The position numbers and the translations under genes were made by a program. The notes beneath the pieces were generated by a model. The model did not search any database. It saw only the letters and a list, made by a program, of their open reading frames with translations, and had not been told where the DNA came from. Source: Hygrocybe punicea (Eukaryota; Basidiomycota; Agaricomycetes; Agaricales; Hygrophoraceae). Taken from it: a DNA stretch of 64,000 nt. The first letter of the stretch is position 1. The number at the start of each line of letters is the position of its first letter. Below, piece after piece: positions 1 to 64,000 of the stretch. The DNA is taken from the NCBI GenBank assembly GCA_963556145.1, contig OY744464.1, positions 3,968,001 to 4,032,000 on the forward strand. The letters run 5' to 3'.

Positions 1-6
1 GGGTAG

Positions 7-574
7 GCTGGTGTCCCCTCCGACCCACGCCATTACCAGTAGTCTGGAAGCGCAACAGCAACTGGCACTCGCTCATGCGCAGGCGCGAGCGCAAGCTCAG
101 GGTTTGGATAACGACAGGAGGGTTTCAGGATCCTCGGTACTCTCAGGTACTTCGACACGCGCAGACTCCATTCTGGAATCTTTCCCCTTTGTCCCCCCCT
201 CTCCCATCTCAGACAGACCCGTCCGGTCTCCTCCTTGCTCGCCGCTAGCCCAGCAATCGTTCAATGGCAGACAATCCCCGAAAGAATCCCCAAGATCAAT
301 CCCTGTTCAAGGTGATCTCCCTCCGCCACCAGACAGACGCATGCTTGGTCTCTCCACCGGCTCCCAACTCTCGACCTCCTCGACCGGCTTAGGCTCATTC
401 CCATTTCAGATAGAGTCAGCTACTGTACAAGATACGGCTGCGCCGCCATCTGCTTTCAAAGGTCGTCATCGTGCGAGCTTGGATACCCTCGCTCTCACTA
501 GCGACTTGTCTTCGTATCCCCTGAACTTCGATCAGGATTCAAGAGACAGCTTTGTAACTCTTCAGAAGAATTGA
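7..574 (+). CDS. 3' end of a Ser/Pro-rich protein of unknown function (partial)
   Basis: The last coding exon of a gene that begins before the window. An acceptor-like TAG at positions 4-6 is followed by an open frame to TGA at 572-574. The visible part, about 188 residues, is low complexity: a short Ala/Gln/Arg-rich stretch with alternating AQ/AR, then Ser/Pro-rich sequence with several SP and SPP sites (for example PPSPISDRP and SPPCSPLAQQ), and a less biased C terminus rich in S, D and L. I see no catalytic motif, membrane segment or zinc-binding pattern. Such tails are common at the C termini of fungal signalling and membrane proteins, where they are often phosphorylated, but family cannot be assigned from this part. 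The frame is convincing because it stays open through a composition-biased stretch and is followed by the start of another gene on the same strand. Confidence 0.6.
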
Positions 575-944
575 AGTATCAAAATTGCACCAGGTAAGAC
601 TATAGCCGTTGCTGCATTGCGAATTTGATCGAACTCATCGACAGATTTGTGTACGACGATGTCGTGTTCAAGAATTGTTTCACAACTTCCCCCATTTTTA
701 TTTTATTATTCTGTTGTCCTTCCTTGTGTTATTCATTCCACTCATTCCATAACCCATTCTTGTCTCGCATACAGTTTTCATCGGTTATTTAAACACTGTT
801 TACATGTTGATATCCACTTCTGCTCTAAGAGCTAAGGCAATGCCTACTAAAGATATTTTATTCTTCTAACGTTCAGGTTGCTTACATAAAGCCTGTGTAT
901 TTCAATCGTCCGTTGAAGCCATCGCGATATCCGTCGCTTAGACA
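575..944. other. Intergenic spacer, no gene seen
   Basis: 370 bp between the stop of the upstream partial gene and the E2 start at 945. It is T-rich with pyrimidine tracts at about 680-720, as expected of a fungal 3' UTR plus a short promoter. A short frame inside it has no coding character. No TATA box or terminator is obvious. Confidence 0.5.
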
Positions 945-3900
945 ATGCAGTCTAGAGAGATTCAACAACTGGTGGAAATGGTGAGTTCATTTCTGCTGAT
1001 CAGCAGGTCTTCTTGAAGCGCCCATCCTGTTGTTTAGGGGGCCACTGTCTCCCAAGCACGCGCTGCTTTGAGACAATATAAAGATGTCATGCAAGCGGCG
1101 GAACGAATATTTGAGGGACAATTCGACAACTTCCGGGATGAGCAGGAAGATGTTCAAATGGACTTAGACAACGAAAATGATAAAACCAAGTTCAAAAAAT
1201 CACAGAGATTGGCGGTACGTGTGCGGCAGCGGACTGCACTTGATACTGAAACACCGATGCAGACTCCTGAAGAAGACGAAGAAGCTGATGGGGAGGAGCC
1301 AGATGAAGGAGAGGACGATGGTCAGTTATGTGAATCTATGTGGTGCAGTTTCTGAACCACGAGCACAGTTGACTTTGTGGATTACGACTCGGATTACGAG
1401 ACGCGAGCAGATCCTGACAGAACAGTAGTCGACGTTGATCCATATTCCGGTACGAGATTCCCATCGCCTTGGTCGGTGATTCTAACAGCAATATAGGCAT
1501 TTTTTTCTCGAAGGATCGCCGTGAAGAAGTGATAGAGGTAGAAGAGGAACCTGAAGTGGCCTTTTTTCCCGATTTGAACGAGCGAGTAAAGCTTATGACT
1601 CAAGGTCAATGGATGAAAGGTTGTCCAGAGGGCGGAGAACAGAGTTTTTTATTTGGGCTCTATTCTGAGCTGAGTTCTGGGGAATATTTCTGCCCTCATG
1701 AATGTGGAGCTTCAATGACTCGGAAGAAGAGTGATTTTTTTTCGATATATGTAAGTCTTGCCAAGTTTTTATCAATTTACTCATCATTTACGCAGCATGA
1801 AGTCCGATTTCTCTATATACATTGAACAGCTGCGAAAGATTGTTCGACAGACATGTCAGCGCTGTCTATTGACATCATGTTTTGCCTGCGGTGAAACTAT
1901 TTCTGGAGACAAGTTCCGACGTCCCTCTGCTTCGACAGATGATGATCCCTTGTTTCATTGTTCGAATCTACAAGGCGTCATACTAGGTGTTGGTCTTGCT
2001 ATGCTGGAGCAGATGTTCTCCGAGCAAAGTCAAGAATGCGCAGGTGACCAAGATCCCAGGGCCAAAAACACCAAGAAGCGGAAGATGGTCATCCCAACTA
2101 GCCAAATTCTTAGCCAGGATGTTGATGACGACGACGAGGTTTACTATGCCAATGTACCAGGAAAGAAAGTGAAGGGCGGGATTGGTTACGCAGGTGACCA
2201 AAGAGAGGATGTGAGTTCTACGCTTACATTGGCGAGGATGTGACTTTACTAATTCTACTCAGACATCCGGGCAAATAGAAGCCCAGGCCAATCAACGCGC
2301 AAAAGACGAAAAGATTGGTCAACTCCTCTCTCGCATTCGTGTCTACCTCCCTTCGCTTCATCGGCCTGGTGGTGGTCGGACGAGTGATTACCTCGTACAC
2401 CCAACTACATTGGCTCACTTGAGGAGGCGATTCAATTATGTTTGTAGCTCTCTTCTCAGGAACGATTCCCTGGCCGACATGTCCGACCGTTCTGTACTAT
2501 ATTTCGAGCTATTGGAGTGGCTCGAGGTAAGTAAAGGCACAACCCTTTATCCCTCCATTTCCTGAGATCTCCTCCCGATAGACTATATCCAACCACGAAG
2601 CCTTGGCCAGCATGATGGCAATGCCCATAATGGTTGTTGCGTCTGTCAAGGCCATCACAACGAAGAGGACGTCCTCGAAATTGGATGCGCGCATACGGGA
2701 ACGCACGATTGTCTACGAAGGCAGCTCTGGTCCTCGGGAGCTCCTGGAGGCCATCGCAATTCAAGCACAAGCCGCCTTGAAGAGCCTGGAAGGATCGAAA
2801 TCTTCAGAGGTTGTTCCAGACGAAATGACAGAAGAGCAGAAGAGGATGACGAATGACGCAAAAGGGAAAACGAAGGAACCGACATCGGCCGTTTCTGACG
2901 AAAATTTAAAATTACTTACTTTCTGTCGACGTATCCTGGCGACTGCCAACGCCATAGATCGATCACTGCGCGATACCAAAGGCGATGCTTTTGTTAATCG
3001 ATTGCATGCGTCTCTCCCAAAGATTTTCACTTCATCATCCTATTTACCCATCGATCCCGGCTCAACTGAAGAAAGCGCGCGCAAAGCTTACGTTGAATGG
3101 GCCACTCGAGTTAGGTTCGAATATTGCGATCTTGCCTTACCGATCGAAAGCGCCGCGAAGAACGCTTTGAAGGAAGAGGATTTAGTTCCCCATTACAAGT
3201 TCTACTACAACAATGAAGCCCGGATGTTGGCTAACTCCGATATACCCAAGCGGTCGTTGGCTATCGCTAAAGAAGTATGTTCTCAAACTAGCTTGTTAAG
3301 CCCACCTGTGATCTTACTCTATGTGATATAGTTAGCAATTCTCACCACAAATTTACCAGTCGCTTGGGATTCATCAATATTTTTGCGAGTCGATGAAACT
3401 CGTGTCGATATAATCAAGGCTCTCATCACTGGGCCAGAAGGCACTCCGTAAGTAGCCACCCTATATGCCCTTATTCCTTCACTCATGTTCTCCCGAAATG
3501 ATTGTAGTTACTACAATGGCTGGTCCGTGACACCCTCCTTCCAACAGTAACCACAACTTTGAAATGACTTCTCTGGCAGTTATTTGTTCGACATATTTCT
3601 TGGGCCGAGTTATAACCAGTCTCCACCGAGTGTCAAATATATGACGGTGAGCCCCCCGACCCCACCTAAACAAAAATAAATCTACAATAAGGCAACCATC
3701 ATCAGACCAACGGTGGAAAGTTTCGTTTCAACCCTAATCTCTACGCGGTATGTCTTTCGAGATTTTATTTTTTCCTGAATTTGACAACTACTGGTATACT
3801 GGTCAGGATGGCAAAGTATGCCTATCTCTCTTGGGGACATGGTCTGGTCCTGGCTGGATATCGGGGAAATCAACACTACTTCAGGTGTGTCGCCCCATCC

Positions 3901-4442
3901 CTCACATGCACCTGACTCACTAGCCTACCTGTTAGGTGTTGATTTCTATACAATCAATGATTTTATGCGAGGAACCATATTTGAATGAACCTGGCTGGGC
4001 TTCCAGTGGCGGTACTCCCCAATCACATGCATGTTAGTTAACATGTTGCTCGATCCACATTCCCACTCATTCGTAGGCAGATTCTGCAAGTGTTCGGCGG
4101 ATGGTGGTCAGGACAGCGGTATGATTTGTCGTTCTTGTTCTTGCATCTAGTTTATTGAGCCATGACATGCAGATGCTTGGAAATTTACACAACCCTCCAG
4201 AACCATTCGGTGACATTATTCGCACCCATTTCCGACTCAAGGCACAATCTATCGTAGCTCAGTTGGACCGATGGGTAACTCAAGATGACGGGAAACCCAT
4301 CACTGCGGATGGAGGAACCTATATTGGAACCAAGCCAGAAGCCGGATCCAGTTCAAATGGCTTTGTGAAAGATGTCAATGAGATGAAGAACATTCTAAAG
4401 CAGTTGCAAGAAGATGAGGGATCGAGCAGTTGGCGGTCTTGA
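945..4442 (+). CDS. UBA-domain E2 ubiquitin-conjugating enzyme, UBE2O/BIRC6 type
   Basis: A large E2 of roughly 890 residues in about 14 exons. The ATG at 945 is chosen because its 12-codon exon joins across a 57-bp intron (981-1037) to a UBA-like segment (about residues 1-40: IQQLVEMGATVSQARAALRQ). An acidic linker and a Cys-rich segment (about 1615-1910) follow, then a helical middle. The UBC core lies at about 3340-4130 and carries FNPNLYADGKVCLSLLGTW; the catalytic Cys codon is 3819-3821. The usual HPN is NPN, as in BIRC6. The GKVCLSLLGTW-x-W context is shared with UBE2O, BIRC6 and plant PHO2/UBC24-like E2s, which can act as combined E2/E3 enzymes. The intron inside the UBC core splits the tract in small exons with clean GT-AG borders. 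TGA at 4440-4442 ends the protein. Substrates cannot be told from sequence. The carrier gene follows 220 bp downstream on the same strand. Confidence 0.88.
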
Positions 4443-4662
4443 CGGACAGTACGGTAAACGACAGTGTATTATTTTATCGTCTGTCAAGGCGTACAGGTGA
4501 TTGGCTTCGTATGATTGATTTGGAAGTTTGAGCAACGGGTGCATGTGATTTCATTCATCTTGACATGCTCCATCGGTACCCAGATATAAGTGATCTGGCT
4601 GGGAACCGGTCTTTCCCCCCTCCTCCGTTTTGTAAAGTGACCTGTCAATCTCGACTTCGACA

Positions 4663-5973
4663 ATGAGCGACTCTGTTATCCATGCCTTGGCCGGCGCTGC
4701 GGGTGGGATTGTCGCTATGGGGGCTACTTAGTGCGATTATCCTTTATTCGAATCATGAAGTCTGTCTGATCCAGGTTTTTAGCCCTCTTATCTTCTTGTC
4801 CACAAGAGCAGCTGTGGAAACGAAGAGTGAGCTCAAGGTCAGACTCCGGAGTGGTACCCATCGCGAGATCTGAACGGGTCAAGAAACTAATTCTTGGTAC
4901 CTAGTCGGTGTACCGAGTTGTGATTGACACCGTTAAGCGAGAAGGCGTTTTTGGCTTGTATGGTGGTCTCGGCTCGAGTTTGCTGGGTATTGCCGTTACA
5001 AACGGGTATGATTTGACCTTAACGCTATGTTCAGTTTACGAAATTCCGTAGGGTTTATTACTATTTCTATGAGCGTTCGCGAAGTATTGTTGTCAAATCA
5101 AGGAGAGGGGGCAAAGGCTTGAGTACAGCTGAATCTCTTTTGATTGGCTTTATTGCAGGTAGACACTTCCCAGTCCTGCTCTTAAGTTATCCCTATTCAA
5201 CCATAGCGCAGGATCGGCGACAACAATCATCAGTAACCCAATATGGGTCATCCAGACTTCGCAAGCAGTCCGTACGCTGAATCAAGCATATCCCACTTCT
5301 TCACCATCGAACGTTCTTAAGGAGCTTGGATTCGTGGAAACTATTCAGAACATCCTTTCAACGGACGGCATCTCTGCATTTTGGCGTGGTATTGGTCCAG
5401 CCCTGGTCCTGGTCATCAACCCTGTGTTGCAGTACACTGTCTTTGAGCAATTGAAAAACTTTCTCATTGCAAGGAGGACAGCAAAAATGGGAGCTGCCGG
5501 AGTTGTAGACACTGTTGCAATATTATCAGATTGGGACTTCTTTCTTCTCGGGGCTTTGTCCAAGCTGGGTAAGCTGATACCTCAGTTTTGCTCTCTCGCT
5601 AATTGGTATTCCAGTGGCGACATCCGCAACGTATCCGTATATGTTTGTATTTTTTTCACTGAGAGAATTCTTGACTAATGGAGGCTGACCGATAGCGTCG
5701 TGAAAAGCCGGTTACAAGCCGGACATGCTAATGCCCTGAAATACAAGTCTTCTCTCGATGGCTTACTCACCATCCTGAGGGAAGAGGGTGTTGAAGGGCT
5801 TTACAAAGGTGTTGGCAGTAAGCTCATCCAGAGTGTTCTAACAGCTGCTATCCTCTTCGCGGGACAAAGAAGGATATACGAACTGACAAAGAAGGTGCGT
5901 ATATTCCCCTCACTGTCAAGACCAAGCTGACCGGTTGGTGCAGGCCATCAGTCCTGTGTTGTCAGTGAAGTGA
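4663..5973 (+). CDS. Mitochondrial-carrier-family transporter, peroxisomal (PMP47/ANT1/SLC25A17) type
   Basis: A solute carrier of about 310 residues in several exons with the three-repeat layout of the family. The start gives MSDSVIHALAGAAGGI, the usual first helix. Each repeat has its signature: PLIFLSTRAAVET (about 4780), NPIWVIQTSQAVR (about 5240) and TYPYIVVKSRLQAG (about 5680-5720), each followed by the G-x-x-x-LY/FWRG-type matrix helix (EGVFGLYGGL, ISAFWRGIG, EGVEGLYKGV). The NPIWV form in repeat two is typical of peroxisomal adenine-nucleotide carriers and related NAD/pyrimidine carriers, so a role in importing ATP or a cofactor into peroxisomes is the likely reading; the exact substrate is not determined. 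The last exon (5944-5973) ends in TGA. Oddity: the junction after the first exon (near 4720-4790) lacks a strong canonical donor; the best fit is a weak GTCGCT donor after 4719. Confidence 0.87.
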
Positions 5974-6787
5974 GGCCAATTAATTTCATAATATATACTC
6001 GATACAAATATGAGTATTATATGACCTTCCCACACTAGTGCCTAATGATAGTAGCTGATCATGAGTACTAACTGGAAACTGGAGCATCTGGCCACAGTGA
6101 GTTATCCAGGTTGGTATCACATGCATGTATTGAAGGAGTCCAGTGTTGTCAAGACCAAGGAAGATATGATGTTGGGTCCACTGACACAGACAACTACATC
6201 AGCAAAACCAGATCGGAGAACTAGCGCTATGTAGCTTAGTCATAACATTCATAGCAATTATAGCCTCCTAGAGAAGTCCTTGTTTCATAACAATAGCTAG
6301 CGTCGCCCGTGCTCTACATAGCATCACATAGGTGCGTGCAATTTTCTACAGACTATATAGTACTGGCACCTCTTCTGTATAGCGACACATAGTAGTGCGG
6401 CTCGGCTATATAGTATTGATGCCTCGTCTGTATAGCGACACCTAGCAGTGTGGCTCGACTATACAGTGTCATATAGCAGTGCGGCTTGGCTATACAGTGC
6501 CACGTAGTGGGGCGGCACAGCTATCAAGTGTGTCATAGACCTTATAGTACTGTAGTAGTATAGGTTGCTTGCTCTGGCTTTGTTTTCGCAGTAAATCATC
6601 AAATTATGATTAGTTACTATGAGGCATCGGCACACAGTCTGAACCTCAAATATGACAATAGAAAAAAAGGGGGAGTAAAAATATGGAAGAGGGATAAGCA
6701 GCGAGAGGATGGAGTCCTATTTGAGGAGATTTAGCTTGCATTATTGTAGTATCATGTCACGAACTTACCACACATATAGTTCCTTTC
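5974..6787. other. AT-rich spacer at the left edge of the TE island
   Basis: No open frame or RNA gene recognised. It includes the tandem repeat at 6353-6520 and otherwise AT-rich sequence with many TATAG/CTATA words. Marks the transition from gene space to the element-rich region. Confidence 0.5.
6353..6520. repeat. Degenerate tandem repeat, two 53-bp and two 31-bp units
   Basis: Units begin CTATAYAGT and end TGCGGCTYGG or similar. Starts are at 6353, 6406, 6459 and 6490. The last two units lack an internal 22-bp segment (GCCTCKTCTGTATAGCGAC-like), so they are shortened copies of the first two. Confidence 0.7.
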
Positions 6788-7293
6788 TTAGTCCAAAACT
6801 AACTCAAATCCAGCACCAGCGGATTGTATCTTCATGCCACTGCGAGCCCTTTTCAAAGTACATTAGATAGGCCATTGTCGTAATATAGTACTCACTTTGC
6901 AGCTTCAGCCCACTGCTTTCGAGCTGCACAGAACTTAGCCCAGTGATAAGGGTTCACTGTCAGAGCGTTGATGAGTGCCCAGATTGCCTTGTAGGTTTCG
7001 GTGTAAAGATCCTCCGAGAACTCATATTTCTTGTCGAAGTGTCCACTGTTGTGTGCATTGAGAACGCATTTTGCCTGTTCTCCATATTGAATCAGAGCCG
7101 AGCACATTAATTCAGGAACATACTACAGTTCCAACCAACGCAACGATTCCACATGGGACCTCCTCCTTGAAATCTTCTGGAAACAACGAAGCTAGCTTCG
7201 AGGGACTGTAGAACATTTGGGACAGTTCAGCAATTACGGTATGTGCCAGATTATTTGTCCTGCCCTACAAAAAGGATGAGCGAAAGCCATACA

Positions 7294-8142
7294 CACAGGG
7301 TGCACAGTAGCATACCATGTCACACAGTATCTTGAAAGTACTTGACAAGTATACTAAATATCATTACCATAACATTCAACATGGTATTGTAACAGTATTC
7401 AGACATAAACTACAATACTTGTGCTCAAATTCATCTGAAGGTATGAAGGCAAATGAGACTTATACCTTTTCAATAACATCAAGCCTTTTGTTTCACTACT
7501 TTTACTGTATCTACAGCAAAGTACTGTATAGTTTGGATAGAATACTTGCAGCCTAAGATGAATCAAAGTATTAAACTAGTAAGGAAGTTGTGCCACTTTC
7601 ACTACTAGGATACCTTTTGAATCCTTTCAAGATACAGTGTGAAATAGTATAGTACTGTTGCCATATTGTGGATCTAAGATACTGTGTCAATACTTTTAAG
7701 ATACTGTTTCAGTACTTTTATTATAATAAAAGTATCTTAAAAGTATTGACACAGTATCTTAAATCCACAATATGGCAACAGTACTATACTATTTCACACT
7801 GTATCTTGATAGGATTCAAAAGGTATCCTAATAGTAAAAGTGGCCCAACTTCCTTACTGGTTTAATACTTTGATTCATCTTAGGCTGCAAGTATTCTATC
7901 CAAACTATACAGTACTTTGCTGTAGATACAGTAAAAGTAGTGAAACAAAAGGCTTGATGTTATTGAAAAGGTATAAGTCTCATTTGCCTTCATACCTTCA
8001 GATGAATTTGAGCACAAGTATTGTAGTTTATGTCTGAATACTGTTACAATACCATGTTGAATGTTATGGTAATGATATTTAGTATACTTGTCAAGTACTT
8101 TCAAGATACTGTGTGACATGGTATGCTACTGTGCACCCTGTG
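7294..8142. mobile_element. 849-bp palindromic (foldback) MITE, copy 1
   Basis: The two halves are nearly perfect inverted repeats of about 420 bp meeting at an AT-rich centre near 7718 (TTTATTATAATAAA). The ends read CACAGGGTGCACAG and its complement. The 3-bp direct repeat ACA flanks it (7291-7293, 8143-8145). CACAG ends plus a 3-bp target duplication fit a non-autonomous CACTA/EnSpm-like element; this class assignment is inference. Each arm contains the same 79-codon open frame beginning MSHSILKVLD, a by-product of the palindrome with no coding evidence. Copy 2 lies at 27891-28739 in the opposite orientation with the same length. Confidence 0.85.
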
Positions 8143-9246
8143 ACACCGGTCACACATGCCTATTTCGCACCTGGCCATCTTTATGTTCACCTTGGAGAAA
8201 ATATCCTTTATCTAGAAGCTGCTTGACGTTTGCCGCAACAATTGATTGAAATTCCAATTGACCGGGGATCACTTCTATTGGAAAAAGGGGGTAGCAAGAC
8301 TCAACAACAGGTCTCGCCTTTGACTTGATTTTGCTGCAAAAGGTAAAATGATCGTTGAGGAGCTTTAATACAAGAAGTCAGTATATGATAGCCATGCAAA
8401 AATCGAACATTCACATAAGTGATCATATCCGATTCGTATTTGGGATAATATCCTGCGAAAGAGTCAGCTTCTGCGTGAAAAAAAACCATCAACCTTACCA
8501 TCTTCTACACAACCACCGTCATCTTGATATTCGAAGAGGGCCGTAGATAAGCACTTAGCTGCTGCCCTATGGTGATCTGAGTTTGAAGGGTTTGGGAATG
8601 CCCAATGAACCGCCATCCATCTTCGAAAGTATGACTTTGCTATTTTAATAACCTTCCTCCACCGCATGGGATAATAACAATATCACTTAAGATTATTTGT
8701 CGTTTTGTTGAAGGCTGTGTGGCTGTACTGTTTGGCCCTTGGCCGACGCATACGTTCATTCTCACTTTCTGGTTCTGACTCGGACTCAGTGCTGGTGTCA
8801 CAGTTGTCCTTATCGGCGTCTTGTTGACCAGATGCCTGGATGCCGCGAAGTCGATTGGGATCGGGCGGCCTTGGCACACGGTTTTGCTGGTGATGGTCAT
8901 CAAGGATATCATAAGAGTCATCTTCTATACCCGCCTAAAGGAAATGTCAGCAACTGTAGGGAGAATTCAAAGAGAATTCACATGGTTGAGGCGGTCTGTA
9001 TCCAGTTCTTCACTTTGTATCCTCCGCTCCATCACTGAAAGAAGGTGAATTCGGTTAGTTAGATGGTATAGACGAGCGTATTGATTTGCTCTCCATTGAT
9101 ACCAGGCGCCCGGAGTGAGTTATCAGCGATACATTCATTTTCAGAAGGTGATTGGTTGAACCCTGGCGCTGGCGAAGAGTAAACAAATAAGAATACCTTG
9201 AAAATAGCAGCGTACCAAGGAGAGGGTTTTCATCCATGACATGGTC

Positions 9247-9450
9247 GTGAGCGTCGTGGGGAATATTGTGAGGGATATTGTTTGTGTAGTGAGGAACATC
9301 GCTAGTGTGGTTAGCGTGGTTAGTGTCATCAGTGTAGCGACAAGTGTTGTGAGCATCATGGGGAATATTGTGAGGGATATTGTTTGTGAAGTGAGGAACA
9401 TCGCTAGTGTGGTTAGTGTGGTTAGTGTCATCAGTGTAGTGATGAGTGTC
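9247..9450. repeat. In-frame 102-bp tandem duplication in the DUF6532 N-terminal region
   Basis: Two copies begin at 9247 and 9349 (GTGAGCRTCRTGGGGAAT). 102 bp is 34 codons, so the minus-strand protein repeat (TNHxNHTSDVPHxTNNIPHN) keeps frame. Confidence 0.75.
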
Positions 9451-9520
9451 GCGAGTGTCATAAAGGTCATCATCAGAGTCATAGGTGTCGTTTACATTCA
9501 CAGCAGGAGAAGGGGCCCGT

Positions 9521-10526
9521 TAGGGTTTGAAAGTCCGGTCCGGTCCGGTTTTTTGACAAATTTTCAAAAGACCGCAACCAGAACCGGTTGCCATAACACC
9601 ACAAGATGGCACAACCTAGACTCAACCGCTCAGAACCGGTCTCTTGCGGTTCAGTTGCTGTCTTCTAACCCGATTTAACTGGTCCTTCCATTAACCGGTT
9701 GCTAAACCAGTTGAAACCGGTCAGAACCGAAGTAAATACAATAAATAACAACCAATGTATTAACAATAAATAACAACTAATGTATTAAATTTTAATAAAT
9801 AAAGTTGGCGGCCACGATTATGAGCACGTCGGTGATCGCATTGGGCGCATGGGTAGGCGCAGACGCGTTGGCCGCTCTGTTGGGTGTGTGGGTGGTTGTG
9901 GACACGTTGGCGCGTTGGCGGCGCGTTGGTGGCCCTGTTGCTGGTGTTGTGGTGGGTGCCCAACATGGCCATCCTCCGAGTCCCGGTTACCTCGCGGTTG
10001 CAGCGCCAACGTCGATTGACGTGGCGGTGCGCATCCGCGAGGTATGTTGGGGGTTGGTGGTGGGATGGCCGTGGCCGTCGTCATGGTCGTGGTCGTGGTT
10101 GTCGTTGTCGTTGCGGTCGTGGTGGTCGTGGTTGTGACGGTCATTGTCTGTGTTGTGGTGGTGATGGTGGTGGTGGTGGTGATGTTCGTGGTTGATGTTG
10201 TTATTGTCGTCGTCCCATTTGGAGGGCCGTGGGTGTTGTTGTTGTTGTCGGGGTGGTGGTGGTGGTGGCCGTCATTGTCATCCTCGTCCTCGCCGCCTGT
10301 CATCCTCGTCGGGTGCTTGTGTTGTTTGTGTTGGTACTGCTGTTGTCGTCGTNNNNNNNNNNNNNNNNNNNNNNNNNNNNNNNNNNNNNNNNNNNNNNNN
10401 NNNNNNNNNNNNNNNNNNNNNNNNNNNNNNNNNNNNNNNNNNNNNNNNNNNNCCGCTGCCTTTTCTCGTTTTGCGTTCCCTCGTGACGCCGCCGTTTTGC
10501 TGCCATCGTCGTCATTTGCCACCGTC
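9521..10526. mobile_element. hAT-like insertion with near-match 8-bp target duplication and an assembly gap inside
   Basis: Left end TAGGGTTTGAAAGTCC resembles hAT termini and is followed by repeated ACCGG/CCGGT words. The flanks are GGGCCCGT (9513-9520) and CGGCCCGT (10526-10533), 7 of 8 identical. The uninterrupted sequence is preserved in a nearby duplicate at about 10771-10785, which proves that this stretch is inserted. The right end has no clear inverted match to the left, so the element may be truncated, nested or misjoined across the gap at 10353-10452. The interior is a GT-rich simple repeat. Confidence 0.55.
10353..10452. other. Assembly gap of 100 N
   Basis: One hundred N in a row, the usual size for a gap of unknown length, placed inside GTT/GTC-rich simple sequence. 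Confidence 0.99.
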
Positions 10527-10533
10527 GGCCCGT

Positions 10534-10940
10534 GCTTCCTTGTCATTATGTATAATGTCCCGCCCACAACGTGGAAGTGCAGTAGGAACACTAGAGTTTT
10601 CCAATCTGGAGTTACGGTCTCCAAAGCGCGAGAAGTTACTGGGAGCACATGATCTCTCCTGATCAATGTTAGCGCCGTCCGTGTCCTTAGCAGTGTAGCG
10701 ACGAGTGTCGTGAGTGTTGTAAAGGTCATCATCAGAGTCATAGGTGTCGTTTACATTCACAGCAGGAGAAGGGGCCCATGCTTCCTCGTCGTTATGTATA
10801 ATGTCCTGCCCACGACGTGGAAGTGCAGTAGGAACACTAGAGTTTTCCAATCTGGAGTTACGGTCTCCAAAGCGCAAGAAGTTACTGGGAGCACATGATC
10901 TCTCCTGATCAACGTTAGCACCATCCGTGTCCTTAGTGAT
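10534..10940. repeat. 246-bp in-frame direct repeat in the DUF6532 N-terminal region
   Basis: The word GTGGAAGTGCAGTAGGAACA occurs at 10571 and 10817, a spacing of 246 bp or 82 codons. The second copy is partial, ending near 10940. On the minus strand both encode FGDRNSRLENSSVPTALPR and NIDQERSCAPSNF-like sequence in the same frame. Confidence 0.75.
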
Positions 10941-11873
10941 GTTTTGCCGGCCATGTGTGCTGTCAACTGCATCTCAACCTGTTTGGTGCAAATGGTTTAC
11001 TGGAGAGTTACCGGGTTCCATTGAGAGGCGAGGATCAATGTTGGATGGACGCCTGCAGTGAACATCAGATGGGCCCTCACTGAGGAGATGCTACTAACCT
11101 CTGGGTACAGGATTTTCTACAGATGCGGTTGGCAATCTTGGAGGGTTGAAACCGAACTGATAGGTGTTGTTTCGCAATATTGGCTCTGTACCAGGAGGAA
11201 CGATGTGGACAGCTTGCTGTACAGGCATAGGAACTGAAACCAACGCATGTTGTTGACTGGCAGTTTCCGCAATGTTTTCCTTGGTGGTAACAACTGGCTT
11301 AATGTTCAACATAGTGCATGCAATGCAATGCTCACCTTTCGCGTGTGACTCCTCTTGGTCTTTGGTGGGGCCATTGGGTTATCAGTGGTTGATTCCGGAA
11401 TGTTGTCTAACTGTGTATTGTTGCGCTTCCTGGTTTGTCTTGTCACATTGTCTGATACATCTTGAAGTCGCTTTAGACCACCAGTACCCTTTGATGAATG
11501 TTCCAAGCGGCGTGGGGGAGCCCCGTTTTCTGTAGAAATTCGTTATCTTACTCTGCAACCAGTCAGGGTGTAGAAAATGGGCCTTTATCTGTACTTGTTG
11601 CTGGAGCTTGCGGTAAAGAGGCATCCTGAACGCTTGCGTTTTTTCGACGAGTGTTGGTCCCGCCAGAACTACTTGCGGTTCGGGTACCGGTACGAGCCGC
11701 CCCAGCCTTCTTACTTGAAGCCATTACGCAGGTCTTCACCTACCTCGGGTCATAGTAGGACGAGGTAAAATGAGAGCATGTTCCGAATCCTTATGAGTGT
11801 TGTGGTAACCGAATAGATGTTTGCGGACCTGAATAAAACACCGATAAGTCCTCGATAAGGCAAGACTCGGATA

Positions 11874-13020
11874 CTAATAATTATCTAAGGCATAGTAGAT
11901 GTCTTTATCGAACCACTTGTTTAGAAAAAAATCGTGACCATACTCAAGACTGGTGTGTTTGGTTAATTGTGTGTCGGCAGTAGCATGAAAACGAGGGATG
12001 AGGTCTGCTATGGCCCTCAAATTGGAAAGTGGAATCACATCACCCATTTGTTCACCATTAGCACGAGTACTACACTTCAGGATGTACATTTGCGTGACAG
12101 GATCGGGGCACAAGTTGCGGGTGGACATCGAAGTCGAAGAAACTTGTGGCACAATGTCAAAATGTTGCACGTAGGCAAGAAATGAGTGGAGAGCGGTATT
12201 GTCTGCCTGAGAATCATGTAAAGGTACCACCCGAAAAATAAGCCGAACCTGTACAACAGAATGACCTACCGCTTCAATTAGCATTGAAAAAAATTATTTG
12301 ATGGGCTGAAAGCGCTTCACCAGATAGTCCACTTTGTGGCCATACCATTCGAGGATCCATATTTGCGAATGCGGTATCACAATGGCCAAGGGGCCATTCC
12401 ATTGTGGAGGGGTGAGAAAGCAATTTTGTTGGTGGTAGAACAACATCTGGTCGATGATAATCTTTCTGCTGTATCCACATGCCTGACCACACCTGCAATT
12501 TGTCAACTGAAATGGAGGCGTTAGCCATAGCTGGGCGACGGCCCCCAATAGCGTGAACCTTTTCACCACGTTCAAGGCGCTGAAGGGAGTATAAAAGTGC
12601 AGCCTTGAGATCAGGAATGCCGAATTTCACCGCGACATCATCCAGAGACATTGCCTTGTAGCTTGGGTCCCGTGATAAATGGAACGCTGTCGAATTGCAG
12701 CTCCAAGTTCGAAGTGGACGAGGGATGGAAACTGTGGGGTTTGATGAAAGATGCTCTGCTACTTTGAAGTAGTTGATGGGGATTCGACGAGATCTAATGC
12801 TTGAGGTATTACGGATCTTTTCCAGAAGTGAGGCTAAAATGTCACTGCGCTGGGTATCCTGGTCATCGTCATCAGAACTGGTGTCCGGCCCACATTCACT
12901 TTCAGAAGAGTCTCCATCCAGGTGTTCTGGTGTCCTATCAGATGTTACGGCGTCACGTATAGCTGTGGCAAGATCGAACCACCGACACTTGTCCAAGTTT
13001 GGGCTCAAAGGTTCCACCAC
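11874..13020 (-). pseudogene. C-terminal fragment of a Plavaka-type transposase
   Basis: About 360 residues of the conserved C-terminal part of the Plavaka family (CACTA-like transposases widespread in Agaricomycetes). Seen in order: DKCRWFDLATAIRD, an acidic linker, MSLDDVAVKFGIPDLKAALL, LQVWSGMWIQQKDYH, MEWPLGHCDTAFANMDP, VWPQSGLSG, then after an intron HSVVQVRLIFRVVP, LAYVQHFDIVPQ, MGDVIPLSNLRAIADLIPRF and the end FFLNKWFDKDIYYAL. The 55-bp intron at 12266-12320 has GTGAAG and GGTAG borders and restores the family's GLxGHS junction, so this copy kept its splice sites. The N-terminal and catalytic parts expected further right are absent, replaced by unrelated sequence and the gypsy remnant. 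TAG at 11874-11876 ends the frame. It probably cannot transpose. Family name from memory of conserved motifs; no search was run. Confidence 0.75.
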
Positions 13021-13233
13021 ACCAGGCAGGAGGGGCTTTGAAGGGGGCTGTGGGGTGTTTGGGGGATGCTGCTGGGCCAGGGAGGTGGGTTAGGGGGACC
13101 AAAGCAAGAATAAAAAGAATATTACCTTGTTTGGTGCAATGTTTGAGTTCAAGTTTGAACATTGCACCATGGCAGTGCAGGAGGGGGCCATGGGGTCATT
13201 TTTGGATGGTTGTGCCAGGGGAGTGGAGGGAGG

Positions 13234-13390
13234 TAGTGAACTTCACAGGTAACCTGGGTATTTTTGAGGATACCTGTACCCTTACCTGTTGAAAACCCAT
13301 ACCACCCTCGGGGTATGGGTTTTGTTGTGGGTACTCATGTTCTGAGCCGAGGGTTACCCAGGACCTGTACCTGTGGTGGGTAACCATTGG
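13234..13390. repeat. Remnant of a hAT-like MITE terminus
   Basis: Begins TAGTGAACTTCACAGGTAAC, similar to the right end of the element at 30793-31111 read in reverse (TAGTGAATAGTGTGGGTAAC), and carries the family's GGGTA/TACCC words. No paired end or target duplication found. Confidence 0.45.
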
Positions 13391-13699
13391 GTCTCTCTTA
13401 TTTGCCTAAACCAAAACCAAAACCAATGTAAACCATTTACATCAGTTTGGTTTCGGTCCAAACATGGTTCAGACTGCAAACTGCCTGCCCTCAGTGCCCA
13501 TCTGACCTCGCAATAGTGCTGCACATGTCAATTGATGTGGCTGGCCTATATGTGAGGTGGGATTGGGGTGCTGAGGTGCTGGCACACCTTGCGCGGGTGT
13601 TGAGCCATTCACGTGGCTCTTCGCATGGGTGTCCAGATGCATCATACATGTTGTGCACGTGACGACAGCTAGGTTGGACCCAGGTTGGTTGTTTCTGGC

Positions 13700-14511
13700 A
13701 GACGCATGGTGGTGGTGGCATATGAGCCTCTCCGTGTGGGTGTCCCAATGTGTCATACATTGTACATGCGATGACGGCCGGGTTGTGCAGGTTGATCCAG
13801 TCTTCAGTTTCTTCTATGCTGTCCTTTTCAGGTGGAGAATCCTGATGTTGGTGTACATGCTTGGAAAGACCATCCAGACTGTGGTGTGTACCTGTGATGT
13901 GGACTATTGTGCTGTGGAAAGTGAGAATTGTTGCAATCCAGCAGTTAACACTAGCACTTGGTGTGATGTCCAGGTTGTGCAGCATGCCTGTGATGTAGCG
14001 TACATCTACTTCGATGATGAGGTTACAAATGCCGATTAAGTACAAGCACCGCTCGCAGACAGCAAGATAAAGACCGAAGATTTCTAGCTTGAAGTGGGAG
14101 AAGCAATCATTGAGGGTGATAGAGCCAAAGTGGTTATAGAAACAGCGAGAAGGGTTTTCAGGGACATTGGCAGAGGATGTATCCCACAGTGATGTAGGAT
14201 GTGTCGACAGCAAGTATGACTGGCGACTCTGAAGTGTAGTTGATTTGGCAGAGCGCAGGTGAATTGAGAACAGCTTGTTTCAGATCTTCTTGTACAGTGA
14301 TCTGGTCAGGACCAAATTTTAAGGGCACATCTTTGCATGTGAGTTTAACAAGATGATGCGCACGCTGCATGAAGTTGCAGATAAAGATGCAAAGGACACC
14401 TACTGTGCCAAGGAACAAGTGGATGTCAGAAAGGTTGTGGCAAGGGCCCCAGTTATGAATCGTAGCTAGTTTCTCTTCGTTGAGCAAACTTCCTTTTGTT
14501 GTGCAGCAATG
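13700..14511 (-). pseudogene. Ty3/gypsy thumb and RNase H fragment
   Basis: Starting at the foldback junction, the minus strand reads CCTTKGSLLNEEKLATI, HNWGPCHNLSDIHLFLGTVG, VKLTCKDVPLKFGPDQITVQ and SPVILAVDTSYITVGYILCQ, i.e. the connection region and the first Asp of RNase H. A frame shift near 14160-14210 leads to the later part: NHFGSITLNDCFSHFKLEIF, NLIIEVDVRYITGMLHN, SASVNCWIATILTFHSTIVH and THHSLDGLSKH. The expected order for a fungal gypsy RNase H is kept but several codons are altered and the frame is broken. Non-functional. Confidence 0.78.
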
Positions 14512-14940
14512 GCTAGTGTTTTGAAGTCCAGTTGTGCAGTCTGTAACAGTCTTTTGCAAATTTGACATGTATTTTACATATTTGAAGGGTAAAAAATAAG
14601 ATATTGACCTTGAAACTTTTTTCATGAGAAGCTGAAGTTATATTGGTTATTGTTCCTGAATGATTTCAAGCATCAAATATCCAAGAGAAATGGATTCATT
14701 CTAGCAGTTGCTATAAGAGGGCAACAACATGGACAATGTAGCAACTGCTAGAATGAATCCATTTCTCTTGGATATTTGATGCTTGAAATCATTCAGGAAC
14801 AACAACCAATATAACTTCAGCTTCTCATGAAAAAAGTTTCAAGGTCAATATCTTATTTTTTACCCTTCAAATATGTAAAATACATGTCAAATTTGCAAAA
14901 GACTGTTACAGACTGCACAACTGGACTTCAAAACACTAGC
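14512..14940. mobile_element. 429-bp foldback element in the gypsy pol gene
   Basis: Two arms of about 203 bp, nearly perfect inverted repeats, joined by a loop of about 23 bp near 14715-14740. Ends are GCTAGTGTTTT and its complement. AATG flanks both sides (14508-14511 and 14941-14944), a likely 4-bp target duplication. It divides the gypsy reading frame at VGH/CCTTKG. Confidence 0.75.
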
Positions 14941-14952
14941 AATGGCCTACTA

Positions 14953-15156
14953 TGGTGATCTGCATGCTGCGTGTCTGAGGTCCAATTCACATATTTTACT
15001 TATTTTTATTAGTTAGTTTTTGTTATGTACTTGTTGTAGCACAACAAGTACAAATAAAAGGAGAGGATTCCCCCTTTTCCCCCATCACAGTTGAGCTCGG
15101 AGCCTCCCTTGGATCAGTACTTGCACCCCACACTTAGACCCTCTCTCTGTGTATCA
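14953..15156 (+). repeat. Solo LTR of gypsy family C in the gypsy A pol gene
   Basis: About 204 bp from TGGTGATC to GTGTATCA, matching the inverse of the LTR at 33605-33814 (shared words GCATGCTGYGTGTCTGAG, TTAGTTTTTGTTATGTACTT and GACCCTCTCTCTGTGTATCA). It breaks the RT frame after HEITV, eight bases from the foldback's target repeat. No target duplication is visible. Confidence 0.65.
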
Positions 15157-16217
15157 ACAGTGATTTCATGAGCACAGAGGGTGGACTTGTAGTGGAAAAG
15201 GTTCCCCCACAGTATTTCATGCGCTGGAAAATGCGATTAAGCATCGTGAAATGTTCCCAGATGAAGTGGTGAATACCTGGGTTCATGGCAATAGCTTCAT
15301 AAGTGCTGTGGTGTAGGAGAAAGCATGATTTAGGGCCTTTGACTGGGACATTGTCAATGTAAGGTATGGTCCACTGTGGGATTTCAGGTTGTAGGATGAA
15401 AGTAACATCACTGTGGAATATCGGAACTGAATTCATCCATCCCATAGGCAGAGTAACAAGTTGCAATGCTCCGAAAGGTGTCTGGAAGGTGGTGTAGTTG
15501 GGCGAAAACTCTGCAATAAGTCATTCGTCGTATCCGACATATAAATCAAAGCAGGCACCACAGGACCGGCCAGTGAACTGTTTGGCCATGTGTTTGAGGA
15601 TAGTACTCCAGAATGCACAATGATGACCACATTGAGAGGTTCAAGACTGTGAACAAGGTGAAGTGACTTGCCACCTTTCTTCAGAACAGTAAACCAGTGT
15701 GACTGATAGGAGGAGTTCGAGGGTTCATAGACTTTGGCTTTGATTTTATGGCAAATGATATTACATACTTCATAGATACCAGGAGGGATAGGGATGTTGT
15801 TCTGGACCCAGGGAGTGTGTGGTATTACAGGGAACTCAATGGGTGGAAAGAAATCAGCATGAAACCTTCCTCACTTGTTGTTGGTCCAAGCGAAACCTTT
15901 CTTGTGCTTGCATATAAAGTCATGCATTAGTGACATTCCACTGGCCAGAGGAAGTCACCTTTGTGTACTTTGTCAAATGCATCGCAACATTCCGGTGTGT
16001 AGCGTTCTGTGGGGATGAAAAGTGGAGGATTTGGGTTGAGAGTAGGAAGTTCAGTGAGCGGATTGCCAGTGATTTTGCATATGATGTGAAATTTGCAAGG
16101 GAGCTCAGCAATGACAGGTTTGACCTTGTGAGTGACCAGCTTGTAGACTTTCTTTTGGGTGGTGAAAATGCTAGCAAAGTCATCTGATAATGTAGAGGGA
16201 GACACAGATGAAACCAA
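15157..16217 (-). pseudogene. Ty3/gypsy reverse transcriptase fragment
   Basis: Minus-strand pieces in order: ELPTLNPNPPLFIPTERYTP, GDFLWPVE, PPGIYEVCNI, YEPSNSSYQSHWFTVLKKGG, SLHLVHSLEPLNVV (fingers), LVTLPMGWMNSVPIFHSDVT, QWTIPYIDNVPVKGPKS and HHFIWEHFTMLNRIFQRMKY. The catalytic YxDD box reads YIDN, so the second Asp is lost. At least two frame shifts and several stops occur. The composition and order match basidiomycete gypsy elements, where this block lies between the gag-protease linker and RNase H. Confidence 0.82.
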
Positions 16218-16267
16218 ATAGTCATCGTTGTTTGCGTCATCGTTGTTTTCGTCATCATTGTTTTCAT

Positions 16268-16333
16268 TGTGGCCATTTGCATCTGCATCTGCATTTGCAT
16301 TTGCATTTGCATTTGCATTTGCATTTGCGTTTG
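16268..16333. repeat. Hexanucleotide microsatellite (TTTGCA)n
   Basis: About ten copies of GCATYT or GCATTT in a row, ending in GCGTTTGTGTTTC. Confidence 0.9.
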
Positions 16334-16509
16334 TGTTTCTTGGGTGAAGCTGTAGTTGTATCTGTAAATTTTGTAAGTAATGATGTACAAGAAAGAAAAC
16401 AACTTACCTTTAGCAGAGACCAGCTTTGTACCGGTCTCTGCCTTGTCGTTCAATGCGTCACGTTCAACTTGAACATGACGCATCACTTATGTGACCTGTA
16501 GTCATGGGT

Positions 16510-16625
16510 TACCCATCGCGGGTACGGGTACAGCTGCGGGTCACAAAAGTGTGACCTGGACCTGGACCCATGGCTAAACCCACAGCAAAACCCGCGGGTT
16601 TACCCATACCCGTGCCATTCACTAC
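16510..16625. repeat. Remnant of a hAT-like MITE
   Basis: Left TAGTCATGGGTTACCC and right end reading in reverse TAGTGAATGGCACGGGTA, with GCGGGTACGGGTACAG and CCCGCGGGTTTACCC inside. It matches the family at 30793-31111, but the flanking 8-mers (GTGACCTG and CCCAAGAC) do not match, so it is probably rearranged. Confidence 0.5.
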
Positions 16626-16629
16626 CCAA

Positions 16630-17542
16630 GACAAGAGGGTCTGCCCCAAGAACCAGACTAAATGTAAGGAAAGGAAAAGAAGAAAAAGTCTGAACCAACT
16701 ACAAGAACAGTAGATATAGTGACTGGTCTTGAGGGGAGGTAAATAGAAGTCCAACCATGAGGCTACAGTAAGTCCAACTACACTATGTGTTCACCATGAG
16801 GTGGACATAAGGTGCCCTCATGCTGATGTTCTCGTGATCCAACTGGAGGCCCAGGTGTCATTGAGGGATAGAAGAGGTCTGGATGACTCGGATGATTTGT
16901 CATTGGATTATGTGATATGCAGAATTGCCAATTTGGGGTATACACTTGCTGTAATGGGCAAGTAGGTAGTCTGGCAACAGCATCACATGGTCAGGTTGGA
17001 GAGAGGCATTGTCCAGTGTGGGATTGGTGACGGGAGTGTCTTGAGGTAGTGTGGATGTAGCAGTGAAGTCAGTATAGAAGAAGATAAAGGAATGTGTTGG
17101 GAGAAAACCAACCAAAACAGTGGAATGATCAAGGTCAGACATGTGAACAGCATAAGCAGTACTGGATGACAATGTCTGTGTCAATGATGTATTGAGGGGT
17201 TATGTCTTATCCTCTGTATGGAACAATGTGGTCCACCGGTGGACACAAAGAGAGTCCTCAAGCTATCACTAGGCTCTGAGGCTAAAGCTAAGACTCTACT
17301 GACTACCAAAACAGGGCTATCTACTGCATCAAACCATGGGAAAGTCACGTGATCTACCTAGATCTACTACTCCACCAGATGTCGGTATTTGTCCAAGAAA
17401 GGATATTGTTGTAAATGAACATGGGAGTAATCAAGGTCACAGATTGAAAAGGAGAAAGGAATGTGGGTCCAGGTTTCGAGTCATGGCACAGGTGACAAGC
17501 TGTGGGAACAAGTCATCATGTACTGCATTGAAGCCATGATGT
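16630..17542. other. Gene-free stretch, possibly decayed retrotransposon
   Basis: No convincing gene. A minus-strand frame around 16900-17184 (HVMLLPDYLLAHYS and similar) lacks a recognised domain. It may be part of gypsy A upstream of pol, but I cannot show this. Confidence 0.35.
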
Positions 17543-18405
17543 TGTAGAGACTCGACGTCCCCTGAGTCCATATTGTCGATATGTCATGAATCCAGACGAA
17601 CCTGATGTTTCCAAACGACTTGCATTCCAACCCAATGTAACCCAATGTGACGTGACATGATGTGACATGACCTGATGTATGCCACTTTGTCATGGCCACT
17701 TTCGGACCAAATCTGGCAGCTTCATAAGCCACAGAGTCCCAATACTAGGAGATGGATCTCATCGGATTCAATTCCTGACTTCAGACTTGCCCTATATATG
17801 CATCCCCTCATCTTTATGGAGATATGTAGGACATTTTAGATCTTTTTCTTGGATATTTGCTTTCCCCTCCATTTTCCTGTCACTGTCGCATTGCAACCCC
17901 CATCTTCAGATCCCCTTTCCAACTTTCCTTTCTAGTTTACCATTGGCCAAAATAGACATAACCAAAAGTAGACTACCCACTCATGTACTATAAAAATGGT
18001 CCCCGACAACTGTACAAAAAAAAGATACCCTTAGTCCCCGTTTCCTTACAGTCAGAAGCATCTTTCAATCCCTTCACATGCTCGTCCTCATAGACCCTTA
18101 GATTTTCATAGTTGACCTTGTTGTCTTTATCATTGTTCCATTATTCATTCATCGTTCCTGATCTGACCCGACCTGACCTGCCATACCCAACATTGTCAGC
18201 ATCGTTGGGTTCTTTGTTATTTATCTGTTTTCAGTCTGTTCATCACTTGGTTCATCATTATTTGTCCAGTTTTACATGGCAGCTTTACTTATACATCCCA
18301 TTTCTTTTACTATTATTCCCAACACTGATTATCCACTGTCACTTCTATGCTGACACCCCTAGGTTAGGATTACTCTTCTGAAGCCACCCTGAAGCCACAT
18401 CTACA
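17543..18405 (+). repeat. Solo LTR, family A copy 1 (863 bp)
   Basis: Starts TGTAGAGACTCGACGTCC and ends CCACATCTACA. The 4-bp target duplication ATGT flanks it perfectly (17539-17542 and 18406-18409). Related copies are at 35719-36514 and 40440-41319, with a fragment near 31720-31897. The element has a TATAAAAAY promoter-like site (about 17989) that is also present in the other copies. No internal retrotransposon sequence lies beside it, so it arose by LTR recombination. Confidence 0.85.
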
Positions 18406-18718
18406 ATGTGTGAACAATACACAATAGGGGTTGGTTCACTGTATTGGGAAGTTGTATGGTCTGTGGTTGAAGTCTGAAGGTATGTGCTTTGGCGGTAGTT
18501 GGATTGGAGGGAACAGTGAAATGTCTTGTGATCAAGGATTGTTCAGAGTATATATGCAGGTGAGGAATGTCATCAGATAGTCAGGGAGGATAATAGTAGG
18601 CACAGGATATGAAAGTGGAAACCATATATCCAGGAATGGAAATTGTCAATTACGTGTTGGTATACTGTTAAGGCAGATGTTGGTTTCATCAATGAAGAAA
18701 GGTTGCCTTTTCCAGAGG

Positions 18719-19949
18719 TAGGGATCCGCACGGGTAACCCCTGGGTTTTTTTTGGCGACCCGTACCCAACCCGCCATAATACCCATACCCACGTGCGGGT
18801 ATGGGTTTATCCGCGGGTTTACCCCACAGGTTGTAAAAAATGTATATATATTAATTATATAATAAAATACAAAAATAAAAATAAATAAAATAAGAGCGGG
18901 AGGGGGAGAGTGGGAGAGGGGGGGGAGAGGAGAGGAGAGGCAGGAGGGGATGGGGGGGAGAGGAGAGGAGAGGCGGGAGGGGATGGGGGGGAGAGGAGAG
19001 GAGAGGCGGGAGGGGATGGGGGGGAGAGGAGAGGAGAGGCGGGAGGGGATGGGGGGGAGAGGAGAGGAGAGGCGGGAGGGGATGGGGGGGAGAGGAGAGG
19101 AGAGGCGGGAGGGGATGGGGGGGAGAGGAGAGGAGAGGCGGGAGGGGATGGGGGGGAGAGGGAGAGGCGGGAGGGGATGGGGGACAGGGTGGTGGTGGCC
19201 GTGACTGACCTCATTGTCGTTGTCCTCGTCGTTGTCGTTGTCCCCGTCATTGTCTCCGTCATTGTCCTTGTCCTTGTCCTTGTCGTCCCCATCCTCGTCT
19301 CCGTCCTCGCCGTCCCCGTCCCTGTCCTCGTCTCCGTCCTCGCCGTCCCCGTCCCCGTCTCCGTCCTCCTCGTCTCCGTCCTCGTCTCCGTCCTCGTCGT
19401 CATTGTCGTCGTCTCCGTCATTGTCGTCATTGTCATTGTCTCCGTCATTGTCATCATTGTCGTCGTCCTGGTCCTGGTCCCCGTCATTGCCGTGGTGGTG
19501 GTGGTGGCCATTCCTTGTCCTCGTCATCTTCGTGTTGTCCGCGGAGGGGGCGCCGGTCTCGCAGCCCATCATTATCGTCCTCGTCGTCCTCGTTTGTGCG
19601 CGTAGTGTTGGTGTTGGTGGCGCGTGGGTTGTTGGTGGTGACACGGTCAGAGACGCGTGACCGGTTTGTTGAGGCGTGACCCAGTGACTGTAAGTCACAT
19701 GGTCCGTGCGCCATTTCACTCCTATATAAGACAGCTCAAAATCCCACTTCGATCCCTCAAAAAATAATTTAATTATAGTAGTTACTTAATAATATTAAAT
19801 TTTACTATCTAACATGAAGTGATGGGCTACCCGCGGGTCAGCCACGGGTCACGGGTTTCTCGCGGGTTCCGATTTGGCTACCTGTACCCAACCCCGACGG
19901 GTCACAGATACAAAACCCGCATGGGTCCCTATACCCCTGCATATGCCTA
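18719..19949. mobile_element. hAT-like non-autonomous element, 1,231 bp, TSD TCCAGAGG
   Basis: A perfect 8-bp target duplication (18711-18718, 19950-19957). Left end TAGGGATCCGCACGGGTA and right end in reverse TAGGCATATGCAGGGGTA form imperfect inverted repeats, backed by GGGTA/TACCC words at both ends. The interior holds a 33-bp minisatellite and a GTC-rich simple repeat. On the minus strand one frame stays open for 357 codons (from 19719), encoding Asp-rich then Pro/Ser-rich repeats; repeat composition alone explains this. A TATATAA box lies at about 19723-19730 ahead of it. Confidence 0.87.
18917..19190. repeat. 33-bp minisatellite, about eight units
   Basis: Unit GGGGGGAGAGGAGAGGAGAG followed by GCGGGAGGGGATG; AGGCGGG recurs every 33 bp from 18971. 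Being a multiple of three, it keeps all six frames open. Confidence 0.9.
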
Positions 19950-19957
19950 TCCAGAGG

Positions 19958-20286
19958 TAAATCATCATGATGTAGAAACCAATCAGGAAGGTGATCGCTA
20001 TGGCACCAATGATCATCACAGTTACGAACTATTTGGTGAGGATAGCCATTGTGTATCAGTTTGGGAAGACAGTATGTCATACAGTGAGGACAATGAGAGT
20101 GATGTCCATTGGCAAGGGGACTATTTGGGTACTGCAAGGTCATGTGGAGATGTGTCCATGGTCGGTCTGGATTATTCTAGAAGAAAGGATTAAAAGGAAA
20201 CAAGAACAAGAATAAACAATGATGTCCAAAAGAAGACAAAACGCAAAAGGAAATGAAAAACAGAAGGTGTGGTAATGTGGAATCGT
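19958..20286. other. Gene-free stretch between two insertions
   Basis: Carries the right target copy of the hAT-like element at its left and the left target copy of a solo LTR at its right. No recognised coding content. Confidence 0.4.
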
Positions 20287-21118
20287 TGATATGCAGCGCA
20301 CGTCCCTAAGCACGGAAACATTCTATTGGACCTATTCTAGCTTCGACATGCTGCGATTCGCTGCGATTCATTGCGAAACATCCCGATTTATATGTATCTC
20401 CATTGTGATGCGACTGCGCGATGCGTGCGATATGGGCGATAATTTGACATTATGGCGATTTTCTTCGGAGCGCTTCGGCCCCCTTCGGAAACATATTTCG
20501 AGCCTCTCCGACATCATCCATGCTTATACCATTCACCCTATTCCATTCTGATTCCGTTCCGGTTCCAGGGAAGTCTTTATGCGACATGTTTCACTTATTT
20601 CAAACAGTATAGCTCCTATCCTCTAGATATTTTGGAAATTGCTTCGCATGGTGCTATACCCTTTGTTTCAGTTCCATTTCATCCCTATTGCACCATAGTT
20701 CCATCGCACACCGTCTATTTGTCTTGCCTTCTTCACCCTGTATTGTCCTAACAACCAACTTCGCATAAATACCCCCTATAGTTTACATACTAGAGAGACG
20801 TCTTGTATACCCCCGATTCCAGTCTATCATATCACCTCTTTACTGCGCTGTCCATGCGATAGCTCCACTATGCTCTATTAAACTTTGCGTTCCTTCTATA
20901 AAGTGCTACGTATACGCCGAAAACATCGCCGACTGTTTCGCACACACCGCGCACATCGCGCACATCGCGCACATCGGAAACATCATCGCCACTATCCAGA
21001 GCACCTCTGAGTATTTTTATTAACCTTTTGGATTGAGATTGAACCCCTCAGAATTCGTACAGCACTGTGGTAGAGTTGGTATTTGATTCCATTCACATTA
21101 CCACAGTGCACCCTTTCA
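20287..21118 (+). repeat. Solo LTR, family B copy 1 (832 bp)
   Basis: Starts TGATATGCAGCGCACGTCC and ends GTGCACCCTTTCA. The 4-bp target duplication TCGT is exact (20283-20286, 21119-21122). Copy 2 is at 32031-32844 and is almost identical over the full length; copy 1 carries two extra short GCGCACATC units near 20950. Confidence 0.87.
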
Positions 21119-21122
21119 TCGT

Positions 21123-21930
21123 CATGGTGGATGACAGAGTTGGAATCGGAGTTGTGGAGTTGAAAAATATAACAGCATATCATCTTGCTCCACACTGAAA
21201 ATTTGACCGTCCTCAGTCAAACCCAGCTAGAGATCTCATAACATCGCAGGCTTGATGAAATCACAAGGAAAAATCGCAAAAATCAGACTGAAAGTGCTGG
21301 GTGAACTCCTGAATGAAATAGTCAATGAAATCAAGGGAACCATCTGATAAAAGTTGCATAGTGAAGTTGTACATCTTGCATACCAATCTAAAAGTCGCAA
21401 GTTCGAGATTGAAGGTCTAGGACCATAAATGTGAAGACGATGATCAAAGTTGAAGGCATAAGAGTCGAAAATGAAGTTGCATAGTTGCATAGGGCATACT
21501 AGAGGGTTAAGAATGTCAATGGAATGATTTTTGAATCAAAAAAATCACAGGATGTCTAGGGCATGGAGGTGGTTCGCCAACTTCTTGTTTTGCACTAATC
21601 ATTGGATCACAATGAAAGATCACAGAGTTGCAGCTGGAGGTCGAGCTGTAGGGGTTGACAATAGTGCTAGAATAATGATCAGAGACCACATAAACCATTG
21701 GAGACCATGATATTAAATTTTGGTGCAAGTATGAAGTCAGAGATTATGATAGTGATGGCGATGACTGACACAATGACAGGGTGGCTGGAGGCGATGAAGC
21801 AATTGGCTGTGATAACTGTGGAGAAGCTGAGACTGATTACAATAATGCTGTGATGAAATCTGGGGATGGTGCGAACACTGAGACTGATCCGAACAAAAGC
21901 GCACTTGATGGAGGTTCTCTGACTCCACCT
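21123..21930. other. Gene-free stretch, probably decayed gypsy B
   Basis: No clear protein domain on either strand. Lies downstream (minus strand) of the gag fragment of gypsy B and is probably its decayed continuation. Confidence 0.35.
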
Positions 21931-22546
21931 TAGGGCAGGTCAAGGGTATGCAATACCCCCAGGGGTTAAGAGTATGGGTACCACGGGTTAAGGGTACGAG
22001 TCCAGCCTCAGAATACCCGCAGTACCCACATGGGTATGGGCTGTATTTCTTTTGGGAGAAGAAACTTCAAAAACTCAATTTTTGGGGTATTTTTCGCTAT
22101 TTTTGAGGGATATAATGAGAATCATTGCTTGTAAAAATATGTAAAAATGCTCTCAACACTCTCCACACTATTCTAAACATTGTGTTCCTTTACACTAAAG
22201 GGATCCGACCAGTATTCCGTCCACAATAATCATCAAAACCACCAAAAACAGGTAAAAATGGGGTATTTTGCATGTTTTTGAGGGATATAATGAGAATTAT
22301 TGCTTGTAAAAATATGTAAAAATGCTCTCAACACTCTCCACACTATTCTAAACATTGTGTACCTTTACACTAAAGGGATCCGGCCAGTATTCCGTCCACA
22401 ATAACCATAAAAACCACCAAAAACAGGTAAAAATGCCTGCAAAACCCGTGCCATACCCGTACTTTTGGCTTCGGGTACGTACCCGTGATGGGTATGGGTC
22501 CGAGTACAGCCCCAGAGCACTGCAGGTGTACCCCTGACCGGCCCTA
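21931..22546. mobile_element. hAT-like MITE, 616 bp, TSD CTCCACCT
   Basis: A perfect 8-bp target duplication (21923-21930, 22547-22554). Inverted ends TAGGGCAGGTCAAGGGTA and TAGGGCCGGTCAGGGGTA. Subterminal GGGTA/TACCC words. The interior has a 175-bp tandem duplication. It interrupts the gag region of gypsy B. Confidence 0.9.
22105..22430. repeat. 175-bp tandem duplication inside the MITE
   Basis: GAGGGATATAATGAGAAT begins at 22105 and again at 22280. The two copies differ by only a few bases. Confidence 0.85.
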
Positions 22547-22554
22547 CTCCACCT

Positions 22555-24067
22555 TTGGTCTCAAAGACCAGATCATGATGTCAGACAATAGAGAGGGTGT
22601 CTCTGGGACCTGAAACAACTGGAGAAGTACTTGTTATTTGTGCGAAGTTGGATATGAAGCCAAACCGTCAACAAAGGGTGATGCAGCATGAGTAGACTCG
22701 AAATTCTTGGGTGTCCTAAGTGATGAGATCGATGGGGGACTCTGTAGAGAGGGAGAAATCGCAGGGAACTGGTTCGCAGATGCTGTTAAGTCGATGGGCA
22801 ATGATACATTTGAAGGGAGGGCAATACCTGTGGATTAGGACAATGGCAGTGGACACAGAAGCAGTGAATGGCTAGGTGATGTAGATGTGATTGATTGCAA
22901 AGCTAGGTGCTGGTATAGCACAGGGCAGCAACATCGAAGTTGGATATGTTGCAGATAGAGAAAAAGTCACAGATAAGGAAAAAGTCGCAGGTGAATCTCA
23001 GGGTGATGTATCCTCTGAATAAAATGTCGCAGCTAATGTCTCTGGCTCTATTTGGTTGCCTGGGTGCCCTAATTGTGGTGCATAATGTTCACTGCCTGTT
23101 GCACCATCGGAGATCCCTTGCTTTGGAGCAGAGTACTGTCGTAACATCGCTATCTCTTGCTCTATCTCAAATATTCATTGTGTGATTGTTTGTGGGGCTG
23201 TTGGAGACTGCAAGGAACTTGTAGAGGCTCTGTCTGAGTGGCGAAGGTCACGACAATGGGCTGTGGTGGTTGGCACTTTATACAACCAACTATTGTGTGC
23301 ACAAGATCCTCTAGAAGAGATGTGAAGTCAAGCGATGATGTAGATAATGTAGAAGGCAAATCGGAGGTGCAATGCGAAGCCTGAGGGGCTGATAATGTCG
23401 CATTCACAGTTGCAGTATGGTTTGTATTCACATAATGAAGTACAAAAGTCGCAGCATTGCAAATGTTGTCAAGAGCATAGGGATCATCTGGGAAGTGGTC
23501 AGGGAACTTTATTGCAAGATGCGACAAGATTCCGATGTGAAGAGATGCTGAGAAGCCTCGGAGAAATGCTCAGCTCTGTTCTGCTGTGGAGATATGACCT
23601 CTCCGAACAAGGAATGCAGAGATGGTAAGGAATGAGCAATAATAAGATCCTAAGGTGAAGGTATCACAAATTTTGAGGAGAGACTGCTGGGAGACAAGAT
23701 TCTCCATATCTGCAATGGACCATGTTCACTCATTGTCCGCTCCAGAGTAGAATTGAAAAATTGCAGCAATGAAATCAGAATAGCTACACCCAGGATCTCC
23801 ATTAGCAACCTCTGTCCAGAGTTCATAGGTATCAAGATCAACGTAAGTTTGGGCATATGATATCTTCTCCTGGTCATTGGACACTCCATGCATTGAGAAC
23901 AAATGGTCTAGATCATCAAAATAGCATCGGAGTTGTCGTGGGTGCTGTGGATCAAAGGTAGGTGCTGTCTCTGCATGTTGGGTGGGCATATAGAAGTCAT
24001 CCATGGTCAAATAGTGTTGGAGGGTTGCAGAGAGCTGTGAGATGAAGAATATAATGAATGTGAACAA
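22555..24067 (-). pseudogene. Ty3/gypsy B gag fragment
   Basis: On the minus strand the start of gag reads MPTQHAETAPTFDPQHPRQL, RCYFDDLDHLFSMHGVSNDQ, EKISYAQTYVDLDTYELW and FIAAIFQFYSGADNE, a pattern typical of basidiomycete gypsy gag (TAPTFDP then RRYFDDLE). A frame shift near 23730-23890 follows. Further on, LAIKFPDHFPDDPYALDNIC, NAATFVLHYV and SLLEDLVHTIV match the next conserved gag block. No zinc knuckle is seen before the MITE at 22546. The gene is broken by frame shifts. The LTR with its primer-binding site lies just upstream (24254 and beyond), which fits the gag position. Confidence 0.72.
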
Positions 24068-24253
24068 TCACTGAGGTTGGAGATGCAAGAGATGTCAATT
24101 CTGCAGTCAGAGATGTCAAATAATGCAGTTGTAAAATCAAAAGAAGTTGTCGGAATCGAAATCACAGTGGTAGAAGGGAGGAAAACAACGAAATAAGACC
24201 AACTAGGTAGGTGAAAATCCAAAATGAACAACCCCTCGTGGTGGGCTCCAAAA

Positions 24254-24891
24254 TGATACACTATATGTAGCTATAAGAAGAGAATCCTACAACTATGAAG
24301 GTGAAAAGGTGCAAGGAAGCTTTGGAAAGCCTACACTAGTATGAGAAATGAAAGAGAAGGAATAGAAGTGTATGAGAAACTCAATAGAAATGCTGCAATC
24401 AAGATTGAAGTGGTGCGATCAAAATCAAAGAGTTGCAATAAAATCAAAAGTCGCAGTGAGATCGAAGGGTTGGACAGTGAGAGAATGTGATAGAATGTGA
24501 AGAGAATGGAACTAGGATGAAGAGGAAGCTCTGAGATGAAGGGGGAATGATGATCTGTCTTGATTCTCTGGGGGTTCTCTGTCTAGTGGCTCATACAGGC
24601 AGATATATAAGCTGTAAGGACAAAGGAAGAGATGAAAGGATAATACTAAAAGGAGATAGATGAGAAAAAGGGCACATAGAAGAAAGGATAGGTAGAGAGA
24701 ACGATAAATGAATATAGAGAACAAAGAGAACAAAGGAAATACTTTGAAGTGTAATAATCACATATCTCTGAAGTCGCAGAAGATCGCAATAGTCGTGATG
24801 TGATTGGAAGGTCAAAGAGTGGTAAGTTGCATCAAGTTGCAAAGAATTGCAAAATATAGCAAATTGGAGCTCAGGATGGCTAAGTGCATAT
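24254..24891 (-). repeat. LTR of gypsy B (approximate right limit)
   Basis: In minus orientation it ends GTGTATCA at 24254, followed directly by TTTTGGAGCCCACCACGAGG, a TGGAGCCCACC primer-binding-site-like sequence also found in gypsy C at about 33585-33604. The far end is inferred from similarity to the LTR of gypsy C (AAATTGGAGCTCAG and GTGCATATCC), not from a target repeat. A TATATAA box is near 24600. Confidence 0.55.
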
Positions 24892-26779
24892 CCTAGAGGC
24901 GTATGAGGTGAATGAGAACAAAACCGATGTGAGGTATCGTGTTCGGAATTGGAGGAACTTTCAGTGAGTTTGTCAAGATTGCTGTCGAAGTCCAGGATAT
25001 TTTGAGAAGTTGTTGCAGGTTGTTGCACTTGATGCTGTACTGTGCTCTGTATGTTGCACTCTCCCACACATTCCTTAGGACTCCTCAAGGAGTTTTCATG
25101 GACATAGTCAGTACACCTTTATATAATAGGGAACTCAAGGACTCCTCAATTCTGAGTAAATTTCACTTTGAATGGTTATTTTTGTGAGTTTTCATGGGGT
25201 ATGCTTATTTACAACAAGGAATCCACTCAGAATTCTGCTGAGTTTTTGCAAAGTGCTGGCTTTTTTCGACTTTTTTGCATTTTTCTCACTCAAATTTGTA
25301 AATAAAACAAATCTGACACTATATATGGGATTGGGTATACAATGGGCATGCTAACCAAATTAGGCAATATTTTCCCACGCTCTATATTTGGTAATAATTC
25401 TCAATGAAGTCTGAGTTGAGTCCAAGTGGTGTCCAAGTGGATTCCTTGCAAAATTTGTTCACTTTATTGCTGTATTTCTAGTATATTCAAATACTTTGTC
25501 ATCATCGTGACACACACATGTTGCCACTCCACTAAGTTATTAGGCTTACATCTTATGAACAGCATTGCTTTCCATATATGTTTCCTTCACCATTCCAAGG
25601 CACATAGCCTTTTCATTTCCTCATGTCACCTTCCTTTCAATTCTCTTTTTTCCTATATTCATTTCCTTGTCCATGGTACACAGCCTTTATCTCTATCTCT
25701 ATTCACATATATATAGCACATAGTTTACTGCATGTACTTTAGACTCTAAAATTTGTATCAATTGCTTTACTCTATTTCCACTCTCCTCCATCACTGTCTA
25801 TGAAGCAGGACTATCCATATACACCTGGTGGTCCTATTATTAATGATATTTCCAAACTTGGCTAAGCAATCACCAGTCCATGAGAGGCCAGATTGTTTCT
25901 ACATCAATGAATCAAAGGCCATGAAGTAATTGGACTCTACTGGATCAACAGCTTTCTGATCTGATCATAAGGCTGAGTTTTATACACCACTTTTTGAAGC
26001 CATGGATTATCTTCTCCAAAGATGACAACATATATCCTGGGCCTTTTGCCAGAATGCATATTTGTTTGAACCCCCATTCTGACTCATATCAGTTAATATC
26101 AAGTCATATTGACCAAAGTTATCAGTCATTCCAATCCAGTCAATCCTCCTGTCAATTTCAATATCTGCCTCTTCTTCATTATCATCAAAGTCCACTCCCT
26201 CATCTGTTTTTCCTTTTACTTTTCTATAATCTTTTGACTGTGAATGAAAGACATAGTATGCAAAAACCACTTGAAATTATTATTATTAATAGTCATTCTG
26301 TTGAGAATTAACTCAAAGCTACACAACTGAGTATTCCACTGCTCATATGCTTTCAGAGTCATACATTGGAGTTGATACAAGAAGATCACTTCTTCAAGTG
26401 CTAAAAGCACACTCACAATGCTCCTTAAGTTCCATTTCTGTTTCTTCAAGAGGTGCTGGATTATGCCATTTTGGCACCAGAGTCTTTAACTTGGGGGTTA
26501 ATGTAGTGGTAAGAGTCCACTCCACAAAATGTGTATAACGGTTAGGACCTTATGATCCAACTTGACAGCAAGTTGAATCCAATTGATCAATAAGTTTGGA
26601 TCAATAGAGATGTAGTAGGAGTCCACCATCTCCACAATATCCATTTTAGTTCACCTAAAATGGACTAAGCCCAGATGAAGTCCAACTTCAGTTCACCTTC
26701 AGTCCTTTTCAAAATTTGGCTAGTCCACATGTACAAGATGAACACAAGATGGACTCTGTAAGGATGAACTGATGAATCA
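24892..26779. other. Gene-free AT-rich stretch
   Basis: No recognised gene. A minus-strand frame at 26007-26270 (RRIDWIGMTDNFGQYDLILT) looks like decayed coding sequence of unknown family. At 25063-25115 there is a piece related to the GGACTCCTNNAGG repeat at 30286-30500 (shared CACTCTNCCACRCATTCCTTAG). Confidence 0.4.
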
Positions 26780-27350
26780 TTTACAGCGTTTTCAGAAATC
26801 CTTGTCGTGTGTGAAAAAAAAAATTAAAATAAATAATCCGGGTGGCTGAAGGTACAGAGTTGGGCAATTGCCATAGTAGGGTAGCACATCATGTGACTTT
26901 GAATTATTTTGCTTGAAAAGACTACTGATATGTACATTGTAAATTCAATGGGACATATATAAGACATTTGACATGTAGTAAAATTAGAATGACATCCATT
27001 GAATGTTTTTGTCAACTAAAATTACTGTTTTTAGCTTTTATTCAGGTGATGTGATGTTACAGCAGAAAACCACACCTCCTCCTTGAATAAAGAACTAATA
27101 ATAATAATTTGAGTTGACAGAAACATTCAATGGATGTCATTCTAATTTTACTACATGTCAAATGTCTTATATATGTCCCATTGAATTTACAATGTACATA
27201 TCAGTAGTCTTTTCAAGCAAAATAATTCAAAGTCACATGATGTGCTACCCTACTATGGCAATTGCCCAACTCTGTACCTTCAGCCACCCGGATTATTTAT
27301 TTTAATTTTAATTTTTCATGCGCGACAAGGATTTCCGAAAATGCTGTAAA
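26780..27350. mobile_element. 571-bp foldback element
   Basis: Inverted arms of about 255 bp (26780-27035 and 27097-27350), ends TTTACAGC and GCTGTAAA, with a loop of about 60 bp. The same 63-codon frame occurs on opposite strands (ending at 26824 and 27305), purely from the symmetry. No target duplication is visible. Confidence 0.7.
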
Positions 27351-27534
27351 GGCCAGGAGTCAATTGCAATTATATTGGAACAATGCCAAAAATTTCAAAC
27401 CACCATGTTCACTGGCTATTTGGCTTTTTTCTCATTCAATTATGTCTTTGGTTTAGAAGTCACATGGGCATGTTATCTGTTTTATAATATTTTCATGCTC
27501 TATATTTGCCACTCATTCTAGTACAATTCAGGTA

Positions 27535-28767
27535 GAGTATTCAATGGCTCCTTTAAACACAAGAAATTAACTGAACATGCCACAAGTAGCCAATTATCTT
27601 GAACAAAATCTGAGCAGACAAGAAGTTGCTCATATATTTAAAGACATCTCATACCAATTTTCCAAGAAATCTGTTAATATTTGAATGTTTTATGATCAAC
27701 ACATTAGTGTTCAAGGAGTGATCAGATTTATCTATGCTTTGTGAATATTCAGTTTCTAATTTTATTGGTGGTTCTGAATAAAAATCAATGTCCAGATAGG
27801 TTCAGATGATGCACTGAAGGAATTAGAACACTTTTTAGCAGTAGAATCAGTACAGAATCAATTCTATTAGGGTGTTCAAAGGATTGGTAGCACAGGGTGC
27901 ACAGTAGCATACCATGTCACACAGTATCTTGAAAGTACTTGACAAGTATACTAAATATCATTACCATAACATTCAACATGGTATTGTAACAGTATTCAGA
28001 CATAAACTACAATACTTGTGCTCAAATTCATCTGAAGGTATGAAGGCAAATGAGACTTATACCTTTTCAATAACATCAAGCCTTTTGTTTCACTACTTTT
28101 ACTGTATCTACAGCAAAGTACCGTATAGTTCGGATAGAATACTTGCAGCCTAAGATGAATAAAAGTATTAAACCAGTAAGGAAGTTGGGCCACTTTTACT
28201 ATTAGGATACCTTTTGAATCCTATCAAGATACAGTGTGAAATAGTATAGTACTGTTGCCATATTGTGGATTTAAGATACTGTGTCAATACTTTTAAGATA
28301 CTGTTTCAGTACTTTTATTATAATAAAAGTATCTTAAAAGTATTGACACAGTATCTTAAATCCACAATATGGCAATAGTACTATACTATTTCACACTGTA
28401 TCTTGAAAGGATTCAAAAGGTATCCTAGTAGTGAAAGTGGCACAACTTCCTTACTAGTTTAATACTTTTATTCATCTTAGGCTGCAAGTATTCTATCCGA
28501 ACTATACGGTACTTTGCTGTAGATACAGTAAAAGTAGTGAAACAAAAGGCTTGATGTTATTGAAAAGGTATAAGTCTCATTTGCCTTCATACCTTCAGAT
28601 GAATTTGAGCACAAGTATTGTAGTTTATGTCTGAATACTGTTACAATACCATGTTGAATGTTACGGTAATGATATTTAGTATACTTGTCAAGTACTTTCA
28701 AGATACTGTGTGACATGGTATGCTACTGTGCACCCTGTGTAGTGTTCAAAGGAGCCATTGAACACTG
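27535..28767. mobile_element. Tc1/mariner-like MITE, copy 1, carrying the palindromic MITE
   Basis: Ends GAGTATTCAATGGCTCC (left) and GGAGCCATTGAACACTG (right) are inverted repeats; TA flanks both (27533-27534, 28768-28769). The end itself is a small palindrome (GTGTTCAAWGGAGCCATTGAACAC form). Removing the 849-bp insertion at 27891-28739 leaves about 380 bp. The same sequence in reverse, split by other insertions, is found at 35687-43588. Confidence 0.78.
27891..28739. mobile_element. 849-bp palindromic (foldback) MITE, copy 2
   Basis: Same length and ends (CACAGGGTGCACAG) as 7294-8142, with the 3-bp target duplication TAG (27888-27890, 28740-28742). Diagnostic differences between the arms (GTTGTGCCACTTTC against GTTGGGCCACTTTT) are swapped relative to copy 1, so it is inserted in the opposite orientation. 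Only a few substitutions separate the copies. Confidence 0.87.
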
Positions 28768-28917
28768 TAAAGTCCTGAACAGGATTGAAGGTCAGTTCTT
28801 ACCTTTTCACTCCACAGACACAGTTGCCATATAATAGCTGGTTTGTTTTAAATATTAATGACTTTAAATCAAAGAATTCTTAATATTTCACAAATTAATT
28901 AAACAATTAAAACTAAT

Positions 28918-29200
28918 ACAGGAGAAGAAAAAATAGAAGGGAAAGGAGGAAGAATGGGAAAAGGAGAGAGAAGGGGGAACAGGAGAGAAAAGGAGAGGGG
29001 AAGGGAGAGGGGAAGGGAGAGGGAAAGGGAGAGGGGAAGGGAGAGGGAAAGGGAGAGGGAAAGGGAAAGGGAAAGGAAGGGGGAAGGGGAAAGGATAGAG
29101 GGGGAAGGGGAAGGGGAAGGGGAAGGAGGGGGGAAGGAGGGAGATGGAGTGGGGGCAAGGTCAAAGGAGGGAGAGGGAGGGCAAGGGCGAAGGGAGAGGA
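28918..29200. repeat. GGGAAGG/GAGAGG purine-rich simple repeat
   Basis: Almost pure A/G on the plus strand for about 280 bp, with AGGGAGAGGGGAAGG-type units. Open frames through it (E/R/G-rich) are artefacts. Confidence 0.9.
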
Positions 29201-29209
29201 GGAGCATCA

Positions 29210-29480
29210 TCGTCGTCGTCTGGCATCATCGCTGCCACCACCTGTTGCTGCCATTTTCATGCCGCTGCTGCCGTTGTCACCACTGCTGCTGTTGCTGCTG
29301 CCATTGCCCATGTGTTGCTGCTGCTGCTGCCATTGCTGTTGCTGTTGCCACTGGGCTGCTGCTGTTGCCTGTTGCTTCTGCTGCTGTTGCTGCTGCCACC
29401 ATCGCCATTGCACCTGTTGCAGCCGCATTCCTGCTGCTGCTGTTGCTGTGTTGGTCGCTGCTGCTGTTGCGCTGGGTGTT
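29210..29480. repeat. CTG/GTT trinucleotide-rich simple repeat
   Basis: Repeated TGCTGCTGTTGCTG words; on the minus strand this would be polyglutamine-like. Probably the end of the low-complexity ORF family described at 29578-30170. Confidence 0.85.
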
Positions 29481-29577
29481 GCCGTTGGGGTCCAGCCTCT
29501 TTCCCCTTTCCTGTCATTCCCATCTCCTCCCTGCTTGTTTGCATTGTGGTGGTCTTGGGGTCATTCCTGGCCATTGG

Positions 29578-30054
29578 CTGTCCCTCGCATGGGTGTGGGC
29601 ATCGTGGGTAATAGTCAGTAACACAATATAAACCAAAAACATCAATAAAAAACATACCCATGCGGGGCACATTACCACCCGCTGTGGCCACCTGCATTCA
29701 TCTGCATGAAGTTGCTGTTGCTGTTGTGATTCCAGTTCGGGTTCCCGCTCCTGTTGCATTCCCATTCTCGTGGATATGAACGTCATAGGTAATAGTCAGT
29801 AATGAAATATAAAAATTAAAAAATGTAAAACATACCATCCCCTGTTCTTGTTCCCATTCCCACTCTCATTCCCATCCCTGTTCTTGTTCCCATCCTTGTT
29901 CTCGTTCTCATTCCTGTGGGCATGGGCATGGACCTCATAGGAAATAGTCAGTAATAGAATATCAAAATTGAAAAATAAAATAAAAACATACTGAGGCGGG
30001 GGTGGGCACATCACCACCGCCTCCATGGCTGCCTGCGTTCGTCCGCATTGTGAA

Positions 30055-30087
<33 letters not shown>

Positions 30088-30170
30088 TGGTGTGGGGCGT
30101 TGGGTGGTGAGACGCAAGGTTGTTGATTGTCATGTGACCTCGTTTGTTCCACAAATGGTCCGTGCACCAA
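29578..30170 (-). other. Low-complexity gene-like region with three homologous intron-like segments
   Basis: An ATG at 30170 (MVHGPFVEQTRSHDNQQ) lies 3' of a TATATAA box at about 30178-30184. Three segments on the minus strand look like copies of one intron: 29914-29991 (78 bp), 29767-29835 (69 bp) and 29578-29657 (80 bp). Each starts GTATGTTTT, contains TTACTGACTATT and ends in AG. Between them are N/K/G- or Q/E-rich simple exons. No single frame runs through all junctions, so either the gene is decayed or the splice choices differ. No known domain. The start resembles that of a frame in the hAT-like element at 18719-19949 (MAHGP). Confidence 0.4.
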
Positions 30171-30285
30171 ATAAAGGTATATAAACCCAATCCACTATCT
30201 AATTTGGGGCATACCGCCTCATTAAATAATAGTAGTTAGTACTAACAATAATAATAATTTGTAATGAGAACTTTGGGGAATGCTA

Positions 30286-30500
30286 CTTGGGGAGGAATCC
30301 TCCTCAGGACTCCTTGAGGACTCCTTGAGGACTCCCTAGTCACTCCTTGGTCAGGAGTCCTTAGGAGGGCCAAGGAGTCCTTACAAACTCCTTAAGGAAA
30401 AGGTTTCTATGGTGAGGAAATCAAGGCCTCCTTAAGGCCTCCTTGAGGACTCCTTGCAATTTAGCAGAGGAGTCCTTGAGGAGTCCTTAAGGACTACTAA
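30286..30500. repeat. Clustered GGACTCCTTGAGG repeats
   Basis: More than ten copies of AGGAGTCCTT or AGGACTCCTT in both orientations. A related piece at 25063-25115 suggests a dispersed MITE-like family. Confidence 0.7.
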
Positions 30501-30530
30501 GGAATGCGTGGTAGAGTGTGATGTCCTCCA

Positions 30531-30792
30531 CATTGTACATGCATCTACATTACAGATACATCCAATACATTGTTCATACAGATGTTTGTGCAAGGAGAAT
30601 GCCCAAGATTAAGGCTGGGACACTGACTGAACACTTTGAACACCTTTGGCCCTGTGTGACAAATACTCACTGCTTGCATTATCAATAATTCTAATGCACA
30701 TTGTACATGCATCTACATTACAGATACATCCAATATGTTGTTCATACAGATGTTTGTGCAAGGGGAATGCCCAACATTAAGGCTGGGACACC
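30531..30792. repeat. 168-bp tandem repeat
   Basis: CATTGTACATGCATCTACAT occurs at 30531 and 30699, with CAGATGTTTGTGCAAGG and AAGGCTGGGACAC in each unit. A third, more diverged unit continues after the MITE, to about 31410. Confidence 0.8.
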
Positions 30793-31111
30793 TAGAGAAA
30801 TGCACGGGTACAGGTGAACCCGCGGGTTCTTCCACGGGTATAGCCACAGATACGGGTACGGGTACAGATTTCTGGATCTGCCAGCTTTATTTTAAGCCCT
30901 GGATCATCCAAAACGGTCAGGTATTGAGCTAGATATGCTCAAAATACTAGAATAAAGTATTTTGAGCATATCTAGCTCAATACTTGACCGTTTTGGACGA
31001 TCCGGGGCTTAAAATGACGGGTAAAACCCGCGGGTTTTGTACCCGTGGGTACAATGGGTGCGGGTACGGGTACAGCCAAAATTACCCACAGGTTACCCAC
31101 ACTATTCACTA
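30793..31111. mobile_element. hAT-like MITE, 319 bp, TSD GGGACACC
   Basis: A perfect 8-bp target duplication (30785-30792, 31112-31119). Ends TAGAGAAATGCACGGGTA and TAGTGAATAGTGTGGGTA. The centre is a long perfect-to-near-perfect hairpin (about 30888-31014) around a TATTTTGAGCATATC core. CGGGTACGGGTACAG is present at both sides. Confidence 0.9.
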
Positions 31112-31119
31112 GGGACACC

Positions 31120-32030
31120 TACCGAACACTTACCAAACATGTTCTATGTGTTCAGTGCAGTATATCTAGTCACACTGGTTTACTGACATGCACCAAACAT
31201 GTCCACCGAAAACACCATACAGATGTTTGTGCAAAGGAATGCCCAGCTTAAGGCTGGGAGACCTACCAAACACTCACCAAACACCTCTGGACCTGTGTGA
31301 CAGGTGTACAATGAACACTGTTTGACCTCTTTTCATTATCAACAATTCTAATACACACAGTAGATGTAGCTACATGACAGATACCACTGACATATTGTTT
31401 ATTCATACATGGTGCATTGCATTACCAATGCATGTGATTATTATAAGAAACCAATTGCAATTGCAATACCAAAATGGTATAACACTACCCATTTCCACAT
31501 TGGCTGCTATGATCCGGCTGCCTTATTGTTCTTGCTGATTGGGACAACAAATTCTCACACTCAACTCCGCCCAGTAACACGGTTTCATAGTTATTCCCAG
31601 GGCTTCAAAATTGTTCCCACAGTTTGGAAAATTTGTTCCCATGGCTTGGCAAATTAGAGTGTGACCCTGAGTTGAAAAATCCACCGTATAGAACGATTCC
31701 CTTATAGGGACTCATAATTTTCAGTCTGGATTATCATTATTTGTCTATTTTCTTAGTTTATATGGTGGCTTCACATTCCATTTCTCTTACTATCCTTTTA
31801 CCTCTATCCCCGACACTGGTTATCCACCCTCACTTCTACACTGACACCCCTTGGTTAGGATCTTTGTTCTGCAGCCACCCCGAACTCGACATCTACATTG
31901 TGGACACATTTTCCTGGGGATGGTGTCCATTCAGACGACAGGTGTACATCTTGGCTTGCATCCAGGGATGACCATGAGTCTGTAAATGTGAACAGCTGGG
32001 AAAATGGGATGGAAATGGGGGCAGATGCGC
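31120..32030. other. Gene-free stretch with a family A LTR fragment
   Basis: Contains the diverged third tandem unit (to about 31410) and the 3' part of a family A LTR (about 31720-31897, ending CGACATCTACA). No gene. Confidence 0.5.
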
Positions 32031-32844
32031 TGATATGCAGCGCACATCCCTAAGCACGGAAACATTCTATTGGACCTATTCTAGCTTCGACATGCTGCGA
32101 TTCACTGCGATTCATTGCGAAACATCCTGATTTATATGTATCTCCATTGTGATGCGACTGCGCGATGTGTGCGATATGGGCGATAATTTGACATTACAGC
32201 GATTTTCTTCGGAGCGCTTCGGCCCCCTTCGGAAACATATTTCGAGCTTCTCCGACATCATCCATGCTTATACCATTCACCCTATTCCATTCCGATTCCG
32301 TTCCGGTTCCAGGGAAGTCTTTATGCGACATGTTTCACTTATTTCAAACAGTATAGCTCCTATCCTCTAGATATTTTGGAAATTGCTTCGCATGGTGCTA
32401 TACCCTTTGTTTCAGTTCCATTTCATCCCTATTGCACCATAGTTCCGTCGCACACCGTCTATTTGTCTTGCCTTCTTCACCCTGTATTGTCCTAACAACC
32501 AACTTCGCATAAATACCCCCTATAGTTTACATACTAGAGAGACGTCTTGTATACCCCCGATTCCAGTCTATCATATCACCTCTTTACTGCGCTGTCCATG
32601 CGATAGCTCCACTATGCTCTATTAAACTTTGCGTTCCTTCTATAAAGTGCTACGTATACGCCGAAAACATCGCCGACTGTTTCGCACACACCGCGCACAT
32701 CGGAAACATCATTGCCACTATCCAGAGCACCTCTGAGTATTTTTATTAACCTTTTGGATTGAGATTGAACCCCTCAGAATTCGTACAGCACTGTGGTAGA
32801 GTTGGTATTTGATTCCATTCAGATTACCACAGTGCACCCTTTCA
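32031..32844 (+). repeat. Solo LTR, family B copy 2 (814 bp)
   Basis: Starts TGATATGCAGCGCACATCC, ends GTGCACCCTTTCA, with the exact 4-bp target duplication GCGC (32027-32030, 32845-32848). It sits in the internal region of gypsy C. Confidence 0.87.
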
Positions 32845-33814
32845 GCGCTGTGACTCATCAAAAAGGGTGTATGTTGGTTGTTGGCGTGGGTTTCTGGAGA
32901 TGGTGAGGGCTTAAATGATGTAGAGGACCAGGCTTGCTTCTGGGGACAACTGCAAGTCTGTGGACACAAATGGTGGCCAAATTGGGGCCAAATGGGGGCA
33001 AGTGTGCTGGGACACATTGAAAACAGCATGTGGACATGTTTGCCTGCTTGGAAACCATGGAAACGATGAGGATGGGTGTACCTAGGGGTGCACATGCAAC
33101 AGCCATTGCAATGCATGCATTTTCCCTCTGTTTCATGGCTTTGTTCTTGTGTGTTTCGTGAGTGACGTGCAAGTGGCGTTGTTTGTTGGTTGTGGTCACT
33201 GGGGCCATTTTGGGGCTTTCCAGGCCCGGTTTTTCAACTGGAATTGGTTGGGCGTGGCATTCCAAGTGCATTGGGTTGTAAAACAAGTGTGGAGGGGTCA
33301 AGTTAATGCAGTATGGAGATGGCATGAACGGGTGGGGATGTTGAACTCCATGTGACATGGATGTGACAGCATGACAAAGTAACAAAGTTGCCGAGTTTTG
33401 CGGCCTCAAAGGTGCAACTGGCACTAGACAATAAAACTGAGCTGTGGAAGACATTGGGGAGGACCTGGGCAATAGCTGGGAAGTGGAATATACTGGAGAA
33501 TGCTGCCGATGGTGGCACAACTGGCCGAGCCACTGAGTGAAATGTGGTAAAAGTACTGGAAATGGAGCTGAAACCTTTTGAATCCCTCGCGGTGGGCTCC
33601 AGAATGATACACAGAGAGAGGGTCTCAGTGTAGGGTGTGAGGACTGATCCAAGGGAGGTCTTGAGCTCCTAGAGATGAGGTGAAAGGGAATCCAATCCTC
33701 TTTTTGTACTTGTTGTGCTACAATAAGTACATAACAAAAACTAACTTATAAAAATGGTAAAATATCACCAAATATCGCCAATTGGAGCTCAGACACACAG
33801 CATGCATATCACCA
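32845..33814 (-). mobile_element. Remnant of Ty3/gypsy C: LTR and 5' internal region
   Basis: Minus orientation. The LTR is 33605-33814 (about 210 bp, TGATATGCATGC to GTGTATCA), followed by TTCTGGAGCCCACCGCGAGG, a primer-binding-site-like sequence. The internal region to 32845 keeps an open but featureless frame of 264 codons (minus, 33652-32858) that runs out of the LTR and shows no gag motif. It is split by the family B solo LTR. Confidence 0.6.
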
Positions 33815-35686
33815 TCAAAACCATACCTGGCATAACACCCACCCTACTCATGTCCCTATTTGGCAACCAAAGAGCATCCTCACCCTTACCTACCCCCGAA
33901 TGAAAAATCCATGGTCTGCGCTTCGCTACTGTCATCACTACATCAAAAGCTCCCCCTGAGATACCCTATATATAAACCCCTGTCTCATCATCAACCATAC
34001 CCAACACATTTTGATGACTCCCCATACCAAGTACAACTCCACCACCTTCCCACTGTCTCTATGCAAAACTCATCAAAACTTCCAGCTTGTGTCCACCATG
34101 TTTCTCCTACCTTTTCCCATCCCTCTGTTTCTTTCCCATCTTTTTCTGGACAAATTCCCATTTCCTTTGATCCCAGTCTTGGACCTCCTTTGCTAGACCC
34201 CAGTGGAGTAGACTAGTTCTTTTTGATCAGTCTTTTGGTCTGTTTTCCCCTTTCCTTTCTGTTTCCTCTTTGCTTTTGGGTCTTTGATAGTGAGGAGGGC
34301 GTTGCTATGAGGAAGAGAGTGGTAGTGAGTGTCCAGTCACATGATGAGGCTCCCATGGTTCATTGTAGATAGTCCCCTGTTTGGCAGTAGTTCCCAATCA
34401 AGTCTTCCTTGCCAGCTCCTCTGTGAGACTCTCCAGCTAGCCCTCAGAGAGGTACCTCCATACCTCTCCACCATGCAATCATCAACTGATCATTTTTGTT
34501 TCAAGCTGCTATTACGTGGGGCAAAGTGATGCTAGTGGGCATGGGCTCTCATAATGTACTTCTCCTCTCTGCTGCCACCCTTTGAGATGTTGACATCCAT
34601 GGCTCATTCCAATATGCAAACACCTACCCCACTGCCCTCACCCTTCTCACCTCTAGCGAACTTCAGGACAGGCACCAGGACCAGGACCAGGACCCACACA
34701 GGAGCAGCACTAGCACCAGTAATGCTTAGTAGTAGCCTAGTAATCATTTATTAAAACTAAAATTTTATTCATAAAAGTAATAGAATAAGTGAAATTAAGT
34801 AGATGGACTTCTTAATTCTACTTAATCACTTAACTACTTAAAAGCCTTAATTTCTGAAATAAGTCAGATTAAGTCAGATTAAGTAAACCCATGTTTTCCT
34901 GATGCTCTTAATTTTGATTTTAAGATGAGTTAAGATTCAATAACCAATAGATTTGCAAACAGCTGTAACTGGGTGACTTCCCACAGCATTTAAATATGTT
35001 TTCAACATAAACGGGGTGCCAGTCAGAGCTGGAACCCTAGCTGAGTCAGCTTCTTGCTGCTGGCCTAATTTGTTCAGTGTCAGTTGAATCTGGTTGAGAC
35101 GTTAGAATTTGACAAGCCAAGACTTGGCAAAGGCACAATCAGGTTGTTCTGAGTGGGGCAGATCTCCAAAATTAATGCAGAAATAAATTTAATCTAGAAG
35201 GAGGGGTACCCCTCCTTCCAGATTGTGGATTTATTTCACAGTTTCAGGACAACAGAGCTTGAAGTTTTTTCCATGGTCTTAGTGGCCATTCAGCTTTGTT
35301 GATACATATGGTGATAATCTATGTTTTTAGATTATTTAAATGCTATAGGAAGTCACCTACTATTGATTAGACTGTGTCATCTCTGAAGTAAAATTGGCCA
35401 TAGTTGCTTCCAGAGTTCATGATGTGATAGGATGGATTGTGTGAATTGTTTTTTTTACAAGTGGGTGCCTTTCCATAAGAATAAATATATTCTGGGGAAT
35501 AAACATGGTTCCAGTCAGGGTTGGAAGCGCTATAAGTCAAAGGTAACATAGCATGAATCAAAGGTAACGTGGGAACAAGAAGTAACAGGCTGAAGGTTGG
35601 CAAATATTGAATCTGGTTACTTTGGCAGGTCGGATCTTGAAAACATATCTTGTATTCTATTCAGAGGGGTACAGATTTTGTGTTTA
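33815..35686. other. Gene-free stretch
   Basis: No recognised gene or element boundary. Pyrimidine-rich around 33900-34200. A hairpin lies at 35180-35238 with the perfect 22-bp palindrome GAAGGAGGGGTA... at 35197-35218. Confidence 0.4.
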
Positions 35687-35718
35687 CAGTGTTCAATGGC
35701 TCCTTTGAACACTACCGG

Positions 35719-36514
35719 TGTCAGAGGGTCCTTGACCCTCTGAGGCCGTAAACTCAATATCTCATGAATCTGCTTGAACCCGACATCTCTAGCAATCCAC
35801 GCTCAAACCCAACATAACCCGACGCATACCAACTAGCATGGCCACTCGTGTACAGGGTTGGTCCACCTCCTAAACTCACGGAATCCCAATTATCGTAGAT
35901 GGATCTCATTGGACTGGAATCCCGACATCGGACTTATCCAATTCATGCTTAATGTCTCCCTTATGGAGATACATGAAAGTATTTTACATCTTTTTCATGG
36001 ATTTTACTTCTCCCTCTCATTTCCTGTCATCGTCGCGTTGCAACCCTCTTCTCATTTCTCCATTTCTTACCCCCTTTGTTCTCTCTCATCGGCCGAGGAC
36101 TCTCATCCGAATCTAGATAGAGATTTTTGTAGTATAAAAACGGTGCCCAAGCGCCGTGTCAAAATGAGAAACCAGTTCCCCCATTTCCTCTCTCTGAGAA
36201 TCAGTCTCTCAGTAAAATCTATCGCTCATACAGCTCATCAGATTCCTCGATGCTCTCTCGACACTCTCCCCATCATTCTACCATCCTTATTCCTATATTC
36301 CTTGTCACCCGACACCCAACCCACCATACCCGACATCATCAGCCTCAATGGCTTAGACCAGTTTCAATAGTTATTAGTAGTTTTACTCGGCAGCTTTTTA
36401 CTCTTAGTTTCTTATCATTTCTCTGAAGCTTGCTAAACTATTCCCAGTCACTTCTATGCTGACATCCCCAGGTTAGGATCATTATTCCACAGCCACCCCG
36501 ACCTCGCCATTACA
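35719..36514 (+). repeat. Solo LTR, family A copy 3 (796 bp)
   Basis: Starts TGTCAGAGGGTCC, ends CGCCATTACA, flanked by CCGG on both sides (35715-35718, 36515-36518). It is inserted near one end of the Tc1-like MITE copy 2. Confidence 0.85.
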
Positions 36515-36632
36515 CCGGTCCTTTGAACACCCTAATATAATTGGTTCTGTACTGATTTCTACTGCTAAAAAGTGTTCTAATTCCTTCAGTGCATCATCTG
36601 AACCCATCTGGATAATGATTTTTAATCAGAAC

Positions 36633-36853
36633 TATTGGAATATATAGTTGCAGTGGTTGTTGACCACTAAGTTATTTTATGTGGAATGAATTATATTTAC
36701 CTCTCTCTGAGAGGGCTTTTATACTACTAGCTAAATCTACTAGAAGTTTCTTGTGGTGAGTAGAATACATGCTGCACTTCATCAGACAGGTGTGTTTGAG
36801 TTCCAGGGTCACGTGATATGGATTACTAATCCTTTCCACTACTATTCCCAACA
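36633..36853 (-). repeat. 3' LTR of the copia element
   Basis: 221 bp; matches the 5' LTR at 42071-42290 except for a small difference near GCACTTCA and some substitutions. Its outer end is TATTGGAA where the 5' copy has TGTTGGAA. Confidence 0.85.
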
Positions 36854-36856
36854 CTC

Positions 36857-38614
36857 CCCCTTGGTCAAATACTCTTTGACTCGTTCCAGGTCATGGTAAA
36901 CATTGTCCATGTATTCTGTTATGTGTTCCACTCTTTCCAGTTCCTCTCTGGTCAATAGACCAAGTTCGGCTGTGAACTTTGCATGAAGCAGGCGAGGTAA
37001 CCCTTTTGTAAATATGTCCACTGGATTTTCTTTGGAAGGAATATACATGACTTTGAGAATACCAGACACAATGTGATCTCATAGGAAATGTAGATTGATA
37101 TCTATGTGCTTCATCTGCACATGGAATTCCAGGTTGTGTGATATAGCAATCGCAGCCTGATTTTTGGATCATAAAATCAATGTCTCATCCAACCGTAGGT
37201 CCAATTCCTTCAATAAATTTCTATGCCAGATTAGCCGTTTCATGGCATGAGTAGCAGCAACATATTCCACTTCGGCCATCCACAACGCAATTGTGCTTTG
37301 CTTCTTCAAGCTCCAAGCCACAGCTCCCCCTGCAATCATGAACACATATCCGCTAATGGATTTCCAGTGTGGGTTGGATCCCCAATCAGCATCAATGTAA
37401 TGAATGGTCTCCATTGTAGTCCACTGGTCCTTTCTGCCATACGTTAGTTCATAATCCATCATTCCCTTTAGGTAGTGGAATATCCTTTTAAGTGCTGTCC
37501 AGTGTTCTGGACTCAGGTTCCGTGTGAATTGCACAATGGTTACAGTTGCATACATGATATCAGGTCTTGTTGCATGCACAGCATACAAGAGCTCTCCGAC
37601 TCATGTCACATACTCAATCGAGGTGCGTTTCCACTCACTCTCGTCGGTTTTGGTTTCGTTTATTTGTAGGATCACATTCTGATCCATCGGGGTTGATACC
37701 AGTTTGGCATCCTTCATTCTGGCCTTCATGAGGATCTTCTGGATATAGCAGCTTTGTGATAGGGTGACTTTCTGTTGTTGGTGGTCTCATTTGATATGGA
37801 TTCCGAGCAGTAATGTTGGCTTTCCAATGACCATTACAGTGTATTTTTCCTTCAGCTGGTTGATTACCTGCTGATTCGTCGCTCAGTTGTTTGCGTAAGC
37901 CATGAGGTTGTCGACCCATATGAGTACGATGGAAAAGTTTTCACCTTCCTGATAGTAGTACATGCAGTAGTTGGTCTGCAATCTCGTATAATGAAATTCC
38001 TTCATCGTGTTATCGAAATCCATGTTCCATACATTTCCGGCTTGCCTGAGACCATATATGGGGCATATGAGGCGGCAAACCCGTCCAGTTCCATCCTCAA
38101 ATTCTGCCAGCTGCTTCATGTACAGCTCCTCCTTCACCCATCCATTAAGGTATGTGCCTTTGATATCCATCTGCTGGATATCCCAATCCTTGACTACGGA
38201 ATATGCGAGCAACGCCCATAACATCTCAAACCGCATCACAGGAGCGAATGTTCCAGTTTCGCTGAAATCCACTCCAGGCTTCTGCGAGAACCCCTGGGCT
38301 ACTAACCGGGCCTTGTGCCTAGCGATTGTGCCCATCTCATCATGTTTCTGGTGGAAAACCCACTTGCTTCCGATGGCTTCCTGCCCCTCCAGTAAGTCTA
38401 TGAGTTTCCAAATGCCCATTTCTTGTAGCTGATCAAATTTCTCTTTCATCGCTACCTTCCAGTTCTCCCAATCTATGGCTTCCCTGGCTTCCTTTAAATC
38501 CCATGGGTCCTTGTTGGTGAGACTGCTGTCCTGCTGCATTGCACTCAAGAACACATATGCTATGGTTGTTTCCACACTAACTTTTTCCTTTTGTTTTGCT
38601 GCAGATGATTCCAT
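36857..38614 (-). pseudogene. Copia reverse transcriptase and RNase H
   Basis: In minus-strand order: NWKVAMKEKFDQLQEMGIWK, AIGSKWVFHQKHDE, RHKARLVAQGFSQKPGVDF, FAPVMRFEMLWALLAYSVV, DWDIQQMDIKGTYLNGWV, CRLICPIYGLRQAGNVWN and VLIWVDNLMAYAN, all canonical copia RT landmarks. The catalytic YVDD box reads WVDN, so it is dead. The region from about 37640 to 37880 is frame-shifted. RNase H follows: YAVHATRPDIMYATVTIV, LKRIFHYLKGMMDYELTY, HYIDADWGSNPHWKSISGYV, VAWSLKKQSTIALWMAEVEY, then YIPSKENPVDIFTKGLPR. The frame breaks once more near 37070-37170. The order and content match intact basidiomycete copia elements. Confidence 0.87.
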
Positions 38615-38999
38615 TGGTCTCCATACATCAAGTGGTTCGCATATCTCACGTTGTGTTGGTTGTGCACATGGGTTGTTTAACTGTCAGTAGTCACGGTCGA
38701 CTCCTTGGGTTGCTCTCAGTGGGTATGTTATTTCATTTTCCGGTCTGTGAATGGCCCTTTCCAGTGCCATTACAGTGGGTTCCGGTGGTTCCGGAGTTTG
38801 TGAGTCATCAGATTCACTCTGCTCCCCCTCAAATTGCAAACCCAGTAAGTCAGATACAATCTGGACTTCCTGCAATGCCCCATCCTCATGAAATGCAACA
38901 TTCCATGATGTTTTAACAGCCCACATTGCGGCATCGTAGTATCAGATAGCCTTCTGCAACTCCACAAATCCTACAAACTTCATCTTAGCTGATCGCAGT

Positions 39000-40435
39000 G
39001 CCAGCTTCAATCATTTTCTGCCTTGATATAAGACCCAAACATCACATCCAAACTCCCGGAAATGCGATACATCTGGCTTCTTGCCAGTCCAGGCTTCATA
39101 CAGAGTCATTCCATCTAGAGCCTTGGTGGGGGATCGGTTTTGAATGTATGCTGCATGTGCAACGGCTTCCAGCCAAAGGAATGCGGGCAGGTTTTTAGCA
39201 ATCAACATCATGTGGGCTAACTCCAGTAATGTGCGATTAAATCTTTCCGCCGTTCCATGTTGTGAGGGTGAGTAAGGGGCCATTGTTTCAATGACAATTC
39301 CCTTCTCCACTGCCCATCTCCCAACTTCCTTGTTGATGAGTTCCTTTCCATTATCAAAGCACAAATATTTAGGGTTTCAATTGAACTTCTTCTCAATTGT
39401 GTTAACGTAAGCCTTGATGTGTTCCATCACCTGGCTTTTCCATTTCATGAATAAAGTGGTTATGGTGCATGTCGCATTGTCCATGAATGAGATATAGTAT
39501 CTCAATCCTCCGATGGACTCTACGCATGCTGGGCCCCAGATGTCGCTCAAAGTCCACTCTCCAGCGACTTTGGATCATCCATCAGCCTCTTTCGGAAATG
39601 GCTGGATGGCTTGCTTCACCTGAATGCAAGCCTCACAGGTTCAGGAAGGGACACTCCCTTCATCAATTTCTAGACCCGTGACTAACCCCTTTCTCTGCAG
39701 GGTCTTGAGTCTGCTTATTCTGATGTGTCCGTACAGGTGGTGCCATTTGTCCCAAGACATTTTCTTCAGCATGGCTACGTTTGCCTTTTCCGGCGTGTGG
39801 GATTGCGCTTGGGCATTCAAACGGTATAGTCGTCCATCTTTCCAGCCTGTTCTGACAAGTTTATTCTCCTTTGTATAGAGCCTGCATATTCCATTGTTCC
39901 ATTGTGGAAGTTAACCCATCTGCCACTTTCATCAAATCGGCTCAGCGATAGTAGCGAGTTCCATGACTCTGGTACATGTAGTACGTCTCGTAGCTGGTGC
40001 TGTATGTCCTTTCCATCTACTGTGAAGTATAAGACAACGGTTCCACAACCAAGAGCTCAAGTGGCTACCTTTCCTAGTCCTTGAATGATAGCTTTGTCCA
40101 GAGTTTTATACATGATGAATGTGTTTCAGGAATTGCTGATGTGACTTGTCATTCCAGAATCCAATAACCAATCATAGTCTGAATTGTTATCTGTATTCAC
40201 TGCGTATGCTACATCCTGTAACATATTATTGACATTGTCTGCAGCTTGATTCCATTGGTTCCATTGGTTTCCACCCTTTCTGGTGCCCTTTCCTTTCCCT
40301 TTCAGGCCTTGCCCTTCCTTTCCGCCACCTTTAGACCAGCAGTCCTTCACCACATGTCCCTTTTTGTGGCAGTTGAAGCATTCTGTCTCGGAATTGGCCA
40401 CTTTCTGCTTTCCATTACCCTTTCCGTCACACTTT
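39000..40435 (-). pseudogene. Copia protease, integrase and gag zinc-knuckle part
   Basis: From right to left on the minus strand: the gag zinc knuckle CFNCHKKGHVVKDCW (CCHC intact), a K/G-rich linker, the protease site DYDWLLDSGMTSHISN (DSG active site), pre-integrase sequence, and integrase YLCFDNGKELINKEVGRW, GIVIETMAPYSPSQHGTAER, FNRTLLELAHMMLIAKNLPA, LWLEAVAHAAYIQNRSPTKA and GMTLYEAWTGKKPDVSHF. The SPSQHGTAER context of the catalytic Glu is kept. Stops occur at about 40120 and 39378 and in between. It continues to the right, in frame, beyond the inserted family A LTR. Confidence 0.83.
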
Positions 40436-40439
40436 CCGG

Positions 40440-41319
40440 TGTAGAGGGTCGACGTCCCTCTGAGTCCGTATCATCGATATATCACGAATCCGGACCAACC
40501 CGATGCCGCCATTCAACTTGCATTCAAACCCGACGTGACGTGACGTGACGTGACGTGACCGATGTAACCCAACACATGCCGCTTTGTGACAGCCGCTTTT
40601 GGGCTAAATCCGGCAGCCTCAAACGCCTCGGAGTTCCAATTCCAGGAGATGGATCTCTTCGGACTCAATCCCCGACTTCAGATTTACTTTATTTATGCAT
40701 CCCCTCGTCCTTTCAGAGATATGTAGGACTTTCTAGATCTTTTCCTTGCATATTCGTTTTCCCCTCCATTTCTTGTCTTCGTTGCTTTGCAACCCCCCTT
40801 TCCACATCCCCATTCCAACCTTTCTTTGTAGCTTACCATCGGCCAAAGTAGACATGTCCAAAAGTAGATTACTGTTTCCTGTACTATAAAAACGGTCCCC
40901 GACGACCGTACAAAATAAGATACCCTTAGTCCCCGTTTCCCTCATAGTCAGAATCCTTTTAATCCCTTCAAATGCTCGTCCACGTAGACCCTTAGCCTTT
41001 TTGTAGTTCACTTCGTTGTCTTTATCGCTGTTCCCGTATATTTGTTCATCGTTTCCGACCCAACCCAACCCGACCCGACCCGCCGTACCCAACATCGTCA
41101 GCATCGTCGGGTTCTTCATTATTTGTCCGTTTTCACTCCGTTCATCACCGGATTCGTCATTATTTCTTTAGTTTTACATGGTGGCTTACATCTTTACTTC
41201 CATTTCTATTTTACTACTACTCCCGACACTGACTTATCCACCGTCACTTCTATGCTGACACCCTCTGGTTAGGATCATTTCTATTATAGTTCCGAAGCCA
41301 CCAAGAACCCGCATCTACA
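40440..41319 (+). repeat. Solo LTR, family A copy 2 (880 bp), inside copia gag
   Basis: Starts TGTAGAGGGTCGACGTCC and ends CCCGCATCTACA, with CCGG on both sides (40436-40439, 41320-41323). If the insert and one CCGG are ignored, the gag frame passes from RFTG to KCDGKGNG without a shift, so the interruption is precise. Confidence 0.88.
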
Positions 41320-41323
41320 CCGG

Positions 41324-41987
41324 TGAACCTCCCGTGCCTAGCGACATTGTTAGGATCTCCGCTGCGCTCATGGCACCTGTGGTCTTCCTCTAATAGGATT
41401 GCGACTAGCTCGTGTGATGTCAGTGACGTTCTGTCCTTCTTCGAGCCTAAATACGCCAATGTATACAAGTCCCAACTTTGCAGTAAAGAGGATACAAGTA
41501 TCATCACAAAGTCTTCATCAGAAACGAGGCTTCCCATCAAGTGGAGTTCCTCCTGCAGTTTCGGGAGCTTTGATATGTGCTCAATTAGGTTGAATCCTTC
41601 TTCAGCAATCAACCGGTACAGTGCGCATCGTGTCACTAATATTCCAAGCTCCCCCCTGGATTCCTTTACCAAGGTTAGCTGCTTCCACATCTCACTCGCC
41701 GTGTGTGCACCAATGATATGTATCATTTCCGCGTCGCCAATTGCGAGCTTGATCTGTGTCCTCATCTTGGCATCTCCATTGCACCATTTCTTCATTGCCT
41801 CGGATTCCACTGATGTTGGATGGGAAGTGTCTGCCGGGACAGGGGCCTTTGATTCTGCATCGATGTATGTCTCTAACCCAAGATCCTGAAGCACAGCTAA
41901 CATCCATCTCTTCCATGGCATCCAATTGTTTCCCTTCAATAACTCGATCCAGTATGATCCCAATGTGTGCATGACTTCATCTGTCAT
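41324..41987 (-). pseudogene. Copia gag, N-terminal part
   Basis: About 220 residues open on the minus strand from the ATG at 41987: GSYWIELLKGNNWMPWKRWM, then MKKWCNGDAKMRTQIKLAIG, ASEMWKQLTLVKESRG, HISKLPKLQEELHLMGS and HELVAILLEEDHRC. This is the UBN2/retrotrans_gag type of copia gag (W-x-x-W near the start, then helical segments). This part has no internal stop, unlike pol, but it is cut off by the LTR insertion. Confidence 0.82.
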
Positions 41988-42070
41988 AGTCAGCTAGTAT
42001 ACGAGGTGGTAATGCGATGTTCGGAGGTGCATGATCATGTTTCCATTAAAGCCATTCAGGGCTCATAACC

Positions 42071-42290
42071 TGTTGGAATATATAGTTGCAGTGGTTGTTG
42101 ACCACTAAGTTATTTTATGTGGAATGAATTATATTTACCTCTCTCTGAGAGGGCTTTTATACTACTAGCTAAATCTACTAGAAGTTTCTTGTGGTGAGTA
42201 GAATACATGCTGCACTTCAGCATTATTCTTCGGACAAGTGTGTTTGAGTTCCAGGGCCACGTGATATGGATTACTAATCCTTTTCGCGAC
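42071..42290 (-). repeat. 5' LTR of the copia element, larger part
   Basis: Matches the 3' LTR; the last 20 bp of the LTR (43341-43360, including the repeated target) lie beyond the hAT-like insertion. Confidence 0.85.
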
Positions 42291-43340
42291 TACACACCTA
42301 AACAGGCTCAGTGCTGAAACCGGGATTTAGTTCAGTTCCATGACTTAGTCACATGGGAGTACTGATCTAATACTATGGATGTTATGATAAATCAGTACTG
42401 AGCCTCCACCCCTGGTTCAGTACTGGTCGACTGCTGGTGGCTCACTTGCCCAGTTTCAATTTATATTACATTTTTATTTATTTATTTTCCATATTACGGA
42501 TAAATGGCATACATATTATTTATTATTCTGGGGCCATTTATACAGTACATTTTGCTACCGCCATCGTGCTGCTACTGCTGCCACCACTACTTACAGCTAC
42601 CATCGCTGCCACCTTGCCACTGCTGTTACCGTTGCCGTGCTGGTCATCTGCGTTGCCGTTGTTGTGATGTCTGTGGTTGTGGTTATCACTGCCATTGTTG
42701 TTGTTGTTGGCGCCATTGTTGTTGTTGTTGGTGCCATTGTTGTTGTTGTCGCCATTGTTGTCGTGCTGAGAGGAGAGGCAGGTGGGAGATGATGAAGCGG
42801 TATTGATGTCGAGGTGGTGGAGAGAAGTTGAACTGTAGACAAACAAGACCAAAGTAAAGATATGGAATTTTGCCGTGGTAAGCAACAAACAATGCCAAAG
42901 GAAAGACTTAAGAGAATTTTGCCAAGTAACAACAGGACATGCTTCATATTGGATTTATGACATAGGCTTTTAGAGAGCCCTAGAGAACTAATGATAAACA
43001 GATGTTTATATCTGCTTATAAAAGCTAGGAAGACTCAGTTAAGGCAGCAGGGGCTCAAAAACTCAGATTTAACACTACAGTGAATTCCAAGGCCAAATCC
43101 TGAGGCCTGATCCAGTGCTGAGTCGAGAACCGATCAGCCCCTGGTTCATATCACTTAACTGTCATTAGGGAAGGCCCAGAATGAACCGAGCAAAGGGCTA
43201 ATTACTGACTGAGGCCCAGGCCTGAGCCGTGCCTGTGAACTGAGGCAGCATTCGTCTGGGATCGAATTTGTGCCACGTCACCCATGTTTGACCAAAATGT
43301 CTGTAGCCCTAATCTAGTACTATGACCAATTGGCCGTGTA
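42291..43340. mobile_element. hAT-like element in the copia 5' LTR, 1,050 bp
   Basis: Flanks TTCGCGAC (42283-42290) and TTCGGCGAC (43341-43349) are an 8-bp target duplication with one extra G. Ends TACACACC and, in reverse, TACACGGC are weakly inverted. The other copia LTR shows the uninterrupted sequence, which proves the insertion. The interior has a GTT/CCATTG simple repeat (about 42650-42770) and no transposase. Confidence 0.7.
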
Positions 43341-43676
43341 TTCGGCGACTATTCCCAACAAGAACCACTAATAAGATTAGAAACTGAATATTCACAAAGC
43401 AGGGAGAAATCTGATCACTCCTTTGAACACTAATGTTTTGATAATAAAACATTCAAATATGAACAGATTTCTTTGAAAATAGAGGTCTTTAAATAAATAT
43501 ATGAGCAACTTTCTGTCTACTCAGATTTTGTTCAAGATAATTTGGCTACTTGTGGCATTTTAGGTTAATTTTTGTGTTCAAAGGAGCTGTATATAGTCTG
43601 CTTTTGGAAACGGAGTCTAAATACTTTTCCGGGGTCTTTGCGGTATTGGAATTGTGTCCCACGATAAGGTGAAAAT

Positions 43677-43703
43677 AGGCCTATGTAACAGGCCTGTGGA
43701 GAC
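43677..43703 (+). repeat. Left terminal inverted repeat of the DUF6729 transposon
   Basis: Starts AGGCCTATGTAACAGG. The partner, read in reverse, starts AGGCCTATGTCCCAAG; both end CTGTGGAGAC. Four mismatches in 27. Confidence 0.85.
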
Positions 43704-43799
43704 CTTAGTCTTAATCCGGACTAAGGACATGCACCGCCACCAGGACAATGACTAAGCATACATGAGGCTCACTCATATCGCTCGTTTGCTCGTCTCTTC

Positions 43800-46700
43800 A
43801 TGGATCAATCAGCAGTGACGGCCGCTACATCCTCTGGATCAAGGACGGAACCTGCAAAGCGGAAGTATGGTGAGAACTGGGGAGGTTTTCGGGAGGGAGC
43901 GGGGAGGAAGAAACTCGGGCGGTCCACGACAAATTCCGGACCAGCGACGACTTCTATGGATCAAGAATCAGTACGGCCTGCAGAATCAGACATTTTCTTC
44001 ATGCACCGAAGTCGAAGCTTTCCTTTTCCATCAACAACGGCTTCTCTTGAACCTGGAGCATCCCAGGCAACTCCAATGAGTGAGGCCCTGGAGAACGGAT
44101 CGTCGGGGGGCTTGTGTGCGGAAGAAGGTCACAACAGTGATTATTTACATATTCTTTTGTGTGTAATCTATTCTGATTTCGCATTCTTCAGCCTCAAATT
44201 TGCCGCTGACGCATGAAGAATTCACCAGGTTAGAAGAAGCCATGTCGTTTATCAAGGAGAACGACGAGCATCGGGACATTGTGAACGGTGTACAAGTAAT
44301 CGACGATAGCATATCTAATGGAATTCTTGACACAAATGAAGATGCGCCCCGTATTGCTCAAGAAGAAACCGAATTCTCTGAAGCCCGAGAACAGTCTGTG
44401 GTCCACCAGCATCTGAGTGCCGCTCTCAAGCAGATCAAGAAGGACATTCGAGATTATAAACAGCCTGCATGCTATCGTCGAGGTCATTTTTTTATCCGTC
44501 CGAAGCATGCTGTTTTTGCGTTGCATGATGCAGTGTTGACGGGGCTTCAACCGGATCGTCTATGCTCTCGTGACATTTTTGTGTGGCTCCCTACGTATCT
44601 TCCAGGCGCGCCAGATTTCTTCAAGTGTATCTGTAATGGCCGGTTGTCATTAAACGGTATGTTTCTTTGAGGTCATCACAGTCCGCTATCTAATTTCCAA
44701 TTTCAGGATATAACAGTGACCCGATTGCCCGTCGAGTGCGATGCTTTCCATCAGACTACTACATTCTCACAAGCCGCTTCATTTGTGATAAGCGGCGGGA
44801 CAATGACGCTGGCTGTGGCACCAGCTGGCAGGGTACCGATCCGCATATCATTGCTCAACTACCACGGTTTGTCTCAGCTGCGTTTCCAGGTAAGTCTTTG
44901 CTATATATTCTACACTTCAAGGTAATGTCTCACATGTAACCAGCATATATTAGTGCTTGTGGAGCAATTGATAAGAGGACAATGTCGCAAATGTGCAATA
45001 ATTTTGCAACTCGCTTTGGACCTGCGCCGTTTTCGGCTATGATGTCCGAGCTTCAGCATAAAGAGCATGCAGAGCTTGAGCTGATGTATTACGATGCCGC
45101 TCGACACTACAATCTTTACGGTCCTCAACAGATTCCACAATTCTCTTCATTCAAGGATCCTCTTCGATATGGGGGTGCTCCGCCCTCAGTGCAATACCTG
45201 AAGGCAATGTTTGTTGATTGGGTCACAGCGCACCGTATCTTTATAGAACGAGCACAAGCATGTCTCCCTGCTACAGTTATGAAGGTTGATCATACATTTG
45301 ATGTAAGATCATCCCTCTTATTCGCTGTCCATGCATACTAAAATTTCAATTAGTATCTCAAATATATGGGAGGCCTTAACGGTCAAAAGATCCATGAGGC
45401 TTCGTACACTAATGTCAACCAGTTTGAGGAAGTTCGGTCAATCACCCTAGTCCCGTCGAAATCACTCTCCTTTGTTACAGATCAGCTGAAGGGCGTTTCA
45501 GCTGGTTTGGCTGAGAATGGACACCCGCCGTGTAGTCTTCTATACACAGACAATCCACAAGGTATTTTATTTATTTTAAATCAGATACAAATCTCACAAG
45601 TATTGTAGTCGAGCGAGGATTTCATGAAGCAATTACTCCATCTTTACGACAAGATGTTGAGCATATTACTTTGTGGACAAATCTGCCCCAATTTCAATGT
45701 GCACACGAGGTTCACCGAGAATTTACTGATGATACTATTGTGATGGACGAGCTTTGCTTTGACATCCTTGAGGAAGTCAGAAATACTCCCATGTCACATT
45801 TTGTGGTTGCGGTGTCAATACAAACGACGCATTTGCCAGAAAGTGGCTCAGCGGACTCTGGTAACCAGACTATTCAGGCGATTCAGCTCCGGACAAAAGA
45901 TCAGAATATTGTATTCAGGGTAAGTAACAAGAACCTCCTGCTTATTCACTCACTGTACTCATAAGCATAATAGACTTCTAATATCACCGCAAATATTCAT
46001 TTCCCTCCCTCGCTTCAAGCAATTCTCACCAATACGTCAATTCTTAAATTGGGGTGTCACGTTCAACAACTTCTCCTTGATGTTGCAAACATATATGGCA
46101 ACATAGAGATCCAGCGGGCTGCAATGAAGTCAAACTCATCCCACATTGAGCTTGGCCAATATGCAAAGCTGAAGGGTCTTGTCTCTCATGGATCTGCACC
46201 TCTTCAGACCCTGGTTGGAGCAGTTCTTGAAAAGTCCTTTGTGCCTCCAGTGTTTCCCCCATCTGGTTATTGGAACTCAGAGTACACAACCCAACTTCAT
46301 CACCACATAGAGGCTATCTGGCAAGTTTATCTCTCCCTTGGCCAACAGGAATCTGTAGGACTTCCTCTTGCACCATACCAGAAAAATTGCAACAATCTTC
46401 CTGTCACTCTCTGCCACAGCAACAAGCCAGTGGCTGAAGCCATCCTTGTCTGGCCTCACGATGGATCCATACAGGCAGTGAACGATGATGCTGGTTCACT
46501 TCGGAAAATCAATATCACTGCTTCTCGCTCTCTCATCAAACTCACTTGCATTTTGGTCCCAGGATATGTTCATGCCATCCATTCTCAGTGTATTCAGTGG
46601 ATCTACACACATGGACAGTTGGCAGTTGTAACAACTTCAACCCTACGAACACGAAGCGAGAGATCTCCACTGTCTATCCCTACATCTGAGGCATCACTTG

Positions 46701-48959
46701 CTTGTGCATTTGCATCTCCTGCCCCAATTTCTCCCACACCAGCTGATATGGTTGAACCACTCACACTCTCAATATCTGAATCTGAGAGTTCCGGTTCCAG
46801 CCTTGTTCCGCCTGCCACTGACACAGGAGAAGAGTCTGACGACGACAACTTCGAGCCTGAGCCTTCTGATGGCCAATCAGCCAATGCTCTTGATGATGAG
46901 GGACCAGCAGATGATGTGGTATTTATTTCCTCTTTCTTCTTCAATAATATATCTCATATATCATTTAAGGATGTTGTAATGCAGTCTGAGACATCTACAA
47001 CATTAACACTGCCAACCCGTGTATTTGATGATGCTTTTCACTTTATGGATCGTCTAGAGCGCCTTCTCGCAAAGAAGCATAGTGCATATAGGCGGTTTGT
47101 TCACGATTTTTCAGAAGCCATCTTTATCCGTGACAAGGATGATGTACGTCGTGTCAAAGCTGTTCTTCAATTGAAGAATATTGACTGGGACTACACTGTA
47201 CGAGCAAATGCATCTTCACTCAACCGCCATATCCGAAGAGAAATCCCTAATCCCAGAATCCTTGTCGCACGGCTTGAAAAACTGTTCAATGGCTATCGAA
47301 ATGTACTGTGTACTACTCTGACAGGACGTTCAGCACTCTTCTTCTCCAAGGAGGCCTGGTCCATGGCCCAACGTCTTCTTGAGACAGCTCGGCTAGGCTA
47401 TTTATCTGACCCACCTGGAATTCCACTCTACTATCAAATGGGCATTGACAAAGATGGTCTTCCCATTTATCGGACAATTCGTGGCACAAACTCTGTTGAA
47501 GGAGGAGTTCATATGGCAGTCCGTCGCATATTTGGATCACTCCAGGCATCCCCAGAATTATCTGAGTCTCTATTACTGAACTGGATATTACGTCGGAATA
47601 AGACAGTATGTATTAACTTATTCACCCTCTATTTCTTATAGCTTTCTTTCAGGTTGGCCATCGAAATCGGACTGGTCAAAAGTATCATGGGCATTTTGAC
47701 CTCTGGCTCACTGATGAAATCATTGAACTTGTTACTGAGCTTGGTGTTAAAGCCTCATTCCCAGCTCCCCCTGTTCTTGTCACTCGCATAGCTACTTCAG
47801 AGACTTTTGGCATTGTTCCACTTTCAACACAACTGGCAGAAAAGTACAACATTACTGCATTACCTATTCGACGTGTTACAGGTATTCCACATCATCACGA
47901 TGTTCCTGTCCACACTCTCACGAGGCTCTCAACCTCCCCGATGAACCGATATCGCTACCTACAACTTCGTCAGCGCACTCTCTTCCCTATCACGCCAGTT
48001 CATACTTTTGCTGAGTATGCAAAATTCAAAAAAGAAATCAATGACCGCCAATTCAAGAAGAGGAATTTAAAGAAGACTTACCCTCCGCATGAGGCATACA
48101 AGACTGTTGACTTCCACCGGCTCACAATTGCCTGGAACTCTGCGGTCGACAACCAAAGTCGCACGGAGACAGATTCTAACAAACGGTTGTACTATAAACT
48201 TCCATCACAACTCGAACGACACTACAAAAGGACACTTAACTGGAAGTCTGAATGCGCTACAATCTTGATGGGAGGTAATGCGGAATCCTTGAAGCCGTTC
48301 CGTGACCTATTAATAAATGAGAACACTACGTCAACACTTCCACCGTCAATACTTCCCGAGATACCGGCTGGACTGAAGGACAATTGCTACGGAGAAGAAG
48401 GTGAGATTTTATATTGATCTATTAAATGTTTTTTCCTCACCGTCGTCAAGATTTTATGTCGCTCAATCAATCATTGACATTTGATTCTCACATCAACCCA
48501 CGGCCTGCACACGAGCAGCCGGGCACCCTCTACATTCAAGTAGCGTCAGAAAACAGTTCTATTCCCATACCTCACCTAGCCGAACAACTTGCTCTTTCCA
48601 TGCCAACGGAAACCCAGCAGCCAGAAAACGCACCGCTCGAAAACCGGCCACATGCAACTCAGCACATGCAACCACCGCCTAACACACAAACTGTGCTGAA
48701 TCTCGATGGACCCGGTGAATCACCGTCACGTCGCTTGTTTGTGCTCCCGGCCGCTGGGGAGAGTGCTGGTGTTGACAGAAGGAAAGGGGACCGATGCGCA
48801 CGCTGTGTGAAGGCCCTCTGCCCAAAGCGGTTTGTGTGCGCAGGCCGTGGATGTCGTGATAGTTGCAGCTGTGACCATCCTCAGTTGAAGCCTGGAGAAA
48901 AGGTCCGAATATCTGAAAAAGAAGTTAAACGGCGGCTTGCGGAAATGGGACCGACATGA
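43800..48959 (+). CDS. DUF6729-like protein, candidate DDE transposase (1,563 aa)
   Basis: Ten exons: 43800-44127, 44192-44656, 44707-44889, 44944-45302, 45354-45561, 45609-45919, 45974-46918, 46970-47605, 47653-48400 and 48451-48959. They sum to 4,692 nt, exactly 1,564 codons, with GT-AG borders and no internal stop. Residues 26-40 are NWGGFREGAGRKKLG, a basic Gly-rich segment of possible DNA-binding type. About 215-330 fits DUF6729 (RRGHFFIRPKHAVFALHDAV, RDIFVWLPTYLPG) with Cys 254, 256, 291 and 301 as possible metal ligands. Candidate acidic catalytic residues are D441 (KVDHTFD), D511 (YTDNPQVERGF) and E1110 (GTNSVEGGVHMAVRRI), separated by a Ser/acidic insert (about 840-940). The C terminus has a Cys cluster (about 1510-1537, CARCVKALCPKRFVC...CSC). 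Position between inverted repeats argues for transposase function; this and the DDE assignment are inference. Confidence 0.82.
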
Positions 48960-49499
48960 TTCTAACAGATTTGTTTTGTAACTCGTAGTAGTCAGAGACT
49001 GTATATTGAAAGTAAAACAATGCTAACATACCTTTTATCATCATTGCAATCCCTTCCGCTGAACCTGAATCACTCCATGGGTGCCACCAAGATTTAAGTT
49101 GCTGAAATTGCCGGCTGTTGGATTGTTGTGAGACTGAACTGTAAGACGCGATGTTGCCAGGAATGAGTCGTGCTGCCAGAGACGTCCCAGGTAATGAATC
49201 CAGCAAACTCGCGATCAACGACGACGTGACATAACAACGTGATTGTGACGAAAACGCGGAAAGATGTGTCATCTTGATTTTGATTGGCTGGGTCCTTAGT
49301 CCAAAAAGAGCTCTGCCTTTTCGAGACTAAGGACTTGATTCCGAAAAAGGACATGGGCCATCCAGGTTGTTCACACGCTTTCTGAATAGTTTCACCCGGT
49401 TTTACAGCAGAAAGAGTTGCAACTGGTAGCCAGGTAAGTCTAGGATACCCTCCCTCTTTCTCTCTCCTCTCTCCTCTTTTTCAACTTGATTTTCACTCC

Positions 49500-49526
49500 G
49501 TCTCCACAGACTTGGGACATAGGCCT
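49500..49526 (-). repeat. Right terminal inverted repeat of the DUF6729 transposon
   Basis: Ends GGGACATAGGCCT, the inverse of the left end; followed at once by the target copy GAAAAT. Confidence 0.85.
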
Positions 49527-49648
49527 GAAAATATATGATTCCTGAATATATTTATTCTTACGGACAGGCTCCATCATTGTTGGCTTATGTAATAGATGCG
49601 TCTCTGGTCATCAAAGTTTGGGCCGCATCATGAAAAAGTTCTCAGGCT

Positions 49649-50247
49649 ATGGCTCCCTTACGCCTGAATGCTGTTGCTTTCATTTCTCCGCAGAACCACC
49701 CTATCCTCATTCGCACATTCATTAAACAGCAAGATGAACTCAAATATCATTACATTGCCCACACAAGCTTGGATGTGATTGAGGAGCGAGGTGCGATACG
49801 AGACACCTACTCCATGCTGACTTTAAACCAACAGCTGCAGTGGGTTCGGGTGCGAAACCAACGCAGTCTTATCTGGGTCTTTTATATGCTATGGAAGATG
49901 TTGCCGTCTATGGCTATGTAACGCCTCTCAAGATCAAAATCGTTCTGGCGTTATCTTTGTCTGACTCCGATGTCCGGGACGCTGAAATCATCATGGTTTG
50001 TCGAATGATTGGCCTACTTTGGGAACTATTGACCTCGAAGTGACTTGGCTAGGTCTTCAAAGCAATGCATATGGCCTACTATTCTGCCTCGTCGAATCCT
50101 TTTTTGAAGTTGGACGCTCCCTCTGATGCGACAAGTGACCAGTCTCCATTCCTCCTGGTGGGTGGATCTAAATGGAAAGGATTTAGACAACGTGTCGACG
50201 AGATCAGCAGAGTTGTTGGAAACACTTTGACCATCTCCACCACGTAA
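49649..50247 (+). CDS. TRAPP complex subunit, TRAPPC2L/Tca17-like
   Basis: About 165 residues in three exons. Exon one starts MAPLRLNAVAFISPQNHPIL and ends VIEER; a 45-bp intron leads to PTQSYLGLLYAMEDVAVYGY, TPLKIKIVLALSLSDSDVRD; a second intron (about 49994-50052) leads to VFKAMHMAYYSASSNPF and the stop TAA at 50245-50247. The longin-like sedlin fold pattern and YLGLLYxxEDxxVYGYVT are characteristic of TRAPPC2L. In yeast Tca17 helps assemble the TRAPPII complex that activates Rab11-type Ypt31/32 at the late Golgi. The last exon has an extra low-complexity loop (DAPSDATSDQSPFLL) compared with the animal protein. The promoter region is shortened by the transposon whose right end is at 49526, so regulation may have been altered. 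Convergent with RTP1 at its 3' side (293 bp). Confidence 0.9.
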
Positions 50248-50540
50248 ATAATTGGTCCCATAATACCCACTCAAGGAGACCGTCGCGGTTGTGTTGGTTC
50301 TTCCTCCAGTCGCTGGATACAGGCTTCGGCCACCTCCATAGCCTGCGATAAGCGGAATCACACGAACCCAGACTAACAATACCTTCCCATTGACTCAGTT
50401 GGTTCCAGACAACCACGTCTTGAGACAGATACGAGGTAAACATCCTTCAGGCGTGAAAAATAAACCGTCTCGAAGTGTCATGTAAATGGCTTTTTTCGAC
50501 ACCGCTACATACGACCTTTTTTTCGAATGTTACATATAAT

Positions 50541-53500
50541 TTACATTCCCAACATTGTCTGTTCCATATGTTTAAGTTCCTCTACTGCTTCTTGCGCCAT
50601 GACTCGAACAATCATATCATCATCCGTAAAAGCAATATATGTCAGTGTTATTTTTGCTCGCTTTGTCGATAAGATAGATTGAATCGGTGTCGAGTGGAGC
50701 AAATGGGCGGCTATTGCGCGGAAAAGAAGTGCAAGGAAGTGGAGTGCGGCTCGTCGCAATGGGGGGAGTTTTGAGTTAATCGACAAGGGCTGGCAGTCAA
50801 TATTCGGCTGGACTTCATCCTTTGATTTGGCTGCAGGTGATGTTCGATCTCGATAAGCTCCTGATACAGTTTCGGTTTGCAATAAGTCAATCATAGCTTC
50901 GCAAAGATCGTTAGCATAAGGCATGAGGGAAATGGGATTCGTGTTTCCACACTCCGCGAGGAGGGATAATGAAGATGTCCGCAATGTGGTTGGAATATGA
51001 GGAGTCCTGACGGCATGAAACAACCGTGGTACTAATATATCCACTACGATGATAATCACGACGTTAATACGAACTCTGCAAAATTACTGCATGTACTATA
51101 CCGTAAATTGCCAAAGTTTCCCCGCATCGCCGTATCACTTGTCCCAAAGCCTCTCCAACCCGGAGCTTCGTGTCTACCTCTTGCAGTGTCAAGCTAGTAA
51201 CATGGTGTCCATTTAACCCCTGCGAGTATACGTTGACAAGACTCTGGAGCACCTCCTTGCCAAATGTATCGACCATCGCAGCAAGGCCTTGCACGGCGTT
51301 GAGGAACATGTAAGAATCGTCATCTTGTATAGATTGAAGGAATATGGACAAGATTGCGGGCACTAGTGCCTCTTCGACCATGGAATATTTTGAACTTCTC
51401 GAGACAAGCCGCCGGAGCAGCAGAAGGCCATGTGCGCGGACAGGAAGAATGGGATCTTGCAGAAGTTTGAGAGCTCTCTGATAAATTTCCTGAGACTCCC
51501 GGTCTGGTGCTGTGTCGGATGACGACGTTGGTGGGATAGACGAAGAGGCCAGTCGTGTGGTGATGACGAATTGCGCCTCTCGTGCCAGGAGTCTAGTGGG
51601 ATGATTCCCGTTCACAATAGGTTGCAACAAAGAGAAAATGTCGTCCAAAACGAATACGGTATGGGTTGAGAGTGTTGGATTGGCTATTGGTAATCACAAG
51701 TTAGCGATTTGCATGGTATCGCAAATTAAGATTCACACCCTCCAGAATTGACAATACGAGATTGATAGCCGTTTTCGTCATTTCATCGTCGGATGTGAAG
51801 GTTGAATCGGGTGCCTCCTCGTCGCTGTCCCTTTCATCACACAGTTGATCATCATCCGGGAGAAAGCGTAACTCTTCCATCTTCAAGCTATCTCTAGCTC
51901 TATCGTCAGGTCGCGGTTTTGGATCTGGCGGGGCGACAATCACTGATCCAAGAATATGTTTGACGAACGACAGTATATGTTCCGGTTTACTGAATATATT
52001 TGGCGATCCGTCACCACCAGATATCTGACTTTGCATCTGCATGATGAGTTGCAGGCACAACAACGTTCTGGGAAAGCAGGTGAATCGTTATTCAGTGAGG
52101 AACAAACGTAGACCAACCGCATAGGATCACCGTCTGGCCCCGACTTAGCCTCCCGATAAGATTCCAGCAGTCGTACAAATATCTCCGAGGCGACATCTTG
52201 GCGGCCCAGCGATTTAATGAAGTGCACAAAATGGACAGGGTCTGGACGAATATTGAATAGATTCAAGTCAAATTTATTCCCTTCTAGAGGCAAATCTCTT
52301 GGGGTAAGGAGAGACAGGGATGGCAATGTAGCCCTATAGATGGCGGGTTAGTGTGACATTGCCATTCTCAATCAAATCACCTACTGAACCGCTCTTCTCA
52401 GTTCTCCTTCCCCGTCTGTTTCCCATTCACCACCTTCGTAATCCAGGACTGACCACAAAACATCGACCGCCTCTTGTAAGCTCACTACCCGTCCCCACGT
52501 TTCTAGAATGCCTCTCAAGAGCTCTTTCAACTGTGGATCAGATGTTTTTCTATCGTCCAGATGAAACAGAGCGGTATACAAGACAGGTATAATGGGAGAG
52601 AGCATGGTTGATATGAGTAGTGGAGAAGGGTCTGTGTTTGTCAAGATAATCGATAAAGTAGAAATGGCTTGTTTTGGGGTCAAGCACTGCACGCCAGCGG
52701 GTGCTAGTGAGAGAGGGTGTCCACGTCCTAGTTCGATATTTTGAAGAAAACCAAACGGGGCATCGAAGAAGGACATGTGCAAAATCGGGAGAACGATCTT
52801 AGACAGCAAATCCTGGTGAGGAAATGTTTCATTGGGTGCCAACATACGAGACAGCGCAAAGGCAGCGGCTCGCTTGTGGCAGGGAGGCGTCGATGCAGAA
52901 AGTAAACCGATCATCTGGGGAACGATCGCGAGAAAATATACCTAGTCAACACATAAATTAAGCGGCCAGATGAGATGGGGATAGTCCTGACTTCTGGTTT
53001 CATCGCTGCAGGTACGGTACTCAAAACCCGGGTGACTTGATCCAATTTCTCCAACGGTGCTTGATCTCCTGATTCACCAAAAACAGCGTCACAAAGGCCT
53101 CGAACACCTTCAGGACGCAAAAGTTGTTTACTAAGAAGTGATGCACATGGTCGGCGGACATGATGTGGAGGTGGTGGCTTGTGTGATAGAACGGCACCCA
53201 GCGCAATGATAGTGTGGGAAGGAGGCAAGCTTCCTCATAGTAGATAGTATATTAAGAAAGGAGCAACATAATTCGGAATACGTACATGGCTAGCAGACGC
53301 AGGACCAGTGGTCGGAATTCATCCAGAGTTGGGGTGAGTTCAGATGCAAGGAACTTCGGTAACCATCCCAGAGACATGCAGGGTCTCAAAATATCAGTAA
53401 TATGGCGATTCAAGATTGTTGTTGTGATCAGCGTCTGCGGTACAGGACTTTGCACACCATGTGGAAAGAGGATATTCATGAGCCGAGATGTCAATGATGC

Positions 53501-53998
53501 AAGGCGGCGATAGTCCTTGGGTGTCGTTGTATGATCAATAATTTTGCGGGAATCGCGAACTTCCGAAGGGGGCTCGCCAAGCCATGCGGATGTCATATCA
53601 AGAAGGAGGAGGTCAGTACCCCAGTTAAACACTATGGATAAGAGCGTGCGAAGCATGGCCAAGTCTCGCGTCCCAACCATTGGCGTTTCCTGGTTGGCAA
53701 CTGGATGCGGGCTGCCCGGCGGACAACGGTTCGGGTCATCTTTGTCCACCGCCAATATGTACTGAACCCGCTCAACGACATAAAGAGCCTCCTGAGCGGT
53801 TGCCAGTTCAACCTCTTCCAGAGTTTCACCTTCTTGCACGCACGCTACAAGGCCGAGGCGATCATAATATTTGGCCAGTCGGGATCGTAAAATGACTTTT
53901 AAATGGGGAGTTGAGTTGAATGACTTGGAGTCGGTTAGACAGTATCCTGCAGAGAGAATGGTTGCAAGGTTGGGACTTTCTTGCTTAGAACTTGCCAT
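50541..53998 (-). CDS. RTP1: Rtp1/TANGO6-like RNA polymerase II assembly factor
   Basis: A protein of about 1,050 residues in several exons on the minus strand, ATG at 53996-53998, TAA at 50541-50543. The sequence is helical-repeat (HEAT-like) throughout, with the RTP1_C1-type block visible at 52381-52914: PIIPVLYTALFHLDDRKTSD, PQLKELLRGILETWGRVV and DVLWSVLDYEGGEWETD. Introns checked near 53225-53255 (CCAT/CTTGCC junction) and 52925-52995 keep the frame. C-terminal HEAT-like part at 50541-51648. Yeast Rtp1 helps to bring RNA polymerase II to the nucleus with R2TP and nucleoporins; the animal homologue is TANGO6. The start codon context is unusual: a 17-18 bp unit containing it is present three times (about 53986-54036), giving an out-of-frame upstream ATG at 54013-54015. 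SUP35 ends 107 bp upstream, on the same strand. Confidence 0.87.
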
Positions 53999-54105
53999 GT
54001 TTTAGAACTTGACATGTCTTAGAACTTGACCTGTATTACTTTACAACTGGGGCCTAGCTTGCGTAAGCAACCCAATACAGTATTATTCTTTCAACCCCTG
54101 CAACT

Positions 54106-56144
54106 TTAAGCGACAGAAAGGTTGCTGGTGCCTTCAGTGACTTCATCTACGCTATTTTCGATCAGTCTGGTGATCTGTAAAGTGAAATCGGTGAGATGTC
54201 ATTGACCAATGACTATGAAAACAGCAGATATGTACCTTTCCGATGGCTATTGTTCTTCCTGTGGGATCCCGACAGTCAGTCGAAAGGGTGACGAATAAAA
54301 TAACACGGAACCTTCATCTCGGAGAGTAAATCTTCCAAGCTGAGGGTAGTCAGCAAAGCGTTCCACACACACAAGGGCAGTGGTTTCTATAAGAGCTACA
54401 ATTTTTTGCCCTAGTAACGTTGAGAGTCGTTCCCAGATACCAAACCAACTAATTACCTTTTTTGGCGAATTGTGGAGGCTTCTTCGATTTTCGACCAGTA
54501 GCCTTGTCAAAATAATGGAGTAGAGCCTACGGAAACCAACTGAAGACATTCGCAAGGTGAATCGCGGCACAGACTTACAGGCAAGGTGACTTCCTCCGCT
54601 AGGGTATGAATGTGCATAACAGCCGAATATCCCGCGCAAATAATATTCTTATGCTCAAGGATTGCTAGCTGAGCCTCGAACTGACGGACGGCATGGATAG
54701 GCTTCTTGGGGCTGGTGAGGACGAAGCCGGGGCTGATATCTTCATCTTCAACACCTCGTAGACGTATTCGTACGTTATCACCGCAAAGAGCTGACGTAAC
54801 CTCTTCCTCCATTTCATTAAAAATAGCGGCAACTTCGACCAAGTCCTTGTTCGGCATGAGAACGAGAGAATCGCCCTTTCGCAAAAGGCCAGATTCGACT
54901 TTACCAACGACAATTGTTCCCATATCTTTGTATTTCTCTGAGATGGGCATCATAAGTGGAGCGTTGATCTTACGATCAACCATTGGCAAGTGATCCACGA
55001 GTTCAAGGAAGGAAGGCCCGCTGTAGTTGCAATTAAGAAAAGTAAGGAAATCGAGACCGCTCAGCACTCACTCCCACCAAGGGCATATCGACTTGGAAAC
55101 CCGATCCTGGAGGTTGTATCCAGCAAAGGCGGATACAGGGATATAGGTGACATCAGTTTTAGGACTGAAACCAGCAGCCTTGATGAATGGTGTCAATTTA
55201 TCCTTAATTTCGTCATATCGCTGTTTCTTCCACTCCACTGTTGGGTCATCCATTTTGTTGATAGCTACGACGACTTTTGACACGCCGGCTGTCTTGACCA
55301 ACATGATGTGTTCGCGTGTTTGTCCGCCTCTTTCGAAACCTGTCTCAAATTCACCCTTTCGGGCCGAAATAACGAGAATGGCGACATCTGCTTGGGCAGC
55401 GCCAGAGATCATGGATGGGACGAATGTTTTGTGCCCCGGAGCATCCAGTATGGTGTATCGACGGAGGGCAGTCTCGAAATAGGCACGACCAACTTCAACG
55501 GTCTTTCCCTTTAAGCGCTCCTGAGGTGTGGAGTCAAGTGCCCAGCTCAGATACCAGGAATCTCGACCTGCTTCTTTGGCTTCACGTTCATATTTCTCCA
55601 TCGTTCGTTTGTCAACCATTCCTGTCATAAAGAGGAGATTCCCACCGAAGGTGCTTTTGCCAGCATCAACATGGCCAATGAAGACAATGTTAAGATGCTC
55701 CTTGACTGCGGAACGAAAGAAAGTGATGATTCAATCAGTCCAAGAGCAGGAAAGCGACTGACCATCCCCAAAGAGATCCTCAAGAACGGCTCGATCAGCA
55801 ACAGATTGAACCTCTAGTGCGACATCGGCGGCATCTGTCTTGGATTTCTCTGTCAAGACTGTCTTGGATGGAGGATCCGATTTGTGTGTAGAAGTTGAAG
55901 ATTTTGGCAAAATTTTCGCGGGGACAGGTTGTCTATTGGTAGAAGATGGTTGGGAATGTAAGGCGGAAGTTGCAGGTGTTACAGAGACAGCTTTAGGCCC
56001 TCCGATGTTGAGAGAGATGGTGGGCGGTGGTGCAGGTGTGTCTATCTGCTCGGTTCGTTCCAGAGGCTGGGGTTGTTCCTGGGGAGGGGTCAGGTACGCC
56101 TTCCTCGGAACGAATTCGAAAGCGCCAGCGTTGAGTTTGTTCAT
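54106..56144 (-). CDS. SUP35: Eukaryotic release factor 3 (eRF3/Sup35), GTPase of translation termination
   Basis: About 560 residues, several exons, ATG at 56142-56144, TAA at 54106-54108. The N terminus carries a PAM2-like motif, KLNAGAFEFVPRKAY (residues 3-17), the usual site for poly(A)-binding protein. A short Pro/Ser/Thr/Lys-rich linker leads to the GTPase: IVFIGHVDAGKSTFGG (G1), STPQERLKGKTVEVG (switch I), LDAPGHKTFVPSMISG (G3), INKMDDPTVEWKK (G4) and IPVSAFAGYNLQ (G5). Domain 2 (INAPLMMPISEKYKDMGTIV, GKVESGLLRKGDSLVLMPN) and domain 3 (FEAQLAILEHKNIICAGYSA, CVERFADYPQLGRFTLRDEG) follow, ending SNLSVA. With eRF1 it hydrolyses GTP to release the peptide at stop codons. Its N-terminal region is only about 140 residues and not Q/N-rich, unlike yeast Sup35 with its prion domain. 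Divergent from SLA1. Confidence 0.95.
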
Positions 56145-56397
56145 CGCGATGAATCACGGCAATCTTTCGCACAAGAGATAAAAAAAGGTGGCTGTGGGGT
56201 TGCTGTTTGTTGACTTCAAAGTGAACGGATCCGAGACTGACTTCTTCTGACTTGAACCCAATCTTTTTGTACGCAGCAGGTCGATAGTTAGTGAAAGGAT
56301 AATTATACTGTATACTGGACTTTCAAGTTGCAGCAGCCAAATGCGGATGCCATGTGGCTGACTCGGAGCTTTTGCTTCTTGACTGGTGCCAGTGCTG
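56145..56397. promoter_or_regulatory. Shared divergent promoter of SUP35 and SLA1
   Basis: 253 bp separate the two divergently read start codons, so both promoters must lie here. The sequence has no strong TATA box for either side; a weak TATACTGTATAC tract is at about 56307-56318. Confidence 0.5.
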
Positions 56398-59300
56398 ATG
56401 ATGGCTACGGAATCTGAGGAATATCTTGCTGTCCTCAAAGCATCTTACGACTATGACCCACAGTCAGAGGACGAGATAGCAATCACAGAGAACCAACTTC
56501 TCTTTCTTTTGCAGAGAGTAGACGATGAGTCCGTCTCATATATTGTCGTGCTCCCCGATATTGACCGGCTTTGCTGCAGCTGGTGGAAGGTCAAGGTTAA
56601 AGGGGAATCTCAAGAAGAAGATACCGCTGTTGGCTTGATACCTGCTGCATATGTCGAACTTGTTGGTGGTCTCACCTAGTTTCTCTCAAGTATTTCATCT
56701 TTCGATATAGGCGACCCATACATCCGTTGTGAAGGCATTATATGATTATGATGCAAATGCCCCGGGCGAGCTTTCTGTTAAGGAGGATGAAATTTTGCTA
56801 GTGTTCGATACTGAGGAGGACTGGCTGTTGGTGCAGAGTCATTCTGACGGAGGAAAGGCTGGATTTGTTCCCGGAAATTACGTCGAGGTTCGATTCCTTA
56901 CTTCCTATTTTGCGACATATTTACTCAAGTGTATGTATATATAGCTTGCCAGCTCCGATGGTGACACTCCGGTTATGTCAGTCTCACCGGTGTCAGCAAT
57001 CGTCGTGCCACCTTCGGTGAGTCTTTCCATTCTTTGTTTCTTCCTTCCACGTATCCATCCCTGCTGTAGCCACCGCCTCCCGTCTCCAACTACCAGGATC
57101 CCGCTGACAGGGTAGCTTCTACTTCAAACAAAGTCAAAGCTGATGACATCAAGACTTGGTCAGTCTCAGAAATAGACAAGAAAGGCAAGAAGAAGAAAGG
57201 TACATTGGGTGTTGGAAATGGGGCTGTTTTCTTTGCTAGCGAGTCAGATAAGGTGCATTCTATAACGCTGATTGATATTCATCATTCTGACATGTTTTTG
57301 TGTATATCAACGCAGACCCCAGTCCAGAAATGGCAGACTAATGAAATCGACCAGGTCAATATTGAAAAGTCTAAACATCTCCGCATTGCCATCGGTGGCT
57401 CGGCCCCTATCAATCTTCATTTCAACGTCGGTTCCAAGGACACTGCAGATGCTATCTCGGAGAAATTGCTCTCATCTAAAGCTCTGTTCTACCCCATCTC
57501 TTCGTTATCTCCTCAGAATGACGGCACCAGCGATGCTATTCGACCGCCTCCAATACGTATAGATGCTGCCGATCACGACAAGGCCAAGAAGAGCGGAGCC
57601 TCTGTTCATTTCTCTGAATTGTCCCCTGATATTATACCAATTCGCGAGCCTTCTGAATATGAGGACTATGACGTCTCCGGAGCGAATCGCGATGGTGACG
57701 TCCCTGAGGAAGAATCTGTAATTGCCTTGTATGATTTCGATGCCGATGGAGAAGATGAGCTATCTGTCAAAGAGGGCGATCGCCTTTTGGTACTCGAGAG
57801 AGACAGCGACGAGTGGTGGAAATGTCGAAACCATGACGGTGTTGAGGGTGTTGTACCTGCTTCTTATCTAGAGGTGAGTGTGATCTCTAACTGGTCACCA
57901 CTATCATCGATCTTCTCTTCGCAGCTAACTCCGGGTATATTACCCGGATCTGAAGGCGACACCGGAGCGAGCGATGTTGCTCGAGAAGCTCAAGAAGCCC
58001 AGGAACGAGCTGATCGCTTGGATGCTGAACGAGCGGCAGCAGCACGAGCGGAAAACGACCGTACAATGAAAGAAAGGGCAGATAAAGAACGGGCAGACAA
58101 GGAACTAGCAGAGAAGGAGGGTATCGAAAGTATAGAGAAAGATCGCAAGAAAGCAGAAGATCGACGACGCGCTCAAGCTGCGGCTGCAGCTGCAGCTCGG
58201 CAGCGAGCCGGCGTAGCCACGCGTCCCAAACCTGCTAGGTCATCGTATGTGATGCTTCTTACCCGCATTTGTTCATGGGCTCAAGCACAGTTGTTGTCCT
58301 TGTGTATGTCTTAGTGTTTCTCCACCGAACAAGGCAAACGATGAGCTCTCCAGCACGAGTCGCGGATCTGAAAGCAACCGTGAGTGTTTTGCCATGTCGC
58401 CTCGATCAAGATTCGATCTCCTGTCACCTCTCCTTTTAGGTCCACCTCCAGAAAAAACTCGAATTTGGCACGACCGTAGTGGCCAGTTTCGCGTCGAGGC
58501 CGCCTTCCTGGGATTAAACAATGGCAAACTCAGGTTACACAAAGTGAATGGAGTTGTGGTTGAGGTTCCAACTGAGAAGATGTCGGTTGAAGATATGCGC
58601 TACGTCGAGAAGATGACAGGCCGGAAAAAGGCGTCTTCCGCAGCACCACGAAGTCCTTCTGATGACGACGAGCCACTTGCAACACGGCGGAAGTCTTTGA
58701 AAGCCGATTCTTCCCATGGGACGCCTCCGCGAGTGTCGGAGACGAAGAAAGGCACTCAAATCGATTGGTTCGAATTCTTCCTGGCCGCGGGCTGTGACGT
58801 TGATGAATGCACTCGTTACGCCTCATCCTTTGAGAGAGAGAAAATCGACGACGTTACCTTACCCGACATAAAAGACTCCACAATGCGGTCGTTAGGTCTC
58901 CGAGAAGGAGACATAATCCGTGTGACCAAAGCCATTGAAAAGAGAAGAACTCAGAGTGGGACGAGCGATGCGCGTCAGGAGCAAGTGCTCCGTGATGAAG
59001 AGTACGCGAGGCAGCTGCAAGAGGAAGAAAATGCTGGCAGTAGCTCCACTACCAAGCAACTGACGACCGGTCTCGCTCCAAACTTGTTCGCTGGCCCCGG
59101 AGGAGCATTAAAAAATAACACAATACGGCGAGGGCGTCCACAGCCCAGTAAAACCCTGCCGCCTAGTATAGTCGACGTAAGCGCCATTGCAACAGCCTCG
59201 GATCGGATCCAGCAGACCGGTTCCCCGCAACTCGCAAGTCCAGCAGCTTCTTCGCCCGTACAAGCTAATCAACGGTCCATCTCAACACTGATTCCGGTTA

Positions 59301-60466
59301 GTGGCTTTGACGATGATGCTTGGACTAACCGTCCGAGCTCCGCAAAACCTTCTGCATCCACTCCTCCTGTTGCAGCTAGGACCTCCCCCGTTCCTCGTGC
59401 ACCTGCACCGCTGTCAACAGCGCAAGTGGCTACGCCAGGGTCTCAACCTCTGAATCCTGCCCGTCTTGTAGCCACGACAGAAGCCGACATATTTGATCAA
59501 CTCTCCCGGCTAAGCCAGCTGAAATCGAATAGGCCCACTCCCCCCTCTGTAACTGTTTCAGCATCACCGCCCATCAGTACTCTACCAGCCAATTTCCAAT
59601 CTGGTTTGGGTATGAGTTCCCCACCAATCTCCATAGGCCAAAATCCGCAGATATCTGTAATTCCCCAGCCATCTAGTGGCCCTCGAGGTCCATTTGCCCC
59701 CGTTCCGGCTAATCAGACTTTGTTGCAACCTCTGATTCCGACCAACACAGGTTTTAATACTTTTGTGCCGACGCGTCTCACGAATACGTCGTCCACATTC
59801 CAGCATCAGCTTGCTCGATCGCCCTTCCTTGGACAAGAAAATACTGGGTTCTCACTTCAACCTCTTATATCTCACCCGACAGGGGTGCCTTTTGTAGGGT
59901 TTCTGCCACGGAATTCGTTGCAGAACAACGGCTCTGGTTCCATTCAAACTCGTAAGTTCCACATCACTTGTTCTAGTCTGGTTGCCAATTTTCACGCATG
60001 CAGAGCCGATCGTTTTCAATCCAGGTCTTGGACCACACCCACTCAATAACAGGATATCGCCTCCTCCACCTGTACCCCCTCTGCCAGCGTCGGTCTCCGA
60101 CGTCACATCTCCTGCTAACATATTTGCCCAGATGAAATCGGGTGCACCCATGCCTTCCATCCCCAGTTCACCCCCTAACAATACATCTCCTGCCAACATC
60201 TTTGCTCAGATGAAATCCGGTACATTTGACTCCAGAAATGATCCTGCAGATCCTCAGCCATCAGGTACGTCATCCCAGATGACTTGCGAATGAACTCTGA
60301 CATTTGAGCTAGACAAATATGACGCTCTTCGAGCAAACCGTAAGTCACCATGAAATTTCCAAACGTGAAGTTAACAAAGTCTGATATCTCAACAGCTCTT
60401 GCGGTGCAACCAACCGGATGGGCGTATCAGGGAACTAATTATCAAACTGGATACACCGGATATTGA
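56398..60466 (+). CDS. SLA1: SLA1-like endocytic actin-patch adaptor
   Basis: More than 1,050 residues in about ten exons. The start is taken as the first of two ATGs at 56398/56401 (MMATESEEYLAVLKASYDYD). Three SH3 domains: about 56425-56670 (LKASYDYDPQSEDEIAI), 56730-56890 (VKALYDYDANAPGELSV) and 57715-57880 (VIALYDFDADGEDELSV...GVVPASYLEV). A coiled, charged Ala/Glu/Arg-rich segment follows (58000-58210). Then the Sla1 homology domain SHD1 (RIWHDRSGQFRVEAAFLGLN, 58455-58620), a SAM-like SHD2 (IDWFEFFLAAGCDVDECTRY, 58760-58935) and a long Pro/Ser/Gln tail with FDQLSRLSQLK and repeated PANIFAQMKSG modules (about 60115-60220). Ends TGYTGY then TGA at 60464-60466. Sla1 links Las17/WASP, Pan1/End3 and NPFxD cargo at clathrin sites. 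Ends 95 bp from the convergent SEC7 gene. Confidence 0.93.
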
Positions 60467-60560
60467 TATCGAGTGGAGATTCGGTCAGGAGTATCGTATC
60501 TTTCTCAAAGCACATTATCCGTATACCTACGCAATAAATATGTGATACAATGGACAAATG

Positions 60561-63500
60561 TTATGTGGCCTCTGTAATGCCCTGCGCGAATCCCACTCTA
60601 ACGAAATACAACCTCAATCCACGGCGGATTTCTGGAGCGATATCTCGAGCCAGAAGTCCGGTAGCTGATGGGTAAATAGCGGGTAAATATCTCGCAAACT
60701 TCACAATTTCAGTTTCAGGACAACCCGTTGTGGAGAAATACGTACGGCTTTATCGTCGAATCTGCAAAAGCCTTCCAGTATTTCGGCCACAACCGGAGTC
60801 CAGGCAACGATGTTTTTAGCTTGCGTGTCGGCGCGCAGCTTGTTGTAATCTTGCAACACGCCAAGTCCCAACCTAGAGATAGTGGTGAGACTGTGTAGGT
60901 GTGGAATTAGGTCACTAACGGTAGCAGTCGTTCGGCAATCTGTGGTCTCGCAGTCTGATGCTCTGCGCGGGGATCATAGTACATTCGCAACAGGACATGT
61001 ACCAAGGTCGCTGCGCTACTTGATTCTTGTTTCAAAAGGTTGGGCAGGTGTTTCATAAATCCTGGTTGGAAAATTTCTGACATTATACAGTCATCGACAA
61101 TGAAATTATGGTCACTCACCCACTTTCCATAACCCTGTACGAAGCTCTTTGTCCTCATTGAACAATCGGGCAAACTGATAACTATGGTCGAGAACTCCCA
61201 TCAACCGCAAAAGTTGGTCTGGTGGAATGGCATTATAAACGTTATCATTTCGTAATAAATCGTTGGTTGTTTCGATTAGTAGTAGTTGGAGAACACATTT
61301 GACAATTATTTGCTTGAAGATACGACGTCGATCGTTTAGTGAGGCTGTAGGACCTGATAACTGTTGTTCATTATTCGGGGACAACGGAGCTGGCAGTATG
61401 GTTTGGCCATTTGACTCTACTAGAAACATGAGCATAGTTATTGTGTTGAAGATGGTGGTCTTGCCGTTTGTTTCAGGCACGTCCGCTGCATTACCGTCAA
61501 TCTCAACCCGTAAGCTCTCGTCGAAAAGTTGATGGGGTGTGGTGGTCCTGAATAGTTTCACAAACGCCTTGGTTACACGTTCCCAACGATCGGGACTCAA
61601 CTTTGAGATATTGTTTTCGAGTAATTGTTGTAGACATGACGTGCCGATACGCGCCAATGTATCGTTTTCTGGGATCATCAATAACAGACGTTACACAAAG
61701 GCATCGTTATTCATACCTTGACATATGCAGACACAGAGCAAATCCAAAAGCCCATCCAGGAATCGCTCCAGGACGTCAAAGTAGAAAGTGTATAGATCGA
61801 TGAGGTCCCGAAGCGCTTGAATCATGGTTGTGGAAAGCCAGACACTCATGTCTTCCTGAGTGCTGAAGCGTGATAAATCCTGACTCGATTTCAGGACGGC
61901 AAATATAGGAAAGAGAAGCTCTTGGCAAACTGTATCCCAAAATTCAACGGGATATGTGGAACCATAAGTTTTGAGGGTGCTGAACAGGGAGTCAAGAGCG
62001 CTGAGCGCAAGGTGTCAGCCAACCACACATCAGCGAAAACTGGGATGCACGTACAGGCGTCGAACCTCCAAATCCTCTCCATTCATGATGATATCGTAGA
62101 ACCCAAATAGCACTGGGAACCAGAACTTGATCATGTTGTCCTCTTGTGAGTTTTTTAACAAAGCTGCCCCCGTCAAAGCGCATTCTGGGCAGTCGAGCAT
62201 CACGGGAATGACACCACGCAGCATGGCAATCGCGAGTAAACTGATTTTTTGATATTTGCTCACTTTGCAGAACTCCGTAATGCAAACGGTGAGATCAGCA
62301 AAAGAGCCATATCGGACAATGGCAGGAAAATGGTCCTTATTGAGTCGAGTAACGATCTCAAAAGCGGAACTTGCGATTCGCTCTGTGAGGAAACATGAGC
62401 ATTAGTCTGGAACATGATAAAAAAACCGTCACCTGTTAACACCTTCGATGCAGAGGAGAACACTCCGAACATTGTCCTCCAGCCCGATCGCAGATTTTGT
62501 GCACGTGCTTGTATCATTTGCTGTAGACATTGGAGTACCTGTGCCAATTAAATCAAAACGAGGTAGCTGGGCACGAACCATTGGATCTCACCATATCTCG
62601 AATTTCGGGGTTATGGTTGTGGATCATCGTGTGTTCAAATGGTTTCAAGAAGTCTTTTTGAAATTTGAAGTGTGGCAATTCTTCCTTCTCCAAGAATCGC
62701 ATTGAGAGCTGACGGAGAGAATCCAATGCAAAAAAGCCAACGTGAGGGTTGTTATGGCAGCAAACCTATCATACACTCGTGAGTGGTTAGGATTATTATT
62801 ATTGAAGAGCTACCTACTTGATTAAAATGTTCTCCTAGAATATCCCAGAGATTTGACCACTCTAACCGAATTCGGTTCATGTTGTAGTACGATATCTCAA
62901 CGAGTTTTTGTAGGCTGAATAATCTCGGATGCTGTGATAGACCGGACGATTGGATCTCTTCCCATGAAACATCGCTCAACGCTTGAACAAAATCGACAAT
63001 AGCCGTCTGGCAACGGTGAATTAGTAAACATCCTACCAATCTGGATTGATGGACATACGCCAGATAAGAAGTGACTCAAGGAGAACACCATATCCGCAGC
63101 AACCGTGATATGTGTAGACCGACTTTCATTTGCCAACTCTTCAGAGGGCAGCTTACGAGAGCGACTGCGCAGAAATTTGAACTTACGACGGTAATACGAC
63201 GAAGGTAGTAATGCGTACCCTTTTCGACCAGGGTCTGACACTTCGACGCCAGTACTGATCAGTTGCATGTGTTCGAGCTGACTAACACAGGTCAAGACTT
63301 CGTGCCAAGAGCCTTTGAGATTGTTGCCCTCGTTAACAGCAACGTCGAGCAGAGTTTTGATCGCCTCCATGTTTTTGGTCTTCATTTCGCCTAGATTATT
63401 CAAGAACGTGAACTTTGCCAGTGTGGTTACGAATGCGTTACGCTCCAGCTCGAGGTCAAAAAAACAAACAATCCGAATAGCGTTCTTGAAACCATCCAAA

Positions 63501-64000
63501 CACAATTCAACAACCTCAAGGTCGTCCGTATCCTGCAGAGGCCCGGAAAGACCAGCCAGAAAGGCAATCCACGCGACTTCGAACATTGGTCTGACATGGA
63601 CGAAATGTGAGGCGCTGAAGAACTGATCACCTCCCTTGGATCCTTTGCGTGTTGTCCGCATCATAGTTTTGAATAAGGCCTACGAAAAACCATGACCAAT
63701 AAGCTTCAGCAATGTTTCATGTAACATTACCTCGGTTTTGTTGGCCATTCCATTGGACTGTAACACATACGCCTCCTTCTGAAGATCTCTGCCAACATTA
63801 GCAAGAGCATTAGCGAGGCCTGGACCGGCAACTCCTTGTGTCCCGATTTCTATCTCATCCTTCATTCTAATTTCATTGGATACGATGTCATCAAATATCT
63901 CCGATAAGAAATCTTCTGGAAGGTCGGTGTTGTCATTGATGCCACGATTGTTTTTGATAAAATCTGACTTCGTCATGCGTTTCTTTACCTGAGGGTTATG
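60561..64000 (-). CDS. SEC7: Sec7/BIG-type ARF guanine-nucleotide exchange factor (5' part outside the window)
   Basis: The minus strand enters the window inside the Sec7 catalytic domain ([20 protein letters not shown] then [20 protein letters not shown], about 63976-63860), after the glutamic finger, which lies outside. It continues through the HDS regions: [71 protein letters not shown] and [10 protein letters not shown] (HDS1), then many further exons with C-terminal DCB/HDS-type helices (for example [15 protein letters not shown] near 61750). The last exon is reached through an intron with donor GTACGT near 60741 and reads [30 protein letters not shown] then TAA at 60561-60563. The protein activates ARF at the trans-Golgi. 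At least 900 residues are visible. A few internal exon borders were not resolved. Confidence 0.88.

Follow-up and report, generated by a model that had tools for sequence, protein, structure and literature searches.

The window, a stretch of 64,000 nucleotides of Hygrocybe punicea DNA, holds at positions 43678 to 49525 an element that is probably an autonomous cut-and-paste DDE transposon, in which one protein does the work, and which falls in a superfamily for which we found no description. The element has the inverted ends and the constant-length duplications at independent sites of a cut-and-paste element with terminal inverted repeats (TIR). The four full-length copies, the perfect duplications of 8 bp at separate sites and the conservation of three acidic residues in more than 100 alignment rows are beyond chance. 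The transposase carries, between the second and the third of these acids, a Werner-type exonuclease domain, which was absent from the initial annotation of this DNA. Here, we describe the copies of the element, its gene and protein, its relatives and its relation to known transposons.

Copies, ends and target duplications

The genome that holds the window (92.2 Mb in 42 contigs) was searched with the left and the right ends of the element. There are four full-length copies: the window element, L006 and L007 on contig C41, and L008 on contig C6. Looking for other copies with the same ends, a check proposed in the initial annotation, thus gave three more. All four copies are 5,848 bp long with zero indels, beginning with GGCCTATGT and finishing with ACATAGGCC. 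The window element differs from L006 or L007 at 14 positions and from L008 at 16, while L008 differs from L006 or L007 at 22. L006 and L007, which lie inverted and 4.3 kb apart, have no differences over 5,848 bp. The features of the element are as follows.

43678..49525, + strand, whole element, 5,848 bp, one of four full-length genome copies
43678..43703, + strand, left terminal inverted repeat, 26 bp, 22 of 26 matching the right repeat
49500..49525, - strand, right terminal inverted repeat, 26 bp
43670..43677, no strand, left 8-bp target duplication TGAAAATA
49526..49533, no strand, right 8-bp target duplication TGAAAATA
43703..43726, no strand, left subterminal palindrome CCTTAGTC..GACTAAGG, possible protein-binding site
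49294..49332, no strand, right subterminal inverted pair CCTTAGTC..GACTAAGG, possible protein-binding site

Terminal inverted repeats are present at both ends, as had been described. The earlier count of 23 matches over 27 bp is correct in the frame 43677/49526, but the ends themselves are one base further in and start with GG, because in the other three full copies the match to the left end starts at the second base of that frame. The outer A and T of 'AGGCC...GGCCT' were therefore rejected as ends of the element; both belong to the target duplication. This duplication is of 8 bp, TGAAAATA, found at both flanks with 8 of 8 positions matching, and the 6-bp duplication GAAAAT reported before is its inner part. 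L008 is flanked on both sides by CAATAGCT, again 8 of 8. On C41 the duplications are swapped: TTGCGTTC links the outer left flank of L006 with the inner flank of L007, as reverse complements, and CGATTTTC links the inner flank of L006 with the outer flank of L007, so that both match at 8 of 8 positions when paired across the inversion. Two extra bases, CG, are found at the left junction of L006. The family of the window element thus comprises four insertions that have an 8-bp duplication, in two cases only when read across the C41 rearrangement, and these duplications show an insertion stagger of 8 bp.

The swapped duplications are as expected after recombination between two inverted insertions that inverted the DNA between them; an assembly error would look alike, and the arrangement is either a transposon-caused inversion or an assembly error at identical copies. 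Movement of the C41 pair as one composite transposon was rejected, since its outer flanks are not duplicates of each other and an inversion or an assembly joining error fits. Segmental duplication or an assembly artefact could also be proposed in place of transposition for the copies as a whole, given the identity of the inverted L006 and L007 and given that a joining error could swap flanks. We regard this as extremely improbable: the flanks are unrelated outside the element (no long flank match by blastn), and the duplications at the window and at L008 are perfect. The claim that the element is an intact and recently moved DNA transposon is supported.

A left end at C3:4960673 and right ends at C7:6979616 and C1:3905087 were rejected as short non-autonomous copies, as no partner end was found at up to 7 mismatches (9.8 kb scanned for L009, about 3 kb for L014 and L015). 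Two further right-type ends, on C33, come from pattern matching only. No empty site was found in the own genome, where a query of the joined flanks returned the two flanks and 38 matches of the left-flank repeat (40 of 237 candidates scored). This repeat of about 230 bp, at window positions 43361-43587, just left of the element, has 38 more genome matches of 87-94% identity among the 40 scored, and is perhaps a MITE or a SINE. Further left, by eye, open pieces on the minus strand (40126-41993) resemble a Ty1/copia gag, having a CCHC knuckle and an aspartic-protease-like DSG, and microsatellite runs of three-base type, visible as low-complexity translations, occupy 42530-42790.

The transposase gene and its protein

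The best-scoring splice model of the gene comprises ten exons and nine GT-AG introns.

43800..48959, + strand, transposase gene, 1,561 aa, ATG at 43800, splice sites predicted
43800-44136, 44192-44656, 44707-44889, 44944-45302, 45354-45561, 45609-45919, 45974-46918, 46985-47605, 47653-48400, 48451-48959, + strand, transposase exons, best-scoring splice model
44560..45122, + strand, DUF6729-like region, residues 236-388, sub-threshold in the window protein
45288..45290, + strand, D444, first acid of the proposed DDE triad
45549..45551, + strand, D514, second acid of the proposed DDE triad
45797..46321, + strand, Werner-type 3'-5' exonuclease domain, degenerate, about residues 581-737, interrupted by intron 6
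47498..47500, + strand, E1108, third acid of the proposed DDE triad
48795..48875, + strand, C-terminal Cys cluster CARCVKALCPKRFVCAGRGCRDSCSC

A stop-free gene of ten exons and 1,564 codons had been proposed; the gene is indeed open under GT-AG splicing, but the best-scoring model, with its predicted introns, encodes 1,561 amino acids. With the same introns applied, the reading frame is open in the window copy and in L008 and is broken by one internal stop in each of L006 and L007. The catalytic residues put forward in the initial annotation, D441, D511 and E1110, are supported as a DDE triad and most likely correspond to D444, D514 and E1108, the numbers differing because the choice of introns differs. 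The C-terminal Cys cluster is also present.

Pfam gave for the window protein a sub-threshold match to DUF6729 (PF20499) and one chance-level match, and nothing more. The DUF6729 match scores 19.2 bits, below the Pfam cut-off of 27, while the nearest relative reaches 28.7 bits and 20 of 23 relatives match at E<=0.1. The transposase candidate had been named after DUF6729, but this domain is not the catalytic part, as the match at residues 236-388 ends before D444. In a 130-row alignment, among rows with a letter at the position, the first D is found in 110 of 110, the second D in 118 of 118 and the E in 104 of 107. In the window protein the triad is spaced by 70 and 594 residues, the medians being 70 and 583. 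Simple patterns detected the basic N-terminal motif in 29 and the C-terminal Cys motif in 39 of 77 rows of at least 1,300 aa, the window protein included.

The order of strands and helices around the triad fits an RNase H fold in two predicted models of moderate confidence (pTM 0.64 and 0.50); the second is of P0106, which is among the three rows without the E. No transposase appeared among the 50 fold-search rows shown, and exonuclease-type chains fill those lists. The inserted domain matches the DEDDy-type WRN exonuclease by fold and by sequence profile. The data support a protein composed, in order, of DUF6729, the first half of the DDE core, the Werner-type exonuclease, a further region, the helix of the E and the Cys cluster.

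Relatives and sister families

A search with the window protein gave 78 relatives (7,999 candidates scored), of which the named ones are from mushrooms, such as Lentinula, Mycena, Hymenopellis and Marasmius. The highest identity, 59% over the searched region, is to a Lentinula raphanica protein. A second search, with the protein of the own-genome copy L064, retrieved 51 proteins; their genera, among them Gloeophyllum, Boletus, Suillus, Trametes, Amanita and Hericium, belong to several orders. With a distant metagenomic row as the query, 13 proteins including itself were found, two of them from the chytrid genus Rhizoclosmatium. One protein, P0133 of Rhizoclosmatium globosum, has an OTU-type peptidase domain (PF02338) listed beside the exonuclease and DUF6729.

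At least 18 further places of the own genome are above the DUF6729 cut-off. One family, of 5,789 bp, is represented by the copies L064 and L065, with 17 differences between them. By eye, L064 is flanked by TACGAATC and L065 by TTTATTTT, each 8 of 8, with six extra bases at the left end of L064 and, at that of L065, 23 extra bases repeating terminus and flank. L066 (1014-6716 and from 6725) consists of two head-to-tail copies of a third family that share one 7-bp spacer; the repeat at the borders of the pair is AACTGAA (7 bp) or CAACTGAA (8 bp), according to the position chosen for the right end. Compared over 1,087 codons, the genes of L064 and L066 have zero stops and a dN/dS of 0.06 (dS, at about 3, is saturated), which indicates that the gene is under purifying selection.

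These sister families bear on whether the gene moves the element or is a passenger, that is, a nuclease of cellular or viral type lying between ends moved by the transposase of another element. The genome is large and KDZ-rich (at least 186 KDZ matches), which would suit a passenger. However, no other gene lies inside the element, the same architecture occurs in at least two own-genome families with different ends, and the DDE triad is kept along with the purifying selection between L064 and L066. We therefore consider a passenger gene very unlikely and retain the encoded protein as the transposase.

Loss of the exonuclease active site

At the aligned positions, the exonuclease of the window protein has none of the five catalytic D-E-D-Y-D residues. 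The full motif was read in 32 of the 39 rows having letters at all eight scored positions, a subset that leans to intact exonucleases because degenerate rows align with gaps. In a 107-row tree, rooted on chytrid and metagenomic rows (root support 73), the 56-row clade of the window protein comprises 53 rows in which the exonuclease is lost, one partial row and two intact rows, P0072 and P0070, near the base of the clade. The motif score behind these counts is rough, some 'partial' outgroup rows having all five residues when aligned. P0070 and the lost P0053 branch off together near the clade base, so at least two losses are required. The nine outlying rows with printed residues (P0078, P0128-P0133, P0137 and P0139) keep the catalytic residues, and the intact exonuclease is thus most likely ancestral. 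With its active site gone, the domain probably serves the window lineage as a structural insert.

As the exonuclease is intact in many relatives, it could be asked whether this domain, and not the DDE core, is the catalytic centre. This is highly improbable, because its residues are gone in the window protein and in 53 of 56 clade rows by the same rough score, yet the window family moved recently. Catalysis is more plausibly assigned to the DDE core.

Decay of the copies

All 26 variable sites among the window element, L006 and L008 are transitions, and 23 of the 26 involve CpG/TpG: 19 are CpG to TpG by the majority of two of the three copies, and 4 are the reverse. As background, 17% of the cytosines of the element lie in CpG. 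Between L064 and L065, transitions make 14 of the 17 differences and CpG is involved in 9. Transitions from CpG to TpG are the pattern of 5-methylcytosine deamination, so the copies are probably methylated.

Placement among superfamilies

A separate superfamily had been suggested on the grounds of a 6-bp target duplication. The suggestion is tenable, but its argument falls, since a duplication of 8 bp does not speak against hAT or MULE. hAT elements are marked in Pfam by a C-terminal dimerisation domain or a BED finger, and 8-bp duplications occur in MULE. Neither hAT mark was found in the 56 proteins scanned, and no KDZ (PF18758) or hAT model matched any of them (the window protein, 23 relatives and 32 relatives, at E limits of 1, 0.1 and 1). 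The MULE domain PF10551 gave one weak match (E 0.067) among the 32 relatives and none in the window protein or the other 23, and hhalign against own-genome MULEs gave no signal with profiles too thin to decide. In the same genome, KDZ transposases match at at least 186 places and MULE at 22.

In view of these results the element is not filed in KDZ, hAT or MULE, although the one weak MULE match leaves room for a known superfamily and each of the three may be a distant relative. The element could thus be a divergent branch of a MULE/IS256-like, hAT or KDZ superfamily that gained DUF6729 and the exonuclease insert. For such a branch speak the MULE match, the motif 'GTNSVEGG', which we take to resemble the third-acid motif of IS256/MULE, and the position of the insert, presumably similar to that in hAT; 8-bp duplications are also the rule in hAT and are present in the fungal KDZ elements Zisupton and Dileera, according to the available text of Kojima 2025 (PMC12730594). 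Against it stands the lack of KDZ and hAT matches in the 56 proteins. On balance a branch of a known superfamily is unlikely, though it is the strongest of the alternatives, and we favour a separate superfamily. Literature searches, with Repbase outside their scope, found no described superfamily with this transposase and no paper on DUF6729. The available text of Kojima 2025 gives the number of eukaryotic DNA-transposon superfamilies in Repbase as 24, and the word 'exonuclease' does not occur in it (PMC12730594).

Proposed mechanism

In the mechanism that we propose, binding of the 26-bp ends and of the subterminal CCTTAGTC/GACTAAGG pairs probably falls to the basic N-terminal motif, DUF6729 and the Cys cluster. 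The DDE core (D444, D514 and E1108) would then excise the element and join it to the target with the 8-bp stagger. In many relatives, the intact exonuclease may trim 3' ends at excision or during gap repair. Inserted copies would afterwards decay by CpG-to-TpG change, a pattern seen here, presumably through methylation. We propose, more tentatively, that a Werner-type exonuclease became part of the DDE core before the divergence of the chytrid and mushroom members sampled, that it trims 3' ends in transposition, and that the window lineage lost catalysis and kept the scaffold; this possible history is less probable than its negation. Extra left-junction bases occur in three of six resolved insertions (two bases in L006, six in L064 and 23 in L065), with none seen at right ends; by family, they are found in 2 of 2 insertions of the intact-exonuclease family L064/L065 and in 1 of 4 of the window family. 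They would be traces of exonuclease processing, with numbers far too small to show it.

The analysis gives a likely function to DUF6729 and to many proteins named only hypothetical or '3'-5' exonuclease', and it may add a eukaryotic transposon superfamily. The nested nuclease folds, and the presence in one genome of sister elements whose exonucleases are intact or dead, make end trimming in cut-and-paste transposition testable.

Comparison with known systems

The closest likeness is to unnamed Agaricomycetes proteins with PF20499 and PF01612, which belong to one family with the window gene and are up to 59% identical to it across the region searched. They differ in that the names shown have no transposon wording and in that many keep an intact exonuclease, which the window protein lacks. 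MULE/IS256 elements have a compatible duplication size and the one weak Pfam match, but no clear sequence relation was found. In hAT, the DDE core has a large insert between the second D and the E. The window element shares with hAT (Hermes) this placement and the 8-bp duplications; however, its insert is an exonuclease, while that of Hermes is all-helical in the available part of a review of RNase H enzymes (PMC3985635). IS3EU, with a 6-bp duplication and ends TAYGG in the available text (PMC12730594), was rejected, the window element having an 8-bp duplication and GGCC ends. Zisupton and Dileera are likewise fungal and have 8-bp duplications, but the 56 proteins have no KDZ-model match although KDZ is abundant in the same genome. 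ISL2EU (PHIS) is also a transposon that encodes an exonuclease, but in the available text this is of YqaJ type and lies on a second ORF, outside the DDE core (PMC4482050). WRN, in the available accounts, has its exonuclease joined to a RecQ helicase. The inserted domain resembles that of WRN in fold and profile, but here, in place of a RecQ partner, it interrupts the transposase core, and its active-site residues are missing.
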